A stretch of DNA of 64,000 nucleotides from contig JAFTCB010000028.1 in assembly GCA_017454905.1 (NCBI GenBank), positions 1 through 64,000 of the forward strand, read 5' to 3'. Below, piece by piece: positions 1 to 64,000 of this stretch. Position 1 is the stretch's first letter; every line of letters begins with the position of its first letter. Under the pieces are notes generated by a model. It did no database searches. It was not told the origin of the DNA and was given only the letters and a program-made list of their open reading frames with translations. Origin of the DNA: Bacteroidales bacterium (GTDB taxonomy: Bacteria > Bacteroidota > Bacteroidia > Bacteroidales > UBA932). A program made the translations under genes and the position numbers.

Positions 1-259
1 AATAGTTGACGACCTGCGAGGTGTAACCGATGCAGGAAGCCTCAAGGACGGAGTTCGCGGGAACGTTGAGGGTGTAATTGCCGTCGAGGTCGGTGACGGC
101 ACCGATGGTGGTGCCGCGAACGACGACGCTGGCCGCCACGACGGGCTCGCCGTTGGCGTCCTTGACGGTTCCCGTGACCTTGTTCTGGGCGAAGGCGAAA
201 GCGCTGCTCACGAGGAGCAGGAGCCCTGCCATCACCATTCTGAGATGATTTTTCATCAT
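1..259 (-). CDS. SusC/RagA-type TonB-dependent receptor, N-terminal fragment
   Basis: This is the first 86 codons of a gene that runs off the left edge. Translation of the minus strand gives a signal peptide (MMKNHLRM, a hydrophobic stretch, cleavage near AFAQ at residue 24) followed by a carboxypeptidase-regulatory-like beta-sandwich (VTGTVKDANGEPVVAASVVV, then G-A-V-T-D-L-D-G-N-Y). That arrangement begins the outer-membrane glycan importers of the SusC family, which take up oligosaccharides with a SusD partner. The TonB box, plug and barrel lie outside the window. It is divergent from the GH106 gene, so it probably belongs to the same glycan-utilisation locus. Two adjacent ATG codons (259 and 256) make the exact start uncertain. 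Confidence 0.85.
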   Translation of the reverse strand, partial: MMKNHLRMVMAGLLLLVSSAFAFAQNKVTGTVKDANGEPVVAASVVVRGTTIGAVTDLDGNYTLNVPANSVLEASCIGYTSQVVNY

Positions 260-324
260 GGGGAAAATTTGGTTAAACAATAATATGGTTAGTAACAACT
301 GTACTCGGCGCAATTTCCAGCCCA

Positions 325-332
325 CAAATATA
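325..332 (-). promoter_or_regulatory. Bacteroidota -7 box (TATATTTG) for the SusC-like gene
   Basis: Reverse complement reads TATATTTG, matching TAnnTTTG. It lies 66 bases upstream of the receptor start. No clear TTTG -33 element was seen at the usual spacing. Confidence 0.55.
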
Positions 333-407
333 ATAAAATTCCATTTGTTTATAAAATTGACTCATATATTTTAATAAATCGCTCAAATATCTTTATCTTG
401 AAACCCG

Positions 408-437
408 ATTGCATTTCTGTTAAAATGCTTATCTTTG
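408..437 (+). promoter_or_regulatory. Promoter of the GH106-led operon
   Basis: TATCTTTG at 430-437 matches the Bacteroidota -7 box, with ATTG at 408-411 as the -33 element (18-base spacer). The ATG is 20 bases downstream. The 260-457 intergenic stretch is strongly AT-rich and otherwise holds only the divergent receptor promoter. Confidence 0.6.
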
Positions 438-457
438 AAAACCACAACCAATAACCG

Positions 458-3400
458 ATGAGACGTATCCTTTCCTCCGCACTGGCTCTGTTTGCCGCCG
501 TCTGCGCCCTGGCGCAGCAAACCCCCGACCCCGCCGTTTTCGCGGCCCCGCCTGCCCGGTACCAGACTGCCGCCTGGTGGCACTGGATGGACGGCGCCCT
601 CACGAAGGAGGGCGTCACCAAAGACCTGGAAGCCATGAAGGCCCAGGGCATCAGCAATGCGACCGTCCTGAACATCTACCGGCTGATCGGCATCGAAGAT
701 GGATTCCAGTCCGTCAAGTTCGACAGCCCGGAATGGTATGCGCTGTTCCGCCATGCGGTCGAAGAAGCCGACCGGCTCGGGATGCAGATCGGTGCGGCCA
801 ACTGCGACGGATGGTCGGAGAGCGGCGGCCCCTGGATCACGCCGGAGACTTCGATGAAGCAATATACCTGGCGCAAGACCTTCGTCAAGGGAAACGGCCG
901 GGAGCAGGTCGTCCCGCTGGCCCAGCCCTTCTCCAAGGAGCGTTTCTACCGGGACGTCGCGGTCGTGGCCTACCGGGACGCCGCGCCCAACAGTTTCGTC
1001 GCCGCGGCCCCGAAGATCAGCTGCAACGGCTCCTATCCGGTCGAGACCCTGATCAAGAGCCACAAATACCATGATGAGACCCGCCATATCGACCTGTTCG
1101 ACGATTTCCCGGCGGAGATCCTGATCGACGGCAATCCCACCACGGGGCTCACCATCAACGAGGACAAGACCATCCGGCTGGACTTCGCGAAACCGTTCAC
1201 CGCGGAGCAGCTCCATATTTATATAATGGTTTCCGCCGCCCGGTTCCCGGTCCCGGTGCTGATTGAAGTGTCAGACGACGGGACGTCCTGGCGGGAAGCC
1301 GGCCGGGTGTATCCCAAGGCGGCCAACTCGCTCCAGAAACTCTCCTTCCCGCGTACCACCGCCCGCCATTGGCGGCTGACGGTCAACGAGCCGCTTTCCC
1401 CGACCACCCTCAGCGAACTCTGCCTCCTGCAGCAGGGGGAGCGCGGCGTCTGGGACAGCCAGCCGGGCGTGGCCATCGCCCGGGCGGAAGACGTCCTGGA
1501 CCTGACGGACCGGATGGACGCGGACGGGACACTCCGCTGGGCGGCCCCCAAGGGCAACTGGACGGTCCTCCGCTTCGGCTATACCTCCAACGGGAAATTC
1601 AATCACCCGGCATCGCCGCAAGGCGTCGGCCTGGAGTGCGACAAGATGGACTCCACGGCGCTGGACATCCATTTCAAGGCCTTCCCGGAGAAACTGATCC
1701 GCGCAGCCGGCCCGTATGCCGGCAAGACCTTCACCTACTTCCTCGTGGACAGCTGGGAGTGCGGGCAGCAGAACTGGACGGCCGCTTTCCCGCAGGCCTT
1801 CGAGGAGCAGCAGGGCTACAGCCTCACCCCCTGGATCCCCGTCCTCTGCGGCGAGCGGATCGGCAGTGCGGCGCTGTCGGAGGCGTTCATCCATGATTTC
1901 GACGCGGTCCGCGGCGAACTCGTTCGCGTGCATTATTTCAAGCACCTGGCGGACCTGTGCCACCGGGCCGGGATGCAGCTCTGGTCCGAGGGGATCTACG
2001 GCGGCGCCTCGATGCCGCCGGTGGACGTGCTGAAATCCTATGAGTTCTGCGATGTGCCGATGACGGAGTTCTGGGCGCAAGCCAGCGAATACCGCGACTG
2101 GCCGATCGTCTACTGGCCGGAGAATTACGGCAACCATGCCATCCCGTACCACGTGTCCCTGATCTACGACAAACCCGTGGTCGGCAGCGAAGCCTTCACG
2201 GGGATGGCGCTCTACAGTGATTCGCCGATTGACCTCAAACTCTATGGCGACCAGGCCTATACGCAGGGCGTCAACCGGATGATCCTCCACAGCTATGTCC
2301 ACCAGCCTGACGACCGCCGGCCCGGCGTGACGCTCGGCATCTACGGGCAGACCTTCAACCGCAACAATACCTGGTTCAACGCCGCCGACGGCTTCTTCGC
2401 CACGGAAGCCCGCATCCAGTACCTCCTGCAGCTGGGTGACCGGCGGGCGGACGCGCTGGTGTACCTGGGCGACCGGCTGCCGAACGCGGAAATGACCGCG
2501 GCGGAGATCGCCCGGACCCTTCCAGAGAATATCAAATTCCAGTATATCAACCAGGAAGTGCTCCTGCACCGGCTCAGCGTCCGGGACGGCCGTATCTGGC
2601 TGGACGGGAAACATCCCTTCAAGTTCCTGGTGCTCCGCGGGGACCGCATGGAGCTCGGGACGGCGCGCAAGGTGGCCGAACTGGTGGATGCCGGCGCGCT
2701 GGTCTACGGACCGAAGCCGGTCTCGACGCTTTCACTGAAAGATTTCGAGCAAAACAATGCCGCCCTGAAGGAGATTGCCGGACGGCTCTGGGACGGGGGC
2801 AAGGTCCTGACGGACCAGCGTGCGCTCGAGGCAGCCTACACCCCGGACCTGCGCGTGCGCGGCATCGGCATCGATGACCTCCTGTGGTATCACAAGACGG
2901 CCGGGGAGGTGGATTATTACTATCTTTCCAATAAGGACAACAGCCGCACGGTCCGCTTCGAGGCCGTCTTCGACGTGCCGGACGGCAAGCCGGAGATCTG
3001 GGATCCGATGACGGGCCGGGTGGAGGAACAGATGATGTATGACTTCGACCATGGCGCGACAGTGGTCCCCGTGACGCTCCGGCCGCGCCAGGGCATCTTC
3101 GTGCTGCTGCGCCGCGGCGGTGACCGCGTACAGCACATCTTCCGCCTGACGGACCTGCAGGGCGGGCAGCTTTTCCCGAATAGGGCCGGGGATTTCTCCC
3201 GGACCGTGCCGGAGGCATACCGCGGGCAGGACGGAGAGATCCATCTGCGCTCCCTGGCGGCCGGCTCCTATATTGCCGGTTATTCGGACGCCGTGGCTTG
3301 CCGGATTGACCTGAAAGAGCCGGACCGGGTGGTCCTGGACGGGACCGTGGGCACGATGACCTTCGAGGATGAGCCGGCGCTCGGGACGATGCCCACCGGC

Positions 3401-3859
3401 GGCTTCCGGGAGTTCACCGCCTTCCTCGATCCGCGGATCAAGCATTATTCCGGGGAGGTCACGTACCGGACATCGGCCGTCCTGCCGGAGGGATTCATCA
3501 AGTCCGGCCGCCGCGTGCTGATCGGCATCCCCGCCTTCGGAAGCACGGCGCAGCTGACCGTGGGCGGGCACACGCTGGAGACCATCTGGGATCCTTCCGC
3601 CCTGACGGACATCACCGAATGGGTCCGGCCGGGGGAGAACGAGATCGTCATCACCGTGACCAACCCCTGGCGCAACCGCCTGATCGGCGACAAGGCCGGC
3701 ATCCCCTCCACGGAGAAGCACTGGACGACCTCTCCGCTGCAGCAGAAGCACATCCCGCCGCAGCAGATCCTCCACGAATACGCCCTGCTCTATCCGGCCG
3801 GCATCTCCCAGCCGGTGACGATCTACAGCGAGGGCGTCGAACGCGTTGTAAACAATTAA
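458..3859 (+). CDS. Secreted GH106-type alpha-L-rhamnosidase
   Basis: Predicted 1133-residue secreted enzyme that removes terminal alpha-L-rhamnose, most often from rhamnogalacturonan side chains. A signal peptide ends near residue 19 (ALAQ). The family hallmark comes at once: WWHWMDG, then KDLEAMKAQGI. Around residues 240-310 there is a discoidin-like beta-sandwich insertion (VLIEVSDDG, RHWRLTV), and the C-terminus (about 1010-1100) is a galactose-binding-like sandwich typical of the family. Length fits GH106 (about 1000-1150). It leads a plus-strand group with the next three hydrolases, 10 bases before the next ATG. Substrate is inferred from family only. Start chosen because it opens directly on the signal peptide downstream of a good promoter. 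Confidence 0.85.
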   Translation: MRRILSSALALFAAVCALAQQTPDPAVFAAPPARYQTAAWWHWMDGALTKEGVTKDLEAMKAQGISNATVLNIYRLIGIEDGFQSVKFDSPEWYALFRHAVEEADRLGMQIGAANCDGWSESGGPWITPETSMKQYTWRKTFVKGNGREQVVPLAQPFSKERFYRDVAVVAYRDAAPNSFVAAAPKISCNGSYPVETLIKSHKYHDETRHIDLFDDFPAEILIDGNPTTGLTINEDKTIRLDFAKPFTAEQLHIYIMVSAARFPVPVLIEVSDDGTSWREAGRVYPKAANSLQKLSFPRTTARHWRLTVNEPLSPTTLSELCLLQQGERGVWDSQPGVAIARAEDVLDLTDRMDADGTLRWAAPKGNWTVLRFGYTSNGKFNHPASPQGVGLECDKMDSTALDIHFKAFPEKLIRAAGPYAGKTFTYFLVDSWECGQQNWTAAFPQAFEEQQGYSLTPWIPVLCGERIGSAALSEAFIHDFDAVRGELVRVHYFKHLADLCHRAGMQLWSEGIYGGASMPPVDVLKSYEFCDVPMTEFWAQASEYRDWPIVYWPENYGNHAIPYHVSLIYDKPVVGSEAFTGMALYSDSPIDLKLYGDQAYTQGVNRMILHSYVHQPDDRRPGVTLGIYGQTFNRNNTWFNAADGFFATEARIQYLLQLGDRRADALVYLGDRLPNAEMTAAEIARTLPENIKFQYINQEVLLHRLSVRDGRIWLDGKHPFKFLVLRGDRMELGTARKVAELVDAGALVYGPKPVSTLSLKDFEQNNAALKEIAGRLWDGGKVLTDQRALEAAYTPDLRVRGIGIDDLLWYHKTAGEVDYYYLSNKDNSRTVRFEAVFDVPDGKPEIWDPMTGRVEEQMMYDFDHGATVVPVTLRPRQGIFVLLRRGGDRVQHIFRLTDLQGGQLFPNRAGDFSRTVPEAYRGQDGEIHLRSLAAGSYIAGYSDAVACRIDLKEPDRVVLDGTVGTMTFEDEPALGTMPTGGFREFTAFLDPRIKHYSGEVTYRTSAVLPEGFIKSGRRVLIGIPAFGSTAQLTVGGHTLETIWDPSALTDITEWVRPGENEIVITVTNPWRNRLIGDKAGIPSTEKHWTTSPLQQKHIPPQQILHEYALLYPAGISQPVTIYSEGVERVVNN

Positions 3860-3869
3860 TCCGAATCCT

Positions 3870-5441
3870 ATGAAATACCGACTGCTGCTTGCCGCCTTGC
3901 TGCTTGTATCCGTCTGTGCCGGAGCGCAGACGGTCGAGCGCTGGGGCTGCTTCGAAGTCTCGCTGCCCGCGACCGTGCCGGGCAATCCTTTCGACGTGGA
4001 ATTGACGGCCACGTTCACCAACGGAGCCGAATCCCGGACCGTCCGGGGCTTCTACGACGGGGACGGCTGCTTCAAGGTCCGCTTCATGCCCGGCTCCGAG
4101 GGCCGCTGGACCTATGTGACGGCTTCCCGCGTGGCGGCGCTGAACCGCAAGCGCGGCGGCTTCGACTGCACGGCCCCGTCGGCGGACAACCACGGCCCTG
4201 TGCAGCCGGACGGCCTGCATTTCAAGTATGCCGACGGCACGCGTTACTATCCGGTCGGGACGACCGCCTACGACTGGATGCATGTCGGGGATGAGGCGGC
4301 GGAGCGCACGGTCGCTTCGATGCGCGCGTCGGGGTTCAACAAGCTGCGGATGCTGTTCTTCCTGCACAACCTGCCGGTGGAGTATCCGGACATCTATCCT
4401 TTTGAGAAAAAAGCGGACGGCAGCTGGGATTATACCCGCTTCAATCCGGCCTATTTCCAGTATGTGGAGCGCAGGATCCTGGCGCTCCAGGAAATCGGCG
4501 TGGAGGCGGACCTGATCCTCTTCCACCCGTATGACGGGGGCCGCTGGGGCTTCGACCGGATGCCGCTGGAGGCCAACCTGCGCTACCTTTCCTACCTGAC
4601 CGCCCGCCTGTCCGCCATCCGCAATGTCTGGTGGTCCCTGGCCAATGAGTGGGACGGGGTGAAGGGCATCCCGGCGGAGGACTGGGACAAGTTCGCGGCC
4701 GCCGTTGCCGCCGGCGACCCCTACCGCCACCTGCTCTCGATCCATGGTTACACGGCCACCTATTACAACTACTTCGATCCCGTCTTTACCCATGCCAGTA
4801 TCCAGGACCACGGTCCGGTGATGGAGCGTGGCCGGGCGCACACCGTCAGCCAGATCTACAAGAAGCCGGTCCTCTTTGACGAAGTCTGCTACGAAGGCAA
4901 CGTGGGCAGCCGCTGGGGCTGGCTGAGCGGGCAGGAGATGCTCCGACGGATGTACAACGGCCTGATGAGCGGGACCTACGTGACCCACGCGGAGACCTTC
5001 AACGCCGAAGAGGGGACCTCCGCTGAGGACGCCCTCAATTTCCTGGCCTATGGCCGGGATTTCCGGGGCGAATCCTGGCGCCGCATCAAGTTCCTGCGCG
5101 CCGTCCTGGACGACCTGCCGAATCCCCTCGGGCTGGCCGACCACAACTGGGACGAGTACACTTCCACGGCCGGAGAAGGCTATTACCTCATCTATTTCGG
5201 GAATGAAATCCGCCACGAGTGGCAGTTCGACCTGCCGGTCAAGAACGGCCCGTGGCCCCGTCCCGCGGAGGGCGAACGGTACCGGGTGGAGATCCTGGAC
5301 ACCTGGAACATGACCGTCACGCCCTGGCCGGTCATCTTCGAAACCGCCGCTCCCGGCCGCTACCGGATCCAGGACAGGCAGGGCCGCTCCGTCCGCCTCC
5401 CGGACACCCCTTATCTGCTTCTCAGAATCAAGAAGATATGA
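3870..5441 (+). CDS. Secreted DUF5060/DUF4038 glycoside hydrolase (apiosidase-like TIM barrel)
   Basis: 523 residues with a signal peptide cut near CAGAQ (residue 20). Residues 25-95 match the DUF5060 N-terminal sandwich (WGCFEVSL, then GSEGRWTYVT). The rest is a TIM barrel of the DUF4038 type, with a C-terminal DUF5605-like sandwich (RVEILDTWNM). Candidate catalytic carboxylates are E260 in SLANEWD and E338 in LFDEVCYEG, placed like the acid/base and nucleophile of clan GH-A enzymes. Some DUF4038 relatives (GH140) are apiosidases acting on rhamnogalacturonan II, but substrate here is not determined. The stop overlaps the GH43 start (ATGA), so the two are translationally coupled. Confidence 0.75.
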   Translation: MKYRLLLAALLLVSVCAGAQTVERWGCFEVSLPATVPGNPFDVELTATFTNGAESRTVRGFYDGDGCFKVRFMPGSEGRWTYVTASRVAALNRKRGGFDCTAPSADNHGPVQPDGLHFKYADGTRYYPVGTTAYDWMHVGDEAAERTVASMRASGFNKLRMLFFLHNLPVEYPDIYPFEKKADGSWDYTRFNPAYFQYVERRILALQEIGVEADLILFHPYDGGRWGFDRMPLEANLRYLSYLTARLSAIRNVWWSLANEWDGVKGIPAEDWDKFAAAVAAGDPYRHLLSIHGYTATYYNYFDPVFTHASIQDHGPVMERGRAHTVSQIYKKPVLFDEVCYEGNVGSRWGWLSGQEMLRRMYNGLMSGTYVTHAETFNAEEGTSAEDALNFLAYGRDFRGESWRRIKFLRAVLDDLPNPLGLADHNWDEYTSTAGEGYYLIYFGNEIRHEWQFDLPVKNGPWPRPAEGERYRVEILDTWNMTVTPWPVIFETAAPGRYRIQDRQGRSVRLPDTPYLLLRIKKI

Positions 5442-6946
5442 AACCAATTTCCACCGTTTTCCTCTCCGCCGCTGCGGCCCTGCTGCTGGCCGCCTGCGCC
5501 GGACCTGCTCCGAAGGCTCCCTACGGGACCTACACCAACCCCGTCCTCGGGGGCGACTATCCCGATCCCTCCATCGTGCGGGACGGGAATGATTACTACA
5601 TGACGCATTCGTCGTTCGACTACAATCCCGGCCTGGTGGTCTGGCACTCGACGGACCTGGTGAACTGGGAGCCGGTGAGCTATGCCCTGCAGACCTATCT
5701 GGGCAGCGTCTGGGCTCCGGACATCTCCAAGATCGGGGACAAGTTCTATATCTATTTCACCGTCCACGGTGCGGGCAACTGGGTGGTCTATGCGGACACG
5801 CCCTACGGTCCGTGGAGCGAGCCGCACGACCTGCATGTCGGACAGATCGATCCCTGTCCGGCCGTCGGTGACGACGGGCAGAAGTGGCTCTTCCTCAGCG
5901 GCGGCCAGCGCATCAAGCTGACGGAGGACGGACTGGATACAGTCCCGGGCACGCTGGAGAAGGTGTGGGACGGTTGGCCGATCCCGGAAGGATGGATCAC
6001 GGAAGGGCTGGCCATGGAAGGCCCGAAGATCAAGAAAGTGGGGCCCTGGTGGTACTTCGTGGCTGCCGAGGGCGGCACCGCCGGTCCGCCGACGAGCCAC
6101 CTGGTGGCCATCGCGCGCAGCAAGAGCGTGGACGGCCCGTGGGAGGAGTCTCCCTACAATCCGCTCGTGCATACCTACCACAACACCGACCGCTGGTGGT
6201 CCCGCGGACACGGTTCGCTCATCGACACCCCGGACGGGCGCTGGTACATCGTATACCATGCCTACGAGAACGGCTACTACAACCTGGGCCGCCAGACCCT
6301 GCTGGAGCCGGTCTGGCTGGATGACGAAGGGTGGTGGAGGAACTATGGCGAGAACATCGTCGAGGATCCCATCGCCGCCCCGCTTCCCTTGCACCCGTAT
6401 GACCGCAAGGCGAGGCTCGGCGAGTTCCGCATCGGCCTGGACTGGAAATACTATAAGGATTTCGACCCGTCCCGCGCCAGGGTGGAGGACGGTGTGCTGA
6501 CCCTCCGTGCGACGGGCGCGAGCCCGGCGGACGCCGCCCCGATGATGTTCGTGGCGGGCGACCAGGCCTATGAGTTCGAAGTGGAGATCGACCGTGATCC
6601 CCGGGCGACTGCCGGACTGGTTATCTACTACAACAGCCAGTACTACATCGGCGAAGGCATCAACAATGCCGGGACACTCCGCTGGCGCCGCGACCGCGGC
6701 GGCCGGCGCGCCATGCGTACCCCGGACGTGACGCACATCTGGCTGCGCCTGCGCAACGACCACCAGATTGTGTCCGCCTACTACAGCCTGGATGGGAAGG
6801 AGTGGAAACAGGATGACTGGGGGATCGAGATCTCCGGCTACAACCACAATGTCTTCCACGAGTTCCAGAGCATGCTCCCCGGCCTGGTTGCTGCCGGAGA
6901 GGGAGAGGTCCGCTTCAGCAACTTCAAATACCGCAAACTCGATTGA
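5438..6946 (+). CDS. GH43-family lipoprotein (xylosidase/arabinofuranosidase type)
   Basis: 502 residues. The start at 5438 overlaps the previous stop as ATGA and opens on a lipoprotein signal (LLLAAC, lipid-anchored Cys20), so an upstream in-frame start was rejected. The five-bladed propeller begins with YPDPS; D43 is the expected catalytic base. VWAPD (D95) and an acidic residue in the GLAMEGPKI segment fit the other two catalytic carboxylates. Residues from about 320 form the C-terminal beta-sandwich common in GH43 beta-xylosidases and arabinofuranosidases. It probably sits on the outer membrane or periplasmic face and trims pentoses. The neighbours (GH106, DUF4038 and beta-helix enzymes) suggest pectin side chains or arabinoxylan. 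Confidence 0.85.
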   Translation: MKPISTVFLSAAAALLLAACAGPAPKAPYGTYTNPVLGGDYPDPSIVRDGNDYYMTHSSFDYNPGLVVWHSTDLVNWEPVSYALQTYLGSVWAPDISKIGDKFYIYFTVHGAGNWVVYADTPYGPWSEPHDLHVGQIDPCPAVGDDGQKWLFLSGGQRIKLTEDGLDTVPGTLEKVWDGWPIPEGWITEGLAMEGPKIKKVGPWWYFVAAEGGTAGPPTSHLVAIARSKSVDGPWEESPYNPLVHTYHNTDRWWSRGHGSLIDTPDGRWYIVYHAYENGYYNLGRQTLLEPVWLDDEGWWRNYGENIVEDPIAAPLPLHPYDRKARLGEFRIGLDWKYYKDFDPSRARVEDGVLTLRATGASPADAAPMMFVAGDQAYEFEVEIDRDPRATAGLVIYYNSQYYIGEGINNAGTLRWRRDRGGRRAMRTPDVTHIWLRLRNDHQIVSAYYSLDGKEWKQDDWGIEISGYNHNVFHEFQSMLPGLVAAGEGEVRFSNFKYRKLD

Positions 6947-6954
6947 ATCCATTC

Positions 6955-7100
6955 CGGGCGGCGGACGGGACAGTCAGTGCCCCTGTCTCGGCATCCATCC
7001 TCGCTCCCCGCAAATGCGGGGACCGGATTCGGCGCCACGAATCCTGCTGCGGCTGAGCTGTCGACAGGGGCACCGCCTGTCCGCTGGTTTCCGCCGCCCG
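6955..7100. repeat. Cloverleaf-like nested inverted-repeat element
   Basis: The 168-base gap between the GH43 and beta-helix genes is nearly all paired. The outer arms match perfectly in three blocks: 6955-6965 with 7090-7100 (11 bp), 6968-6973 with 7077-7082 (6 bp) and 6977-6987 with 7063-7073 (11 bp). Inside are two further hairpins, 7005-7022 (8-bp stem) and 7025-7044 (7-bp stem, 6-base loop). No coding signal was recognised. It could be a small non-autonomous mobile element with terminal inverted repeats or a structured RNA leader. Confidence 0.75.
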
Positions 7101-7114
7101 AAAAGAATGAAAGT

Positions 7115-9601
7115 ATGAAACGTTTTATTTTGTCTGTTTGCATGGTGCTGGGGGCGGTGACCCTTTCGGCACAGACGATTGACTATAAGGGTACGGAGGT
7201 GACCCTCGGGCCGCGCGCCCTGTATCTGGACGGCAGCCTGACCGCTGCGCAGGCAGCCGCGTCTCCCTATATCTTCCATGACTTCCGGGAAGTGATGTCC
7301 CACTTGCAGGACGGCACCCGGACGGAGCCGATGCGCGTGTATATCGCGCCCTGGGTGTACTGGGTGGACGATCCGGACGACGGACAGATCCGCCGGGCGG
7401 AGAACGGCGGCACGCCCTTCGGCATGGTGGTCCGCTGCGAGGCGCTCCAGTTGCTCGGCATGACCGATGATGCCCATGACGTCATCCTGGCCTCCGCCCG
7501 CGGGCAGACCCAGGGGGCCGTGGGCAATTTCACGATGTTCGACTTCTGGGGCGACGACCTGGTGGTCAAGGACCTCACGATGGGCAACTACTGCGACATC
7601 GACCTCGTCTATTCCAGGCGTCCGGAACTTGGCCGCAAGGCGAAATACTCCGCCATCACGCAGGCCCAGGTCTCCTTCTGCCACGGCGACCGGATCTATG
7701 CGGAAAACGTGCGCTTCGAGGCGCGGCTCAACCTCAGCCCCCTGACCGGGTCGAAGCGCGTCCTTTTCAAGAACTGCCACATGGAGAGCACCGACGACTC
7801 GCTCAACAAGTGCGGCGTCTACCTGCACTGCGACCTGGACTTCTGGGGCCGCCAGCCTTTCGGCAGCGTGGACACCTACGGCACGGTCTTCATGGACTGC
7901 GACTTCAACATCTGCCATGACGAGGCGGTGCAGGCGGTCAGCAAGGGCGTTGGACGCCATTCGCTCATCGACGTGCGCTACCACACTTCCGGCCGTCCGG
8001 TCCAGCTGGCCTGGACCTTCCGCCCGGAGGAATGGCTGCGCTGCTACCAGTACAATATCACCCTTGACGGACAGCCCGCCTTCGTGGGAGCCGCCAAGCC
8101 CTACAACACCGTCCTGCTGGACCAGAACGCCCAGCTCGCCGCCTACCGGCTCACGGAAGACGACGGCACGGTCCTGTACAATACCTACAACCTGCTGCGC
8201 GGCGAAGATGACTGGGATCCGGAAGGCATTCGGGAGCGGGTGCTGGCACTTTCCCGGCGCGACGGCCGCGACTATGCCTCCATCCCCACCTGCCTGGACA
8301 TCAGCGAACGGGAATGTTCCCTGCAGACCGGAGACCGGCCCCTGAGGCTGGACGCCCATGTCTACCGCCACCTGGGCTACCGCCTGGACAACCAGCAGCT
8401 GTCCTGGAAGGTGCAGCCGGGCTATGAACGCTTCGTCCGCCTGGAAGCGGACGGCAACTCCTGCCTGGTCCATCCGCAGAACCATGAAGACCGGACACAG
8501 ACTTTCGATTTGCTAGTTTTCACGCAAGAAGGCCTCGAAGGGGCCGTCCGGCTGACGGTCGCCCCGGATTTCACGGAAGCTCCCGCGCTTACGTCGGCAC
8601 CGGTACTCACGGTCGGCGGCGGGGCGGCGAAGGTGGATTATGCCCTCGATCTGCGTGGCCGTGCGGATGAGTCGCTCGTGACCTGGTACCGCTGCACCGA
8701 CCGCAAGGGCTCGGATGCCGTCCCGGTGGCCGTTTCCCGGGAGGGGAAGCCGCTGAAAGCATACACCCTGACCCGCGATGATGTGGGGTATTATCTGGCG
8801 GCCGGCGTGGCTCCCAAGCACCTCCGCTGTCTGCCGGGCAAGGAGGTCCGCGTGGTCTCGAAGGCCCCGGTGAAGGCCTCCCAGGTTGTCCCCGGCCGGG
8901 TGCTGTCGACGGATTTCTCCGATTTCCCGACGGAGAACCAGCCCCTGGTGAAACCGGGGTTCTGGACGGTGGACGCCTTCAAGCCGGCGGATACGGCCGA
9001 CTACGCCTGGAGCGTGGATACCTCCCTGCCTTGCTGGACCTGGGGCACCGGGATCAACGGCGCGAAGGGGACGGGCATCCAGCAGCTGCAGCAAGGCGCC
9101 CGCCTGCGCTATACGCCCGTGGCCGGGAAATACGGGGACATGTCCGTGACCTGGCAGGTGGATCCCGCCAAGGACGGCGGACAGGGCTTCGCCAGCGCTC
9201 GGATGCAGTACCTCGACCTCTTCATCAAGTTCGATACGCAGACGCTCACGGGCTATGCCCTGCGCGTCATCCGCACCGTCAAGTTCTCCGACGCGGTGGA
9301 CGTCCAGCTGGTCCGCTATGACAAGGGCATCGTGACGCCCCTCACCGAAGGCGTGTCCACGAACTGTTTCCTGACGGGTTGCGTGCTGACCGTGAAGGCG
9401 GAAGGAACCCGCCTGACGGCGCATGTCGAAGGCCCCAACCACATGGCGACCTGTGCGGGGGATCCCCGCATCCATCCTTCGGTGGACCTGGAAGCCGCCA
9501 TCACGCCGAATGCCTTCGGCGGCATCGGCCTGCAGCATACCAGCACCGTCGGCACGGAAAGCCGCATCCTGATCCACTCCGTCTGCGCAGAGTGGAAATA
9601 A
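7115..9601 (+). CDS. Secreted right-handed beta-helix protein, pectin-active enzyme candidate
   Basis: 828 residues from the ATG at 7115, chosen because it starts on a signal peptide (MKRFILSVCMVLGA, cut after SAQ). Residues about 30-400 have the short-strand, Asn/Asp/His-rich pattern of a parallel beta-helix as in pectate lyases and pectin esterases (DLVVKDLTMGN, VLFKNCHMES, VFMDCDFN). From about 640 to the end is a concanavalin-like sandwich (DLFIKFDTQTLTGY). Catalytic residues could not be assigned, so lyase, esterase or polygalacturonase activity stays open. It follows the GH43 gene after a structured 168-base gap and meets der tail to tail with no spacer. The context supports pectin degradation. 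Confidence 0.6.
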   Translation: MKRFILSVCMVLGAVTLSAQTIDYKGTEVTLGPRALYLDGSLTAAQAAASPYIFHDFREVMSHLQDGTRTEPMRVYIAPWVYWVDDPDDGQIRRAENGGTPFGMVVRCEALQLLGMTDDAHDVILASARGQTQGAVGNFTMFDFWGDDLVVKDLTMGNYCDIDLVYSRRPELGRKAKYSAITQAQVSFCHGDRIYAENVRFEARLNLSPLTGSKRVLFKNCHMESTDDSLNKCGVYLHCDLDFWGRQPFGSVDTYGTVFMDCDFNICHDEAVQAVSKGVGRHSLIDVRYHTSGRPVQLAWTFRPEEWLRCYQYNITLDGQPAFVGAAKPYNTVLLDQNAQLAAYRLTEDDGTVLYNTYNLLRGEDDWDPEGIRERVLALSRRDGRDYASIPTCLDISERECSLQTGDRPLRLDAHVYRHLGYRLDNQQLSWKVQPGYERFVRLEADGNSCLVHPQNHEDRTQTFDLLVFTQEGLEGAVRLTVAPDFTEAPALTSAPVLTVGGGAAKVDYALDLRGRADESLVTWYRCTDRKGSDAVPVAVSREGKPLKAYTLTRDDVGYYLAAGVAPKHLRCLPGKEVRVVSKAPVKASQVVPGRVLSTDFSDFPTENQPLVKPGFWTVDAFKPADTADYAWSVDTSLPCWTWGTGINGAKGTGIQQLQQGARLRYTPVAGKYGDMSVTWQVDPAKDGGQGFASARMQYLDLFIKFDTQTLTGYALRVIRTVKFSDAVDVQLVRYDKGIVTPLTEGVSTNCFLTGCVLTVKAEGTRLTAHVEGPNHMATCAGDPRIHPSVDLEAAITPNAFGGIGLQHTSTVGTESRILIHSVCAEWK

Positions 9602-10909
9602 CTACTTCTGCCGGCAGTAAATCTGCACGGGGCAGCCGGTGAGATTGAAATTCTTGCGGAGCTGATTCTCCAGGAAACGCTTGTACGGATCCTTGATGTA
9701 CTGCGGGAGGTTGCAGAAGAAGGCAAAGGCCGGGAACGCCGTCGGCAGCTGGGTGATGTACTTGATCTTGACGTACTTGCCCTTCCATGCGGGCGGCGGG
9801 GTTTCTTCGATGACCGGCAGGAGCGCCTCGTTGAGCCGGGCCGTGGGAATCTTCTGCGAATAGTTGGCATAGACTTCGGTGGCGGCGTTCAGCACGTCCT
9901 GGATGCGCTGCATCTTCACCACGGAGGTGAAGATGATGGGGACGTCGTCGAACGGGGCGAGCCGGCTGCGGAGCGCTTCGGTGTAGTCGCGCATGGTGTT
10001 GGAATCCTTGATGAACAGGTCCCACTTGTTGACCACGACCACGCAGCCCTTGCGGTTCTTGAGGATGAGGTTGAAAATGCTCATGTCCTGGGCCTCCATG
10101 CCGGTGGTGGCGTCGATCATCAGGATGCAGACGTCGGCGTGCTCGATGGCGCGGATGGAGCGCATCACGGAGTAGAACTCGAGGTCTTCGTGGACCTTGG
10201 TCTTGCGGCGGATGCCGGCGGTGTCCACCAGCATGAATTCATGCCCGAACTTGTTGTAGTAGGTCTCGATGGCGTCGCGGGTCGTGCCGGCGACGGGGGT
10301 GACGATATTGCGCTCCTGGCCCAGCAGGGCGTTGGTCAGCGAGGACTTGCCCACGTTCGGCTTGCCCACGATGGCGATGCGCGGGAGGCCCGCATAGGGA
10401 TCCTCCTGCTGCTCCTCTTCGGGCAGGGCGGCGACGACGGCATCCAGCAGGTCGCCGGTGCCGCTGCCGTTGGCCGCGGAAATGCTGTAGATCTCACCCA
10501 GGCCCAGGGAGTAGAACTGGTAGGCGTCGAACATCTTTTCGCCGGAGTCCACCTTGTTGACGCAGAGGACGACGGGCTTCCTGGACCGGCGCAGGATGTC
10601 GGCGATCTCGGCGTCGTAGTCCGTGATGCCGGTGGCGGCCTCCACCATGAAGAGGACCAGGTCCGCTTCGTCGATCGCGATCTGGACCTGGGAGCGGATG
10701 GCCGACTCGAATACGTCGTCCGAGTTGGTGGTGTAGCCGCCGGTGTCCACGACGGAGAATTCCCGGCCGCACCAGTCGCAGCGGCCGTAGTGGCGGTCGC
10801 GGGTCACGCCGGCGGTGTCGTCTACGATGGCCTGCCGCATCCCGACGAGGCGGTTGAAGAGGGTGGATTTGCCGACATTGGGCCGGCCGACGATGGCTAC
10901 AAGGCTCAT
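9602..10909 (-). CDS. der: Ribosome-assembly GTPase Der (EngA)
   Basis: 435 residues with the diagnostic tandem GTPase domains. The first P-loop is GRPNVGKS at 8-15 and the second GKPNVGKS at 182-189; each has its NKxD motif (VNKVD near 118-121, and VNKWD). A C-terminal KH-like domain follows (about 350-435). Der acts in late assembly of the 50S subunit in the cytoplasm and is essential in most bacteria. It is the last gene of a minus-strand run engB, prs, small membrane protein, der, and its stop abuts the stop of the converging beta-helix gene. Length is normal for the family. Confidence 0.97.
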
Positions 10910-10926
10910 AATTCCTGGGGTTTGGG

Positions 10927-10947
10927 ATCCCCGGTCAGGCCGGGGAT
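10927..10947. repeat. Intergenic REP-like palindrome
   Basis: A perfect 8-bp stem (ATCCCCGG / CCGGGGAT) with a 5-base loop (TCAGG) lies between der and the small membrane-protein gene and is flanked by GG and GAC. It resembles short GC-rich palindromes scattered between genes in many genomes. Only one copy was found in this window. Confidence 0.55.
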
Positions 10948-10962
10948 GACGTTACGGTGTCG

Positions 10963-11199
10963 TTAGTGCTGTGAGTAAAACTGGCAGTCCTGGCAGGCTT
11001 CCGTCCGGTTGCCCGTGCAGGACTTGCCGTGCAGGGCGGCGTCCTCATCCTTGAAGCAGCGGATGCCGCGCTTGCGCATCTCCTCGTTGGAGCCTACGTC
11101 ATACTTCGGGAACTCCTTGCCCAGGAAGAGGATATTGACCCCCAGTCCCAGGATGCAGAGTCCGACCAGGACGAGCACGACGAGGAAAACCGGCCACAT
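10963..11199 (-). CDS. Small membrane protein with a cysteine-rich tail
   Basis: 78 residues. Residues 2-27 form one hydrophobic transmembrane segment (PVFLVVLVLVGLCILGLGVN). The soluble tail carries four cysteines: one in GIRCFKDED, one in GKSCTGN and a pair spaced C-x2-C (ACQDCQF). This could bind a metal or a cluster, but no function is recognised. It lies 9 bases downstream of prs and 53 bases upstream of der, so it is probably co-transcribed with both. Regular codon use and operon position support a real gene. Confidence 0.6.
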   Translation of the reverse strand: MWPVFLVVLVLVGLCILGLGVNILFLGKEFPKYDVGSNEEMRKRGIRCFKDEDAALHGKSCTGNRTEACQDCQFYSQH

Positions 11200-11208
11200 A
11201 CGCTGACG

Positions 11209-12180
11209 CTATTGGACGAAGTCCGGGCTGATGGCTTCGTAGTTGTACACTTTGTGGATGATGGAGGCGAAGACCTCGGTCATCGACACGATGCGGATCT
11301 TGGGATCGTCCGCGAACTCCGGATGGGGGATGGTGTCGGTGATGAAGACTTCCTCCAGGACGGATTCGTGGATACGCTGGAGAGCGTTGCCGGACAGGAT
11401 GCCGTGGGTGGCGCAGGCGCGCACGCTGTTGGCCCCGCGGCTCTTGAGGACCTCGGCGGCCTTGCAGAGCGTGCCGGCGGTATCGATCATGTCGTCCACG
11501 ATGATGACATCCTTGCCCTCGATGTCGCCGATTGCCGTGATGGAGCCGACGACATTGGCCCGCTCGCGGGTCTTGTGGCAGATGATCACCGGGCACATCA
11601 GCTCGCGGGCGTAGACATTGGCGCGCTTGGCGCCGCCCATGTCGGGTGCAGCGATGGCGAGGTTCTCGAAATGACGGCTCTGGATGTAGGGGATAAAGAC
11701 CTTGCTGGCATAGACATGGTCCACGGGAATGTCGAAGAATCCCTGGATCTGGCCGGCGTGCAGGTCGCAGGTCATCACGCGGTCCGCTCCGGCGGCGCGG
11801 AGCAGGTTGGCGACCAGCTTGGCGCCGATGGCCACGCGCGGACGGTCTTTGCGGTCCTGGCGTGCCCAGCCGAAATACGGCATCACGGCGATGACCTCGT
11901 CGGCCGAGGCCCGCTTGGCGGCATCGATGGCGAGCAGCAGCTCCATCAGGTTGTCTGCGGGAGGGATGGTGGATTGGAGAATGTACACGGAAGCGCCCCG
12001 GACGCTCTCTGCATACTGCGGCTGGAATTCACCGTCGCTGAACGGCGTAATCACCAGTTCGCCCAGATGCAACTCCGGCTCTTCGGGTGACTGGAGCCGG
12101 TTGATGTGGTTGATGACCTGGCGTGCAAAGTTCTCGGAGGCCCTGCATGCGAACAATTCCAATCGATGGGTGTGGATCAT
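11209..12180 (-). CDS. prs: Ribose-phosphate pyrophosphokinase
   Basis: 323 residues, normal for PRPP synthetase, which makes 5-phosphoribosyl diphosphate from ribose 5-phosphate and ATP for purine, pyrimidine, His, Trp and NAD synthesis. Visible signatures: the flexible SDGEFQ region near 48-53, the ATP-site motif YFGWARQDRKD at 102-112, the metal/active site CDLHAGQIQGFF at 138-149 and the PRPP loop DVIIVDDMIDTAGT at 224-237. It lies in the minus-strand operon 21 bases downstream of engB and 9 bases ahead of the small membrane-protein gene. Confidence 0.96.
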   Translation of the reverse strand: MIHTHRLELFACRASENFARQVINHINRLQSPEEPELHLGELVITPFSDGEFQPQYAESVRGASVYILQSTIPPADNLMELLLAIDAAKRASADEVIAVMPYFGWARQDRKDRPRVAIGAKLVANLLRAAGADRVMTCDLHAGQIQGFFDIPVDHVYASKVFIPYIQSRHFENLAIAAPDMGGAKRANVYARELMCPVIICHKTRERANVVGSITAIGDIEGKDVIIVDDMIDTAGTLCKAAEVLKSRGANSVRACATHGILSGNALQRIHESVLEEVFITDTIPHPEFADDPKIRIVSMTEVFASIIHKVYNYEAISPDFVQ

Positions 12181-12201
12181 GATTTGTCAGTATATTGTGA
12201 G

Positions 12202-12798
12202 TTAAACGGTTTCCAACAGGCTCCCTATGTAGTCCAGGATCTCTTCCCGTCCCTGATGGGTCTGGGAGGAGCTGCAGAAGACGGGAGGGAGCGTTTCCCA
12301 TTGCTGCAGCAAAACTTCCCGGTTGCGCTCCAGCTGTGCGGCCAGCACGTTGGGACCTTGCTTGTCGCATTTGGTCATGATGAGGGCGAACGGGATCCCG
12401 TGCTCGCCCAGCTCGGCGAGGAAGTCGAGATCGATCCGCCCGATATCGTGCCGGGAATCGATCAGCACGAACAGGAGCACCATCTCCTGCGACCCGGTGA
12501 TGTAGTCCCGGATGACGGCGGCGAGCTCGTCGCGGCCTTTCCGGTCCAGCTTGGCATAGCCATAACCCGGCAGGTCCACCAGATACCAGCTGTCGTTGAT
12601 CAGGAAATGGTTGACCACCTTGGTCTTGCCCGGGGTAGCCGAGGTCATCGCGAGCTTGCGGTTTCCGCACAAGGAGTTGATAAGCGAGGACTTGCCGACG
12701 TTGGACCTTCCGATGAAGGCGAATTCCGGCAATTTACGCTTGGGCTTCTGTGAGATCCGGGTGCTGCTGCCTGCGAACACGGCCTCGGAAATCTTCAT
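12202..12798 (-). CDS. engB: Ribosome-biogenesis GTPase EngB (YihA/YsxC)
   Basis: 198 residues with one TrmE-Era-EngA-like GTPase domain: G1 loop GRSNVGKS at 30-37, a G2 threonine in ATPGKT, G3 DLPGYGYAK, and G4 TKCDK. EngB helps large-subunit ribosome assembly in the cytoplasm. It is the first gene of the minus-strand operon whose last gene is der, another 50S-assembly GTPase, and it is divergent from xseA across a short AT-rich promoter region. Confidence 0.95.
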   Translation of the reverse strand: MKISEAVFAGSSTRISQKPKRKLPEFAFIGRSNVGKSSLINSLCGNRKLAMTSATPGKTKVVNHFLINDSWYLVDLPGYGYAKLDRKGRDELAAVIRDYITGSQEMVLLFVLIDSRHDIGRIDLDFLAELGEHGIPFALIMTKCDKQGPNVLAAQLERNREVLLQQWETLPPVFCSSSQTHQGREEILDYIGSLLETV

Positions 12799-12823
12799 AC
12801 AAATACACTAACTTAATTCACTG

Positions 12824-12831
12824 CAAAGATA
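12824..12831 (-). promoter_or_regulatory. -7 box (TATCTTTG) of the engB-prs-der operon
   Basis: The reverse complement of 12824-12831 is TATCTTTG, 25 bases upstream of the engB ATG. This gives a leader of about 20 bases. No convincing -33 element. Confidence 0.6.
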
Positions 12832-12910
12832 GCAATTCTTTACGGATTTTCCGACGAAACTTCCAGCGAGATTCAACAGAATGAATAGCGCAGATAATAG
12901 ATATTTTGAT

Positions 12911-12918
12911 TATATTTG
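12911..12918 (+). promoter_or_regulatory. -7 box (TATATTTG) immediately before xseA
   Basis: Only six bases separate the end of this box from the xseA ATG. At the usual spacing, transcription would start at or 1-2 bases before the start codon, implying a leaderless message. Confidence 0.6.
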
Positions 12919-12924
12919 TAGATT

Positions 12925-14025
12925 ATGGAACGCGAGTATATTGACCTGGTCGAATTGCAGTCGCTGCTGCGGGAGGAGATTGAAGTCGCCTTCCCGGAAC
13001 GGTGCTGGGTGCGGGCGGAGATCGCCTCTGTCCAGGCCAAGGCCAACGGCCACTGCTACCTGGACCTGAGCCAGAGCGAGGAGGGCCGGATCGTGGCGAA
13101 AGCCAAGGCCGTCATCTGGCGGAGCCGTTATGTTCCGCTGCGGGCCTATTTCCGCGAAGCGACGGGGGGAGACCTCGCGCCGGGGATGGAGGTGCTGCTG
13201 CGGGTGCAGGTGAGCTACAGCGAGCTCTACGGCCTGACACTGACCGTGGATGAGGTCGAGCCGCGTTTCACCCTGGGTGCCGCGGAGCTGCAGCGGCGCC
13301 GCACGCTGGAGAAGCTCGAGGCGGATGGCTTGCTGGACCGGCAGAAGCAGCTGGTCCCTGCGCTGCTGCCGTACCGGCTCGCGGTGATTTCCGCGCGGGA
13401 TGCGGCGGGCTATGGTGACTTCTGCCGCCACCTGGAGGAGAATGCCTACGGGTTCGTCTTCGAGACGGAACTGTTCGAAGCCACGATGCAGGGAGAGGAG
13501 GCACCGGCCTCCATCGTGGATGCCCTGATGCGGGTGGAGTGCGCTCCGCAGCCGTATGATGCCGTCCTGCTGATGCGGGGCGGCGGTTCTGTCCTGGACC
13601 TGGCCTGTTTCGACGATTACGGCCTGTGTTTCGCCATCGCGAACTGCCCGGTGCCGGTCTATACGGCGATCGGCCACGACCGGGACTTCCACGTGGCGGA
13701 CCAGGTGGCTTTCGACTTCGTCAAGACCCCCACGGCGCTCGCGGACCGCTTCATCGACGCCTTCGCGGCGGAGGACGAGCGGATCACTTCCTACAGCACG
13801 CGCCTGCGGATGGCTTTCCTGTCGAAGGTCGCCGCGATGGAGACGCGGGTGGCCGCCCTCGGCGAGCGCATCCGCGGGGCGGATCCCCGCAGCGTCCTCT
13901 CACGCGGCTACGCGCTGGTGACGGATGCCCGGGGCGTGGTGGTCAAGTCCGCGGCGGCATTGCCGGCGGGGGTGCGGTTCCGGATTCTGTTCGGGGACGG
14001 CACCGTAGAAGCTGTTGCACAATAG
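12925..14025 (+). CDS. xseA: Exodeoxyribonuclease VII large subunit
   Basis: 366 residues, shorter than the usual 400-450. The N-terminal OB-fold (about 1-100: CWVRAEIASVQ, GHCYLDLSQ) is followed by the catalytic region (about 120-320) with the family motifs RLAVISARDAAGYGDF, LMRGGGSVLDLACFDD and AIGHDRDFHVADQVA. The C-terminal coiled-coil region is abbreviated, which accounts for the length. ExoVII degrades single-stranded DNA to oligonucleotides in repair. Three bases separate its stop from the xseB start, so large and small subunits are made together. The promoter box sits so close that the message may lack a leader. Confidence 0.93.
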   Translation: MEREYIDLVELQSLLREEIEVAFPERCWVRAEIASVQAKANGHCYLDLSQSEEGRIVAKAKAVIWRSRYVPLRAYFREATGGDLAPGMEVLLRVQVSYSELYGLTLTVDEVEPRFTLGAAELQRRRTLEKLEADGLLDRQKQLVPALLPYRLAVISARDAAGYGDFCRHLEENAYGFVFETELFEATMQGEEAPASIVDALMRVECAPQPYDAVLLMRGGGSVLDLACFDDYGLCFAIANCPVPVYTAIGHDRDFHVADQVAFDFVKTPTALADRFIDAFAAEDERITSYSTRLRMAFLSKVAAMETRVAALGERIRGADPRSVLSRGYALVTDARGVVVKSAAALPAGVRFRILFGDGTVEAVAQ

Positions 14026-14028
14026 ATT

Positions 14029-14208
14029 ATGGAAGAGAAATTTGATTATAACGAGGCGATCGCGGAACTGGAGAAGATCGCCGTCCGGGTAGAAGACCCG
14101 GCCACGGGGCTGGACGAGATCGACCGCTGCATCAAACGGTCGGACGAACTGATCGGCCGCTGCCGCGAATACCTCCGTACCGTACGCAACCAAATCGATA
14201 CCCTATGA
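14029..14208 (+). CDS. xseB: Exodeoxyribonuclease VII small subunit
   Basis: A 59-residue gene just after xseA. Translation begins MEEKFDYNEAIAELEKIAVR and continues as an alpha-helical hairpin with the XseB pattern (LDEIDRCIKRSDELIGRCREYL). XseB packs on the coiled coil of XseA and is needed for ExoVII activity. Its TGA overlaps the branching-enzyme ATG (ATGA at 14205), so this DNA-repair pair is translationally coupled to the glycogen genes, an unusual join. Confidence 0.92.
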   Translation: MEEKFDYNEAIAELEKIAVRVEDPATGLDEIDRCIKRSDELIGRCREYLRTVRNQIDTL

Positions 14209-16172
14209 TAGCCAAGATTTACCAGACCGACCCGTGGCTGGAGCCCTACAAAGGCGCCATCGATGCCCGGCACGAGCGCATCCTGTCCGACCGCCGCAAG
14301 CTGGCGGGCGAGGGACCGCTCTCCCAAGCGGTCAACAACCACATCTACTACCCGCTGCATCTCGAGAAAGGGGAGTGGGTCATGCGCGAATGGGCGCCCA
14401 ATGCCACCCGCATCTTCCTGATCGGGGATTGCAATAACTGGAAACGCACGGAAGGCTATGCCTTCAAACCCGTCGGAAACGGCAACTGGGAACTGCGGCT
14501 GCCGGAAATGTTCCTGCACCATGGCGAACTGTACAAACTCTGGATCGAGTGGCCCGGCGGGGGCGGGGAGCGCCTGCCCGCCTATGTGACCCGCGTGATC
14601 CAGGACCCCGAGACCAAGATCTTCTCGGCGCAGGTCTGGCATCCCGCCGTGCCCTACCGCTGGACGGGACGCAAGCCGGGCCGGCGGCCGAATCCGCTGA
14701 TCTACGAATGCCATATCGGGATGAGCTCCGAAGAGGAGAAAGTCGCCTCGTTCGAGGAATTCCGCCGGAACGTGCTGCCGCGCGTGTCGAAGCTGGGCTA
14801 CAACGTCCTGCAGATCATGGCGCTTCAGGAGCACCCGTACTATGGCTCCTTCGGCTACCAGGTGTCCAATTTCTTCGCGCTGAGCTCCCGCTTCGGCACG
14901 CCGGAGGAGTTCAAGGCGCTGGTGGATGACGCGCACCGCCGCGGCATCGCCGTGATCATGGACATCGTCCATTCCCACGCCGTCAAGAACGAGGCGGAAG
15001 GGCTCGGCCGGCTGGACGGCCGCGACGACCTGTACTTCTACCAGGGGCCGCAGGGCTATCACCCCGCCTGGGACTCCCGCTGCTTCGACTACGGCAAGGA
15101 CGAGGTGAAGTACTTCCTGCTGGCCAACTGCAAGTACTGGATGGAAGAATACCACCTGGACGGTTTCCGCTTCGACGGCGTCACGAGCATGATCTACTGG
15201 GACCACGGCCTGGGCAAGGATTTCGGGGATTACCGCTACTACTTCGACCAGGGCGTGGACGAGAATGCCGTGAGCTACCTGGCGCTGGCCAACCAGCTGA
15301 TCCACGAGATCAATCCGGAAGCGATCACGATTGCCGAGGACGTCAGCGGCATGGCCGGCCTGGCGGCTCCATTCGAGGCCGGCGGCGTCGGATTCGATTT
15401 CCGCATGGCCATGGGCATCGCCGATCACTGGATCAAGTGGATCAAGGAACTCTCCGACGAGCAGTGGAGCATGGGCGGTATCTGGTGGGAACTCACCAAC
15501 AAGCGCCCCGACGAGCGGACGATCTCCTATGCCGAGTGCCACGACCAGGCGCTCGTGGGCGACAAGACCATCATCTTCCGCCTGATCGACAAGGACATGT
15601 ACTGGTCCATGGAGAAGAATTCGCAGAACCTGCTGGTGGACCGCGGCGTGGCCCTGCACAAGATGATCCGCCTGGTGACCCTCGCCACCTGCGGCGGCGG
15701 TTACCTGAATTTCATGGGCAATGAATTCGGTCATCCCGAGTGGATCGATTTCCCGCGGGAAGGGAACGGCTGGTCATTCGCCCACGCCCGGCGCCTGTGG
15801 TCGATCGCGGACGATGAGCGGCTCCGTTTCGGCGGCCTGCAGGCCTTCGATGCCGAGATGATCCACTATGTCAAGCGCGAGAAGAGCCTTCTTGCACCCC
15901 TCCGGCAGCTGTATGTCGACGAAGAGAGGAAAGTTTTGATTTTCAGCCGGGGAAATAGTATCTTTGCATTCAATTTCAATGCAGTCGCATCTTTCGAGAA
16001 TTTCTCGTTCCAGGCGCCGGACGGAGAGTATGCCATGGCATTCAACTCCGATGAAGGCGTGTACGGCGGATTCTCGAGACTCGGGAAGGACGAGCGCCAT
16101 GCCACCGTGGACGGCCGCCTCTCGCTCTATCTTCCCAGCCGCGTAGCGCTCGTTTTGAAAAAAGTTAAGTAA
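14205..16172 (+). CDS. glgB: 1,4-alpha-glucan branching enzyme (GH13, eukaryote-like subfamily)
   Basis: 655 residues. A CBM48-like N-terminal domain (about 45-150: WVMREWAPNATRIFLIGD) precedes a GH13 TIM barrel. The three catalytic carboxylates are visible: nucleophile D324 in GFRFDGVTSM, acid/base E378 in TIAEDVSGM and D447 in AECHDQ. The sequence resembles GH13_8 (eukaryote-like) branching enzymes more than the longer E. coli type, which is usual in this phylum. The enzyme introduces alpha-1,6 branches into cytoplasmic glycogen. It opens a five-gene module and shares a start/stop overlap with xseB; the next gene begins 5 bases on. Confidence 0.93.
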   Translation: MIAKIYQTDPWLEPYKGAIDARHERILSDRRKLAGEGPLSQAVNNHIYYPLHLEKGEWVMREWAPNATRIFLIGDCNNWKRTEGYAFKPVGNGNWELRLPEMFLHHGELYKLWIEWPGGGGERLPAYVTRVIQDPETKIFSAQVWHPAVPYRWTGRKPGRRPNPLIYECHIGMSSEEEKVASFEEFRRNVLPRVSKLGYNVLQIMALQEHPYYGSFGYQVSNFFALSSRFGTPEEFKALVDDAHRRGIAVIMDIVHSHAVKNEAEGLGRLDGRDDLYFYQGPQGYHPAWDSRCFDYGKDEVKYFLLANCKYWMEEYHLDGFRFDGVTSMIYWDHGLGKDFGDYRYYFDQGVDENAVSYLALANQLIHEINPEAITIAEDVSGMAGLAAPFEAGGVGFDFRMAMGIADHWIKWIKELSDEQWSMGGIWWELTNKRPDERTISYAECHDQALVGDKTIIFRLIDKDMYWSMEKNSQNLLVDRGVALHKMIRLVTLATCGGGYLNFMGNEFGHPEWIDFPREGNGWSFAHARRLWSIADDERLRFGGLQAFDAEMIHYVKREKSLLAPLRQLYVDEERKVLIFSRGNSIFAFNFNAVASFENFSFQAPDGEYAMAFNSDEGVYGGFSRLGKDERHATVDGRLSLYLPSRVALVLKKVK

Positions 16173-16177
16173 CATAT

Positions 16178-18115
16178 ATGGCATTCCTGAAATTCAATAA
16201 GCCGGAGCTTGTCAACCTGGCTTATTCGCTCAAGAGAGAAATCTTGAGCACCAACAAGACCGGTGCCTACTGCAACACATCCATCGTGACCTGCAACACC
16301 CGCCGTTACCACGGCCTGCTGGCGGTCACGCTGGACCGTTTCGGCGGGGACCGCTTCCTGCTGCTTTCCGATCTGGACGAGACCCTGATCGTGGACGGCA
16401 AGCAATTCAACCTCGGAATCCACTGCTACGGGGATTCCTACGAGCCGCGCGGACACAAGTATGTGGTGGACTTCAGCGCCGACCCGGTGCCGCAGATCAC
16501 CTGCAAGGTGGGTGAGATCCTGTTCCGCAAGAGCCTGGTCCTCGCCCAGGACCGCGACCAGATCCTGATCCGTTTCGAACTGCTCGAGAGCCCGGCTCCG
16601 GTGACCCTCCAGCTCCGTCCGTACCTGGCTTTCCGCAATGTCCATGACCTGACCCATGAGAACCCCGACGCCAACATGGAAGGCGCCGAGATCCAGAACG
16701 GCATGGCCTACCGGCTGTATGCGAACTTCCCCAACCTCAACCTGCAGCTGAGCGACGGCCGGGCGAAGTTCATCGCCGGTCCCTACTGGAACAAGAACAT
16801 CACTTATTCCGACGAGTACCGCCGCGGCTTCGACTGCCGCGAGGACCTGGTGGTGCCGGGCTATTTCCAGGCGCGCCTCAAGGCGGGCGATTCGATCGTC
16901 TTCTCCGCTTCCCTGATGCAGGAGGACCCGACGGAATTCAAGCGCCGCTTCAACGCCTGCGTCAAGAACGCCGGCGAGATCACGAGCTACCGCGACCAGC
17001 TCCGCCGCTGTGCGGATGCGCTGATCATCGACCACAACAACCGCAAGCGTATCAACGCCGGTTTCTCCTGGCTCTACACCGGCATGCTCCGCGAGACGCT
17101 GCAGGCCCTGGCGGGCCTCACCCTCTATGGCCTGCATGATCCCAAGCAGTTCGAGGAGATCCTCGACAACCTGATTGCCGACGAGCAGGAGCGCCTGTTC
17201 CGCCGGACCACCCAGGTCGAGTCCCCGCTCTACATGGCCAGCGTCCTGCAGGAATATATCGCCTATGGTGCGGATGAGAAACATGTATGGAAGAAATACG
17301 GCATCATCATCCGCGGCATCATCGAGAGCTATCTGCCCGGTGAGCGCGCCGAGGTGTCGATGCAGCCCAACGGCCTGCTCTGGGCCCAGAAGGACGGCGT
17401 CGCGCTGAGCTGGATGAACGCCTACATCGACGGCCGTCCGGTCACCGAGCGCGCCGGATACCAGGTGGAGACCAACGCCTTCTGGTACAACAGCGTCTGC
17501 TTCGCCGTTGAAATGGAAACCAAATACGGTGCGAAGGGCAGCCGCTTCGTCTCCAAGTGGAGCGCGATCCGCGACCTGATCAAGCAGAACTACCAGCCGA
17601 CCTTCTGGAATGCGGAGCGCGGCTGCCTGGCCGATTACGTGGACAACGAAGGCCAGAACATGGATATCCGTCCCAACCAGATTTACGCCATCAGCGTCAA
17701 GTATTCTCCGGTGGACGAGGAACTGGCTCCTTCGATCCTCCGCGTGATCGACAACGAACTGGTCACCGCACGCGGTCTGCGTACGCTCTCCCCGCGGGAC
17801 AGCAAGTACCAGGCCGTCTACGAGGGCACGCAGCGCGACCGCGACCTGGCCTACCACCAGGGCAGCACCCGGCCGTTCCTGCTCCGCCCGTATGTCGAAG
17901 TGAGCTTCCGCATCAAGGGCGCCGCTTTCTGGAAGCGCGCCGAATGGCTGATCGAAGGCTTCTATGATGATCTCGGCAAGCACGGCGTAGGCGCCTTCTC
18001 CGAACTTTACGACGGAGATCCCCCCCATGAGCCGCACGGCGCCATCTCTTCGGCGCTCAGCACGGCGGCGCTGCTCGCCATCGAGTACATGTTGGACAAA
18101 TACAAGGAGGACTAG
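16178..18115 (+). CDS. Glycogen debranching enzyme (GH133 amylo-alpha-1,6-glucosidase type)
   Basis: 645 residues. An N-terminal GDE_N-type sandwich (about 15-230: KTGAYCNTSIVTCNTRRYHG, an unmistakable family opening) is joined to a C-terminal (alpha/alpha)6 barrel (about 270-640) carrying WMNAYIDGRPVTERAGYQVE and the HQGSTRPFLLRPYVE region near the end. The family hydrolyses alpha-1,6 branch stubs of glycogen in the cytoplasm. It lies between the branching enzyme and the glycosyltransferase with 3-5 base gaps. Both glutamates and aspartates expected in the barrel are present, but I cannot assign the pair exactly. Confidence 0.9.
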   Translation: MAFLKFNKPELVNLAYSLKREILSTNKTGAYCNTSIVTCNTRRYHGLLAVTLDRFGGDRFLLLSDLDETLIVDGKQFNLGIHCYGDSYEPRGHKYVVDFSADPVPQITCKVGEILFRKSLVLAQDRDQILIRFELLESPAPVTLQLRPYLAFRNVHDLTHENPDANMEGAEIQNGMAYRLYANFPNLNLQLSDGRAKFIAGPYWNKNITYSDEYRRGFDCREDLVVPGYFQARLKAGDSIVFSASLMQEDPTEFKRRFNACVKNAGEITSYRDQLRRCADALIIDHNNRKRINAGFSWLYTGMLRETLQALAGLTLYGLHDPKQFEEILDNLIADEQERLFRRTTQVESPLYMASVLQEYIAYGADEKHVWKKYGIIIRGIIESYLPGERAEVSMQPNGLLWAQKDGVALSWMNAYIDGRPVTERAGYQVETNAFWYNSVCFAVEMETKYGAKGSRFVSKWSAIRDLIKQNYQPTFWNAERGCLADYVDNEGQNMDIRPNQIYAISVKYSPVDEELAPSILRVIDNELVTARGLRTLSPRDSKYQAVYEGTQRDRDLAYHQGSTRPFLLRPYVEVSFRIKGAAFWKRAEWLIEGFYDDLGKHGVGAFSELYDGDPPHEPHGAISSALSTAALLAIEYMLDKYKED

Positions 18116-18118
18116 GAT

Positions 18119-19411
18119 ATGAAAGTATTGATGTTCGGCTGGGAGTTCCCGCCTCATATCGCAGGTGGTCTGGGTACGGCCTGCGAGGGCATCGTCAAAG
18201 GTCTTGCGCACAACGGGGTGGAGACGCTCTTCGTGATGCCGTCCGCCTCCGGAGACGAGGACCAGAGCTGCGCGACCATCCTCAATGCGAGCGACGTGGC
18301 CGTGGAGCATGTCAGCGACACCGTCGAGGAGTTCCTCGACAAGGTGAAATTCATCAACGTGGACTCCAACATCGTCCCTTACGTGGATCCGGACGAGTAT
18401 TTCGAGGCCATCGAGAAAATGAAGCGCGAACACGTCCACCATACGACGGTCGGCTTCGGACAGAAATTCAAGTTCTCCGGCAAATACGGCGCGAACCTTC
18501 TCGAGGAGGTCTCCCGCTATGCCCAGGTGGGCGGTACCATCGCCATGGAGCATGCCGGTGAGTTCGACGTGATCCACGCCCACGACTGGCTGACCTACCT
18601 GGCCGGCATCGCGGCCAAGGAGCTTTCCGGCAAGCCGCTGGTGGTCCACGTGCACGCCACGTCCTACGACCGCGGATCGGACGACATGGTGGACACCCGC
18701 GTACTCGCGATCGAGAAGCGCGGCATGGAAGCCGCCGACCGCGTCGTGACGGTCAGCGACCTGACCCGCAACATCGTCATCACCAAGTACGGCATCGATC
18801 CCGCCAAGGTCGTGACCGTCCACAATGCCGTGGATTTCAGCGGCCGGGAGAACCTCCAGGTCGAGCGCGGCGTCCGGGACAAGGTCGTGACCTTCCTGGG
18901 CCGCATCACCTTCCAGAAGGGCCCCGAATACTTCATCGAGGCGGCTGCCAAGGTGCTCAAGCGGACCAAGAACGTCCGTTTCGTGATGGCGGGCAGCGGC
19001 GACATGATGAACAGGGCCATCCGCCAGGTGGCCCGGCTCGGCATCTCCGACCGCTTCCACTTCACGGGATTCCTCCGCGGCCAGGAAGTGCAGAAGATGT
19101 TCGCCCTGTCGGATGTCTATATCATGCCTTCCGTGTCCGAGCCTTTCGGCATTTCCCCGCTGGAGGCCATGCGCTCTAACGTCCCTTCCATCATCTCCCA
19201 CCAGTCCGGTGCCGCCGAGGTGCTCAAATATGCCCTCAAGGTCGACTTCTGGGATGTCGATGCCATGGCCGACGACATCTACGCCCTGCTGCAGTATCCG
19301 GCGCTGTCCGATTTCGCCAACCGTCAGGGATTCGATGAGGTCAATGCGCTCAAGTGGAACAACGCCACTGCGAAGCTCAAGAAAGTTTATGAATCAGTAG
19401 TCAACCAGTAA
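18119..19411 (+). CDS. Glycogen synthase-like glycosyltransferase (GT-B fold)
   Basis: 430 residues of GT-B fold. The N-terminus MFGWEFPPHIAGGLGTACEG has the glycine-rich loop of starch/glycogen synthases and GT4 enzymes. HAHDWLTYLAG near 155 is another synthase-like motif, and the donor-site E-x7-E pair is E341 and E349 (SEPFGISPLE). It is shorter than E. coli GlgA and intermediate between GT4 and GT5. Position inside the branching/debranching/phosphorylase cluster makes it the glucan chain-elongating enzyme. Donor (ADP- or UDP-glucose) cannot be told; no glgC lies nearby. The next ATG follows after 1 base. Confidence 0.8.
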   Translation: MKVLMFGWEFPPHIAGGLGTACEGIVKGLAHNGVETLFVMPSASGDEDQSCATILNASDVAVEHVSDTVEEFLDKVKFINVDSNIVPYVDPDEYFEAIEKMKREHVHHTTVGFGQKFKFSGKYGANLLEEVSRYAQVGGTIAMEHAGEFDVIHAHDWLTYLAGIAAKELSGKPLVVHVHATSYDRGSDDMVDTRVLAIEKRGMEAADRVVTVSDLTRNIVITKYGIDPAKVVTVHNAVDFSGRENLQVERGVRDKVVTFLGRITFQKGPEYFIEAAAKVLKRTKNVRFVMAGSGDMMNRAIRQVARLGISDRFHFTGFLRGQEVQKMFALSDVYIMPSVSEPFGISPLEAMRSNVPSIISHQSGAAEVLKYALKVDFWDVDAMADDIYALLQYPALSDFANRQGFDEVNALKWNNATAKLKKVYESVVNQ

Positions 19412-19412
19412 T

Positions 19413-20609
19413 ATGAAGAAGTCAATCTGCCTGTATTTCCAGGTCCATCAGCCTACCCGGCTCCGCCTTTACAGATTTTTCGATATCGGTAAGGACTCCC
19501 ACTACTATGACGATTTCGCCAACCGGACGATTCTCAAGCGCATCGCCCAGAAGTGCTATCTGCCGATGAACGAGCTGCTGCTCGAGTCCATCAAGAAGAA
19601 CAAGGGCAAGTTCAAGCTGGCCTTCTCCATCTCTGGTTCCGCCCTGGAGCAGTTCGACCGCTACGCTCCCGAGGTGATCGAGAGCTTCCGCAAGCTCGCC
19701 GAGACCGGTTGTGTGGAGTTCCTCTGCGAGACCTACAACCATTCCCTGTCTTCCCTGGCCTCCAAGCAGGAGTTCGAGCACCAGGTGCTCAAGCACAAGG
19801 CGGCCGTGGAGCAGTATTTCGGCGTCACGCCCAAGACCTTCCGCAACACCGAGCTGATCTATTCCGACGCCATCGGCGGGATGGTCTATGACCTGGGCTT
19901 CAAGACGATGCTGACCGAAGGGGCCCGCCACATCATGGGCTGGAGAAGCCCCAACTACGTTTACAACAACGACTTCAAGCCGGGCCTCAAGCTCCTGCTC
20001 CGCAACTATTCCCTCAGTGATGACGTGGCGTTCCGCTTCTCCGACCGCGGTTGGAAGGAGTGGCCGCTGACCACCGAGAAGTTCGTCGGCTGGCTGAAGG
20101 CAGCCGAAGGTGAGATCGTGAACCTGTTCATGGACTACGAGACCTTCGGCGAGCACCAGGGAGCCGAGTGCGGCATCTTCGAGTTCATGCGCGCCCTGCC
20201 CGACGCCGTCGCCAAGGACAAGGAACTGGAATTCGTGACGCCCGAGCGCGCCGCAGCCAAGCACAAATCCGTCGCCGACCTGTCCGTCATGCAGCCCATC
20301 TCCTGGGCGGACGAGGAGCGTGATGTCACGGCCTGGCTCGGCAACGAACTCCAGCAGGATGCCTACAACAAGCTGTACGGCCTGCAGGAGAAACTCTCCA
20401 TCCTGAACGATGCCGCCCTCTGGGCCGACTACGGCCATCTGCAGGAGAGCGACCACCTGTACTACATGTGTACGAAGTTCTTCTCTGACGGAGAGGTCCA
20501 CAAGCGGTTCAACCCGTACGATACGCCCTACGAGGCGTTCATCAACTACATGAACGTCCTGAGCGACTTTATCATCCGGGTGGACAACGCGATGGCTGAA
20601 CGACAGTAA
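19413..20609 (+). CDS. Intracellular GH57 alpha-amylase-type enzyme
   Basis: 398 residues without a signal peptide. The opening YFQVHQPTRL is the first conserved region of GH57. The nucleophile is E147 in TFRNTELIYSD and the acid/base D241 in FMDYETFGEH, both in the expected contexts. GH57 retaining enzymes act on alpha-1,4 or alpha-1,6 glucans; some are branching enzymes, but this short single-domain form fits an amylase acting on cytoplasmic maltodextrin or glycogen. It is co-transcribed with the synthase-like gene (1-base gap) and the phosphorylase (27-base gap). Confidence 0.87.
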   Translation: MKKSICLYFQVHQPTRLRLYRFFDIGKDSHYYDDFANRTILKRIAQKCYLPMNELLLESIKKNKGKFKLAFSISGSALEQFDRYAPEVIESFRKLAETGCVEFLCETYNHSLSSLASKQEFEHQVLKHKAAVEQYFGVTPKTFRNTELIYSDAIGGMVYDLGFKTMLTEGARHIMGWRSPNYVYNNDFKPGLKLLLRNYSLSDDVAFRFSDRGWKEWPLTTEKFVGWLKAAEGEIVNLFMDYETFGEHQGAECGIFEFMRALPDAVAKDKELEFVTPERAAAKHKSVADLSVMQPISWADEERDVTAWLGNELQQDAYNKLYGLQEKLSILNDAALWADYGHLQESDHLYYMCTKFFSDGEVHKRFNPYDTPYEAFINYMNVLSDFIIRVDNAMAERQ

Positions 20610-20636
20610 TTGATTGCCAAACCAACCAAGTAGTGT

Positions 20637-23198
20637 ATGATGAATAATTATGAAATGGCCGCGCCCGCGTGGAAAAGTGTGATGGTGACGCGCCATCTGC
20701 CGGAGGAGCTTTCGGGACTCGAGACCCTTTGCAAGAACCTCTGGTGGTGCTGGAACGACAATGCCAAGGCGTTGTTCCGCACCGTTGATTACGAACTGTG
20801 GCACAAGTCCGGCCACAACCCGATGGTGATCCTGGACAAGGTGAGCCTGAAGCGGTACAAGGAACTCGCCAAGGATAAGGAGTTTCTGGCCCGCCTCGAC
20901 GAGGTGATGGCGGACTTCAATGCCTATATGGAGGAGAAGAAGAACAGGACGGAGCCCTCTGTCGGGTACTTCTGCATGGAGTACGGACTGGATACCTCCC
21001 TGATGATCTATTCCGGCGGCCTGGGCATCCTGGCTGGCGACTACCTCAAGGAGACCAGCGACATGAATGTCAACCTGGTGGCGGTCGGCCTGCTGTACCG
21101 CTACGGCTACTTCACCCAGCGGCTTACCCCGCAGGGCAACCAGGTGGCCGAGTACAAGCCGCAGGATTTCCTCAAGATCCCTGCGGAGCCTGTCCTGGAC
21201 CAGAACGGCGCCTGGAAGACCGTTTCCGTGCAGATGCCCGGCCGTACGATGTCCGCCCGCATCTGGAAGGTGGCGGTCGGCCGCACCGATCTCTATCTGC
21301 TGGATACGGACTATGAAGACAACATTCCCGAGGACCGTCAGGTCACACACCAGTTGTACGGGGGGGACTGGGAGAACCGGCTCAAGCAGGAGATCCTGCT
21401 GGGCATCGGCGGCGTCCGCGCACTGCGCGCGCTGGGCCTGCATCCCACGATTTATCATTACAACGAAGGCCATGCGGCATTTGCCGGCCTGGAGCGTCTC
21501 CGCGAGTGCATCATGGATGAGCACCTCTCCTTCAACGAGGCGATGGAGCTGGTCCGCGCTTCCGGCCTCTACACGACCCATACGCCGGTGCCTGCCGGAC
21601 ACGATGCCTTCGCGGAAGACATGATCGGCCGCTATTTCGGGCATTATCCCGGCCGTCTGGGCATCGACTGGCGCACGTTGATGGGCCTCGGCCGTATCAA
21701 CCCCGATGACCGGGGAGAGAAGTTCTCCATGAGCCATCTGGCCGCCAATCTCTCGCAGAATGTCAACGGCGTGTCCATGCTGCACGGCAAGGTCAGCGAG
21801 CAGATTTTCGCGGATATGTATCCGGGCTATCTCCCGGAGGAACTCTACATCAGTTATGTGACCAACGGCGTCCATTATCCGACCTGGGCCTCCAAGTACT
21901 GGAAAGAGCTGCACGCCAAGGTGTTCGGCCCCGAGTTCCAGACCCATCACTATGACAAGAAGTGTTTCGAGGGCATTTATTCGGTCTCCGATTCCGAAAT
22001 ATGGGACATCCGCAAGACGCTCAAGAAGGAACTGGTCCGCACGATCCGCGAGCGCCTTTCCGATCCGCAGATGAGCGCACATTATACCCCGCGCCAGGTC
22101 GTCACGATCAAAGAGCGCCTGCGCGAGGATGTGCTGACGATCGGTTTCGCCCGCCGCTTCGCGACCTACAAGCGCGCCACGCTGCTTTTCAGCGACCTGG
22201 ACCGCCTCGATGCCATCGTCAACGATCCCAAGCGTCCGGTACAGTTCATCTTCGCCGGCAAGGCGCATCCTGCCGACGGCATGGGACAGGACCTGATCAA
22301 GCAGATCATCGAGATCTCCAAGCAGGACCGTTTCCTCGGCCGCATCATCTTCGTGCCCGGTTATGACATCACGCTGGCCAAGCGCCTGGTCCAGGGTGTG
22401 GATGTCTGGCTCAACAACCCGACCCGTCCGCTCGAGGCTTCCGGTACCTCCGGCGAGAAGGCCGCGATGAACGGCGTCATGCATTTCTCCGTGCTGGACG
22501 GCTGGTGGGTCGAGGGCTACAAGGAAGGTGCCGGCTGGGCGCTTCCGCTGGAAAGCACCTACGATGACAACAACTACCAGAACGAACTGGATGCCGCCAC
22601 GATCTACGCGACCATCGAGAATGAGATCGCGGCGACCTACTATGACGTGGACAAGGCCTCCGGTCTCTCTCCGGTCTGGGTCGGTTATATCAAGAACACC
22701 ATCGCGCAGGTGGCCTGCAACTTCACGACCAACCGCATGCTGACTGACTACTGCGACCAGTACTATGTGCCGCAGTACAAACGTTACGAGGAACTGGCTG
22801 CCAAGGGCGCCAAGGTCGCCCGTGACATCGCTGCCTGGAAGCAGATGATGACGGTCGAGTGGAACAATATCAAGGTCGTGTCCTGCACGCAACCGGATGC
22901 CTCCTATGTCCTTTCCCAGAACAACATGCTCAAGAGCGAGGTCGTCCTCGACCTGGGCCGGCTCAAGCCGGAAGATATCGGCGTGGAGATCGTCTTCACC
23001 TCCCAGGATGCGAAGGGCGAGCTTCACATCCAGGAAGTTGAGGAACTGGAAATGGTCAAGTACGAGAACGGCATCGCCACCTACGTGGCCGAAGTGCTGC
23101 CGGAACATACGGGTATGTACCAGGTGGGCAAGCGCATCTTCCCGAAGAATCCGCGCCTGCCGCACCGCCAGGACTTCCCGCTCGTCAAATGGCTGTAG
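20637..23198 (+). CDS. glgP: Alpha-glucan (glycogen/maltodextrin) phosphorylase, GT35
   Basis: 853 residues. It is the TIGR02094-like shorter type: an N-terminal helical domain (WWCWNDNAKALF), then SVGYFCMEYGL and YSGGLGILAGD. The pyridoxal-phosphate site is EASGTSGEKAAMNG, with the Schiff-base lysine at K608. The enzyme releases glucose 1-phosphate from the non-reducing ends of intracellular glucans. The C-terminal 120 residues form an extra beta-sandwich. Its last 10 bases overlap ribF. It closes the glycogen module, so synthesis and breakdown are encoded together. Confidence 0.92.
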   Translation: MMNNYEMAAPAWKSVMVTRHLPEELSGLETLCKNLWWCWNDNAKALFRTVDYELWHKSGHNPMVILDKVSLKRYKELAKDKEFLARLDEVMADFNAYMEEKKNRTEPSVGYFCMEYGLDTSLMIYSGGLGILAGDYLKETSDMNVNLVAVGLLYRYGYFTQRLTPQGNQVAEYKPQDFLKIPAEPVLDQNGAWKTVSVQMPGRTMSARIWKVAVGRTDLYLLDTDYEDNIPEDRQVTHQLYGGDWENRLKQEILLGIGGVRALRALGLHPTIYHYNEGHAAFAGLERLRECIMDEHLSFNEAMELVRASGLYTTHTPVPAGHDAFAEDMIGRYFGHYPGRLGIDWRTLMGLGRINPDDRGEKFSMSHLAANLSQNVNGVSMLHGKVSEQIFADMYPGYLPEELYISYVTNGVHYPTWASKYWKELHAKVFGPEFQTHHYDKKCFEGIYSVSDSEIWDIRKTLKKELVRTIRERLSDPQMSAHYTPRQVVTIKERLREDVLTIGFARRFATYKRATLLFSDLDRLDAIVNDPKRPVQFIFAGKAHPADGMGQDLIKQIIEISKQDRFLGRIIFVPGYDITLAKRLVQGVDVWLNNPTRPLEASGTSGEKAAMNGVMHFSVLDGWWVEGYKEGAGWALPLESTYDDNNYQNELDAATIYATIENEIAATYYDVDKASGLSPVWVGYIKNTIAQVACNFTTNRMLTDYCDQYYVPQYKRYEELAAKGAKVARDIAAWKQMMTVEWNNIKVVSCTQPDASYVLSQNNMLKSEVVLDLGRLKPEDIGVEIVFTSQDAKGELHIQEVEELEMVKYENGIATYVAEVLPEHTGMYQVGKRIFPKNPRLPHRQDFPLVKWL

Positions 23199-24052
23199 TC
23201 TCTACCGGTTTTTTTGACGGTGTCCATCTCGGACACCGTCAGGTCCTTCAGACACTCGTCTCCTCCGCCCGCGAAAGGGGTGAGGAGGCGATTGTCGTTA
23301 CGTTCGCCCAGCATCCGCGGGCGGTCCTCCAGCAGGACGCCCGCACGCTGCGGCTGTTGAATTCTCCGCAGGAGAAGGAGGCGCTGCTGCGTGCGCTCGG
23401 CGCGGACCGGGTGGTGGCGCTGCCTTTCGACCGCGCGTTTGCGCGGATGACGGCGTCGGAGTACATCCGCGAAGTGCTCGTGGGGCGTTTCGGCGCGACC
23501 GCGCTCGTGCTCGGCTACGACAACCGCCTCGGTTCCGACAAGCTCGGCCCGGACGGCGTCGGCGCCCTTGCCCGGTCCCTCGGCCTCGATGTCATCGTCG
23601 TCCCGCCGCAGACCGGCCCTGTCGCCGGAAACTTCGTCAGCTCGACGAAGATCCGGGAGGCGCTGGAACAGGGGCGCGTGGAGGACGCGGAAGGGATGCT
23701 CGGCTATGCGTATATGCTGCGGGGCGTCGTGGTGGGCGGCAAGCAGCTCGGCCGCACGATCGGATTCCCGACGGCGAACCTGCGGCTCTACGATCCCCTT
23801 AAGCTGGTCCCGGCCCGGGGCGTCTACCTGACGGAGGTGGAGGTCCTGGACGGCCATTACTGGGGGATGACCAACGTCGGCGACATCATCGAAACCCACA
23901 TCTTCGACTTCAATGAAGACATCTACGGCCTGGACCTGCGGATCGCCTTCCGCAAACGGATCCGGGACATGCGGCGCTTCGACGGACTGGAATCCCTGAA
24001 GGCCCAGCTCGCCGCAGACGAAGAAGCGTGCCGGGCCCTGCTCCGGCCCTGA
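23189..24052 (+). CDS. ribF: Bifunctional riboflavin kinase/FAD synthetase
   Basis: 287 residues. The nucleotidyltransferase domain starts at once with STGFFDGVHLGHR (residues 5-17) and includes FVSSTKIREAL. The C-terminal flavokinase domain carries GRTIGFPTANL and GVYLTEV. RibF phosphorylates riboflavin to FMN and adenylylates it to FAD. The protein is about 15 residues shorter at its N-terminus than most RibF; the ATG at 23189 lies inside the phosphorylase gene and no upstream in-frame alternative looks better. The 10-base overlap implies coupling to glgP, although the two are biochemically unrelated. Confidence 0.93.
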   Translation: MAVVSTGFFDGVHLGHRQVLQTLVSSARERGEEAIVVTFAQHPRAVLQQDARTLRLLNSPQEKEALLRALGADRVVALPFDRAFARMTASEYIREVLVGRFGATALVLGYDNRLGSDKLGPDGVGALARSLGLDVIVVPPQTGPVAGNFVSSTKIREALEQGRVEDAEGMLGYAYMLRGVVVGGKQLGRTIGFPTANLRLYDPLKLVPARGVYLTEVEVLDGHYWGMTNVGDIIETHIFDFNEDIYGLDLRIAFRKRIRDMRRFDGLESLKAQLAADEEACRALLRP

Positions 24053-24077
24053 CACCCCTCTCCCGCGCGGGGACGGA

Positions 24078-24109
24078 CTTGCCATTTATCGAAAAAATAC
24101 ATATCTTTG
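24078..24109 (+). promoter_or_regulatory. Promoter of greA
   Basis: CTTG at 24078-24081 and TATCTTTG at 24102-24109 are separated by 20 bases, an excellent Bacteroidota promoter. It gives a leader of about 60 bases. Confidence 0.7.
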
Positions 24110-24120
24110 CAAAGACATAA

Positions 24121-24152
24121 GGGTTCTGCCGCGCGAGGCAGGACTCCTTTTT
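24121..24152 (+). terminator. Hairpin plus T-run in the greA leader (possible attenuator)
   Basis: A 10-bp stem (24121-24130 with 24137-24146, two G-U pairs) with loop GCGCGA is followed by CTTTTT. It lies between the promoter and the greA ATG, about 25 bases before the start, so it would act as a leader attenuator rather than an end-of-gene terminator. Confidence 0.55.
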
Positions 24153-24175
24153 AGTTAACTGAACGAAAAAACATT

Positions 24176-24646
24176 ATGGCAGAAGTACACTACATGAGCC
24201 AGGAAGGGCTGGATAAGCTCAAGAAAGAATTAGCCGAGGCGTTGGCTCAGCGTCCGGTCATCTCCGCAGCCATCGCCGAGGCGCGTGAGAAAGGCGACCT
24301 CTCCGAGAATGCCGAATACGAGTCCGCGCGCGAGGCGCAGGGCTTGCTCGAACTGCGGATCGCCAAACTGCAGAATCAGGTGGTCAACGCCAAGGTGCTG
24401 GACAGCTCGCAGCTCAACACCGACCAGGTCCAGATGCTCAACACCGTCAAGGTCGAGAACCTGGGCAACCACCGCGTGATGGAATTCACCATCGTCGGCG
24501 AAAGCGAGGCGGATTTCTCCAAAGGCAAACTGGCGGCGACGACCCCGATCGGCAAGGCCCTGATGGGCCACAGGAAAGGGGAGACCGTCGAGGCGAAAGT
24601 CCCCTCCGGCGTCATGAAATTCAAAATCCTGGATATTACGTTCTGA
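24176..24646 (+). CDS. greA: Transcript cleavage factor GreA
   Basis: 156 residues, the standard length. The N-terminal coiled coil (about 1-75) carries the acidic tip motif GDLSENAEYESAREAQ that reaches into the RNA polymerase secondary channel to stimulate cleavage of backtracked RNA. The C-terminal FKBP-like domain ends PIGKALMGHRKGETVEAKVP. It is transcribed from its own promoter behind a leader hairpin and overlaps the HIT gene by one base (TGATGG). Confidence 0.96.
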   Translation: MAEVHYMSQEGLDKLKKELAEALAQRPVISAAIAEAREKGDLSENAEYESAREAQGLLELRIAKLQNQVVNAKVLDSSQLNTDQVQMLNTVKVENLGNHRVMEFTIVGESEADFSKGKLAATTPIGKALMGHRKGETVEAKVPSGVMKFKILDITF

Positions 24647-25050
24647 TGGCCACCCTATTTACCCGCATCGCCCAAGGCGAGATCCCGTCCTACAAAGTGG
24701 CGGAGAACGAAGACTACTATGCTTTCCTGGACATCAGCCCGCTGGCCCAGGGCCACACGCTCGTGATTCCCAAGAAGGTCGAAGACGACTATATCTTCCA
24801 CCTGGACGAACCGACCTACGAGGGCCTGTGGGCCTTCGCACGCAAGGTCGCCACGGCCCTGAAAGCCGCAGTACCCTGCAAGCGCGTCGGCGTGGCCGTG
24901 CTCGGAATGGAAGTTCCGCACACGCACATCCACCTGGTCCCGCTCCAGACCGAAGGCGACATGGACTTCCGCAAGGAACGCCCGAACTTCACCCCCGAAC
25001 AAATGGCGCAGACGGCCGCCGCGATTCTCTCCGAATATGAGAAATTATAA
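24646..25050 (+). CDS. HIT-family nucleotide phosphoramidase/hydrolase
   Basis: 134 residues with the histidine triad HTHIHLVP; H92, H94 and H96 are visible and the middle or last of them is the usual nucleophile. GHTLVIPKK near 36-44 is the second conserved block. HIT (Hint-like) proteins hydrolyse purine nucleotide phosphoramidates or adenylates in the cytoplasm. It overlaps greA by 1 base and the thioredoxin-like lipoprotein gene by 14 bases, so the three are coupled. Confidence 0.92.
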   Translation: MATLFTRIAQGEIPSYKVAENEDYYAFLDISPLAQGHTLVIPKKVEDDYIFHLDEPTYEGLWAFARKVATALKAAVPCKRVGVAVLGMEVPHTHIHLVPLQTEGDMDFRKERPNFTPEQMAQTAAAILSEYEKL

Positions 25051-26137
25051 AACCATCCTGGCGCTCGCCCTTGCGGTGACCGCCCTGACCGCCTGCGGGG
25101 ACAAGGCCCGCATCCGCGGCACCGTTTCCGGCCTCTCCGGCAGGCAGCTGGTCGTCAAACAGCTGGACATCAACACTTACCGGACCCTGGACACCATCAA
25201 GACCGGCGCGGACGGATCCTTCCATTACGACGTCCAGGTCGCAAAAGGACAGCCCGAATTCATCTACCTTTTCTACGGGGATACCCGCGTCGCTGCCTTC
25301 CTGCTCGAAAAAGGCGAGACCGCGACCGTCGAGGCCGACACGCTGGGGCGCTACACCGTGACCGGCTCCGAGGGCTCCGAGGAGCTCGCGCGCGTGGCCA
25401 AGTCGCAGGCTGATTTCCTTGCCGCGCTGTTGGCCCACGAAGAGGAGCCTGCCGCAATGACGAAGGACTACATCAAGCATTACCGCGACAATGTGAAATA
25501 CGTGATGGAGCACCCCTTCTCGCTGACCACCGTCCCGGTGTTCTTCGAGCGTCTGGGCGAATCCGCCGTCTTCTCCCAGGTCACCGACGCCATCCTTTTC
25601 CGCAACGGTGCCGATTCCCTCGCCACCGTGTATCCGGACTCCCGCTACGTCAAGGCGCTGGCCCGGGAGGCGGACCGCCGCATGCGGATCCTGGAACTCA
25701 ACGGCCAGCTGCAGACAGCCGCCGAGGCCGCTTTCCCGGATATCGTCCTGCCGGACATCAAGGGTGAGAAGAAGTCGCTGAGCGAGGTGGATGCCAAGGT
25801 AATCCTCGTGCATTTCTGGGATGCAAATGACGCAGCCCAGAAGATGTTCAGCATCGACCAGCTGCTCCCGCTGTACAAGGATTTCCACCACCGCGGATTC
25901 GAGATCTACTCGATCTGCGTCACGCCGGACAAGCCGGAATGGGCTTCCTCCGTCCTTGCGCAGAAACTTCCCTGGATCAACGTGAACGACGGTCTCGGGG
26001 CTGCTTCCCCGGCCGTGGTTACCTACAACGTCGACACCCTGCCGTATTCGTTCCTGATCATCAACGGCGAACTCAACACCAAAGATGTCGGCGGACTGGA
26101 CGGCCTCCGCAAGGAGCTGAACCGCCTGCTTCGCTAG
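25037..26137 (+). CDS. DUF4369/thioredoxin-fold lipoprotein lacking CxxC
   Basis: 366 residues. It has a lipoprotein signal (LTAC, Cys20), an N-terminal DUF4369-like sandwich (about 22-115: RIRGTVSGLSGRQLVVKQLD) and a C-terminal TlpA-like thioredoxin fold (about 235-366). In the position where TlpA and AhpC proteins have W-C-x-x-C, this one reads W261-D-A-N-D, so both redox cysteines are replaced by acids. VDTLPYSFLI keeps the cis-proline region. It probably does not act as a disulfide reductase; a binding or structural role in the periplasm is more likely. A bidirectional terminator follows the stop. Confidence 0.8.
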   Translation: MRNYKTILALALAVTALTACGDKARIRGTVSGLSGRQLVVKQLDINTYRTLDTIKTGADGSFHYDVQVAKGQPEFIYLFYGDTRVAAFLLEKGETATVEADTLGRYTVTGSEGSEELARVAKSQADFLAALLAHEEEPAAMTKDYIKHYRDNVKYVMEHPFSLTTVPVFFERLGESAVFSQVTDAILFRNGADSLATVYPDSRYVKALAREADRRMRILELNGQLQTAAEAAFPDIVLPDIKGEKKSLSEVDAKVILVHFWDANDAAQKMFSIDQLLPLYKDFHHRGFEIYSICVTPDKPEWASSVLAQKLPWINVNDGLGAASPAVVTYNVDTLPYSFLIINGELNTKDVGGLDGLRKELNRLLR

Positions 26138-26154
26138 ATTCCCTTTCGGGAAAT

Positions 26155-26193
26155 GATAAACCGGGACGCTTCTTCCAAGCGCCCCGGTTTATC
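26155..26193. terminator. Bidirectional hairpin terminator
   Basis: GATAAACCGGG at 26155-26165 pairs with CCCGGTTTATC at 26183-26193 around an inner ACGC/GCGC stem. It sits between the converging lipoprotein gene and the minus-strand small gene and could serve both. A smaller stem (TTCCC/GGGAA) precedes it at 26139-26152. Confidence 0.75.
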
Positions 26194-26207
26194 GCTCCAA
26201 GTGGTGA

Positions 26208-26591
26208 TTACGCGTCGAATTTCGGCTTGAGGATCTCGGAGTAGAGGATGAGCTTCTTCTTGTCGATATCCAGCTTTTTCTTTTCTTCCACCGTCTCCGT
26301 CCGGATCTTGGATTCCCGGCGGATCGCCCGCGTCCCCTCTTTATCCGGCTCCCCGGCCTGGCGGGGAGGCTCCGGCACCGCTGCCGTCGGGAAGACGGTC
26401 TGCCCGGGATCCGGACCGGTGGCGGGCGCCTGCTCCCGGACCTGGCCCGGGACCTCCCAACGCGGAGCGCCGGCAACAGGACGGGCCTGGACCTGGGGGA
26501 TGCCTTTGCGCTTCTTAACCCGCTTGTCGATCAGCGAGATCGCAATCGGGAAAAGAAACATCAAGATGGGTATGAGTATCTCCCAGTCCAT
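26208..26591 (-). CDS. Small single-pass membrane protein of unknown function
   Basis: 127 residues from the ATG at 26591 (MDWEILIPILMFLFPIAISL), chosen because it opens on a transmembrane helix (about 4-22); an in-frame ATG at 26618 is also possible. After a basic stretch (DKRVKKRKG) comes a proline-rich, low-complexity linker (about 35-90) and a charged C-terminal tail (VEEKKKLDIDKKKLILYSEILKPKF). No family recognised. It lies 39 bases downstream of tsaB; a TATCTTTG box at 26596-26603 sits right at the start. Confidence 0.65.
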   Translation of the reverse strand: MDWEILIPILMFLFPIAISLIDKRVKKRKGIPQVQARPVAGAPRWEVPGQVREQAPATGPDPGQTVFPTAAVPEPPRQAGEPDKEGTRAIRRESKIRTETVEEKKKLDIDKKKLILYSEILKPKFDA

Positions 26592-26630
26592 AATCCAAAG
26601 ATACACCTTCGGGAGCAAAAAAGCAAATGG

Positions 26631-27323
26631 CTAGAAGAGCTTCTTCTGGCTGACCGTGGCGACGAACTGCTTGAGATAGAAAGGCTCGAAGTACGCCGTG
26701 TCCCGGAAGCGTCCGGCTTCGAATTCCCGCATCGCGGGCACGAGCATCGCCGAAGCGCGCGGGGAAGCCTGGACAAAACGGGCCTCCGGCCCGGCAAGGA
26801 CGGCGCTGCACTTGTCTGCGGCGTCCCCGATGAAGAGGACCGGTCCCGCTTCCCGCTCGCTGCGGAAACTGTCCGCGTCGATGATGCGGGGCTCCACCTC
26901 CGTGAGCCGCTCTCCGGCAGGCGTGAAGACAGCGGTGTACACCTCCATCCTCCGGGCGTCGATCATGGGGATGACATAGCGGCATCCTTCGGGTAGGAGG
27001 CCTTCTGCGGCGGCCTGGTGGACAAGTACGTCGAGCGTCCCGGTCGAAAGCAGCGGGATGCCGGCGGCGAAGCAGATGCCTTTGGCGGTGGACACGCCGA
27101 CGCGCAGGCCCGTATAGGAGCCCGGCCCGGCACTGACGCACACGGCGTCGAGGTCCGACGCGGCCAGCCCCTGCCCGTCGAGCACCTCTTTGACAAAGGG
27201 GGCCGTCATGGCGGCATGGGCGCGGGACCGATCGCTCTCGCGGCTCGCGGCAATCCGTCCGTCCATGGCAAGCGCCACCGAGCAGAGCGCGGTGGAAGTC
27301 TCGATCAGCAGGATATTAGGCAT
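26631..27323 (-). CDS. tsaB: tRNA threonylcarbamoyladenosine biosynthesis protein TsaB
   Basis: 230 residues from the internal ATG (MPNILLIETST), preferred because the ASKHA fold begins there; 11 further residues upstream are non-conserved. Visible family motifs are IETSTALCSVAL and SAGPGSYTGLRVGVSTAKG. TsaB pairs with TsaD and TsaE to place t6A at position 37 of ANN-decoding tRNAs. The start overlaps the end of cvpA by 8 bases, so the pair is co-translated. Confidence 0.93.
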   Translation of the reverse strand: MPNILLIETSTALCSVALAMDGRIAASRESDRSRAHAAMTAPFVKEVLDGQGLAASDLDAVCVSAGPGSYTGLRVGVSTAKGICFAAGIPLLSTGTLDVLVHQAAAEGLLPEGCRYVIPMIDARRMEVYTAVFTPAGERLTEVEPRIIDADSFRSEREAGPVLFIGDAADKCSAVLAGPEARFVQASPRASAMLVPAMREFEAGRFRDTAYFEPFYLKQFVATVSQKKLF

Positions 27324-27834
27324 CGGCTGCGGCAGCGTCACCTCCTCCCGTGACAAAAGTTTTCAGGATCGGGAAAATCTTGTCAGCGATATCTTTCAGG
27401 GTATTGTATACCACGGCGTTCGCAGTGGCCTCGGGCTTCACAAGGTGCAGGGAGCTGTTGAGGGACTCGAACAGCAGGATGAGCAGGCCGAGGACCAGGC
27501 CGACCTTGAGGACGGCGAAAACCAGGCCGAACAAGCGGTTGAGGAAGCCCAGGGAGAGGGCTTTCATCGCGTTGGTGATCAGCGAGCCTACCAGATTGAG
27601 CAGGAGGGCGGAGACGATGGCGATGAGCACGAAGCTGATCACGTTGAGGATGGTCTTCTCCAGCGTGATGTACTGGGACAGCCAGTCGCCGAGGACCGTC
27701 GAGAAATGGAACGCGGCCCACGCGGCCACGAGGATCGCCACCAGGTCGACAGCTTGTTTGACAAAGCCTTTGGAAATGCCGCTGACGATCGCCGGGACGA
27801 AGCAGAGGAGAAGAATAATATCCAGAATAGCCAT
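27316..27834 (-). CDS. CvpA-family inner-membrane protein
   Basis: 172 residues with about four transmembrane helices (roughly 3-22, 27-47, 65-88, 100-122) and the CvpA opening DIILLLCFVPAIVSGISKGF. The family is linked to colicin V production and purF regulation in E. coli and is widely found as a membrane protein of unclear job. The C-terminal 30 residues are variable. It is divergent from ileS across a 73-base promoter region and overlaps tsaB. Confidence 0.88.
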   Translation of the reverse strand: MAILDIILLLCFVPAIVSGISKGFVKQAVDLVAILVAAWAAFHFSTVLGDWLSQYITLEKTILNVISFVLIAIVSALLLNLVGSLITNAMKALSLGFLNRLFGLVFAVLKVGLVLGLLILLFESLNSSLHLVKPEATANAVVYNTLKDIADKIFPILKTFVTGGGDAAAADA

Positions 27835-27840
27835 ATCGTT

Positions 27841-27872
27841 TTTGGTTAAATGGGTAGAAATCGCTAAATTTG
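27841..27872 (+). promoter_or_regulatory. Promoter of ileS
   Basis: TTTG at 27841-27844 and TAAATTTG at 27865-27872, spaced by exactly 20 bases, make the closest consensus match in the window. Leader about 30 bases. Confidence 0.75.
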
Positions 27873-27889
27873 TAGGATTAAAACAAATG

Positions 27890-27897
27890 CAAAATTA
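27890..27897 (-). promoter_or_regulatory. -7 box (TAATTTTG) for cvpA-tsaB
   Basis: The reverse complement of 27890-27897 is TAATTTTG. It lies 56 bases upstream of the cvpA start and overlaps the leader of ileS, so the two promoters cross. Confidence 0.5.
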
Positions 27898-27907
27898 GGT
27901 AAAAAAT

Positions 27908-30900
27908 ATGATATTCAAAGAATATAACGGCCTGGACTTGGTTTCCGTGGGGGAAGAAGTGCTGCAGCGGTGGCGCAAGAACCATGCATTCGAGAAATCG
28001 CTCGAGCTGCGTGAAGGTGCTCCCGAGTTCATTTTCTTCGAAGGACCTCCCTCCGCCAACGGAATGCCGGGCATCCATCACGTGATGGCACGCTCCATCA
28101 AGGATGCCATCTGCCGTTATAAGACGCAGTCCGGTTTCAAGGTCCGCCGCCGCGCGGGCTGGGATACGCACGGTCTCCCCGTCGAGCTGGGTGTCGAGAA
28201 GAAACTCGGTATCACCAAAGAGGATATCGGCACCAAAATCTCCGTGGAAGACTACAACCGGACCTGCCGCGAGGAAGTTATGAAATATACGGCCGAATGG
28301 CGCAACCTCACCGAGCGCGTCGGCTACTGGGTGGATATGGACGATCCATATATCACCTATGACAACCGCTATATCGAGACGCTGTGGTACCTGCTCAAGG
28401 ACATTTACGGCAAGGGCCTGCTCTACAAGGGCAAGAGCATCCAGCCGTATTCCCCGGCCGCAGGCACGGGCCTGAGCACGCACGAGCTCAACCAGCCGGG
28501 CTGCTACCGCGATGTCAAGGATACCACCTGTACGGTGCAGTTCAAGGTCTGCGGCGAGGAGGATCTCTATTTCCTGGCCTGGACCACGACCCCGTGGACC
28601 CTCCCTTCCAACACGGCCCTCTGCGTCGGCCCCAATATCGACTATGTCAAGGTCCGCTCCGCGAATCCCTATACCGGCACCCCTGCGACCTACATCGTCG
28701 CCGAGGCGCTCGTCGGCACCCTCTTCAACGGCAAGGTCCCCTTCGAGGTCCTGCCCGGAAGCGTCAAGGGCCGCGACCTGGCCGGGATGCGCTATGAGCA
28801 GCTGATCCCGTGGTTCCGTCCCGACGGTGACGCCTTCCGCGTCATCACCGGCGACTACGTGAGCACGGAAGAGGGAACGGGCATCGTCCACATCGCCCCG
28901 ACTTTCGGCGCGGACGACGCCAAGGTGGGACGTGCCGCCGGCATCGCCGCCCTGCAGGTCATCGACAAGAACGGTGACCCCCAGGCGCAGGTGGACCTCC
29001 AGGGCCGCTTCTTCCGCCTGGAAGACCTGGACCCGGACTACGTCGCCACCCATGTCAGCCCGGACTACCGGGAATGGGCCGGGCGCTATGTCAAGAACGC
29101 TTACGACAGCACGCTCGCACCGGACGCGCCGACCCTCGACGTGGACCTCTGCGTGATGCTCAAGGCCGCCGGCAAGGCCTTCAAGATCGAGAAGCACGTG
29201 CACTCTTACCCGCACTGCTGGCGCACGGACAAGCCGGTGCTCTACTACCCGCTTGACAGCTGGTTCATCAAGACCACGGCCGTCCGCGAGCAGATGATGG
29301 AGCTCAACGGGCAGATCACCTGGAAGCCGGAATCCACCGGCACAGGCCGTTTTGGCAAATGGCTGGAGAACATCCAGGACTGGAACCTCAGCCGCAGCCG
29401 CTACTGGGGCACTCCGCTCCCGATCTGGCGGACCGAAGACGGCAAGGAAGAAATCTGCATCGGCAGCGTGAAGGAACTCTTCGCCGGGATCGACAAGGCG
29501 GTTGCCGCCGGATTCATGGCGTCCAACCCGCTGCGCGACCTCGGCTTCGATCCGGACGACATGTCCAAGGAGAACTATGACAAGATCGACCTCCACCGTC
29601 CGTACGTGGACCAGATCTTCCTTGTCAGCCCTTCCGGCCGGAAGATGACCCGCGAGACCGACCTGATCGACGTGTGGTTCGACTCCGGCGCCATGCCGTA
29701 TGCCCAGACCGGGCTGCGCGGGCTCGACACGCCGGACTTCGGCAGCACGGCCGACTTCATCGCCGAAGGCGTGGACCAGACGCGCGGCTGGTTCTACACC
29801 CTGCACGCCATCCACACCATGGTCAGCGGCACGCCCGCGTTCAAGCGCGTGATCTCCAACGGCCTCGTGCTGGACAAGAAGGGGGAGAAGATGAGCAAGC
29901 GCCTGGGCAATGCCGTGGATCCTTTCCAGGCGATGGACAAATACGGCGCCGACGCACTCCGCTGGTACATGATGACCAACGCCCAGCCCTGGGACAACCT
30001 CAAGTTCGACGAGGCGGGCGTGGAAGAGGTGCGCCGCAAGTTCTTCGGCACCCTGTACAATTCCTACTCCGTCTTTGCGCTGTATGCCAACATCGACGGA
30101 TTCGACCCTTCCGCCGAAGCCGTCCCCGTCGGGCACCGTCCGATGTTCGACCGCTGGATCATCAGCCGGCTCAATACCCTCGTCCGGGGGGTGGTCTCCG
30201 CCTACGAAGACTACGACATCACGACGGCGGGCCGTCTGGTCCAGGATTTCGTCTGCGACGACCTGAGCAACTGGTATATCCGCCTCAACAAGAAGCGCCT
30301 GTGGGGCGCCGGGATGAGCGAAGACAAACTCTCCGCCTACCAGACGCTGTACGAAGTGCTCAAGGGCGTGGCCCTGCTGGGCGCGCCGGTCGCTCCGTTC
30401 TTCATGGAGCGTCTCTGGCTGGACCTGGTCCCGGGCGCGGACTCCGTGCACTACTGCCCGATGCCCGCTTACGACGCCACCCTGGTGGACGGGGAACTCG
30501 AGGAGAGCATGGGCTTCGCCCAGAAGGCTTCCTCGATGGTCCTGGCCTTGCGCAAGAAGGTCGGCATCAATGTCCGCAAGCCGCTTGCCAAGGTGCTCGT
30601 GCCGGTGATGGACGACACGGTCAAGGAGCACATCCAGCGCGTCAGCGACATCTTCCTGACCGAAGTCAATGTCAAGGAAATCGAGTTCCTGCATGACACG
30701 ACGGGCATCATCACCAAGAAGATCAAGCCCAACTTCAAGACGCTCGGCAAGATCTACGGCAAGCAGATGAAGGAAATCGCCGCGGCGTTCGGACAGCTCT
30801 CCCAGGAGGAGATCTCCGCCATCGAGCGCTCCGAGGATACCTATGTGCTTGCGCTCCCGTCCGGCGACGTCACCCTCTCCAAGGGAGATTACGAGATCCA

Positions 30901-31264
30901 TTCCGAGGACATGCCCGGCTGGCTGGTCGCCACCGAAGGCACCCTGACCGTTGCGCTGGACATCGTCCAGACGCCGGAACTCCTGCGCGAAGGCAACGCG
31001 CGCGAACTGATCCATCCGGTCCAGACCCTCCGCAAGGAAAGCGGATTCGAGGTGACGGACCGCATCCATACGGTCATCTATGCGGACGGCCCGGCCGCCG
31101 GTGAGATCGGCGCCGCCCTGTCCGAATACGCAGACTATATCTCCGCCCAGACGCTCTCGCTTTCGCTGGAGCTGAAGCCGCTCTCCGAAGCTCCGGAAGG
31201 CGCCGCTCCCGTCGAATGGGGCGATGGCACGATCCGCATCCAAGTTACGAAACACACTAGCTAA
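27908..31264 (+). CDS. ileS: Isoleucyl-tRNA synthetase, type 2, with GIHH signature
   Basis: 1118 residues, the long eukaryote-like IleRS2 class. The class I KMSKR loop is intact (K661-M-S-K-R). The first signature, normally HxGH, reads G55-I-H-H58 in NGMPGIHHVM, i.e. GxHH. The editing domain (about 200-400) and anticodon-binding domain are present (CP1 has TTTPWTLPSNTALC; YYPLDSWFIKT; WFDSGAMPYAQ). IleRS2 enzymes are less sensitive to mupirocin than type 1. The rare GxHH form has been linked to still stronger resistance. It is followed after 13 bases by the DksA-like gene and probably by lspA. Confidence 0.95.
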   Translation: MIFKEYNGLDLVSVGEEVLQRWRKNHAFEKSLELREGAPEFIFFEGPPSANGMPGIHHVMARSIKDAICRYKTQSGFKVRRRAGWDTHGLPVELGVEKKLGITKEDIGTKISVEDYNRTCREEVMKYTAEWRNLTERVGYWVDMDDPYITYDNRYIETLWYLLKDIYGKGLLYKGKSIQPYSPAAGTGLSTHELNQPGCYRDVKDTTCTVQFKVCGEEDLYFLAWTTTPWTLPSNTALCVGPNIDYVKVRSANPYTGTPATYIVAEALVGTLFNGKVPFEVLPGSVKGRDLAGMRYEQLIPWFRPDGDAFRVITGDYVSTEEGTGIVHIAPTFGADDAKVGRAAGIAALQVIDKNGDPQAQVDLQGRFFRLEDLDPDYVATHVSPDYREWAGRYVKNAYDSTLAPDAPTLDVDLCVMLKAAGKAFKIEKHVHSYPHCWRTDKPVLYYPLDSWFIKTTAVREQMMELNGQITWKPESTGTGRFGKWLENIQDWNLSRSRYWGTPLPIWRTEDGKEEICIGSVKELFAGIDKAVAAGFMASNPLRDLGFDPDDMSKENYDKIDLHRPYVDQIFLVSPSGRKMTRETDLIDVWFDSGAMPYAQTGLRGLDTPDFGSTADFIAEGVDQTRGWFYTLHAIHTMVSGTPAFKRVISNGLVLDKKGEKMSKRLGNAVDPFQAMDKYGADALRWYMMTNAQPWDNLKFDEAGVEEVRRKFFGTLYNSYSVFALYANIDGFDPSAEAVPVGHRPMFDRWIISRLNTLVRGVVSAYEDYDITTAGRLVQDFVCDDLSNWYIRLNKKRLWGAGMSEDKLSAYQTLYEVLKGVALLGAPVAPFFMERLWLDLVPGADSVHYCPMPAYDATLVDGELEESMGFAQKASSMVLALRKKVGINVRKPLAKVLVPVMDDTVKEHIQRVSDIFLTEVNVKEIEFLHDTTGIITKKIKPNFKTLGKIYGKQMKEIAAAFGQLSQEEISAIERSEDTYVLALPSGDVTLSKGDYEIHSEDMPGWLVATEGTLTVALDIVQTPELLREGNARELIHPVQTLRKESGFEVTDRIHTVIYADGPAAGEIGAALSEYADYISAQTLSLSLELKPLSEAPEGAAPVEWGDGTIRIQVTKHTS

Positions 31265-31277
31265 CCTTTCATAGAAA

Positions 31278-31676
31278 ATGGCAGAAAACAAACCCCGCTA
31301 TTCAGATGCAGAACTCGCCGAGTTCAAGGCGATTATCGAAGAAAAACTCGCCAAGGCCAAAGCCGAGTACAACACGCTCCGGCAGGTCGTGATGCACAAC
31401 GGCACCAATGACATTGAAGATACGACTCCCTCTTTCCGTACGGTCGAGGATGACGGCGCTTTCCAACTCTCCAAGGAGGAGGCCAGCCAGATGGCCCAGC
31501 GCCAGTACAAGTTCATCCAGAACCTGGAAGCAGCCCTGATCCGTATCGAGAACAAGACCTACGGCATTTGCCGCGTGACCGGCAAACTGATCCCCAAGGA
31601 GCGGCTCCGCCTGGTGCCGCACGCCACGCTGACTGTTGAGGCCAAGGAAATGCTCGCCAAGCAAGGGAAGAACTAG
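31278..31676 (+). CDS. DksA/TraR-like protein without the zinc-finger cysteines
   Basis: 132 residues. The coiled-coil part (about 10-90) and C-terminal region follow the TraR/DksA layout (IENKTYGICRVTGKLIPKERLRLVP), but only Cys98 of the usual four zinc ligands remains. The family binds the RNA polymerase secondary channel and works with ppGpp on transcription. A cysteine-poor finger is common in this phylum, so the gene is probably functional. It lies 13 bases after ileS and 1 base before lspA. Confidence 0.87.
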   Translation: MAENKPRYSDAELAEFKAIIEEKLAKAKAEYNTLRQVVMHNGTNDIEDTTPSFRTVEDDGAFQLSKEEASQMAQRQYKFIQNLEAALIRIENKTYGICRVTGKLIPKERLRLVPHATLTVEAKEMLAKQGKN

Positions 31677-31677
31677 C

Positions 31678-32238
31678 ATGAAACTTTCCCAGGGCAAACG
31701 GCTCCTGCTGCTTGGCGTCTTGCTTGTCGTCATCGACCAGGTGATCAAGTACCTGGTCAAGATGAACATGGACCTGGGACAGCAGATCTACGTGATCGGG
31801 CAGTGGTTCCGCCTCTGCTTCGTGGAGAATGAGGGGATGGCGTTCGGGATGGCCTTCGGAGGCCAGGTCGGCAAGTTCCTGCTCTCCCTCTTCCGTATCG
31901 TGCTGAGCGGCTTCCTGATCTGGTGGATCCATTCTTTGATCAAGAAGGGAACGGCTCCCAAGGGCGTGCTGGTCGGCTTGACGCTGATCACGGCCGGGGC
32001 CATCGGCAATATCATCGACTGTCTGTTCTACGGCTTGATCTGGGATTATGCTCCCTTCATGTTCGGCAAGGTCGTGGACATGTTCTTCTTCCCGATCATC
32101 CGGCAGGGCGAGCGCGTGATCTTCTTCAGTCCGGTCTTCAATTTCGCGGACTCGTGCGTCACGGTCGGGGCCTTCTACCTGGCCCTCTTCCAATGGAAGT
32201 TCTTCGCGAAGGATGAAGAAAAGAAAAAAGCGCAGTAG
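31678..32238 (+). CDS. lspA: Lipoprotein signal peptidase
   Basis: 186 residues from the ATG 1 base after the previous stop; an upstream in-frame ATG inside the DksA-like gene was rejected. Four transmembrane helices are visible. The catalytic aspartates are in GNIIDCLFYG and FNFADSCVTVG, with VENEGMAFGM as the NxGxAF-type motif. It has a loop insertion between them (DYAPFMFGKVVDMFFFP) typical of Bacteroidota LspA. It cleaves signal peptides of lipoproteins such as the GH43 and fimbrial proteins in this window. The terminator stem overlaps its last codons. Confidence 0.95.
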   Translation: MKLSQGKRLLLLGVLLVVIDQVIKYLVKMNMDLGQQIYVIGQWFRLCFVENEGMAFGMAFGGQVGKFLLSLFRIVLSGFLIWWIHSLIKKGTAPKGVLVGLTLITAGAIGNIIDCLFYGLIWDYAPFMFGKVVDMFFFPIIRQGERVIFFSPVFNFADSCVTVGAFYLALFQWKFFAKDEEKKKAQ

Positions 32239-32258
32239 TTCTCTACTGCGCTTTTTTT
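32224..32258. terminator. Strong bidirectional terminator after lspA
   Basis: A 15-bp perfect stem (AAAAAAGCGCAGTAG at 32224-32238 with its complement at 32243-32257) with loop TTCT ends in a run of seven T. It covers the lspA stop codon and, read on the minus strand, ends the tRNA-Ser transcript. Confidence 0.9.
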
Positions 32259-32266
32259 GTGTTCCG

Positions 32267-32351
32267 CGGAGGCGGAGGGATTCGAACCCCCGGAACGTCG
32301 CCGTTCAACAGTTTTCAAGACTGCCGCCATCGACCACTCGGCCACACCTCC
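32267..32351 (-). tRNA. tRNA-Ser (anticodon UGA)
   Basis: 85 nucleotides. The acceptor stem GGAGGTG pairs with CGCCTCC (one G-U) and the discriminator is G. The anticodon stem-loop reads CTTGAAA with UGA at 34-36. The long variable arm expected of class II tRNA-Ser is present (GAACGGCGACGTTC) and the T-loop is GTTCGAATC. CCA is not encoded. Confidence 0.95.
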
Positions 32352-32363
32352 TCAAAGGGAGTG

Positions 32364-32393
32364 CAAAGTTAGTCAAAATCCGCGATTTCCAAA
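32364..32393 (-). promoter_or_regulatory. Promoter of tRNA-Ser(UGA)
   Basis: On the minus strand TTTG (32390-32393) and TAACTTTG (32364-32371) are spaced by 18 bases, 12 bases upstream of the mature tRNA 5' end. Confidence 0.7.
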
Positions 32394-32396
32394 AAC

Positions 32397-34478
32397 CTAT
32401 GCGTTGATTCTCTTTGTCAGGTGCAGGACGTTCTTGCCCTCCGCACGCTCATAGTAGACATTGTCCATGATGTTGCGGACCAGGTAGAAGCCCAGGCCGC
32501 CGATATTCTTCTCTTCGAGCGGCTGGTTGATATCCACGTCCTCGATCTGGGTCGGGTCGAACGGCACGCCGGCATCGGTGATGATGAAGTGGACGGTGCT
32601 GTCGCGGAGGATGGCCTCGACGTCCACGGTGCCCTCGGTTCCTTCCGGATACGCATAGAGGATGGCATTGACCACGGCTTCCTCCAGGGCGAGGTTGAGG
32701 TTCATCGCCATCGCCTGGCTGATGCCCGTCTCGTGGGCGATGTCTTCGATGAAATCCGCCAGCTGCGGGATCTCCTTGATATCGTTCTGCAGTGACAGGT
32801 GGAGGTCCTTGCGGTCGCCCGCGTAACCCAGGTACTTGATGCAGAGCATGGTCAGGTCGTCACTCTGCGGGGCTTCCTGGACATGCTGGTGCACGGATTC
32901 GATGACGCTTGCAACCTGCTCTTTGGCGCTCAGGGCCGCAATCTGCCGGGTGGCATCCTCCAGCTGCTGGTCGCCGAACAGTTCCTTCCGGACATTCTCC
33001 GCTTCGGTAAGGCCGTCCGTGAAGAGGAACAGCGAACTGTCTTGCGGGATGAAGTGCTCCTGGGTGGAGAATTTGATCCCGTCGATGACGCCCAGCGGCA
33101 CGTTGGCATCCACGTCCAGCGGCCGGGAATCGCCTTCGGTCAGCAGCAGGGGGGCGTTGTGCCCGGCATTGCTGTAGCGCAACTGGCCGTTGTGCAGGTC
33201 CAGGATACCCATGAAGAAGGTGACGAACATGTTGGTCTCGTTGCCTTCGGATAGGGCGTCGTTGATGTGGGTGACGATGCGTCCGGGATTGGACTCATGC
33301 GCAGCGGTGCTGCGGAACAGGCTGCGGGTGACCGCCATCACGAGCGAGGCGGGGATACCCTTGCCGGAGACGTCGCCGATGCAGAAGAAGAGGCGGTTGT
33401 CTCTCAGGAAGAAGTCGAACAGGTCGCCGCCGACTTCCTTGGCGGGCGTCAGGGAGCCGTACAGGTCGAGGTCGGCACGGTCCGGCGGCGTCGGGAAGGT
33501 CTTCGGGAGCATCGCCATCTGGATGGCGCTGGCGATTTTGAGCTCGCCTTCGATTTTCTCCTTGGAGTCATTGGCGTCCTTGAGCCGGCGCAGGTGGAGG
33601 GCCGACCGCCAGATGATCAGGATGAGCAGCAGCAGGCCGACGATCTGCATCAGGGCGACGATCCCGCCGATCTTCTTGGCGTGGCGCAGGACTTCCTCTT
33701 CGGGGATGACGATGGACATCTTCCAGCCGGTCTTGTCCATCAGGGTATCATAGCGCAGGACGTTCGGGATGGCGAGCGTCTCGGCCGGACAGGCCATCAT
33801 CGTGCCTTTCCGGCTGGTGAGGGTGCTGTAGGAATCCGGATACAGTTCGATGCCTGTGATCAGTTCGGTCAGCCAGGCGAGGGAGACATCGGCGGCCATG
33901 GCTCCGATGACGGCCCCGGAGGCGTCCCGCAGCGGCGTGGCGAAGGTGACGACCATCGTGCGGCCGCCGTCCTCGTCGTAGTAGGGCTCGCTCCAGAAAT
34001 CCTGGCCGGTCTGTGTGACGGCCGTGAACCAGTCCGACTTGAGATAATCATGGCTTTCGGATCCGAGGACCAGTTCTTCATATCCGTTCGTCCGCCGTGC
34101 GAGGATGGGCTCGAACCAGCGCCCTTTTTCCGGATAAAAGTCCGGTACGAATGCCGCAAAACCGTCCAGCACATGGGGATTGCTGTCCATCATCCGGCGG
34201 AAGACTTCGGAGAACTCCTCCGGCTTGTCCAGCATGCCTTCGAGGATCCAGGCGGTATTGACGGTGGCGGACTCGACGGAACCGGTGATCTTCTCGATCT
34301 GCAGCTTGCTGACGGCGAGTTCGCTCTCGGCCCGGCGGTTCGCTTCTTCGCGCAGGCCTTTCTTGGTGAAATGATATTGCAGGATGGAAGTGGCTTCCAG
34401 CAGTACGGCGGCCGTGACGAGCAGGGTGAGGCCCTGCAGGGCATAGACGCGGCGGAAAGTATCTTTGATTGAGGCCAT
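32397..34478 (-). CDS. Membrane sensor fused to SpoIIE-type PP2C phosphatase and anti-sigma-like kinase
   Basis: 693 residues. A transmembrane helix (about 13-33) is followed by a periplasmic dCache-like sensor (about 36-275: SDWFTAVTQTGQDFWSEPYYDEDGG), then a second helix (about 276-298). A cytoplasmic SpoIIE/PP2C domain follows (about 320-540: GSLTPAKEVGGDLFDFF, CIGDVSGKGIPASL, FLFTDGLTEAEN), and a C-terminal RsbW-like HATPase domain (about 565-690; N-box LEEAVVNAILYAYP). This joins in one chain the phosphatase and kinase of a partner-switching circuit (RsbU and RsbW types). No STAS anti-anti-sigma gene is visible. It is the last gene of the alarmone operon, 6 bases after the APH-like kinase gene. 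Confidence 0.85.
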   Translation of the reverse strand: MASIKDTFRRVYALQGLTLLVTAAVLLEATSILQYHFTKKGLREEANRRAESELAVSKLQIEKITGSVESATVNTAWILEGMLDKPEEFSEVFRRMMDSNPHVLDGFAAFVPDFYPEKGRWFEPILARRTNGYEELVLGSESHDYLKSDWFTAVTQTGQDFWSEPYYDEDGGRTMVVTFATPLRDASGAVIGAMAADVSLAWLTELITGIELYPDSYSTLTSRKGTMMACPAETLAIPNVLRYDTLMDKTGWKMSIVIPEEEVLRHAKKIGGIVALMQIVGLLLLILIIWRSALHLRRLKDANDSKEKIEGELKIASAIQMAMLPKTFPTPPDRADLDLYGSLTPAKEVGGDLFDFFLRDNRLFFCIGDVSGKGIPASLVMAVTRSLFRSTAAHESNPGRIVTHINDALSEGNETNMFVTFFMGILDLHNGQLRYSNAGHNAPLLLTEGDSRPLDVDANVPLGVIDGIKFSTQEHFIPQDSSLFLFTDGLTEAENVRKELFGDQQLEDATRQIAALSAKEQVASVIESVHQHVQEAPQSDDLTMLCIKYLGYAGDRKDLHLSLQNDIKEIPQLADFIEDIAHETGISQAMAMNLNLALEEAVVNAILYAYPEGTEGTVDVEAILRDSTVHFIITDAGVPFDPTQIEDVDINQPLEEKNIGGLGFYLVRNIMDNVYYERAEGKNVLHLTKRINA

Positions 34479-34484
34479 TGTATG

Positions 34485-35327
34485 TTATTTGAGGATGGGG
34501 TCGAGCGCGACGCGGAATTCGGGCATCGGGCACCGGGTGTCCCGCTCGACGATCAGGGTTTTGAGGCCGGCATACAGCCGGACTTCCGCTTCCAGGGCTT
34601 CCAGGTCGGCATCCGGGCCGAAATATGCCGGGGCGAACGCCTTCCAGAAAGCGCGGGCGGTGTCCTTCTCCATGTGGAAGACCTCGCGGATGAAGTCGTC
34701 CCCGCTGAGGTTGCAGCAGAGATAGACCATGCCGAGGTCGAACATCGGATAGCCGTAGCAGAAGTCGCCCAGGTCGATGAAATAGCGCTTCCCGCCGGCG
34801 AAGATGGCATTGCTGTACTGCAGGTCGCCATGGATGGCGGTGTCCGCATCCGGCGCCTGCCGGATGAACGCGGCGAGTTTCTCTTTCTCTTCGGGGGTGA
34901 AGAAGGGATTCTGCTCCAGCAGGCGGAAGTACCGGTCCTTGACGTTCTCGAACAGGGCGGTGTCCACGCGGGTGGCGTGCAGCTGGCGGCACATCTGTGC
35001 GAACTCGGCGGCGTATTCCGCTACGCGGGAAGGGTCGTCCCCGACGGCGCGGGAAAAGGACTTCTTACCGGAGATGCGGCGGAAGCGGATGCCGATACGC
35101 TCCCCGTCCGTGACCAGTTCGCCGGGTTCGGGGGTGGGGATGCCTATGGCATAGACCTTCTGCGCGACAAGCAGCTCGTCCAGCGCCTGTTCCCCCTTGC
35201 CGGGGTTGTAGAGCTTGATCATCACGTCCGGGTCGGACTTGTGGTTGTAGCTGCTGCCGTTGGCGCCTTCTCCGGCATAGTCGTAGTCGGCCAGGTCAAT
35301 CCGGACCGGTTGGGGAGCTTCTTTCAT
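34485..35327 (-). CDS. APH-like small-molecule or protein kinase (TIGR02172-like)
   Basis: 280 residues from the ATG at 35327, which follows the HD gene stop in the string TGATATG. The protein-kinase-like/APH fold is clear: a Gly-rich loop (GEGANGSSYNH), lysine in VMIKLYN, the catalytic loop H166-G-D168-L-Q-Y-S-N173 and the metal site IDLGD (D185/D188). It resembles the uncharacterised TIGR02172 paralogue family. Substrate is unknown; the operon suggests a signalling role rather than antibiotic resistance. All catalytic residues are present, so it should be active. Confidence 0.75.
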   Translation of the reverse strand: MKEAPQPVRIDLADYDYAGEGANGSSYNHKSDPDVMIKLYNPGKGEQALDELLVAQKVYAIGIPTPEPGELVTDGERIGIRFRRISGKKSFSRAVGDDPSRVAEYAAEFAQMCRQLHATRVDTALFENVKDRYFRLLEQNPFFTPEEKEKLAAFIRQAPDADTAIHGDLQYSNAIFAGGKRYFIDLGDFCYGYPMFDLGMVYLCCNLSGDDFIREVFHMEKDTARAFWKAFAPAYFGPDADLEALEAEVRLYAGLKTLIVERDTRCPMPEFRVALDPILK

Positions 35328-35328
35328 A

Positions 35329-35907
35329 TCAATGCTTGAAAACTTGGTCAATCAGGTCCGAGAATTCACGGTAGGCGGCGGTGCCGGACAGCTCGGAGAG
35401 CGAGCCGGCCAGACCGCGGTAGTGCCATTCGTGCTCTTTCTTGTCTTTGGTGTGGAAGAGGTTCCAGATGGCGTCGCCGATCTCTTCGTAGTCGCGTGCG
35501 ATGGCGCGCATGTTGGAGAGCTTGTCTCCCAGGGCGACGATCTTGGAGTCATGCGGGGCCCGGGCCAGGCGGTCGATGGCGGCCTGCTTGCGGGCGTGCC
35601 AGGAAGCTTCTTCGGAGAGGTGCGCCATCGGGTCGTCGCTCTCCGCTGCGACCATCTCCGCAATCCGGTCGCCGAATTCCCGGCGGAGGTCCTCCACGGT
35701 CCGGTCCGTGTCTTCAATCACGTCGTGCAGGATGGCGGCTGCCAGGATCTCCGGGTCCGGCGTGATGGTGGCGACGATCGCCGCCGCTTCCATCGGGTGG
35801 AGGATGTAGGGGAATCCCTTGCCGCGCCGTTCGGTCCCGGCGTGCGCTTCGATCGCGTAGCGGGCGGCCCTGTCAAACAGGGCGGTATCCAGGGGTTTGT
35901 TGGCCAT
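35329..35907 (-). CDS. HD-domain (p)ppGpp hydrolase (MESH1/SpoT-type)
   Basis: 192 residues. The complete hydrolase set is visible: H37 in YILHPMEAA, H61-D62 in AILHDVIEDTD with E65-D66, and D128 in LGDKLSNMRAI. This is the pattern of stand-alone small alarmone hydrolases, which remove the 3'-diphosphate from (p)ppGpp using manganese. The ATG overlaps the stop of the cytidylate-kinase-like gene (TAATG). Its pairing with a synthetase-only protein two genes upstream suggests a balanced alarmone module. Confidence 0.85.
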   Translation of the reverse strand: MANKPLDTALFDRAARYAIEAHAGTERRGKGFPYILHPMEAAAIVATITPDPEILAAAILHDVIEDTDRTVEDLRREFGDRIAEMVAAESDDPMAHLSEEASWHARKQAAIDRLARAPHDSKIVALGDKLSNMRAIARDYEEIGDAIWNLFHTKDKKEHEWHYRGLAGSLSELSGTAAYREFSDLIDQVFKH

Positions 35908-36563
35908 TACGCGTTGTGCTGGATGTATTTCAGGATGAGCTCGACGGCTTCGTCCTCGGAGAGGTTGTCGACGTTCAGGCTGAGATCATAGTTGCGGGCA
36001 TCGTAGCGGGAGACGCCGGCATAGCGCTGGATGTAGTTGTCGCGGCCTTCTTCCACGGAGGCGATGACGGTGCGGGCCTCGGTCTCGCTGAGGTGCTGCT
36101 TGCGCATCACGCGCTCGACGCGGTGCTCCAGGGAGGCGTGGATGAAGATGTCCGTCCGGTTGGGGTGGTCCTTCAGCACGAAGAACCCGGAACGGCCGGC
36201 AATCACGCAGGATCCCTCCTCCGCGAGTTCGCGCAGGATCTCGGATTCGGCGGCGAAGATCTCATCGGAGGTCGTGTAATGCGGGATGTCCGTCTCGCTG
36301 AAGGCCGCGCTCGTGCCGAACAGGGCGCCGGTCGTCGGGACGGGAGCGACCCGCTCGATGAAGTCGGAGAGCCAGTTCTTCTTTTTCGCCTTGATGTTCT
36401 CGATCTCGAAGGTAGTCAGGTTGAACTTCTCCATCAGGCTGTGGATCAGGGCCTTGTCGCAGTAGCGGACGCCGAGGCGCTCGGCTAGTTTCCGTCCGAT
36501 GGTGCGGCCGCCGGAGCCCAGCTCGCGGCTGATGGTGATGATGAATTTCTGTTGCGTGTCCAT
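35907..36563 (-). CDS. Cytidylate-kinase-like P-loop protein
   Basis: 218 residues of the Cytidylate_kin2 family. The P-loop is SRELGSGGRTIG near 12-23 and the LID-like region is RVERVMRKQHLSETEA. The NMP-binding part differs from true Cmk, so the phosphate acceptor is unknown. It starts 1 base after the synthetase stop and shares TAATG with the HD gene. Such proteins are often found alone; placement between alarmone synthetase and hydrolase suggests a related nucleotide substrate or a regulatory ATPase role. Confidence 0.8.
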   Translation of the reverse strand: MDTQQKFIITISRELGSGGRTIGRKLAERLGVRYCDKALIHSLMEKFNLTTFEIENIKAKKKNWLSDFIERVAPVPTTGALFGTSAAFSETDIPHYTTSDEIFAAESEILRELAEEGSCVIAGRSGFFVLKDHPNRTDIFIHASLEHRVERVMRKQHLSETEARTVIASVEEGRDNYIQRYAGVSRYDARNYDLSLNVDNLSEDEAVELILKYIQHNA

Positions 36564-36564
36564 A

Positions 36565-37653
36565 TCAAATCAATTTCAGGTTTTCTGCTTGAGAATAGAT
36601 CATTTCCGCGAGGGTGGCATTCCCGCCGGATTCGCCGTTGATGCTGTTGAACAGGGCCGTCAGTCCCGGCTTGCCTCCGCCGTTGCGCAGGATTTGGACG
36701 ATGCAGAGGTTCTGCAGCGCCACGGCGGAAGTGATGATGTCGATGTCGGTTACGCCAAGTTGGTAGGAAGCGAGCTTGTAGGCGTCTTCCCGGCAGTCGC
36801 GGACCATCTTGTCGATGTCTCCGAGCGTCGTCATCCCCATGCCCCTGAGGATGGGGAGATAGCGCTGCAGCGACACTTCCTGAATCTCTGCCTGGTTGAG
36901 GGCGGCGATGCGGCGGTTGAGGGCGTCGAACGGCTGCAGGGCGAGGTAGCTCTTGAACGTGTCGCCGTCCAGGGCGACATCGTCCAGATGCCCGTCGGCG
37001 ACGAGCGACTGCACCCGGCGGCGGTAGTCGGTGATGCCGGAACGGATGAGGCAGAACTGCTCGTCGGTCAGTTCCAGCATGCCGGCCAGGCGGTTCATCT
37101 GGCGGAGATACTCCTTGGGGATCTCCACGCCGGACTTGTAGCCCGAGTCGTGGTAGAGGGTGGCCCAGACGTGCTGCAGGGAGGTGCGGATCTGGATTTC
37201 GAAGCGGATCTCGTTGAGCCGCGGGAACTCCTTGTCCGAGTACAGGCTCGGGGGGATGCTGCAGATGAAGTGGAGGGAATTGTAGCCGAAGCTGTCCAGC
37301 TGGTGCATCTTGCGCTTGTCCACCGAGTTCTCCCGGTCGATGATGAAGAGGTTCTCCACCATGGCGGCGATCTTGTCCACGTCGTCGCTGTAGAACGTGA
37401 TCACGCGGGCGCCGAGCAGGTCGGTGATGTCGGTCGCGGCAGTGTATTTGGCGCCCTTGAGCTCCAGTTTGCCCGCCAGGCTCTTTTCCTCCTTGACGCG
37501 GGCCTCCGTCGCCGTGACCATCAGTCCCTTGGCTTCGATGTCCTTGCGCAGGATATCCAGGACAAGGTCTTTCATCTTGAGCAGGGTGGGACGCAACTCG
37601 CGGTATTCCTCCAGCAAAAGGGAACAGTGCAGATCCAGACCGTAATTCTCCAT
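36565..37653 (-). CDS. RelA/SpoT-domain alarmone synthetase with C-terminal extension
   Basis: 362 residues. The N-terminal 180 residues form a RelA/SpoT nucleotidyltransferase domain: R52 and K57 in ARVKEEKSLAGK, D78 in TDITDLLGARVI, Y124-N-S-L-H128, and E152-I-Q-I-R156-T. It lacks the hydrolase, TGS and ACT domains of long Rel, so it is a small alarmone synthetase making (p)ppGpp or pGpp, or, in the toxic branch, modifying tRNA ends. The C-terminal 170 residues (about 190-362) are helical and unrecognised. It is the first gene of a five-gene minus operon, with a promoter box at 37672. Confidence 0.85.
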   Translation of the reverse strand: MENYGLDLHCSLLLEEYRELRPTLLKMKDLVLDILRKDIEAKGLMVTATEARVKEEKSLAGKLELKGAKYTAATDITDLLGARVITFYSDDVDKIAAMVENLFIIDRENSVDKRKMHQLDSFGYNSLHFICSIPPSLYSDKEFPRLNEIRFEIQIRTSLQHVWATLYHDSGYKSGVEIPKEYLRQMNRLAGMLELTDEQFCLIRSGITDYRRRVQSLVADGHLDDVALDGDTFKSYLALQPFDALNRRIAALNQAEIQEVSLQRYLPILRGMGMTTLGDIDKMVRDCREDAYKLASYQLGVTDIDIITSAVALQNLCIVQILRNGGGKPGLTALFNSINGESGGNATLAEMIYSQAENLKLI

Positions 37654-37671
37654 ATTATTGAACTTAATTTA

Positions 37672-37679
37672 CAAATATA
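37672..37679 (-). promoter_or_regulatory. -7 box (TATATTTG) of the alarmone operon
   Basis: Lies 19 bases before the synthetase ATG. Only this one promoter-like site was found for the five-gene unit; a -33 match is not clear. Confidence 0.55.
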
Positions 37680-37804
37680 CATTTTTCAGCGTCAAGTTGA
37701 AAGATGCCGGCTGAAAAAATGATTCCGGGGGGACTTGAACGGAAATTGGAACAAAATGACGGATAGACGGAAAAGGCGGAAACCCCCGGACGGGGAAATA
37801 TTCC

Positions 37805-37812
37805 TACCTTTG
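37805..37812 (+). promoter_or_regulatory. -7 box (TACCTTTG) of the GH51 gene
   Basis: Matches TAnnTTTG 26 bases before the ATG at 37839. The rest of the 185-base divergent gap (37654-37838) shows nothing else recognisable. Confidence 0.5.
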
Positions 37813-37838
37813 ATGTAAATGATCAACCCTACCCGGAT

Positions 37839-40373
37839 ATGACCCTGCGTAAACGCTTCTTTGCCGCCGGCCTCTCGTTGCTGGCGCTGTGTGCCTCCGC
37901 CCAGGAGGCGGTCCGCCTGGACATTGACACCCGCCACATCGACGGGCACATCGATCCGCTCATCTATGGGCAGCTGTTCGAGCATATCTATTTCTCCGCC
38001 AACAATGGCGTCTGGCAGGAGATGATTTACGGCCGTTCTTTCGAACCGGAACATTATCCCGGCATCCCTCCGCGTGACGGCTATTTCGACGGATGGTTCG
38101 CCGACGGGGAAGGCGTCCTGCATTCGCCCACCCGCTATGAGCAGCCCATCCCCCTGACGGAGTTGGATACGGATAGCTACGATATCGAAATGGATGTCGC
38201 CTGGCGAGCTTACCGCCTGCCCGGCCGGCGCTGGAGCGGCGGTCTGCTGGACCTGCGTTTTGCCTTCAAGGACCAGGCGGACGGGGAGCCTTATTTCCTG
38301 CGGCTCTATGATCCCGCCTTCGAGGGGCAGCGGTTTTCCCTGGCCCAGACGCAGTCCCAGATCGAGGCGGACAACCAGGCCAAGGCGCTCGCGCAGGCCC
38401 AGAAGCAGGCTTCCAGCGCCGAATTCTCCATCGCCACACGCGTGGAGAAGGAGGTCCCCTCCTTCGGAGGCCGCACCCGCAGGGTCATCGCCCTGGATCC
38501 GCTGGTGACGGCGCGGGCGCGGGCGGAGCAGACAGACCAGGCGGCGTGGCACCACGTCAGGATCAGTTGCCGCGGCCGTCGGGTGACCGTCTGGTGGGAC
38601 GGCCGCCGGCTGCTCTCCAAGACCCTTCCGACCGGGCGCAGGCACAACGCGGTCACCCTTTGGGAAAACTATACCGAGGCGCGTTTCCGCAACATCCGCA
38701 TCCTCTCTGCAGATGGCAGGCAGACCTTCTTCGAAGGGCTTCCGGAGCAGGTGGCCCTCCCCGACGTGGCGCCGGAATGGACTGCCTTCGGCGATGCCGT
38801 TTTCCGCTTGGTCAAGGGCAATGCGGTCAATATGGACTACGCTCAGCAAATCAGTGCCCGGGGGCTCTCCGGATTGCAGCAGGGACCGCAGCCCGTCCGT
38901 CCGGGCGAGGTTTTCGTCGGTTCCGTGTATGCTCGCGGCGACGGCCGGGCCCGGCTCAGCGTAGGCCTGCGCCATGGCGGGGAATGGGTGGTCCGGAAGT
39001 CGCTGGGCTGCCCGTCGCCGGACTGGCAGTGCTACGAATTCACCCTGGACGGAGGTGCATGGGAAGGCGATGCGGATTTCGCCATCGCGGCAGAAGACGG
39101 CACTTTGGTGATCGACCAGGCCTCGATGGGTACCCGTTCGGGACAGGCGCTCGGCGGCTTCCGGCCGGATATTTTCCAGGCAGTCAAGGACTTGCATCCG
39201 ACCTGCCTGCGCTGGCCGGGCGGCGGTTATGCCGCACAGTATGACTGGCGCTGGGGGATTGGTCCGCAGAAGGACCGCCGCCGCTGGGATCACTGGATGT
39301 GGCTGGACTATGACCAGAACTGCTTCGGCACCGATGAATTCATCCGCTTCTGCCGCGAAATCGGCTCCGAGCCGGTGATCGTGGTGAGCGTCGGCTTCGA
39401 GCGGCCGGAGTCTGAATACGATGAGATCCTGCAGAATGCCGTGAACTGGCTGCGCTACTGCAACGAGCCCGCTACGGGCGAGTGGGGTGTGGTGCGCGCT
39501 GCGAACGGCCATCCCGAGCCCTATAACGTCAAGTACTGGGAGATCGACAACGAGATGTGGGAGATGGGCATCGACCGTTACGAGCGCTGCGTCCGTGACT
39601 TTTCCACTGCCATGCGTGCCGTCGACCCGTCCATCCGGATCATCGCCTGCGGCGGGTTCCAGGAGGACGAAGCCTTCCTGAACCGTTCCGGCCGCTATTT
39701 CGACTACCTGAGCTTGCACCACTATGAGCAGGCCGGGGGGTATGCCGCCGGGCCGGAACGCCTTGCGCAGCAGTACCGGCGCTATGCGGACATGATTGCC
39801 GCCTGTCCCAACCCCAACATCAAGCTGTTCATTTCCGAGTGGAATCTCAACAGCACCGACTGGCGCACGGGCCTGTTTGCCGGCGGCTTCCTGAATGTCT
39901 GCGAACGCAGCGACGTAGTGGCGATGGGCGCCGCCGCACTCTTCATCCGGCGGACCGATGCTCCTGACTGGAACAATGCCTTCATCAATTTTGACTACAA
40001 GGATCTCTTCGTCGCTCCGAATTACCAGGTGACAGAACTCTGGTACGACCACTATTCGCCGTACCGGCTCGCATTCAAGGGGGAATGCAAGGAGTTGAGC
40101 GTCCTCGCCACCCTGGCACAGAACGGCGGCAGCGTCGTGGTCAAGGTCGTCAATCCTTCCGAAAAAAGCTATACACTGACGCTCGCGGGAAATTGGGGAC
40201 CGCTCTCCGGAGCGGAATATGAGTATTTCGCACCCGGCTCGCTGGATGCCGCCAACGACATGCAGCACAAGCAGGCAGTCGCACGCCGCAGGAAAACGCT
40301 GCAGGCCGGAAATGATATCGTCACGCTCACGCTGGAGCCACTGTCCGCAGGGGTCGTGACGCTGTACAGATAA
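37839..40373 (+). CDS. Secreted GH51 alpha-L-arabinofuranosidase
   Basis: 844 residues. A signal peptide is cut near ASAQ (22). The N-terminal part has GQLFEHIYFSANNGVWQEM, diagnostic of GH51. A long insertion (about 110-330) contains a carbohydrate-binding/LamG-like sandwich with an Ala/Gln-rich coiled stretch (about 168-190). The catalytic acid/base is E572 in WEIDNEMW and the nucleophile E667 in FISEWNLNS. GH51 removes arabinofuranosyl groups from arabinan and arabinoxylan. It stands alone between a divergent operon and a strong terminator. Confidence 0.93.
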   Translation: MTLRKRFFAAGLSLLALCASAQEAVRLDIDTRHIDGHIDPLIYGQLFEHIYFSANNGVWQEMIYGRSFEPEHYPGIPPRDGYFDGWFADGEGVLHSPTRYEQPIPLTELDTDSYDIEMDVAWRAYRLPGRRWSGGLLDLRFAFKDQADGEPYFLRLYDPAFEGQRFSLAQTQSQIEADNQAKALAQAQKQASSAEFSIATRVEKEVPSFGGRTRRVIALDPLVTARARAEQTDQAAWHHVRISCRGRRVTVWWDGRRLLSKTLPTGRRHNAVTLWENYTEARFRNIRILSADGRQTFFEGLPEQVALPDVAPEWTAFGDAVFRLVKGNAVNMDYAQQISARGLSGLQQGPQPVRPGEVFVGSVYARGDGRARLSVGLRHGGEWVVRKSLGCPSPDWQCYEFTLDGGAWEGDADFAIAAEDGTLVIDQASMGTRSGQALGGFRPDIFQAVKDLHPTCLRWPGGGYAAQYDWRWGIGPQKDRRRWDHWMWLDYDQNCFGTDEFIRFCREIGSEPVIVVSVGFERPESEYDEILQNAVNWLRYCNEPATGEWGVVRAANGHPEPYNVKYWEIDNEMWEMGIDRYERCVRDFSTAMRAVDPSIRIIACGGFQEDEAFLNRSGRYFDYLSLHHYEQAGGYAAGPERLAQQYRRYADMIAACPNPNIKLFISEWNLNSTDWRTGLFAGGFLNVCERSDVVAMGAAALFIRRTDAPDWNNAFINFDYKDLFVAPNYQVTELWYDHYSPYRLAFKGECKELSVLATLAQNGGSVVVKVVNPSEKSYTLTLAGNWGPLSGAEYEYFAPGSLDAANDMQHKQAVARRRKTLQAGNDIVTLTLEPLSAGVVTLYR

Positions 40374-40376
40374 AAG

Positions 40377-40416
40377 CAAGGAACCCGGGCCCTGAGCGGC
40401 TCGGGTTCCTTGTTTT
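40377..40416 (+). terminator. Terminator after the GH51 gene
   Basis: An 11-bp stem (CAAGGAACCCG at 40377-40387 with CGGGTTCCTTG at 40402-40412) is followed by TTTT. It may also serve the converging outer-membrane-protein gene. Confidence 0.85.
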
Positions 40417-40438
40417 ATAACTGTATTCCAGTGATGTC

Positions 40439-41062
40439 CTAGAACAGATAGGCGATGCCGACGGTCAGCTGGCCGCGGTGCTCGGAGGCGTTGCTGCTGT
40501 CGATGCGGTTGAGCAGGCCGTAGTCATAACCCACCTTGAAGCAGTACTTGTCGGCGAATTTGATGCCGGCACCACCGCCGATCATGATATCGAAGCGCTT
40601 GTAGCCGTCACCGTCGTAGTTGTCGATCCTGGTGTCAGCCTGGTAACCGAGGACGCTGGCCGTCACCTTGGTAGTGGAAGCGAGGCCGAAAGATGCGGTC
40701 GGACCGGCAAATACGAAAAAGCTGGTGTTGGGGGCAAGCTCAAGGTCGTAGCTGAAGGTCAGGGGAACGTTGAGATAGTGCTCGGTCACGTCGCCCTTCA
40801 GGTTGAGGACGCCGCCGACATTGTTGGCGTCGGCGCCACCGACGAACAGGTAGTTCACGCCCGGGGTGAAGAAGAGATTATCCAGAAGCTCAAGGGTGTA
40901 GCCGAAACCCACGGTGAAACCGTTGAGGCTGGAAGAGTACTTCTCGGAGTTGACCTTGGTGGTCTCCTTGGAGTTGGCATAGCCGAGGTTGACATTGAAC
41001 TGTGCGAAAGAAGTCGCACAAGCGAGCAGCATGGCAGCTGCAGCAACAATGATTTTTTTCAT
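40439..41062 (-). CDS. Small outer-membrane beta-barrel protein
   Basis: 207 residues from the ATG at 41062 (MKKIIVAAAAMLLACATSFA, signal peptide cut before QFNVN); an in-frame ATG three codons upstream is possible. The mature part has the alternating hydrophobic/aromatic strands of a small eight-stranded barrel (OMP_b-brl/PorT-like), ending in TVGIAYLF with a terminal phenylalanine as expected for barrel insertion. Function unknown. It has its own promoter box (41095) downstream of an 11-bp inverted repeat. Confidence 0.85.
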   Translation of the reverse strand: MKKIIVAAAAMLLACATSFAQFNVNLGYANSKETTKVNSEKYSSSLNGFTVGFGYTLELLDNLFFTPGVNYLFVGGADANNVGGVLNLKGDVTEHYLNVPLTFSYDLELAPNTSFFVFAGPTASFGLASTTKVTASVLGYQADTRIDNYDGDGYKRFDIMIGGGAGIKFADKYCFKVGYDYGLLNRIDSSNASEHRGQLTVGIAYLF

Positions 41063-41094
41063 AAAACTCATTAGATTTTGGTCGTTTTACGCTG

Positions 41095-41102
41095 CAAATA
41101 TA
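41095..41102 (-). promoter_or_regulatory. -7 box (TATATTTG) of the outer-membrane-protein gene
   Basis: The reverse complement matches TAnnTTTG, 33 bases upstream of the start codon at 41062. Confidence 0.55.
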
Positions 41103-41297
41103 CAAAAAAGCGGAATATTGGCGCATCCGCATACCTGACCGTTATTGTACATAGAAGGATTCCATTCCGTTTCCGTAAGAGTGGAGCGCAGGTATGCGGC
41201 CGTTTCTGGATCCAGAACGCAGGAGGCTACTTCTCCGCGGAATGGTTTCCCTGTGATTACCAGCCAGTTGATGCAGTATTAGAGATAGGATCCCGCT
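41103..41297. other. Non-coding region with an 11-bp inverted repeat and a palindrome
   Basis: No gene is seen here. CCGCATACCTG at 41127-41137 is repeated as its exact complement at 41189-41199 (51-base interval), and a 14-base palindrome TTCTGGATCCAGAA lies at 41204-41217. The repeat sits just upstream of the outer-membrane-protein promoter and could be an operator or a hairpin. Confidence 0.5.
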
Positions 41298-41402
41298 AAT
41301 CCCTCACTCACCTGCGGCGGGCTTTGCAATAAGCCATCAAAAAACTGCGTTCAAGCAAGTTGACGCAGTTTTTTGCTACCTTATTGCGGTGAGTGAGGGA
41401 TT
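41298..41402. repeat. Inverted copy of the tRNA-Ser 3' end forming a long hairpin
   Basis: AATCCCTCACTCACC at 41298-41312 is the exact complement of 41388-41402, which is the T-stem/acceptor end of tRNA-Ser(CGA). Inside, GCAATAAG (41326-41333) pairs with CTTATTGC (41380-41387), and the terminator stem (41339-41350 with 41363-41374) nests within. The 15-bp match is the size of a typical tRNA-end attachment core but lies in opposite orientation. Confidence 0.7.
41338..41375. terminator. Terminator of tRNA-Ser(CGA)
   Basis: A 12-bp stem AAAAAACTGCGT / ACGCAGTTTTTT with a 12-base loop; T-runs on both strands make it bidirectional. It lies 12 bases past the tRNA 3' end on the minus strand. Confidence 0.85.
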
Positions 41403-41471
41403 CGAACCCCCGGTACGTTGCCGTACACCTGTTTTCGAGGCAGGCTCCTTCAACCACTCGGACAACTCACC
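41387..41471 (-). tRNA. tRNA-Ser (anticodon CGA)
   Basis: 85 nucleotides. Acceptor stem GGTGAGT pairs perfectly with ACTCACC; discriminator G. The anticodon loop is CTCGAAA (CGA). The long variable arm (TGTACGGCAACGTACC) identifies a class II serine tRNA. CCA is not encoded. Confidence 0.95.
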
Positions 41472-41485
41472 TTGGAATCGGACCA

Positions 41486-41493
41486 CAAAGGTA
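41486..41493 (-). promoter_or_regulatory. -7 box (TACCTTTG) of tRNA-Ser(CGA)
   Basis: The reverse complement of 41486-41493 matches TAnnTTTG, 14 bases upstream of the tRNA 5' end. Confidence 0.6.
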
Positions 41494-41540
41494 GAAAAAA
41501 AACTCATTCTTCCCTAATTTCTTTTGTCCCGGGGTTTCAT

Positions 41541-41548
41541 TATATTTG
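41541..41548 (+). promoter_or_regulatory. -7 box (TATATTTG) before the chimeric remnant and GH9 gene
   Basis: Matches TAnnTTTG, 26 bases upstream of the ATG at 41575, and probably drives the GH9 gene through the remnant. TTTG at 41523-41526 is closer than usual (14 bases). Confidence 0.5.
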
Positions 41549-41574
41549 TAAAAACCACTTATATATCCGTCGGT

Positions 41575-41874
41575 ATGAGGAAACTGATCTTTTATCTCCT
41601 GTGTCTTTCTTTTTTGTTTATTCCCTGGAGCGGTGGCGCGCAGAGCCGGGCCCGGGCGGAAGCGCTCTCCCTTGCCGTGGATAAGGACCTGACTGCTGGC
41701 ATCCTGCCCTTCTGGCTGGAGCATGCCGTCGATCCGCAGGGCGGTTTCTACGGTGCGGTGTCGGATGAAGGCAGCGCCGGTTCGAATTCCGTCTCGCAGC
41801 GCCTGCCTGTCGAGGGCGGCCGTGTCTCGCTGGACCTGCCTGCAGAAAGTTTTGTCAGTATCTTCGTCCGTTGA
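41575..41874 (+). pseudogene. Chimeric remnant: sugar 2-epimerase start joined to a hydrolase-like end
   Basis: A 99-codon open frame. Residues 1-22 are a signal peptide (PWSGGAQ). Residues 24-67 read like the N-terminus of an N-acylglucosamine/cellobiose 2-epimerase (AGE) barrel (LPFWLEHAVDPQGGFYGAVSDEG), which should continue for about 350 residues. Instead, after residue about 70, the chain ends with VEGGRVSLDLPAESFVSIFVR, resembling the last strand of the beta-sandwich that closes many secreted glycoside hydrolases. The simplest reading is an in-frame deletion that removed most of an epimerase gene and all but the end of a following hydrolase gene. Its stop lies 2 bases before the GH9 ATG. 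Confidence 0.65.
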
Positions 41875-41876
41875 AT

Positions 41877-44411
41877 ATGAAACACCTTACCCTTTTCTCT
41901 GCGTTCCTGGCTGCGCTTGCCGCTATGGCCGGCACCGTCCGGCTCGATGCTCAGGATTTCCACCTCAACGCTTCCGGTTATTTCAACAGCGGGGGCGTGG
42001 ACGTGATGGCGTTCAATGACTTCTATCCCGAGGGGCACCAGGGCGGCATCTCCATCCTGATGCACGGCAAGCGGGTCGCCAGCAACGGCGACATCCGCTT
42101 CGAACCGACGCCGGGCCAGTGGCAGCCCGTCCCGAAGCAGCTCGGCCGCAAGGTCCTGGAGGACCGCATCGTGACGACGCTCTGCTATCCCGACTCCAGC
42201 CGCCACCTTACGGGGTTCAACCCGATGATCTATCCGGACGTGCAGCTTACCTACGAGGTCACGCTGGAGCCTTCCGGCCGGGGCTTTCTCGTCACGGTGA
42301 ACCTGGACCGGCCGGTGCCGGAGGCGTTGGCGGGACGCGCCGGGTTCAACCTGGAATTCTTCCCGGGCGACCTTTTCGGAAAGCCGTGGATCATGGATGA
42401 GCGGCAGGGCATCTTCCCCCCGCAGCCGAATTCCCCGCTGCTCACGCAGGAAAGCTATGTGTACCGGAGCGTCGGCGATTTCAAGCCGGAAGGCGCCCCG
42501 GAGGCTGACGTGAAGCACCTCATCGGCGAAGGCTACAGCCCTTTCACGGCGGATGCCGTCATCGCCGAACCTTATGCCGCAGGCAAATCTTTCACCCTCC
42601 GGCCGGACGACCCGTACAGCCGGCTGACCATCCGGAGCCTGACCGACGCGCCGCTCAAGCTCTACGACGGCCGGATGAACCACAACAACGGCTGGTTTGT
42701 CCTCCGCTCGGATATCCCCGCCGGCGCCACGAAGGGCGCCGTCAAATGGTATATCGAGCCGAACGTCGTCCCCGGCTGGACCAGCCGTCCGGTCGTGCAG
42801 ACCTCGCAGGTGGGTTATCTGCCCGCGCAGCGGAAAGTGGCGATCATCGAGACCGACCGACGCGACGCTCCGCTCCCCGAGGCGGCGCTCTACCGCTTCG
42901 GCCCGGACGGGGAGCAGCTCGTGCAGCGTTTCCCTGCCGTCCGCTGGGAGGGGGAATTCCTGCGCTACACCTATCTGAAAGTGGATTTCTCCGACATCCG
43001 TGAGGAGGGGCTCTACCAGGTCCGCTACGGCGGCAGCAGTTCGCCTGTCTTCCGGATCGCCGCCGATGTGTACGACCGGGGCGTCTGGCAGCCGGTGATC
43101 GAGTACTTCCTTCCGGTGCAGATGTGCCACATGAAGGTGATGGAGAAATACCGCGTCTGGCACGATGCCTGCCACCTCGACGATGCGCGGATGGCGCCGC
43201 CCGGCAACCATATTGACGGCTACGTCCAGCCGGCGGACAACGGCACGCGCTTCCGCGCCCTTGAACCTGTCCCCGGGGTCAATGTGGGCGGCTGGCATGA
43301 TGCGGGCGATGATGATGTGCGCCACACCACCGGCAATGAGTGCTATATCCTGACGATGGCCTGGGAGGCATTCCGGCCGGAGATTGATGCCACGGCCATC
43401 GACCAGGCGCGCCGCCTCGTGGAGATCCACGAGCCTGACGGGCGCAACGACATCCTCCAGCAGATCGAGCACGGGATGCTGTACGCCGTGCATACCTGGC
43501 AGGCCCTCGGCCGCTTCTCCAAGGGGACCATCACCAATAACCTGCGCCAGTACACCCTGCTCGGCGACACCTCGACGATGTCCGACGGGATTCTGGGGAA
43601 TGAGGATGACCGGTGGATTTTCCCGGACACGGGGGACGGCGTCGGCGCCGCGGTCAACCTGGCTGCCTCCGCCCGCGCCCTGCGGGGCTTCAACGACACC
43701 CTGGCGGCCCGTTGTACGGAGATCGCCCGGGAGACTTTTGCCCGCGCTGAAGCTGCGGGCGGCCGTCCCATAAGCCGGATGCAGCTGGCTGTCGAACTGT
43801 ATCTGACCACCGGGGAGCCGGTCTATTTCGACTTCATCCTCGGTCACTGGGATGCCGTGGTCGCCGCCGTGGGGAACTGCGGCTGGTACATGGCGCGGGT
43901 AGAGAAACAGATGGAGGGGCAGCGGAAGTACCGCAAGCAGTGCGCTGCTTTCCGGGAGGCCCTGCTGCAATACCGCAGCGCCCTTGACCGCATGAGTGCG
44001 GAGACGCCGTACGGGGTACCTTACCGGCCGAGCATCTGGGGTGCCGGGTGGGACATCCAGTCCTTCGGTTATCGCCATTATTTCCTGGCCAAAGCCTATC
44101 CGGACATTTTCTCCCCGGATCAGGTGATGGATGCCCTGCATTTCATCCTGGGCCGGCATCCCGGGTCCAATCAGGCTTCGTTCGTGGGCGGTGTGGGGGC
44201 CGAGTCCACCACGGTGGGCTATGGCCTGAACCGGGCCGACTGGTCCTATATTCCGGGCGGAACGGTCTCCGGGACGGCCCTGATCCGGCCGGACTATCCG
44301 GAGCTGCTGGTGTTCCCGTATCTGTGGCAGCAGGTGGAGTATGTGCTTGGCGGCGGTTCGTCGCATTATATGTTTCTGGTGCTGGCTGCACGGGACCTGG
44401 CGGGGATCTGA
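41877..44411 (+). CDS. Secreted GH9-family glycoside hydrolase
   Basis: 844 residues from the ATG at 41877 (MKHLTLFSAFLAALAAMAG, signal peptide); a TTG two codons earlier is unlikely. An N-terminal sandwich of unknown type (about 30-290) precedes a CelD-like Ig domain (about 300-385: QTSQVGYLPAQRKVAII) and an (alpha/alpha)6 GH9 barrel. The barrel has GGWHDAGDDD (aspartates from D475, the catalytic base region) and LGRHPGSNQASFVGG near the C-terminus; the general acid is probably a glutamate in the last 50 residues. GH9 enzymes are mainly endoglucanases, with some exo-acting beta-glucosidases. Substrate is uncertain. A tRNA-Val promoter follows the stop within 20 bases. Confidence 0.87.
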   Translation: MKHLTLFSAFLAALAAMAGTVRLDAQDFHLNASGYFNSGGVDVMAFNDFYPEGHQGGISILMHGKRVASNGDIRFEPTPGQWQPVPKQLGRKVLEDRIVTTLCYPDSSRHLTGFNPMIYPDVQLTYEVTLEPSGRGFLVTVNLDRPVPEALAGRAGFNLEFFPGDLFGKPWIMDERQGIFPPQPNSPLLTQESYVYRSVGDFKPEGAPEADVKHLIGEGYSPFTADAVIAEPYAAGKSFTLRPDDPYSRLTIRSLTDAPLKLYDGRMNHNNGWFVLRSDIPAGATKGAVKWYIEPNVVPGWTSRPVVQTSQVGYLPAQRKVAIIETDRRDAPLPEAALYRFGPDGEQLVQRFPAVRWEGEFLRYTYLKVDFSDIREEGLYQVRYGGSSSPVFRIAADVYDRGVWQPVIEYFLPVQMCHMKVMEKYRVWHDACHLDDARMAPPGNHIDGYVQPADNGTRFRALEPVPGVNVGGWHDAGDDDVRHTTGNECYILTMAWEAFRPEIDATAIDQARRLVEIHEPDGRNDILQQIEHGMLYAVHTWQALGRFSKGTITNNLRQYTLLGDTSTMSDGILGNEDDRWIFPDTGDGVGAAVNLAASARALRGFNDTLAARCTEIARETFARAEAAGGRPISRMQLAVELYLTTGEPVYFDFILGHWDAVVAAVGNCGWYMARVEKQMEGQRKYRKQCAAFREALLQYRSALDRMSAETPYGVPYRPSIWGAGWDIQSFGYRHYFLAKAYPDIFSPDQVMDALHFILGRHPGSNQASFVGGVGAESTTVGYGLNRADWSYIPGGTVSGTALIRPDYPELLVFPYLWQQVEYVLGGGSSHYMFLVLAARDLAGI

Positions 44412-44430
44412 GAATTTTTCCGCCGGAACT

Positions 44431-44462
44431 CTTGCGCTTTTCGCGAAAAAAGCCTACTTTTG
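44431..44462 (+). promoter_or_regulatory. Promoter of tRNA-Val
   Basis: CTTG at 44431-44434 and TACTTTTG at 44455-44462, spacer 20. The spacer contains the palindrome TTTTCGCGAAAA (44438-44449). The tRNA starts 17 bases after the -7 box. Confidence 0.7.
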
Positions 44463-44479
44463 CAATCCATTTGCAAGAC

Positions 44480-44554
44480 AGGGGCGTAGCTCAGTTGGTT
44501 CAGAGCGCTTGAGTCACATTCAAGAGGTCATCGGTTCGACCCCGATCGTCCCTA
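44480..44554 (+). tRNA. tRNA-Val (anticodon CAC)
   Basis: 75 nucleotides. Acceptor AGGGGCG pairs with CGTCCCT (one G-U); discriminator A. The D-arm is GCTC/GAGC, the anticodon stem CTTGA/TCAAG holds the loop GTCACAT (anticodon CAC, preceded by U33), and the T-arm is ATCGG/CCGAT with loop TTCGACC. G at position 32 is unusual. CCA is not encoded. Confidence 0.85.
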
Positions 44555-44560
44555 CCGAGA

Positions 44561-44608
44561 GAGGATGACTAATGAGTCCAAAAGACTTGGCGGTCATCCT
44601 CTTTTTTT
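44561..44608 (+). terminator. Terminator of tRNA-Val
   Basis: GAGGATGAC at 44561-44569 pairs with GTCATCCTC at 44593-44601, followed by seven T. Confidence 0.88.
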
Positions 44609-44627
44609 GTCATTTCTGCGCCGCCGG

Positions 44628-44687
44628 GCCACGGCAGCCGCAGGGGCAGGGTTGACGTTTCTGTGTTTTTGCCACGGCAGCCGCAGG
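44628..44687. repeat. Direct repeat of GCCACGGCAGCCGCAGG
   Basis: Two identical 17-base copies at 44628-44644 and 44671-44687 (43 bases apart). A degenerate inverted copy (CCTGCGGCT ... GCGGCTGCCCACGGC) follows at 44737-44764. Confidence 0.75.
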
Positions 44688-44798
44688 TGTCCGGGCTTAC
44701 GTCGGGAAAGTCCTTTCCCTCCTGATCGCCCGGGCCCCTGCGGCTATCCGCGGCTGCCCACGGCTCGTCGCTGCTTCCTGCAGCTTACCGTGATTGCC

Positions 44799-44858
44799 CC
44801 GGTTTTTCTCGGTTTCTTCCGGCTTTTCCCGGCTTCTCCCAGTTTCTCCCGGCTTCAA
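44799..44858. repeat. Six tandem copies of a 10-base unit
   Basis: Consensus CCGGYTTYTC, copies at 44799, 44809, 44819, 44829, 44839 and 44849. The period is close to one DNA helical turn. Confidence 0.75.
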
Positions 44859-44871
44859 GTGTTATTCCGGT

Positions 44872-44958
44872 GCTCCTACCGTCCCAAAGTCTTGGACGAC
44901 AGGCGCAAGATCCCTGGTTTTTCGCTCCCACCGTCCAAGTGTCGGGGACGGTGGGAGC
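44872..44958. repeat. Hairpin pair, locus 1 (13-9-13 geometry)
   Basis: Hairpin 1: arm 44872-44884 (GCTCCTACCGTCC), 9-base loop, arm 44894-44906 (10 of 13 paired). Hairpin 2: arm 44924-44936 (GCTCCCACCGTCC), 9-base loop, arm 44946-44958 (13 of 13 paired). Unit period 52. Both arms open with GCT and close on the loop with GTCC/GGAC. Confidence 0.8.
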
Positions 44959-45065
44959 AGTCATCGGGAAAGCCGTTTCATCGGCGGGAGTGCAGCGGTA
45001 GGGGCGAGCAGCCGAAGAATTCGGAGCCAAGCGACCAGAGGGGGTCTGGGGGAAACCTCCCACAG

Positions 45066-47258
45066 TCATGAGTGTCTCGCGACGAGCAGCCGAAGGCTGT
45101 TCGTCACGACCAGCACCGAACTGCAGGCCATTGCAGCGGCCGCGACCATCGGGTTCAGGACGAAGCCCAGGGCGCCGGACAGCACGCCGGTCGCCACGGG
45201 GATGGCGATCAGGTTGTAGAGAAAAGCCCAGCCGAGATTCTGCCGGATGATGCGCAAGGTCTTGCGCGAGAGCCCGACCAGCTCGGGAAGCTTCCCCAAT
45301 TCCGAAGAGACGATGGTGGCCATCGCCGTATTGATGGCGATGTCGCTGCCTTTGCCCATGGCGACCCCGAGGTCCGCCTGGGCGAGGGCGGCGCTGTCGT
45401 TGATCCCGTCGCCGACCATAGCAACGCAGTGCCCCTGCTGCTGCAACGCCTTGACATACGCCACCTTGTCGGCCGGAAGCGCATTCGCGCGCACTTCGCT
45501 GATCCCGACTTCCCGGGCCACGGCGGCCGCAGAGGCCGGATGATCACCGGTCAGCAGGTGGACGGTGATTCCTTGCGCCGCGAGGTGGCGGACCGCTTCC
45601 GCGGAGTCGGGCTTGACCGCATCCGTGATGGCGATGGCTGCCAGCAGGCGCTCCCCGTCGTGGAAATACACGACCGTGCGGCCCGCCTCGCGCCAGCGCT
45701 CTGCCACCTCGAAGCGCTCGGGGGTATTCTTCCCGACAAAATAGGTCTTCCCGCGCCAGGCCGCCTGCACGCCCTCGCCGAGCAGTGCCGTGACGCCCGT
45801 GAGTTCGCTTGAATACGGGGGAATATCCCCCGAGCCCCCTGCGGTCGTGATTGCGCGGGCGATCGCGCTACCCAGTGGATGGCCGGAACGGGCCTCCATT
45901 TCGCGCAGCAGCGCGGGAAGGTCCGGATCGGAGGAAAGCCAGCGCAGCTCGACCACTTCCGGACGCCCGCTGGTGAGCGTGCCGGTCTTGTCGAACACGA
46001 CCGTATCCACCTTGGCGGCCACCTGGAGGCTGTCCGCATCCTTGATCAGGATGCCGCGTGCGGCCCCGCTGCCGATGCCGGCGGTCAGCGCCGTGGGCGT
46101 GGCGAGTCCCAGCGAGCAGGGGCAGGCGACCACGAGCACCGTCACGCAGGCGAGCAGCCCGCGGACGAATCCGTCCGGTGTGAAGAAGGTCCAGCCCAGC
46201 AGCGTGAGCAGGGCGATGCCGATCACGGCCGGCACGAACCAGGCGCAGACCTTGTCCACGGTGTGCTGGATGCGGGTCTTGCTGCCCTGCGCGTCCTTGA
46301 CCATGCGGATGATGGCCGAGAGCATCGTGTCCCTGCCCACCTGTTCTGCACGCATCCGGAAAGCTCCCTGGCCGTTGAGGGTGCCGGCGAAGACCGGACT
46401 TCCCGCTTCTTTGAAAACGGCCACCGGCTCGCCTGTGAGCATGCTCTCATCGATGTAGGTCGTGCCCTCCAGGACGGTGCCGTCGGCGGGGATGCGCTCG
46501 CCCGGAAGCACCTGCACGGCGTCTCCCCGGCGGATGTCCCGCCGCGCAGGCTGCAAGCCCGTCAGGGCGCGGACGGCTTCGGTGGTGCGGTGCTTGGCGC
46601 GCTCCTCGAGCAGGCGTCCCAGCAGGATGAAGCCCACGATCATCGCCGAAGACTCGAAATACAGGCCCGCCTCCAGCCCGCGGGAGGTCCACATCTGCGG
46701 GAAAAGCAAGTTGAAAAGGCTGAACAGGAAGGAAATGCCGACGGACAGGGCCACCAGCGTGTCCATGCTTGCGTGGCCGTGGAGCGCCTGCTTCCAGGCG
46801 ACGGCGAAGAAGCGCCGGCCGCACCAGCCCACGCTGACGGCGGCGAGGGCCGCGAGGACCCACCCCTTGCCGGGGAAATCCGGCACCGCTATTCCGAGGA
46901 CCATGACGGCGGTGGCCAGCACGATGGCGAGCAGCGCATCCCGGCGCAGGGCGCGGAAGGCGTCCCGGTGCGCCTGCTCGGCGCGCTGCTCCAAGGCTTC
47001 TTCTTCGGCTAGGTCCGGGTCGTCCTCCTCATCCTCTTCCGGGACGAGCAGGTCGTAGCCGGCATCCTGCACGCACTGGCGCAGGGCGGCGGGGGAGGTG
47101 AGGGCAGGGTCGTAGTCGATGCGGGCGGAGTTGGAGGCGAGGCTGACCTCGGCTTCCTGCACACCGGCGCTCTGTTGGAGCGCTTTCTGGACGCGGGCCA
47201 CGCAGGCTGCGCAGCCCATCCCCGTGACGGGGAAATTCTTGCGGACGGTATTTGACAT
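45066..47258 (-). CDS. copA: Copper-exporting P1B-type ATPase
   Basis: 730 residues. One N-terminal heavy-metal domain carries GMGCAAC (C16 and C19). Eight transmembrane helices are predictable. The ion-path motif is C379-P-C381 in VVACPCSLGLATPTA, the phosphorylation site DKTGTLTSG, and the P-domain hinge MVGDGINDSAALAQAD; the HP motif is SGHPLGSA. CPC plus one HMA domain identifies a monovalent copper (or silver) exporter in the inner membrane. An acidic linker (EEDEEDDPDLAEEEALE) follows the HMA domain. It is divergent from the epimerase gene and needs no other gene here. Confidence 0.95.
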   Translation of the reverse strand: MSNTVRKNFPVTGMGCAACVARVQKALQQSAGVQEAEVSLASNSARIDYDPALTSPAALRQCVQDAGYDLLVPEEDEEDDPDLAEEEALEQRAEQAHRDAFRALRRDALLAIVLATAVMVLGIAVPDFPGKGWVLAALAAVSVGWCGRRFFAVAWKQALHGHASMDTLVALSVGISFLFSLFNLLFPQMWTSRGLEAGLYFESSAMIVGFILLGRLLEERAKHRTTEAVRALTGLQPARRDIRRGDAVQVLPGERIPADGTVLEGTTYIDESMLTGEPVAVFKEAGSPVFAGTLNGQGAFRMRAEQVGRDTMLSAIIRMVKDAQGSKTRIQHTVDKVCAWFVPAVIGIALLTLLGWTFFTPDGFVRGLLACVTVLVVACPCSLGLATPTALTAGIGSGAARGILIKDADSLQVAAKVDTVVFDKTGTLTSGRPEVVELRWLSSDPDLPALLREMEARSGHPLGSAIARAITTAGGSGDIPPYSSELTGVTALLGEGVQAAWRGKTYFVGKNTPERFEVAERWREAGRTVVYFHDGERLLAAIAITDAVKPDSAEAVRHLAAQGITVHLLTGDHPASAAAVAREVGISEVRANALPADKVAYVKALQQQGHCVAMVGDGINDSAALAQADLGVAMGKGSDIAINTAMATIVSSELGKLPELVGLSRKTLRIIRQNLGWAFLYNLIAIPVATGVLSGALGFVLNPMVAAAAMACSSVLVVTNSLRLLVARHS

Positions 47259-47277
47259 GATCTTGGTTTCTTTTCTG

Positions 47278-47285
47278 CAAAATTA
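47278..47285 (-). promoter_or_regulatory. -7 box (TAATTTTG) of copA
   Basis: The reverse complement of 47278-47285 matches TAnnTTTG, 20 bases upstream of the copA ATG. It almost abuts the opposing epimerase promoter. Confidence 0.55.
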
Positions 47286-47287
47286 GT

Positions 47288-47295
47288 TATTTTTG
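47288..47295 (+). promoter_or_regulatory. -7 box (TATTTTTG) of the epimerase gene
   Basis: Ends 8 bases before the ATG at 47304 and 2 bases before the alternative ATG at 47298, implying a leaderless or nearly leaderless message. Confidence 0.55.
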
Positions 47296-47303
47296 GGATG
47301 AAT

Positions 47304-48440
47304 ATGAAAAGACGCGATTTCCTCAAGACGACGGCCGCGGCAGGAGCCGGCGCTGCGCTCCTCGGGGCCGGTTGCAGCTCCGGGACCGCACCGAAGCCCT
47401 ACAAGGTGGGCGGCAAGGCCCGGATGGAGCTCCGCTGGGAGCCCTACGAACTCCAGCTCCGCCATACCTTCACCGTGGCCTCCTATTCCCGCACCACGAC
47501 CCCCGACGTCCAGGTGGAGATCCGCTACGACGGTTTTGTCGGCTACGGCGAGGCCTCGATGCCCCCGTACCTGGGACAAAGCGTCGAGAGCGTGTGCGCT
47601 TTCCTGCAGAAGGTGGACCTGGGCCGGTTCTCCGACCCCTTTCAGTTGGAGGATATCCTGGCCTATGTGGACAGCCTCTCGCCGGGCGACACGGCGGCCA
47701 AGGCGGCGGTGGACATCGCCCTGCACGATCTGGTGGGCAAGCTCCTGGGCCAGCCCTGGTGGCGTCTCTGGGGCCTGGATGCCGCCAAGGCTCCTTGTAC
47801 GACCTTCACCATCGGCATTGACACCCCGGACATCGTCCGGGAAAAGACGCGCGAGTGCGCGGACCGCTTCCGCATCCTGAAGGTGAAGGTCGGCCTGGAC
47901 AATGATGAGGAAATGATCCGCACCATCCGAGAGGTGACGGACCTGCCCCTGGCGGTGGACGCCAACCAGGGTTGGAAAGACCGCCAGCAGGCACTGGACG
48001 AGATCTTCTGGCTGCAGGAGCACGGTGTCGTGATGGTCGAGCAGCCGATGCCCAAAGAACGGCTCGACGACAATGCCTGGATCACCGAGCGCAGCCCGCT
48101 GCCGGTTTTCGCTGACGAGGCGGTGCAGCGCCTGACGGATATCCCCGCGCTGGCCGGGGCCTACACGGGGATCAACATCAAACTGATGAAATGCACCGGG
48201 ATGCGGGAAGCCTGGCGGATGGCTGCCTACGCCCGCGCCGTCGGCATGCGCGTGATGGTGGGCTGCATGACGGAGACCTCCTGCGCGGTCACGGCCGCCG
48301 CCCACCTCTCGCCGCTGGCCGATTTCGCCGACCTCGACGGCAACCTGCTGATCAGCAACGACCGCTTCCGCGGCGTGACGGTCGTCGACGGCCGTCTCAC
48401 CCTGCCGGATGCTCCGGGGCTGGGGCTGGAGACGGTGTAG
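47304..48440 (+). CDS. Tat-exported dipeptide epimerase (enolase superfamily)
   Basis: 378 residues from the ATG at 47304. An ATG two codons earlier is less likely, because the promoter box ends at 47295 and the Tat motif (KRRDFLK) starts right after the chosen Met. The signal carries a lipobox-like GAGC, so the product may be a Tat lipoprotein. The enolase-superfamily barrel has the epimerase base pair K193/K195 (LKVKVG) and K293 (NIKLMK), and the metal-site motifs VDANQGW, EQPMP and FADEAV. Members epimerise L-Ala-D/L-Glu and related dipeptides from peptidoglycan. Export to the periplasm is unusual for the E. coli type but common in this phylum. Confidence 0.88.
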   Translation: MKRRDFLKTTAAAGAGAALLGAGCSSGTAPKPYKVGGKARMELRWEPYELQLRHTFTVASYSRTTTPDVQVEIRYDGFVGYGEASMPPYLGQSVESVCAFLQKVDLGRFSDPFQLEDILAYVDSLSPGDTAAKAAVDIALHDLVGKLLGQPWWRLWGLDAAKAPCTTFTIGIDTPDIVREKTRECADRFRILKVKVGLDNDEEMIRTIREVTDLPLAVDANQGWKDRQQALDEIFWLQEHGVVMVEQPMPKERLDDNAWITERSPLPVFADEAVQRLTDIPALAGAYTGINIKLMKCTGMREAWRMAAYARAVGMRVMVGCMTETSCAVTAAAHLSPLADFADLDGNLLISNDRFRGVTVVDGRLTLPDAPGLGLETV

Positions 48441-48480
48441 GGGGACCTTGAGGTGCTACTCTGAGGTGCTGCCCCGGCGT

Positions 48481-48566
48481 GCTGTCAATGTCCCCGCTGG
48501 ACGGACATTGACGACGAAAAGGGGCGTTTTTGCTGTCAATGTCCGGGTTTCAGGGACATTGAAGAC
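48481..48566. repeat. Hairpin pair, locus 2 (13-9-13 geometry)
   Basis: Hairpin 3: arm 48481-48493 (GCTGTCAATGTCC), 9-base loop, arm 48503-48515. Hairpin 4: an identical arm at 48532-48544, 9-base loop, arm 48554-48566. Unit period 51. The geometry and the GCT...GTCC/GGAC ends match the pair at 44872, while the middle six bases of the stem differ. It lies between the epimerase stop and the fimbrial operon end; the rest of 48441-48627 shows a short GAGGTGCT duplication and nothing else. Confidence 0.8.
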
Positions 48567-48627
48567 GGGAGTGCGAAGCGGGGAAGATAATCCTTGAACC
48601 GATTTGATGCATCTATTACAGACAACA

Positions 48628-50244
48628 TTAATTTGGATAAGATTCCCACGCCGAAGCCGTCCAGTTTTTCGACATCGTTGCCTTTTGATAATCAGTTGTC
48701 CACCAAGGGCCACTTTGGTTTTTGGAGTTTTTCCAATATTCGACCATATCGGGATGACAGTATATATTTCCGCTGGTTGTAATACCATCCATCCATTTGT
48801 CAAGCCAGCTCATTATGGCATCCCTATTGTAGTTCGCCTTGGTGTACTCGTCGTTCTCGCCACCAATAAAACAGCTGACATAGCACCTTACAGATTGTAG
48901 GCTCGAGCAGTCACGAAACATACTGTTATAACAATCGGCTGCCATAGCCGTGGCCGGAAGGTCGGGGCCAAAAGTGAGTGAAGTGCATTTACGGAACATA
49001 CCCTTATAGCATCTTTCGGCCATAGTCGTGGCAGGAAGGATCAACGGATCCTTAGGGTCAATATCGATATAGTCAATCGCCGAGCCAGAGCCCTTTGAGA
49101 ATGCTCCGTTAAAAGCATCTTCCACAAGGTTTTCTTTATCTGCAAGGAGGCTCATGATATTGCCGGCGATGTAGCATTTCTTTGTAGCTGTAAAAATAGG
49201 TTTGTTATTAGGTGTTCCATATTCGTCGTCTTTAGCATTTTTGTAATTGGCCCTTTGTCCCCGGAAGCAGATTTCGTCGTTGGCGTTGAGCTGTATTGCA
49301 CTTACGCTTGTGTATGATGTCCAGGTGGCTCCTAAGTCAAGACTATATTGTATATTGTCAGCTTGATCAGCATAGTTGAAGGTCACATCTGTATCGTCCT
49401 GAGTAGCCTTAATCCTAAACCCATCCCAGCCGGGAAGTGTGGTTCTATAAATATTGTAATATGTATTAGCGGCAAGAGAGATTGACTCGCCGTCATTAAT
49501 GACTTGTAGAACGTTGGGTTCGGAACTGCCCTGCTGGGAAGTTAAATATGCTCCTGTTAAATCCGTGTTTTCCGGAAAAGCGGTAACAAATTCTGCCGTA
49601 GAAAGATATAGCGATGAAGACACTTGAACTGATGCAGTTCTTAACACTTCGTTATTACTGTCAAGAATCTTAATAATCAATTCTGTATTCTCCGGAGTCG
49701 TAGCTTTGCTATACTTGATGCTGCAGCAAAGGAAACTGGAATGCTGTGATAAGATTAAATTATGCTCTCCAAACCGCAAAGCTGCAGTAAAATGGCTATA
49801 TTTCTGAATCGCTTCTTCGAAAGTAGAGGCTACCGCTTGGTCATAGTCTGGCGCCGACGCAACTCCTCCGGAAGCCGAATGGAGCGCATCGGAAGAGCCC
49901 ACCAAAACCGCTGAAAGAGCCGTTGACGAGGTCGCCGTATACCCTTCTGCCCCGGCAAGATCCCCTTCAAAACTGGCTGTCGTGGTGCCCGCTCCGGAGA
50001 TGAGATCGAGATAGCCATAAATCTTGCCTGCAGCGTCTCCGGTGCCGGACATGTAGAGCCGGTCTCCTTCAGAGAAAACATACTGCATATTGCCATTGAC
50101 TGTGGCACGGGTATTTGCGGCACTGTTTGCAGTTACCTGGTAATGAATGGTGGTCGACCCCTCCGGCAGGGGATGGATTTCCTCCTTTCCGCAAGAAACC
50201 GCCGCGGCGAAAAGCACAGCGAATAGTAATACTCTGGTCCTCAT
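48628..50244 (-). CDS. Surface lipoprotein with BspA-like repeats, candidate fimbrial tip protein
   Basis: 538 residues. A lipoprotein signal (AAAVSC, Cys18) opens a fimbrillin-like N-terminal sandwich (NTRATVNGNMQYVFSEGDRLYMSG). The C-terminal part (about 395-460) has two Cys-containing leucine-rich-like repeats with the pattern LPATxMAxxCYxxMFRxCxSL, as in BspA-type adhesins. Base composition is AT-richer than the housekeeping genes. It is the last gene of the fimbrial operon and overlaps the DUF4906 gene by 4 bases. A tip-adhesin role is inferred from position and repeats. Confidence 0.65.
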   Translation of the reverse strand: MRTRVLLFAVLFAAAVSCGKEEIHPLPEGSTTIHYQVTANSAANTRATVNGNMQYVFSEGDRLYMSGTGDAAGKIYGYLDLISGAGTTTASFEGDLAGAEGYTATSSTALSAVLVGSSDALHSASGGVASAPDYDQAVASTFEEAIQKYSHFTAALRFGEHNLILSQHSSFLCCSIKYSKATTPENTELIIKILDSNNEVLRTASVQVSSSLYLSTAEFVTAFPENTDLTGAYLTSQQGSSEPNVLQVINDGESISLAANTYYNIYRTTLPGWDGFRIKATQDDTDVTFNYADQADNIQYSLDLGATWTSYTSVSAIQLNANDEICFRGQRANYKNAKDDEYGTPNNKPIFTATKKCYIAGNIMSLLADKENLVEDAFNGAFSKGSGSAIDYIDIDPKDPLILPATTMAERCYKGMFRKCTSLTFGPDLPATAMAADCYNSMFRDCSSLQSVRCYVSCFIGGENDEYTKANYNRDAIMSWLDKWMDGITTSGNIYCHPDMVEYWKNSKNQSGPWWTTDYQKATMSKNWTASAWESYPN

Positions 50245-53200
50245 AGTTTTCCTCCGTTAACAGGGTTATTTTCAAAAGTGGAGCCGGTATTAGATGCATT
50301 GCTGTCGGCGTTGTTATGGACGGCACGCACAAAGATGTACCGGGCGCGGGAATGGTGATAGCCCTGGGTTGATCCTATGAAAAGCGTATTGGCAGAAACA
50401 AGTCTGCTGAGGGTCGCGTTTGCATTTGAGAGATTGTTCCCACTATATGGAACAGATAAATCTATCGCTTGGGCATTCCAGAAAATCCCGGAGCCATCCA
50501 GTCTGATACACTGGTATGCTTCCCGATCCGGTACGGCGTTTTGTGTGCCATCTGCTACAAAACCAGAATTCGCTCTCCCTGCATCAAATCGTCTGGCATC
50601 GGCTTCGTTTCCTGCGCCAAGGGGCGTAGAAAGACCTATGCGCAGACGATATGGACTCGCCGACTGAGAAGGATAATAAGCATGGAAAACATACGGGACA
50701 GAAATCTTATCAGTCGCGTAGTCCGTATCCGTAAGACCGATGCTGATGAGATTGTCCCGATGCAGATTTGTCTTGTTGCCCGGGGTAACTCCGTCGGCCG
50801 TAGCGGTAGTGTAAACACATTTGGAAATATCCATACCGGCCTCAATAAAATCTCCAGCATAAAAATCTAAGCCGTCTATCTCCTGGCGCTCCCAAAGACC
50901 GGTAAGATCTGCCGCCTGGGTGGCGCTTTCGCAATCCGGGTTGGGAGAATAGTTTACCTGAAGGACGTCCATCGTAGCCATAGGCGAGCGGGTTGACTTG
51001 CCATCTGCGGTAGTCACTTCCAGTTGGAAAGTATAGGTGCCTGTCAGGAGTGTACCGGTTGTGTAGGTAAAGCTGTAAGTGTGTTTCCAGTAGTTATTGT
51101 CCGTCTGCGCTGGGAGGAGAATCCGGTCTGTCTCACCGTCAGGCGTTTTGATTTCCAAATGCCAGGAATCGATCTCGCTGGAAGGGGACGATGCCGTGAG
51201 GAGAACCGGGAATTCCGGGGTCTCTTTTGCACCGGAATAAGCGCAAGGCTGGAGCCGGACCGAAGCAAAAACGGGAGACAAAACTTTGATCGGTGTCTCG
51301 ACTGTCTTGGATTTGTTTGCAGAGTTCCGGACGGTCGCCCTGATGACCAGATTGCCAAGGACGGGGAGTGAACTCTTGCCGTTGGCAGCAAGGATATCGT
51401 TGATGCTGGTGCTGAGGTCGTGGGTGAGTGTGACCCCTGACAGTTCAATGTTTTCTACGGGGATAATAAGTGGCGCGGCTTCATTTCCGTCTGTATCAAT
51501 GTAGATGAGTGACAGGGTCACAGACCTGATGGCGCTTCCCTGGGAGGTGAAGTTGAGACGGATGGTGAAGGGGTCATTCAGGGTAAGGCGATCTGCATCG
51601 GGGACAATGACTTTGCCGGTTATTTCTCCGGTATTGTTGACATCTCGTACACATCTGATGCCAGTTATTTTGTGACCGATGTGCTTCATGTGAAAAATAT
51701 TCTTATCAAAGCCCCATCCAAGCTTCACATTTTCACTGGGAGTAGGATTGCTTCCGGATGCCCTTCTCGAGTAATATGTCCGCCCCGGGAAAAGATGATT
51801 CGTATTCGATGACCAGTAAGAGGAAGGCAGAAGGGTGGTCATGACCGCCAATTCTGTCATGTTGGGCAGACGGTAACCGGGCGGGCAATAGGAATTGTGT
51901 CCGCTTGTGGTTATATCGGTATTCAGTTCTTGCAGATCCTTTGTCAGTTCGGAGGATCCGTCCTCATAAACCTTATCGGCCGGATCTTGGATATTCAGTT
52001 CCAGATACACCTGGTTCTGGATGGAATGCTCTTCATGCTCCGGGAGCTCTTCTGCAGTGTATTCACGGATGGAACGGCTGTTCAGGCGCGAGAAACGTAT
52101 CGTATAGGTCCCGTCTGCATTGGGCCGGATTTTGTTGTTCTTGTCCACTCCGGCAGGAACCTCATAGTACTGGTCAACGAACTGGTCGAAAGGTGCTTCG
52201 GAAATATCCTTTATTTCGCCCCCGGCGTTGTAGGTGCCGATATTCCTGACACAACGCACAGACAGCAGTTGATGCATTTGATCCTCATTAAGGCCGGTCC
52301 AACTATAGGATGTGTAATCTGATTTGGTGCCGCCTTCCTCGGCTCTGGTAGTTCTTGGATTAGTGAGGGTAGATGCAGTACTGGAAACCACCCAGGAACG
52401 CCAGAGCAGATCATCGGTTGTATTGGAAGCATCAACGGGCTGATATATCCTGGCTGAAGGCGACAACGACTCGTTGCCTATCCACATACCCACTACCTGG
52501 TTTGTTGCTGCTATATACCAGCGCAGTTCATTGGGGTCAATGACGCCATCGTTGTCGTTGTCGCGATTGCGGGTAAGGCAGGAGTAAGCAAGGTAATGAT
52601 AATCGTCTTTTAGTTCCGGAACATTGTTGTGAACGTCATAATTGAGGAATGTACTCCATGAACGCTCCCCGGAATTGATACCCCATAATGATGCCGTGTT
52701 GTATCGGCCGTTATCATCATTATTGGCCTTGTAATCATTATTTGGAAGACTACTATTTGCAGGCAGCCATCCCCATGCTTCCTGGGAGGAGTCTTTGCTC
52801 TTACGGGTTCGGTACCTCATCTCGTCCAGGTGTTCTGTCCCCCACAGAGAGGTGAGGTCTGGAGAGGATGTGTTGTAGAAGGTCTGGATGGAGTTCTGGA
52901 TAATGGAGTGGCTGGAGGTTATGACGTCGCTGCGCTTGTCCGGGCTGTAATTGGCGTTGGCAAGAATATGGAGTTCGCGGGGTTTGGCGTTGACGAATTC
53001 GCGCCACAGATCCGGATCCGTCTGGCCGGTACGGGGGTCCGTCTCATAATAATACTCATCGACAAAGGCGGTCACGCGCAGCTTCTCGTCAGTGTCGAAA
53101 TCGTTTGCTTTCCCGGCCTTCTTTTTCCGGGTCTGGTCAAAGATATAGGTGATAAGCTGATGGATATCCATCAGATCAGGATGAGTCCCGGGATAGACGC

Positions 53201-54779
53201 TGGCATCCGGCTGCCAATCCTTGTCATAGGCACCATCGCCAGGATACGCGTGACGGTTCTCCGTATACTTTCCATCCACCAGCACATTCACCCCGAACTT
53301 TACCCACAGGTAGTCGTCGCAGTCAAAATCCCAGTCTGATCCGTCCCACTGGGCACCGCCTTCTCCGAAGGGAGTCTTTACATACCAGGAAACGCCGTTT
53401 TCTGATAATTCAGAATCATAGTTGAATGTAAGCGTGTGATATTCATAGTGGGAATCGCAGTTTACGATCTCATCCGTGGTCAGGAGAAGAGAGCCCTCGT
53501 GTCCAGCTTCAAGCTCCTGTTCGGTATCAACCTCTACATAAATGGATTCGGAGTTGACCAGTGTGATGTAATAGGTATAAGATGTGCCTCTTTCGACTTT
53601 GTACTGGTCAAAATCCCAACCGGAGACTGACTTGTCACTATGCCCAAAATCGCCCAGGTGCACCGTGTACAGGGCTTCGGTCGTGAGCGCGTGGTTTGCA
53701 TCGGTCTGGAGAATCTCGCTAATCCCGTGTAAAGTAAGTCCCAGGATTATCTTAAACTGCACATAGGTCCCGCGCAGGGGCGCATACTCCCAGTCCCTTG
53801 GGCTCTGGTTCGTTTCCTTCTCCCTCAGGTAGTAAGAAGGCGTTTCGAGATCCATGATGGATTTCTTACCCTCCTGGAGATTTTCCAGCATATAGAAGGA
53901 GAAGACCTGATAGTCGCCTTCCACTCCTTCAAAGTAAGCCTCCCGGGTGCTGAAATATCCAGGTGTCATGGGACTGTCGTCATCGGCAAAAAGCCGGCAA
54001 CGGTCCGGCACGTTGAACACTTGCCAGTAACGCGGCGTGCAGCGGGAAGGGTCAATGCACCAGTCCTCGCTGTCCGCATCTTCCGGGTTATAACGAATGC
54101 AGAATTTCACCTTGGCGTCGAGCTTGTGGAGCACGATGCGGCTGTCGTCGCTGTACGTGACAGAAGGAGAGGTACTGCCCCAGACCAGGCTGCCTGTCTC
54201 CACCTCCCGGGTCCCCATCATCAGGAAGAGATCACCGCGGTTGACCGTCAGCTGTTCGAGGGTAACTTGGGCCCTCTTGAGTGCGGAAAGCGTCTGGATA
54301 TCAGCCAGGAAGTCGATGGGAGACTGGTTGTCAAGGGATGCGATGGTATTGGATATGTTGGCAAGCAGTACCAGCGTTGCACTGCGGGATTCGGTGGAAA
54401 TCTTGACAGCCCCTCTTGTCTGGGCCGACTCATCAGAAGACGAGGAGATGTTCTCCACATACCATCCCTCCTGGCTATTGGAATCCAAATCGCTGAGCGA
54501 GGCTGACATGTGTTCGTAAGTGAAATACCGGCCATAGAATTTGGTGCCGTTGCTGTCAAAAAGCAGGACGTAAAGGTCGTGGATACGCGATTCATCGGCC
54601 CGGGAAGCTTCCGCCTTGGTGCCCAACTCTATGTCCATGAGATCGCTGGCTCCGAAGCCAATCTTCATGGTTACGGGTGTTCCTTCCGGAAGGATTCCTT
54701 CCGGAGGAGTTATCACCTCTTTCACGCAGGAGCAAAGAAGCACAAGGATCAAGAGAAGTATGCCGGTTAACCGATTCAT
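50241..54779 (-). CDS. Large DUF4906-type fimbrial lipoprotein
   Basis: 1512 residues. A lipoprotein signal (LVLLCSC near Cys16-18) is followed by a fimbrillin-like sandwich (about 35-230: PVTMKIGFGASDLMD, RIHDLYVLLFDSNG). The middle (about 700-1050) holds DUF4906-like sequence, including a perfect EF-hand-type calcium loop at about 740-751 (D-N-D-N-D-G-V-I-D-P-N-E) and, further on, CPPGYRLPNMTELAVM, a motif of 'major paralogous' surface domains. The last 400 residues contain Ig-like sandwiches. Such proteins cap or anchor Bacteroidota type V-like pili. Overlaps the downstream gene by 4 bases and follows the minor subunit by 6. Confidence 0.7.
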   Translation of the reverse strand: MNRLTGILLLILVLLCSCVKEVITPPEGILPEGTPVTMKIGFGASDLMDIELGTKAEASRADESRIHDLYVLLFDSNGTKFYGRYFTYEHMSASLSDLDSNSQEGWYVENISSSSDESAQTRGAVKISTESRSATLVLLANISNTIASLDNQSPIDFLADIQTLSALKRAQVTLEQLTVNRGDLFLMMGTREVETGSLVWGSTSPSVTYSDDSRIVLHKLDAKVKFCIRYNPEDADSEDWCIDPSRCTPRYWQVFNVPDRCRLFADDDSPMTPGYFSTREAYFEGVEGDYQVFSFYMLENLQEGKKSIMDLETPSYYLREKETNQSPRDWEYAPLRGTYVQFKIILGLTLHGISEILQTDANHALTTEALYTVHLGDFGHSDKSVSGWDFDQYKVERGTSYTYYITLVNSESIYVEVDTEQELEAGHEGSLLLTTDEIVNCDSHYEYHTLTFNYDSELSENGVSWYVKTPFGEGGAQWDGSDWDFDCDDYLWVKFGVNVLVDGKYTENRHAYPGDGAYDKDWQPDASVYPGTHPDLMDIHQLITYIFDQTRKKKAGKANDFDTDEKLRVTAFVDEYYYETDPRTGQTDPDLWREFVNAKPRELHILANANYSPDKRSDVITSSHSIIQNSIQTFYNTSSPDLTSLWGTEHLDEMRYRTRKSKDSSQEAWGWLPANSSLPNNDYKANNDDNGRYNTASLWGINSGERSWSTFLNYDVHNNVPELKDDYHYLAYSCLTRNRDNDNDGVIDPNELRWYIAATNQVVGMWIGNESLSPSARIYQPVDASNTTDDLLWRSWVVSSTASTLTNPRTTRAEEGGTKSDYTSYSWTGLNEDQMHQLLSVRCVRNIGTYNAGGEIKDISEAPFDQFVDQYYEVPAGVDKNNKIRPNADGTYTIRFSRLNSRSIREYTAEELPEHEEHSIQNQVYLELNIQDPADKVYEDGSSELTKDLQELNTDITTSGHNSYCPPGYRLPNMTELAVMTTLLPSSYWSSNTNHLFPGRTYYSRRASGSNPTPSENVKLGWGFDKNIFHMKHIGHKITGIRCVRDVNNTGEITGKVIVPDADRLTLNDPFTIRLNFTSQGSAIRSVTLSLIYIDTDGNEAAPLIIPVENIELSGVTLTHDLSTSINDILAANGKSSLPVLGNLVIRATVRNSANKSKTVETPIKVLSPVFASVRLQPCAYSGAKETPEFPVLLTASSPSSEIDSWHLEIKTPDGETDRILLPAQTDNNYWKHTYSFTYTTGTLLTGTYTFQLEVTTADGKSTRSPMATMDVLQVNYSPNPDCESATQAADLTGLWERQEIDGLDFYAGDFIEAGMDISKCVYTTATADGVTPGNKTNLHRDNLISIGLTDTDYATDKISVPYVFHAYYPSQSASPYRLRIGLSTPLGAGNEADARRFDAGRANSGFVADGTQNAVPDREAYQCIRLDGSGIFWNAQAIDLSVPYSGNNLSNANATLSRLVSANTLFIGSTQGYHHSRARYIFVRAVHNNADSNASNTGSTFENNPVNGGKL

Positions 54780-54785
54780 TATAAC

Positions 54786-55880
54786 TCAATGAAATATCAC
54801 AAAATTTTCGCTGTCTGTCCAGTCGGCAACCTCAAAGTTGAAAGAGATGTCGTGTTCGTCGGCTCTCTCACTGATACGTGTCTCGATCTTCAGATGCTGG
54901 TTCCTGAGGAGAGAGACAATATCAGTCGATTTCCGGTCATGGACCGGGAGCCCGGTAAAGCTATAGGGGGTCGTACCTATCGTGAATGAGATGTCGCAGA
55001 GATACCGGCTGCCGATGGCCTGGGCGGGAGCAACACTGGGGAAAACCAGCTTCGCGGGAAGCTCCGTGGTGTTGTCCGATGTGGGATCCTCTGAATCCAA
55101 GGCGGGGACAACGACGGTGGTGTTTTCGGAAAGGACAAGGTTGCGGTCTCCTCCGGAAATGTAGTCCGGGTCTGCGGCAAAGAGGTATCCCGCCGCCGGA
55201 TTCATGCTGTAAATGGTTACGGAGCAATTGGAGAGAGACAGGGAATTATCGGTCTTGTTTCTGAAATACAGGCTCACTTTGGCCACCGGCCGCTTCAACT
55301 CAAGATCAGCATGTCCGTCACCACTGTTGTTGACCGAGAGGCTTCCTCTGGCAGACAGCGGCATGGCCGTCGTAAACGTTGGTGTGCCAGAGGCCGACAA
55401 TGTCAAGGCTTCCAGGGCCAATATCGTTGAGGCAGACTGCAGGGATGTGCGGGTGCTGCTCTCTAGTCCAGCCGTGTTGGCCACCACGAAGACGCTATAG
55501 GTTCCTCTTTCCGGGCCTGTGAAATTGATGACGGTTTCGGTCGCAGGTATATCCGCCGTGAGCGGCGTGAGCTTCTCGGCCGTGTAGTCAATGGTTTCTC
55601 CCACTGCACCATAGTCTTTTGGATACCAGGCAACGATGTTCCCGAAACGATTGGCAATGGCGACGACCAGGTCCGGCTCCCCGCTGTTGTTTACGGAGAT
55701 ACCACCCCCGTCAATGACGGAACCATCTCCTGAACCACCTGCCCTCGTTTGCAGTTCTCCTGTCGAGAAAGCGAGGGTAATGCTGCCGGAAACTCCGGCA
55801 GGAACCTTCTCTTTCGAACAGGCGCTTGCAAATAGGGACAGCGCCAGAACCAGAAATATATGATATCTTGCGTGAATCAT
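54786..55880 (-). CDS. Minor fimbrial lipoprotein (fimbrillin-like)
   Basis: 364 residues from the ATG at 55880, which overlaps the upstream stop as ATGA and opens on a lipoprotein signal (SLFASACSKE); a start 13 codons further up was rejected. It shows the two-sandwich fimbrillin pattern: VAKVSLYFRNKTD in the first domain and LRNQHLKIETRIS ... NFEVADWT in the C-terminal strand. Probably an accessory subunit at the pilus base or tip, processed after lipidation. No family more exact than Mfa/Fim-like could be assigned. Confidence 0.65.
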   Translation of the reverse strand: MIHARYHIFLVLALSLFASACSKEKVPAGVSGSITLAFSTGELQTRAGGSGDGSVIDGGGISVNNSGEPDLVVAIANRFGNIVAWYPKDYGAVGETIDYTAEKLTPLTADIPATETVINFTGPERGTYSVFVVANTAGLESSTRTSLQSASTILALEALTLSASGTPTFTTAMPLSARGSLSVNNSGDGHADLELKRPVAKVSLYFRNKTDNSLSLSNCSVTIYSMNPAAGYLFAADPDYISGGDRNLVLSENTTVVVPALDSEDPTSDNTTELPAKLVFPSVAPAQAIGSRYLCDISFTIGTTPYSFTGLPVHDRKSTDIVSLLRNQHLKIETRISERADEHDISFNFEVADWTDSENFVIFH

Positions 55881-56950
55881 ATCGTCAGGCCGGGAGTTTC
55901 TGCATGGATGACATCCCACTCGGTTGTGGTCACGTGGATACGGATACCGCCACCCATACGGAGATGAAGTTCATAGTGATACCGGGTACCGGGGGACCAT
56001 TCTGTGATGAAATTGTCCGTGCCGAACATCTTTATCTCACTGAGGGTAATGGTATTTGAGACAGTAACGGTTTCGGTGCCGTCCATATACTGGTATTCAA
56101 GGACCAGGGAAGGGACGGCGGTCCCGTGCACTTCCAGACTTTGCGGGACCATCAGGTCCGTGACCGTTGTGGCAGGATAGAAGGATGAGCTACCCTCCGA
56201 AACGTGTGGCAGGGAAGCATCGGGCTCCGGATTGGAGCCAAGCACCGTGTTGGTGGCGTCGCTTTGGGGGTCCCAGGAAATGCTCGGGCTGTCTCCTCCA
56301 ACCGCCTCTGCCTCCAGCCTTCCGAATGTGTAGATGTGCCGGAATCCGTATGACAATAAGGTGATGTCCAGAGCCGGTGAGTCATTGTAGATCGTGACAT
56401 CCACGGCGCTTAGCACATGATGGAACGTAAGGTTCACCACGCTTGTATTGCCACTGGATCGGCGATGGCTTGCGGCCATAAGGTCATACTGGGCAACAAG
56501 GGCATTATAATCCACATCTATGGCTAAAGGATTGGTTCCGTCAAGCCGGATTCCGGAAGTGGATGATGGTCCCGTTACTGCCAGAAAATCGTAAACGGAG
56601 GCATTGGAGTCCCAGAAACGGTGCGGCGAATAGTCCCAGGCCGAGCCATCATAGGTCACGGCATCTCCGTTGAACACGACAGAGGGGACTCCGCCGATGG
56701 TTTTGGTGCCGTAGGCATAAAAACAGTCGGTGTTCTCAAAGTCCGTTTTGATCTCGCCGCTCTTGGTCGCATCATCGCGCAGCAGGGGCGAGGCGGTGAA
56801 GTTGATGGGGGCTTCTGCCGCCGGGCCGCTTCCCGGCGATACCGGGTCCGGGGTAATCGCCGGATCGAGCGCACCCGTCCGGATGCATCCCGTCCAAAGG
56901 AGGATGCATCCGGCCAGTGCCGCTCCGATGCGTATGGTGCGAAGGGTCAT
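55877..56950 (-). CDS. Fimbrillin-family lipoprotein (second pilin)
   Basis: 357 residues. Lipoprotein signal ends LLWTGC (Cys22). A fimbrillin (Mfa_like_1) pattern follows: FYAYGTKTIGG, YSPHRFWDSNASVYDFLAV, LTFHHVLSAVDVTIYNDSP and, near the end, WSPGTRYHYELHLRMGG with VTTTEWD. The same landmarks in the same order occur in the next gene upstream, so the two are diverged paralogues. It lies 29 bases downstream of that gene with a small CGGCT/AGCCG hairpin between, which could lower its expression relative to the main pilin. Confidence 0.75.
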   Translation of the reverse strand: MTLRTIRIGAALAGCILLWTGCIRTGALDPAITPDPVSPGSGPAAEAPINFTASPLLRDDATKSGEIKTDFENTDCFYAYGTKTIGGVPSVVFNGDAVTYDGSAWDYSPHRFWDSNASVYDFLAVTGPSSTSGIRLDGTNPLAIDVDYNALVAQYDLMAASHRRSSGNTSVVNLTFHHVLSAVDVTIYNDSPALDITLLSYGFRHIYTFGRLEAEAVGGDSPSISWDPQSDATNTVLGSNPEPDASLPHVSEGSSSFYPATTVTDLMVPQSLEVHGTAVPSLVLEYQYMDGTETVTVSNTITLSEIKMFGTDNFITEWSPGTRYHYELHLRMGGGIRIHVTTTEWDVIHAETPGLTI

Positions 56951-56979
56951 CTGTTAGAAGACGGCTTGTTCAGCCGAGG

Positions 56980-58128
56980 TTACTGGAGGAGATAGTGGTA
57001 GCCGGTGTCAGTGGCCCACTCCTGAATGGTTGCGTTAAAGGTGATGGCGTTGGCCCCGATGGTAATGATGTAGGTGTAATGGGTGCCGGGTAGCCAGCTT
57101 GCGATGTAGTTAGCTTCAGTGTTGGTATAGTCCTGAGCCTTGTCAAACTCTTTCAAGTCAAAAGAAGTATTGACCGTCGTAGTGGAGGAATTGCCACCCT
57201 CGCAGGTCTCTATCGTGTAGGTGATATTGACAGTTTGATCAGCGACATTGTCGGTCCGGAAAGCCTGTGGCATTGCCACGAGTTTCGTGATAAGGGCATT
57301 GGGGCTGGTTGCAGAGACAGCGTTCACATCCGTGGGGAGGGTAACGGTTTCATATCCGCTTGTATGGTTGTATGTCTTTTTTGCGGCTCCCGTTTCTTCT
57401 GTCCAGGTGCTGGCACTCGTTACCGGTGCAAAAGGAGAAGAGTCACCATAAGTGCTGACCGTGAAATGGCCGTTGCCGTCAATGTTGGTGAGCGAGATAG
57501 CCGTTACGGCAACTTTAATGTAGTTGTTTTCATCTTCGCCTGTCAACTCCAGATCATTATGCTTTTGCACTTTGAGGTCGACCAGGGAAGCAATATGATG
57601 GAAGGGAAGATTGACCGGACTTATGAATGCTGCAGGGTCGCCGGTTTTTGTCACCGTCGTTTTTGCTGCAACAAGAATATCCTTGATATCACTCTTGTTA
57701 GAATCTCCGCCAAGGAACTCGATGGGCTCGCTGGTAAATGCTCCGGCAGTAGTAGCGCTGGCATTGGTGCCATCCAAAAGTCCGGCGGGGGCGACAGCGT
57801 AAAAAGTGTAGCTTGTAGCATTGGGATCCCAGAAACGGGTGGGAGAATATGTCCAAGTCTCGGGAGAAAGAGCGGTTTTGGTAACAACGGTTCCAGTGAA
57901 AACATCGGAGGGAGTGCTCTCGACCAACTTGGTGCCGTAGACGTTAAAGTTATCGCCTACAGCGAAGTTAGTAGTCGCGCCAGGATCATGTGCCTTCGTC
58001 AGTGTCTCCGTCCAGGTCCCGAAGCCGATGGCGGGGCCCTGGGTGGCCGGGTCGACCTGATGGTAGGTCTTGGTGCAGCCGACGGCCGCTATCGCGGCGA
58101 CCGCTGCAAGGATCAATGTTTTTTTCAT
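56980..58128 (-). CDS. Fimbrillin-family lipoprotein (probable major pilin)
   Basis: 382 residues from the ATG at 58128 (MKKTLILAAVAAIAAVGC, lipobox Cys18); an ATG two codons upstream (58134) is possible. It carries the fimbrillin landmarks: NVYGTKLVES, YSPTRFWDPNATSYTFYAV, LPFHHIASLVDLKVQKH, and a C-terminal donor-type strand region WLPGTHYTYIITIG with ATIQEWATDTGY. Such pilins are exported as lipoproteins, cleaved by an outer-membrane arginine-type protease and polymerised by strand exchange. Its place just after the anchor-like genes and before the minor subunits fits the major shaft protein. Confidence 0.75.
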   Translation of the reverse strand: MKKTLILAAVAAIAAVGCTKTYHQVDPATQGPAIGFGTWTETLTKAHDPGATTNFAVGDNFNVYGTKLVESTPSDVFTGTVVTKTALSPETWTYSPTRFWDPNATSYTFYAVAPAGLLDGTNASATTAGAFTSEPIEFLGGDSNKSDIKDILVAAKTTVTKTGDPAAFISPVNLPFHHIASLVDLKVQKHNDLELTGEDENNYIKVAVTAISLTNIDGNGHFTVSTYGDSSPFAPVTSASTWTEETGAAKKTYNHTSGYETVTLPTDVNAVSATSPNALITKLVAMPQAFRTDNVADQTVNITYTIETCEGGNSSTTTVNTSFDLKEFDKAQDYTNTEANYIASWLPGTHYTYIITIGANAITFNATIQEWATDTGYHYLLQ

Positions 58129-58172
58129 ACGCATTGGTGAATTAAGAAGTGAATATAAAAGTAATTATTTGA

Positions 58173-59309
58173 TTATTGCTGGATCGTGTATTCGCCCTGC
58201 TGTTCTTCCCAGCCGCGGACCAGGGCCTCGAATCCGCCGCCTCCGCCGGGCGTGGGTTCGTCCGGAGGAGGAAAGTCATCGACATCCAGGTCGATCGTGA
58301 TCACGCCGCCGGTGGGCAGCGCGCGTACCTGGTCGGTGATATCGATGCGGATGTTGCGGAAGGAGGCGTTGGAGTAGGTGACGCTGAGGACGAAGAAGTG
58401 GGGCGTGTCCGGAGCGGCGGCCACGCTCGCCGCGTCGTATGCGTTGCATCCCGGGATGCCGAAGGTCATCACGCGTGCGCCCATCAGGTCCGGATCGGCG
58501 GTGCGGTTGATCCGGACGTCCAGCGGGACGGAGACGGTTTTGACGGACGAGATGCCCGTATGCAGGTCGGTGCGTTCCGCCATGCCGGTGACGACGGCGC
58601 CGCCGGCGCTGCCGATGATGCGGCCGTTGTTGTTGTGGAGGCGTACCTGGATCAGGTAGATGAAGGTCGCGGGATGCAGGGCACCTTCGATCCTGTAGAC
58701 ATAGCGCCCGTCGATGTATTCGTAGTCTTCGAGATTGTCGGAAATCCGGACTTGGGGGTTGTAGAGGGAGAAGAGTCCGTCCGGGGCCAGCACGACCGGG
58801 TCGTTGCTGGGATCGAAGTCATCCGGAGCCTTGGTCGCAGATTTCTGCTGCAGGGTCTGGATGTTGGTGGAACTCTGGAGTCCCGATGAAATCGTACGGG
58901 TGTAGGCGTAGATGTCGTCAAGTTCTCCCGCCGAATCAAAGAGGATGGACTCGGAGTCGTTGTTGTGGAAGAGGAAGGCGTAGTTGCCTGCATAGGTCTG
59001 CAGGCGGGCGCTCTGTCCGGAAAAGTTGTAGGTGTTGTGGGCGGTGGGCCTGCCCTCCAGGTCCAGCGGGTAGGAGTGCAGGCGCATGCTTGCGGGCATC
59101 TCATAGCCCAGCGGCCCGAGCGTGGAGACGTCCCATCTGTACTCCCAGAGGGCTTCCCAGTTGATCTGCCACATCACGTCCAGCTCTACTTCGGCAGCCA
59201 CTTCGACCTGCACGTCGGCGGGGCGCTTGAGGTAGAGGGGCGGTTCGATCCGGCAGCCACAAGCGAGGATCGCCATCAGGGCGAAGAATATCCATCTGCG
59301 TGCGCTCAT
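58173..59309 (-). CDS. DUF5119-type fimbrial lipoprotein
   Basis: 378 residues with a lipoprotein signal (LACGC, Cys19) and RIEPPLYLKRP right after it, typical of DUF5119 proteins found in Bacteroidota fimbrial operons. Features: ELDVMWQINWEALWEYRW near the start, AFLFHNNDSESILF, and FVLSVTYSNASFRNIRIDITDQ toward the end. The C-terminus is a proline/glycine-rich tail (PPPDEPTPGGGGGFE). Likely an outer-membrane-linked assembly or anchor subunit (Mfa2/FimB-like role). It overlaps the upstream OmpA-like gene by 4 bases. Confidence 0.75.
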   Translation of the reverse strand: MSARRWIFFALMAILACGCRIEPPLYLKRPADVQVEVAAEVELDVMWQINWEALWEYRWDVSTLGPLGYEMPASMRLHSYPLDLEGRPTAHNTYNFSGQSARLQTYAGNYAFLFHNNDSESILFDSAGELDDIYAYTRTISSGLQSSTNIQTLQQKSATKAPDDFDPSNDPVVLAPDGLFSLYNPQVRISDNLEDYEYIDGRYVYRIEGALHPATFIYLIQVRLHNNNGRIIGSAGGAVVTGMAERTDLHTGISSVKTVSVPLDVRINRTADPDLMGARVMTFGIPGCNAYDAASVAAAPDTPHFFVLSVTYSNASFRNIRIDITDQVRALPTGGVITIDLDVDDFPPPDEPTPGGGGGFEALVRGWEEQQGEYTIQQ

Positions 59310-61126
59310 CTCTGCTTGCGGTTGAAAAGGTCCACTCCGATTGAAAGATAGATGCGCGTCGGCCCGCCCCAGAAGAGGAGCTGGTTGCGCTCCTTGAAGA
59401 GGTCCGGATCACCGGCGTAGTCGTAGTAGTAGCGTTCCGTGGCGTCGAAGCCATAGACATAGGGGTCGTAGCGCGACCAGAAGATGCCTCCGGTGATGCC
59501 CAGGTCGATGAAGAGGCGGCTCTTGCCGAGGATCCATTTGTGCCCGAGGCCCAGGGATGCGCCGAGGCCTTCGCCTTCCCAGCCCTTGGCGTCCCAGCCG
59601 ATGCCGTAGCGTGCTGCATTGGCGCCGCCGGAGAGGTACAGGCCGCGGTAGCGCTCGTCGACTTTCTTGAAGTAGAAGCGGGTCCAGAGTCCGATGTTCT
59701 GGATCTGGAAGAAGCGGTACTCGTCCCAGTGCTGCCACATGGGCCATTCGACGTCGGCCCCGAAGGTGAAGTGCCGGTTGCGGGCAGGATAGTATTCGAG
59801 CGAGAAGCTCGGGATGGAGGTTAGGCCGTAGTTCGGTATATACGTGATATCGTAAAGCAAGTTGGTGCTGATGCCGATGACCGGGCGCAGCGTGCGCTGC
59901 CGGGTGAGCTCCGGGACGGTCAGCCGGTCGGGACGCAGGCGGATGGCGGGCGTCGCCGGAAGGTCGAGGGCGGTGAGTGCGGGACCTTCGTCCAGGCGGG
60001 GAAGCGTCCAGCTGTGGGTGTGCGTGATGGAGGAGGTGCGGAATCCCGGATAGACCTTCCGGGCGATGCCGCTCCAGCCGGGGGTGGCCTTCAATTGCGC
60101 TTCCTTGCGGTCGGCGGGGATGTCGGAGTCGATGATGCCGAGCAGGGTGTCGCGGGTCGGGGTGCTGAGGCTCCCGGAGGCCGCCACGTTGTCGCGGAGT
60201 TCGCTCCAGGGTTCTCCTTCTGCGCGGATGGACAGGACGCCGGCGTAGTGGGGGAAATGGTTGGCGATGTAGCTCCGGATGGCTTCTGCACGCCGAGCGG
60301 ACAGGGCTTTGTTGTAGGAGGCGGGTCCGTCCATCGAGGCCTTGCCCACGATGACGACCGTGTCACCGGGCATGGGGGCGCTGGATCCGAACAGGGAGTC
60401 CAGCTGCGCGAGCGAGCGGGCGTTGGTCCGGTAGCCCGGCAGGATGCGGGCATTGTCGAAGGGGAAGTAGATGAGGACCGGGGGCTCGGCGGAGCTGACG
60501 GCGGAGGATCCGTCGGTCTGGCCGGCGGCAGCCGGAGAGGCACCGTCGTCCTGGAAATCGAAGATGATGTCCGTCTCCTGGAGCAGCGGGAAGAGCTCCT
60601 CGCGCATCTGGTGCCAGGTCTGCCCGCCGCGGATGTCCATCAGTTCCTTCTTGCGGGAGCTGACGATGGCGCCGTCGCGGATGACCCAGGTGGGGACTTC
60701 GTCGATGATGCGCATGGCTTCCTCTGCTCCGGGGATATCGCTGTCTTCCAGCAGGGTACGCAGCTTTGCGTAATCTTCGCCCGCGGACTGGATGTCGATC
60801 CGGTCGGAAGCGGGCGCCCAGCTGTTGATGAGGGCGACGGCTTCTTCCGAGCGCCGGTCGGAGAGGATGCGGTTGTCCGTGCTCTTGCCGTCCGGGGAAG
60901 CGCCGCTCCTCACGCTGATCCGGCTCAGGTGCCGGGCGGGGTCTGCGAGCAGGAGCCCGACGGCTTCACGGGCGGGCTCTTCCTGCGCGGGGAGCGTGTA
61001 CGCAGCATGCTCGGTGCCGTTCACCACCAGTCGGACAAATGTCCGGGGGGTGTCGGCGGCCATGCCCGGTTGCCGGGAGATAACCGACAGCAGGAGGGCG
61101 AGAGCGATATATAGCACCTTGCGCAT
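59306..61126 (-). CDS. Outer-membrane fimbrial assembly protein, DUF3868/OmpA/DUF3575 type
   Basis: 606 residues with a signal peptide (MRKVLYIALALLLSVI, cut near GMAA). Residues about 25-130 are DUF3868-like with an OmpA-like repeat (SVRSGASPDGKSTDNRILSDRR). A second OmpA-like segment lies at about 255-305 (IVGKASMDGPASYNKALSARRA). The C-terminal 200 residues are a DUF3575 beta-barrel (ISTNLLYDITYIPNYGLT ... GGPTRIYLSIGVDLF). It is the first gene of the seven-gene fimbrial operon, directly behind a well-matched promoter, and probably forms the outer-membrane platform. Confidence 0.8.
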   Translation of the reverse strand: MRKVLYIALALLLSVISRQPGMAADTPRTFVRLVVNGTEHAAYTLPAQEEPAREAVGLLLADPARHLSRISVRSGASPDGKSTDNRILSDRRSEEAVALINSWAPASDRIDIQSAGEDYAKLRTLLEDSDIPGAEEAMRIIDEVPTWVIRDGAIVSSRKKELMDIRGGQTWHQMREELFPLLQETDIIFDFQDDGASPAAAGQTDGSSAVSSAEPPVLIYFPFDNARILPGYRTNARSLAQLDSLFGSSAPMPGDTVVIVGKASMDGPASYNKALSARRAEAIRSYIANHFPHYAGVLSIRAEGEPWSELRDNVAASGSLSTPTRDTLLGIIDSDIPADRKEAQLKATPGWSGIARKVYPGFRTSSITHTHSWTLPRLDEGPALTALDLPATPAIRLRPDRLTVPELTRQRTLRPVIGISTNLLYDITYIPNYGLTSIPSFSLEYYPARNRHFTFGADVEWPMWQHWDEYRFFQIQNIGLWTRFYFKKVDERYRGLYLSGGANAARYGIGWDAKGWEGEGLGASLGLGHKWILGKSRLFIDLGITGGIFWSRYDPYVYGFDATERYYYDYAGDPDLFKERNQLLFWGGPTRIYLSIGVDLFNRKQR

Positions 61127-61150
61127 GCGCGATCTTCTATATTATTTAAC

Positions 61151-61181
61151 CAAAAGTATCTTCTTTCGGCGAAAAATCCAA
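61151..61181 (-). promoter_or_regulatory. Promoter of the fimbrial operon
   Basis: On the minus strand TTG (61179-61181) and TACTTTTG (61151-61158) are spaced by 20 bases, 24 bases before the first ATG. No other promoter-like site was found before the next six genes. Confidence 0.7.
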
Positions 61182-61338
61182 CGGAAAAAGTGAAAATCGA
61201 ATGCGGATTCGCATATTTCGCATGAATAAGCGTCTTTTTTCGGGCTTTCTCTGGAAAATAATTTTGAAATCGGAAAAACCCCGCGTATAACTGCTCCTGC
61301 GCGGTGTTCTCCCGGAGGCTGTTCCCCTGCAAACAACA

Positions 61339-61364
61339 CTGCCCGCCATGAAACTGGCGGGCAG
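61339..61364. terminator. GC-rich hairpin after the PspC gene
   Basis: A 9-bp perfect stem CTGCCCGCC / GGCGGGCAG with an 8-base loop lies about 27 bases past the PspC gene stop. There is no strong T-run, so termination is only suggested. The rest of 61159-61338 is AT-rich and holds nothing recognisable. Confidence 0.55.
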
Positions 61365-61390
61365 AAAAGGCGGTGCTGATAGGTAAAAAG

Positions 61391-62491
61391 CTAGATTGTC
61401 AGCAGCTCCGAACTGATTGCGCCCGTGGCCAGGAGGATCCCCGCGGCGATGATGGACATCAGCCAGAGGACGAAGATGACCAGGCCGGGGTGCCATTTCG
61501 GCGACTTGAAGCCGAAGAGCAGCTGGAGGGCGCCGTAGAGGATGCCCAGGAAGGGGAGGAAGACGACCAGCAGGAGCAGGGCCTGCACCCAGGGCCGCGA
61601 GAGTGCGGTGGCGATGGAGGGGGCCAGTTCGTGAAGCCGGCTCATTCCTTCGTTGTAGAGCTGTCCGAGCCCGAGGAAGCCCTGCGTGTCGAGGTGCGTC
61701 CCCAGGTGGGCGAAGGCTCCGGAGCCGAAGGTGGCTACGCCGCTCGCGAACAGCCCGCCGAAGCCGACGATGAGCAGGATCAGGCCGAGGAATTTCTCGA
61801 AAACCTTGCCGATCTGGCCCCAGACGGGGGCTTGCCCGATGGAGCGGGCGGCTTCCCCGATCTCGCGGGCGCCGCTTTCGATGCTCTGCTGGATGCCGTG
61901 GATCGTGCCGTCCTCGCCGCGCTGTTCCCAGCGCTGGCGGACGGTCTTGGCTGCGGGCATCGCGATCCAGAGGATCAGGTAGAGGATCGGGAAGAGCAGT
62001 TGGACGGTGAAGTGGCCGTGCCACCGGGGGATGGCCATGGCCACCGTGCCGGCCACGAAAAGGATGCGGAACAGGGCGACGTCCAGGTTGAAGTAGGTGG
62101 ACAGGCCGCTGCAGACGCCGGCGACGACCTTGTTGGAGAGATCCCGGTAGAGTTTGCGGTTGCTGCGGGAGCCGGCGGCTGGACCCTCGGATGCGGCGCC
62201 GTCCTGTGCCGGACCGGCCGGTGCGTCTCCTTCTTCTTCGATTTGTTCGGGGCGCCCCAGGATGGCGATGATTTCCTCGATCACGAAGCGGGAGGCTACT
62301 CCGTCGCGCCCGCACTTCTCATGTAGGAGCTCGGCCATGCGCTCTTCGATCCCTTCCAGGATCTCATCCCCGCCCTCGCGGGCGGCGTAGTGCCGTCCCA
62401 GTTCGTCCAGGTATTCCGCTGCGAGCTGCGCGGCGTCCTGGTCCAGCGTGAAGGCATATCCGCCCAGGCTGATCCGTTCGACTTCTTTCAT
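61391..62491 (-). CDS. PspC-domain membrane protein (long paralogue)
   Basis: 366 residues. The first 75 residues are a small N-terminal domain shared with the other PspC protein of this cluster (KxVxxISLGxxxF, then an acidic helix and LGRPEQ). A PspC domain follows at about 110-180 (KLYRDLSNKVVAGVCSGLSTYF). The remainder has four or five transmembrane segments (about 220-250, 290-320, 335-360). PspC proteins sense or respond to membrane stress. The ATG overlaps the padR stop as ATGA, so it is co-translated with its likely regulator. Confidence 0.85.
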   Translation of the reverse strand: MKEVERISLGGYAFTLDQDAAQLAAEYLDELGRHYAAREGGDEILEGIEERMAELLHEKCGRDGVASRFVIEEIIAILGRPEQIEEEGDAPAGPAQDGAASEGPAAGSRSNRKLYRDLSNKVVAGVCSGLSTYFNLDVALFRILFVAGTVAMAIPRWHGHFTVQLLFPILYLILWIAMPAAKTVRQRWEQRGEDGTIHGIQQSIESGAREIGEAARSIGQAPVWGQIGKVFEKFLGLILLIVGFGGLFASGVATFGSGAFAHLGTHLDTQGFLGLGQLYNEGMSRLHELAPSIATALSRPWVQALLLLVVFLPFLGILYGALQLLFGFKSPKWHPGLVIFVLWLMSIIAAGILLATGAISSELLTI

Positions 62492-62820
62492 ACGCGCTTG
62501 AGGGTGTCAATGGTTTCTACGAGTTCCTTCCAGGCATCGTCCATCTGGGCGAGCTGCTCCCGGCCCTTGTCCGAGATGACGTAGTACTTCCGGGGTGGGC
62601 CCTGGGTGGATTCTTCCCAGCGGTAGGAGAGCAGACCCTGGTTCTTCTGGCGGATCAGCAGCGGGTAGAGCGTGCCTTCGACGACGATCATGCCCACGGC
62701 TTTCAGCTCTTCGATGATGGACGAAGCGTAGGCTTCCCGTTTGTTCAGAATCGAGAGGATGCAGTATTCGAGCACCCCCTTGCGCATCTGTGCGCGCACA
62801 TTTTCGGCGGTGTTCTCCAT
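62488..62820 (-). CDS. PadR-family transcriptional regulator
   Basis: 110 residues, a minimal PadR winged-helix (EYCILSILNKREAYASSIIEEL, VVEGTLYPLLIRQKNQGLL, YRWEESTQGPPRKYYVISDKG) with a short C-terminal dimer helix. PadR proteins usually repress a neighbouring gene and release on a ligand or stress. It sits between two PspC-type genes, 4 bases after one and overlapping the other, so it most likely controls this three-gene unit from the promoter at 63435. Confidence 0.93.
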   Translation of the reverse strand: MENTAENVRAQMRKGVLEYCILSILNKREAYASSIIEELKAVGMIVVEGTLYPLLIRQKNQGLLSYRWEESTQGPPRKYYVISDKGREQLAQMDDAWKELVETIDTLKRV

Positions 62821-62824
62821 AGGG

Positions 62825-63412
62825 CTACTTCTTTTGGGTTTTGGCGAAACGCGCGAGGTTCTCTGCCGTGACGGGCAGGCCGTACATCTCGCATTTCTGC
62901 GTGGCGGTAACGGCCTTGGGGATGGCGATCCAGCAGATGACGTAGATCCAGAATCCGGCCGTGCCGGCGACCAGGGCCACCAGCATCAGGATGCGGGCGA
63001 GCACTACGTCGATGTCCAGGTAGATGGCCAGGCCGGCGCAGACGCCGGCGATCCGCTTGTTGTCGTAGTCGCGGTAGACTTTCTTGCGGACCGGCTGGTC
63101 GGGCTCCGGGGCGGTGCCGGTCTCGGGCTGCGGATTCTCCGGGCTGCCGTCCGGCATCCCCAGCTGGCTGGTGACGCGGTCCACGAGCCGGATGTCCACC
63201 ACACGCCCGTCGCTGCCGACTTCCTGGAGGAAGAGTTCGGAGATGCGGGACTCGAGATCCTCCATCACTTCGGCGTTCTGGGTATAAGGCACCCCCGCCG
63301 ATGCGCCGAGGCGGGCGCGGAAGTGCTGCAGATAGTCACTGAGACGCTTGTAGGCATCTTCTTCAATGGCGAAACTTCTGTTTCCGAGGCTGATGTTCAG
63401 TACCTTTTTCAT
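62825..63412 (-). CDS. PspC-domain protein (short paralogue)
   Basis: 195 residues. The N-terminal 85 residues (KKVLNISLGNRSFAIEEDAY ... MEDLESRISELF ... QLGMPDG) align with those of the long paralogue downstream. A Pro/Glu-rich linker leads to a PspC domain (about 110-175: KVYRDYDNKRIAGVCAGLAIY) with two transmembrane helices, and a short C-terminal tail. First gene of the PspC-PadR-PspC unit. Confidence 0.87.
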   Translation of the reverse strand: MKKVLNISLGNRSFAIEEDAYKRLSDYLQHFRARLGASAGVPYTQNAEVMEDLESRISELFLQEVGSDGRVVDIRLVDRVTSQLGMPDGSPENPQPETGTAPEPDQPVRKKVYRDYDNKRIAGVCAGLAIYLDIDVVLARILMLVALVAGTAGFWIYVICWIAIPKAVTATQKCEMYGLPVTAENLARFAKTQKK

Positions 63413-63434
63413 TTTGCATAGAACTTTGTCGATG

Positions 63435-63442
63435 CAAAGATA
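63435..63442 (-). promoter_or_regulatory. -7 box (TATCTTTG) of the PspC-PadR operon
   Basis: The reverse complement of 63435-63442 matches TAnnTTTG, 23 bases before the ATG. The surrounding 63413-63625 region is AT-rich and shows only this and the opposing promoter. Confidence 0.6.
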
Positions 63443-63573
63443 TATAAATATTTTAATACCTTGTATCGCAAAGTACCAAAATTTTCAAAATATTTTTGCG
63501 GACAGGCTTTTCCGGCCTCCACTCATCATAAATGGGGATGCTGCTCCTTCGTGAAATATCCCAAAAAAAAGGG

Positions 63574-63605
63574 ATTGACCACGTTCCGGTGCCGAAGTAT
63601 TTTTG
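63574..63605 (+). promoter_or_regulatory. Promoter of the rightmost outer-membrane-protein gene
   Basis: ATTG at 63574-63577 and TATTTTTG at 63598-63605, spacer 20 bases, 20 bases before the ATG. Confidence 0.65.
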
Positions 63606-63625
63606 CATGCGATAAAATGTAGCGT

Positions 63626-64000
63626 ATGAAAAGGAGTGTTTTTACCTTATTGTTATCGTTAGCGGCATCCGCGGTCCTGACCGCCCAGGTGATGCCAGCG
63701 CAGAGCGGCCGGCTGACCGTCGGCGGCTACGGGGAAGTCGCCCTGACGCGCAATTTCTACAGCGACAATGTCTATCGTTATTCCCATCCCGCAGATTATA
63801 AGAATGATCCTTCCCACGGCCGTTTCGACATCCCGCATGCCGTGATTTACCTGGGCTACGACTTCGGCAAGGGCTGGACGATGCAGACCGAGATCGAGTT
63901 CGAACATACTGGCACCGGCAGCGCCGTCGAAAAGGAATTCACCGAAGCCGGCGAGTGGGAGACCGAGATTGAAAAGGGCGGAGAAGTCGAGCTGGAGCAG
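63626..64000 (+). CDS. Outer-membrane porin-like protein, N-terminal fragment
   Basis: First 125 codons of a gene that leaves the window. A signal peptide (MKRSVFTLLLSLAASAVLTA, cut near PAQS) is followed by GGYGEVALTRNFYSDNVYRY and later IPHAVIYLGYDFGKGW, with alternating aromatic strands and an extracellular-type acidic loop (EFTEAGEWETEIEKGGE). The pattern fits a Bacteroidota outer-membrane barrel of the porin type. The remainder is needed for a family call. Confidence 0.7.
   Translation, partial: MKRSVFTLLLSLAASAVLTAQVMPAQSGRLTVGGYGEVALTRNFYSDNVYRYSHPADYKNDPSHGRFDIPHAVIYLGYDFGKGWTMQTEIEFEHTGTGSAVEKEFTEAGEWETEIEKGGEVELEQ

Follow-up and report, generated by a model that had tools for sequence, protein, structure and literature searches.

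Which input could drive a RelA/SpoT synthetase that is encoded together with a hydrolase, two kinases and a membrane sensor? The control of (p)ppGpp is usually told as a matter of starved ribosomes, protein partners of the long RSHs, or transcription of the small synthetases. The locus considered here lies in the window, a stretch of 64,000 nucleotides from a Bacteroidales genome, and places such a synthetase (SYN) in one operon with a sensor carrying PP2C and RsbW-like domains.

Organisation of the operon

In agreement with the first-pass annotation, which had described a five-gene operon, all five open reading frames were found at the claimed position on the minus strand (Table 1). The tight packing was confirmed as well: SYN and the CMK-like gene are separated by 1 base, the CMK-like gene and HD overlap by 1 base, HD and APH overlap by 23 bases (or are 1 base apart with an alternative ATG start of APH, 24 bases inside the TTG), and APH and the sensor gene are separated by 6 bases. 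The site TTTC-N19-TATATTTG upstream of SYN, which we take to fit the Bacteroidota promoter consensus, makes the claimed single promoter plausible. The gene order is shared by related loci (L035; L037 and L097, which also carry a STAS gene; L034 up to the contig end), hence the arrangement is more than chance. The expectation that the five genes are kept together failed: CMK, HD, APH and PP2C occur jointly on the SYN strand in 4 of 70 loci, namely the window, L035, L037 and L097, while L034 is cut by the contig end. The CMK-like gene, found near SYN on the same strand in 7 of 70 loci, is a peripheral member; its PADLOC match to pVip-kinase is weak.

Table 1. Features of the locus, with positions in the window
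Feature	Position	Strand	Basis
SYN, RelA/SpoT synthetase of the single-domain kind plus an additional C-terminal domain, 362 aa	36565..37653	-	PF04607 (RelA_SpoT), residues 52-175
SYN C-terminal domain, residues about 206-362 (~157 aa)	36565..37038	-	proposed regulatory/STAS-responsive domain
Cytidylate_kin2 (CMK-like) kinase, peripheral member, 218 aa	35907..36563	-	PF13189, E 4.8e-48
HD, protein of small alarmone hydrolase type, 192 aa	35329..35907	-	HD_4, E 4.7e-21
APH-fold kinase, TIGR02172 family, 288 aa from TTG	34485..35351	-	APH, E 3.8e-19; NCBIfam TIGR02172
Sensor, 693 aa: MCP-like PDC, SpoIIE PP2C and RsbW-like HATPase	32397..34478	-	Pfam
PDC sensor domain, MCP-like	sensor residues 90-205	-	Pfam
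PP2C (SpoIIE) phosphatase domain of sensor, residues 360-549	32832..33401	-	PF07228, E 1.6e-51
RsbW-like kinase domain (HATPase_c_2) of sensor, residues 565-689	32412..32786	-	PF13581, E 4.9e-24
Promoter-like site, Bacteroidota type, TTTC-N19-TATATTTG	37672..37702	-	sequence upstream of SYN; consensus as we take it

The encoded proteins

The core of SYN matches RelP/RelQ structures in the PDB with E-values of 2.6e-18 to 4.6e-17, while the CapRel structure matches the SYN profile at positions 40-219 only, with an E-value of 0.0018. Residues D78, R83, K113, R114, Y124, H128 and E152 are invariant among 48 aligned sequences, the window's SYN included, and presumably have the catalytic roles of a small alarmone synthetase. 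SYN has the catalytic residues of its synthetase domain conserved and lacks an HD domain, and its product would be a guanosine-type alarmone.

With 362 aa SYN is longer than the matched RelP/RelQ chains (209-255 aa), which show no match to the SYN profile after position 210. The C-terminus had been described as lacking a known family, and this was borne out, as it has no Pfam family and no convincing PDB match, while 13 positions are invariant among 27 aligned sequences. TPR is absent from the Pfam matches of these 27 C-termini, up to an E-value of 1, and assignment to TPR or another known domain was rejected, since neither Pfam nor the PDB supports it; a PUF4 match (E 0.004) spans 59 positions and was discarded. 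The domain is weakly common to relatives on viral contigs. SYN is not general across phylum or order: the C-terminus was found in the window's own genome only among 395 genomes sampled from the phylum, and full-length SYN in 9 of 393 genomes of the order sample, the window's own included.

HD matches the SAH, Mesh1 and Rel HD domains in the PDB. As in small alarmone hydrolases, the HD_4 domain stands alone and retains the catalytic residues; H37, H61, D62, E65, D66, D128 and N132 are invariant among 17 aligned sequences and we assume that they act in catalysis. The APH protein scores above the TIGR02172 cut-off (NCBIfam), and its translation contains HGDLQYSN and IDLGD, which we take to be meaningful APH kinase motifs; in other genomes APH is fused to HD. 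The PDB matches of the sensor include Rv1364c, RsbW, SpoIIAB and PDC-type sensor chains, and the SiaA model gives 44.9 bits, far under its 700-bit cut-off.

A STAS protein accompanies SYN

The steady companion of SYN is missing from the window: a STAS protein of ~100 aa and SpoIIAA/RsbV type, which matches SpoIIAA and RsbV end to end. Its Ser55 is invariant (n = 27) and aligned with the phospho-serine of these proteins, presumably their site of phosphorylation. In 55 of 70 loci, from Bacteroidales and Bacilli-like genomes, STAS lies no more than 8.5 kb from SYN on the SYN strand, and in 29 it lies within 80 bases; L082, at least 95% like L062, was dropped from the tallies. In a sample of 61 genomes from the genus of the window, STAS is present in all 31 with SYN and in 3 of 30 without (Fisher p 2.6e-14). 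As in the other co-occurrence counts, the genomes are phylogenetically non-independent, many are incomplete MAGs and some are counted twice (in the genome of L034, STAS sits where it does in G014).

The 15 loci without STAS all come from genomes with STAS elsewhere (11, and G000, the window genome, G013, G046 and G056), and 9 of the 11 unlinked STAS genes adjoin an RsbW-like gene. In the window genome the sole STAS match (YISSSGLR) lies on contig C19, at 25366-25662, also beside an RsbW-like gene. As L036, L037 and L038 have exactly one STAS match each, immediately ahead of SYN, the STAS gene of the window genome appears to have been relocated rather than lost. The location on another contig in the window's subclade explains why the first-pass annotation missed it. 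The window genome hence holds the parts of a partner switch, PP2C, an RsbW-like HATPase with a separate copy beside STAS, and a single-domain STAS protein, and this unlinked STAS would be the partner of SYN.

HD is frequent beside SYN, not obligatory. It lies within 80 bases of SYN in 30 of 70 loci, and among genomes G000-G036 an HD orthologue (at least 100 bits, counting the split copies of G024 and G026) occurs in 21 of 22 with SYN and 1 of 15 without. A dedicated HD (>85 bits) is missing in 23 of 30 SYN genomes whose SYN has no HD beside it, the HD matches there being confined to the HD domain of long proteins and to some short fragments of low score; the 30 were drawn from 33 genomes whose locus has no HD on the SYN strand, L062, L087 and L090 being left out. 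STAS is present in all 30.

Specificity and inheritance of the association

No STAS, RsbW or PP2C was found near 21 further loci of the order that encode a RelA/SpoT core (flanks of at most 1.5 kb; the 21 of 26 other places that have loci, with some contigs ending inside 1.5 kb), and no STAS, RsbW, PP2C or HD near 54 SYN relatives on viral contigs (flanks of at most 4 kb). Tree distances of SYN and STAS correlate (r 0.67, n = 67; none of 2000 permutations as high), and since those of SYN and HD correlate equally (0.67, n = 34), this is not special to STAS.

In the Fibrobacter class, STAS of at least 85 bits occurs in 41 of 43 genomes with SYN and 11 of 58 without, at a threshold picked after the scores were seen and with G929, a partial SYN match, counted as lacking SYN. 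SYN of Fibrobacter branches, with support of 0.45 to 0.8, inside the Bacteroidales SYN, but STAS belongs to a different type in Fibrobacter and mostly lies away from SYN; hence the two were probably inherited separately there, and co-inheritance of SYN and STAS everywhere was rejected.

The SYN clade itself is firm (support 1.0), its grouping with phage genes has a support of 0.50 (0.498, unrooted tree), and the trees left out L082, L073 and 3 of the 54 viral loci, with SYN of 250 aa or less. The top-scoring relatives outside the clade are lone genes on viral contigs and phage-plasmids; SYN-profile scores reach 258 bits in viral contigs, whereas the other Bacteroidales loci do not exceed 136.

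Proposed mechanism

With moderate confidence, we propose that the genes form an alarmone module controlled by a partner switch, in which the membrane sensor acts through STAS on SYN and HD resets the system. The sensor would detect an outside signal via its PDC domain, and its PP2C and RsbW-like domains would set the phosphorylation of STAS, probably at Ser55, possibly assisted in the window genome by the second RsbW-like kinase encoded beside STAS. One form of STAS would then bind SYN, most likely at the C-terminal domain, and turn alarmone synthesis on (or off), while HD, itself probably tuned by the APH kinase, would hydrolyse the alarmone and reset the signal. The sequences show the gene content, the conserved catalytic residues, and the linkage and co-occurrence of SYN with STAS; the contact of STAS with SYN, the sign of the effect, the product, the signal and the role of the unlinked STAS as partner are the parts that we infer.

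It had been suggested that the operon converts an envelope signal into changes of a nucleotide messenger. The part that stands is the tie of a sensor with PP2C and RsbW-like domains to synthetase and hydrolase, as genus-level co-occurrence and gene order argue for a common module; HD-APH-sensor-STAS, kept as a group in G056 away from SYN, also speaks for it. Among the observations against the module, the window's own locus lacks STAS, SYN and STAS of Fibrobacter probably have separate histories, and related PP2C-RsbW-STAS operons without SYN exist.

Alternative explanations

The adjacency of SYN and STAS could by itself reflect co-expression, and the switch could govern another target, such as a transporter, a sigma factor or a LuxR-type regulator, with SYN and HD sharing its regulon or neighbourhood. 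Transporters could be STAS targets, since a Na/H exchanger or an ABC permease follows STAS in some loci; a gene from a cluster whose one scanned member is of LuxR type (GerE) follows SYN in several loci, and the related switches without SYN would fit as well. However, the transporters are few (the exchanger in 8 searched loci, a permease homologue in 4) compared to the general association of STAS and SYN, and we regard another target as unlikely. Among the matches listed no Sigma70_r2 lies within 10 kb of a SYN-associated STAS (21 genomes, compared by eye, with short contigs). We consider it very improbable that the switch acts on HD or HD-APH, so that breakdown rather than synthesis is regulated. 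In G056, HD-APH-sensor-STAS lie together on one contig and SYN on another, in the genome of L040 PTP-STAS-HD lie jointly on another contig, and HD-APH fusions exist, all of which would suit such a target, yet STAS and SYN are retained in the 23 genomes without a dedicated HD match.

These 23 genomes also bear on the suggestion that SYN and HD are a toxSAS-like couple, with SYN as toxin, HD as antitoxin, and the sensor and the kinases as bystanders or later additions. The short distance between the two genes in 30 of 70 loci, their co-occurrence in the genus, the location of the nearest SYN kin by score on viral contigs and phage-plasmids, a usual site of defence genes, and the PADLOC match of the SYN core only to the candidate-defence family PDC-S33 agree with it. 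It is weakened by the absence of a dedicated HD in 23 of the 30 tested genomes, all of which have STAS, so that HD is not an obligate cognate antitoxin, and by the SYN core, which is nearer to RelP/RelQ than to CapRel and, as judged by structure matches, not closest to toxSAS. Long RSHs could stand in for the antitoxin, or the SYN C-terminus could be a fused one. What persists of this suggestion is the kinship by score with genes on phage contigs, and we regard a toxin-antitoxin pair as quite unlikely. A defence-system reading was rejected, as PADLOC gives just the PDC-S33 match and the weak match of the CMK-like protein.

Implications

If the partner-switch mechanism is true, a switch based on Ser/Thr phosphorylation that acts on a dedicated synthetase, in many cases alongside a hydrolase of its own, would be a new alarmone input, with candidate hosts in gut and rumen (Prevotella, Bacteroidales, Candidatus Cryptobacteroides and Fibrobacter). 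Where the matches listed include no Sigma70_r2 near the partner-switch proteins, it would offer these a candidate output, and it would give the SYN C-terminal part common to the phage family phrog_9640 a function that can be tested; the predictions are directly testable with few small proteins. More tentatively, and with some doubt, a chromosomal PP2C/RsbW/STAS switch may have taken over a self-inhibited synthetase whose nearest kin outside the clade are lone phage-borne genes, and the synthetase may often have been paired with a hydrolase; this would apply to Bacteroidales of gut and rumen, to Fibrobacter and to some Bacilli. Kinship here is by score and the direction is not polarised. An envelope signal would then reach the alarmone bypassing the ribosome and the long RSHs, with STAS as ligand of the C-terminal domain, like the capsid protein for CapRel.

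Comparison with known systems

Among the matches listed, no link between a STAS partner switch and an alarmone synthetase appeared at the level of titles and abstract openings. RelP/RelQ are alike in the catalytic core, to which SYN adds the C-terminal domain and the linked partner switch. The phage-borne synthetases of phrog_9640 match SYN over nearly its full length (E 1.1e-58, residues 25-349), but fall outside the SYN clade and lack a neighbouring switch or HD.

In CapRel, a fused toxSAS, the C-terminal domain is described to autoinhibit the enzyme and to sense a protein partner (PMC9712102); its structure matches the SYN core only, whereas SYN is linked to STAS and often HD. The parts of the report on Treponema denticola Tde-SAS/Tde-SAH (DsRel, ActSpo2) that we draw on describe a similar separation, with a C-terminal domain of ~180 aa braking the synthetase and a separate hydrolase (PMC10434055). 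There the C-terminus is TPR, unlike in SYN, the tags TDE1711 and TDE1690 suggest non-adjacent genes, and a partner switch is not mentioned in those parts.

Two systems of Pseudomonas aeruginosa are alike in the way the output is controlled. In HptB-HsbR-HsbA-HsbD, as far as the consulted text goes, a phosphatase/kinase protein acts through an anti-anti-sigma protein on a nucleotide-messenger synthase, with phosphorylation-dependent binding of HsbA to HsbD, a diguanylate cyclase (PMC5085249); the outputs are the diguanylate cyclase and FlgM, whereas here a PDC-type membrane sensor is linked to a RelA/SpoT synthetase and in many cases to a hydrolase. In SiaABCD, SiaC is described as the binding partner that activates the diguanylate cyclase SiaD via its stalk; the output is c-di-GMP and an alarmone enzyme is not mentioned in the text consulted (PMC8457831), whereas the linked enzyme here is of the RelA_SpoT family. 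By analogy, the module is best read as a likely counterpart of HsbR-HsbA-HsbD or SiaABCD in which an alarmone synthetase would replace the diguanylate cyclase.

The synthetase and its operon

All five open reading frames of the first-pass annotation are in place and carry the domains it had named (Pfam and NCBIfam scans), and its 1-6 base gaps or start/stop overlaps agree if an alternative start of the APH-fold kinase (APH) is allowed. The sensor combines an MCP-like PDC domain with SpoIIE and HATPase_c_2 (Pfam). Inspection of the sequence upstream of the RelA/SpoT synthetase gene (SYN) revealed a site, TTTC-N19-TATATTTG, which we take to resemble the Bacteroidota promoter consensus. Two more RelA_SpoT proteins, one of them with an HD match, are encoded in the genome (2.42 Mb in 62 contigs, 82% complete) by frames of 736 and 737 aa; SYN is therefore an additional synthetase. 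DksA-type proteins, to which a gene near the operon may be related (Table), are partners of ppGpp.

The RelA_SpoT core of SYN (residues 52-175) is matched by the RelP and RelQ structures with E values of 2.6e-18 to 4.6e-17, up to profile position 210, and by CapRel with an E value of only 0.0018. Residues D78, R83, K113, R114, Y124, H128 and E152, presumably the catalytic set of synthetases, are invariant among 48 aligned sequences, which fits an active synthetase with guanosine as the likely acceptor. The long C-terminal part (~206-362) is conserved family-wide, with 13 invariant positions in 27 aligned sequences, and searches of Pfam and PDB assigned it to no convincing family.

In 50 loci, relatives were found on contigs titled Bacteroidales, Prevotella, Fibrobacter and Bacilli/Bacillales. 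Within the window's genus, 31 of the 61 genomes sampled carry SYN. It is also present in 43 of 101 genomes sampled from the class to which one Fibrobacter genome belongs (one copy with a stop, one split in two) and, counting the window's own, in 9 of 393 genomes of the order sample; with the C-terminus as query, the phylum sample gave 1 of 395, the window's own.

Features in and around the compared loci (L, loci; G000, the window's genome; C, contig)
Location	Strand	Feature	Remark
31278-31676	+	TraR/DksA-type zinc-finger-like gene (presumed)	~0.7 kb past operon end; flanked by presumed IleS-like and LspA-like genes
32266-32351	-	tRNA-Ser(TGA)	directly downstream of operon
37839-40373	+	presumed secreted glycoside hydrolase-like gene	long; divergent from SYN, start 185 bases away
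41386-41471	-	tRNA-Ser(CGA)	more distant from operon
41871-44411	+	presumed secreted glycoside hydrolase-like gene	long
44480-44556	+	tRNA-Val(CAC)	more distant from operon
G000:C19:25366-25662		STAS gene	between RsbW-like and SBP-permease genes
L114:7954-11192 (G000:C19)		RsbW-like kinase, STAS, SBP-permease fusion, ABC ATPase in a row	possibly an amino-acid importer under the same switch
L116:10441-11943		Na/H exchanger directly after STAS	TrkA_C domain (only copy scanned); same order in L102, L118, L126
L036, L037, L060, L070, L073		HD-APH in one open frame, ~466-488 aa	5 of 71 loci
L150-L153		HD-APH in one open frame, ~466-488 aa	
L193, L196-L198		HD-APH in one open frame, ~466-488 aa	four Fibrobacter-class loci

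A STAS protein recurs near SYN

Gene-order tables were compiled for 71 loci (the window, L034-L083 and L084-L103), 70 after dropping one near-duplicate. SYN itself served as the query for these loci; its conservation is built into the set, but that of the neighbouring genes is not. Across the 71 loci a protein of ~100 aa recurs near SYN; the two members scanned are STAS proteins by Pfam, with PDB matches to SpoIIAA, RsbV and their relatives. Its Ser55 is invariant in 27 sequences and aligns with the SpoIIAA/RsbV serine that we take to be their phosphorylation site. On SYN's strand, STAS lies within 8.5 kb in 55 of 70 loci, within 1.5 kb in 39 and within 80 bases in 29. Within 8.5 kb on the same strand, an RsbW-like domain was found in 52/70, the hydrolase-type protein HD in 37/70, PP2C in 34/70, APH in 22/70 and the cytidylate kinase-like CMK in 7/70 loci; since 14 loci are shorter than 12.5 kb, these counts are lower bounds. 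STAS accompanies SYN in 51/62 Bacteroidales, 4/4 Bacilli-like (three titled Bacilli/Bacillales, L079 merely 'bacterium') and 0/4 Fibrobacter loci, and HD adjoins SYN in all four of the latter. In an order-wide search of 1.5-kb flanks, STAS was found at five of eight full-length SYN (window's excluded) and HD at all eight, while none of 21 other RelA/SpoT-core proteins had STAS, RsbW or PP2C nearby (Fisher p 0.0005 for STAS).

The association extends to whole genomes. In the genus sample, 31/31 genomes with SYN have a STAS match versus 3/30 without (Fisher p 2.6e-14, uncorrected for kinship or missing contigs). One of these three, G059, is a short contig with an incomplete APH, the sensor and STAS; in the other two STAS adjoins a different PP2C protein. 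For the 15 loci without STAS, every source genome has one elsewhere (11 by one search, four by the genus search), and in 9 of the 11 an RsbW-like gene adjoins it. Seven of the 11 are of Bacteroidales type (at least 127 bits), and the four from Fibrobacter score 98-100 bits, the range of paralogues. L034, one of the 11, has STAS in a place identical to that in G014, and the two probably represent one genome. Only one STAS match is present in the window's genome, on another contig (Table), and L036-L038 have one each, immediately before SYN; the relay thus seems to have been relocated rather than lost. Homologues of the SBP-permease gene beside the STAS of the window's genome (32% and 41% identity) are separated from SYN by one gene in L087 and adjoin HD in L099, which hints, weakly, that this STAS locus and the SYN locus belong together.

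Conflicting results, possible other outputs and the HD protein

SYN-STAS distances correlate with r 0.67 (n=67; 0/2000 permutations as high). SYN-HD and SYN-STAS distances correlate equally at n=34 (0.67 each), so that the value reflects joint descent and not contact. In trees, Fibrobacter SYN falls inside the Bacteroidales SYN (middling support) but Fibrobacter STAS is of another type; SYN and HD thus seem to have reached Fibrobacter without STAS. In the Fibrobacter class, STAS matches of at least 85 bits occur in 41/43 genomes with SYN versus 11/58 without, a count confounded by kinship and with a threshold picked after the scores were known, and in six genomes (G854, G857, G892, G893, G909, G933) STAS shares a strand with SYN and lies within ~4 kb of it.

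The switch may also serve other outputs. SYN-free switch operons exist, and transporters adjoin STAS in some genomes. A sigma-factor output appears less favoured, as none of the Sigma70_r2 matches listed for 21 genomes lay within 10 kb of SYN-associated STAS. A second PP2C-RsbW-STAS set (G110:C25, L147) has a Sigma70_r2 match ~4 kb off, unlike SYN-associated STAS.

HD presumably shares its metal and catalytic residues with SAH/Mesh1 proteins. Among G000-G036, HD matches of at least 100 bits occur in 21/22 genomes with SYN versus 1/15 without; in G018 HD and SYN share a contig at a distance of ~50 kb. HD-APH fusions (Table) suggest that APH works on or together with HD. For 33 HD-less loci, 30 genomes were searched, and in 23 all matches were at most 85 bits, to long proteins or short pieces; SYN-STAS is therefore the core, with HD a common addition.

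Phage-borne relatives

A scan of viral contigs yielded 54 SYN relatives (L261-L314), most in frames of 320-405 aa, with STAS, RsbW, PP2C or HD in 0/54 within the flanking DNA covered. Their family, phrog_9640 (unknown function), matches SYN residues 25-349 (E 1.1e-58). Seven share one neighbour row, which we take to resemble tail genes, in the opposite direction to the synthetase; on a Bacteroides finegoldii phage-plasmid the synthetase likewise opposes the annotated head and terminase genes. Such viral synthetases are candidate superinfection-exclusion genes. The 82 module SYNs make up a single clade (support 1.0) of a 156-sequence tree, and its grouping with 24 viral, two plasmid and one other sequence has a support of just 0.498; by SYN-profile score (up to 258 bits versus at most 136 for 21 controls) phage genes are the nearest relatives, a kinship by score and not by firm phylogeny. 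The largest gene listed (hypothetical) on a 3.5-kb Klebsiella pneumoniae plasmid (L316) encodes a distant relative of SYN with 31% identity.

Proposed mechanism and comparison with known systems

A signal would pass from the sensor via PP2C/RsbW to STAS, which would act on SYN, activating or inhibiting it, while HD would erase the SYN product. Every piece is known, and for c-di-GMP there is precedent for a partner switch that drives the synthase of a nucleotide messenger. An alarmone synthetase as output is undescribed to the extent of the best literature-search matches listed; a term search of a review of STAS-only proteins (PMC8256260) found neither ppGpp nor alarmone. Passages of PMC10212131, a review of heat shock and (p)ppGpp, cover the SigB switch of B. 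subtilis and raise the possibility that (p)ppGpp contributes to activating SigB, the opposite direction to that proposed here.

For the SYN C-terminus, CapRel, a prophage synthetase whose C-terminus is described as autoinhibitory and ligand-sensing (PMC9712102, in part), could be a model, though no sequence relation between the two C-termini was found. Treponema denticola, according to sections of PMC10434055, offers an example of a small synthetase braked by a C-terminal domain, and of a synthetase and a hydrolase that function as separate proteins. The proposed path from sensor through STAS to SYN follows the same logic as HsbR-HsbA-HsbD and SiaC-SiaD, as far as the excerpts of PMC5085249 and PMC8457831 describe them; in the former, HsbD favours the phosphorylated antagonist (PMC5085249).
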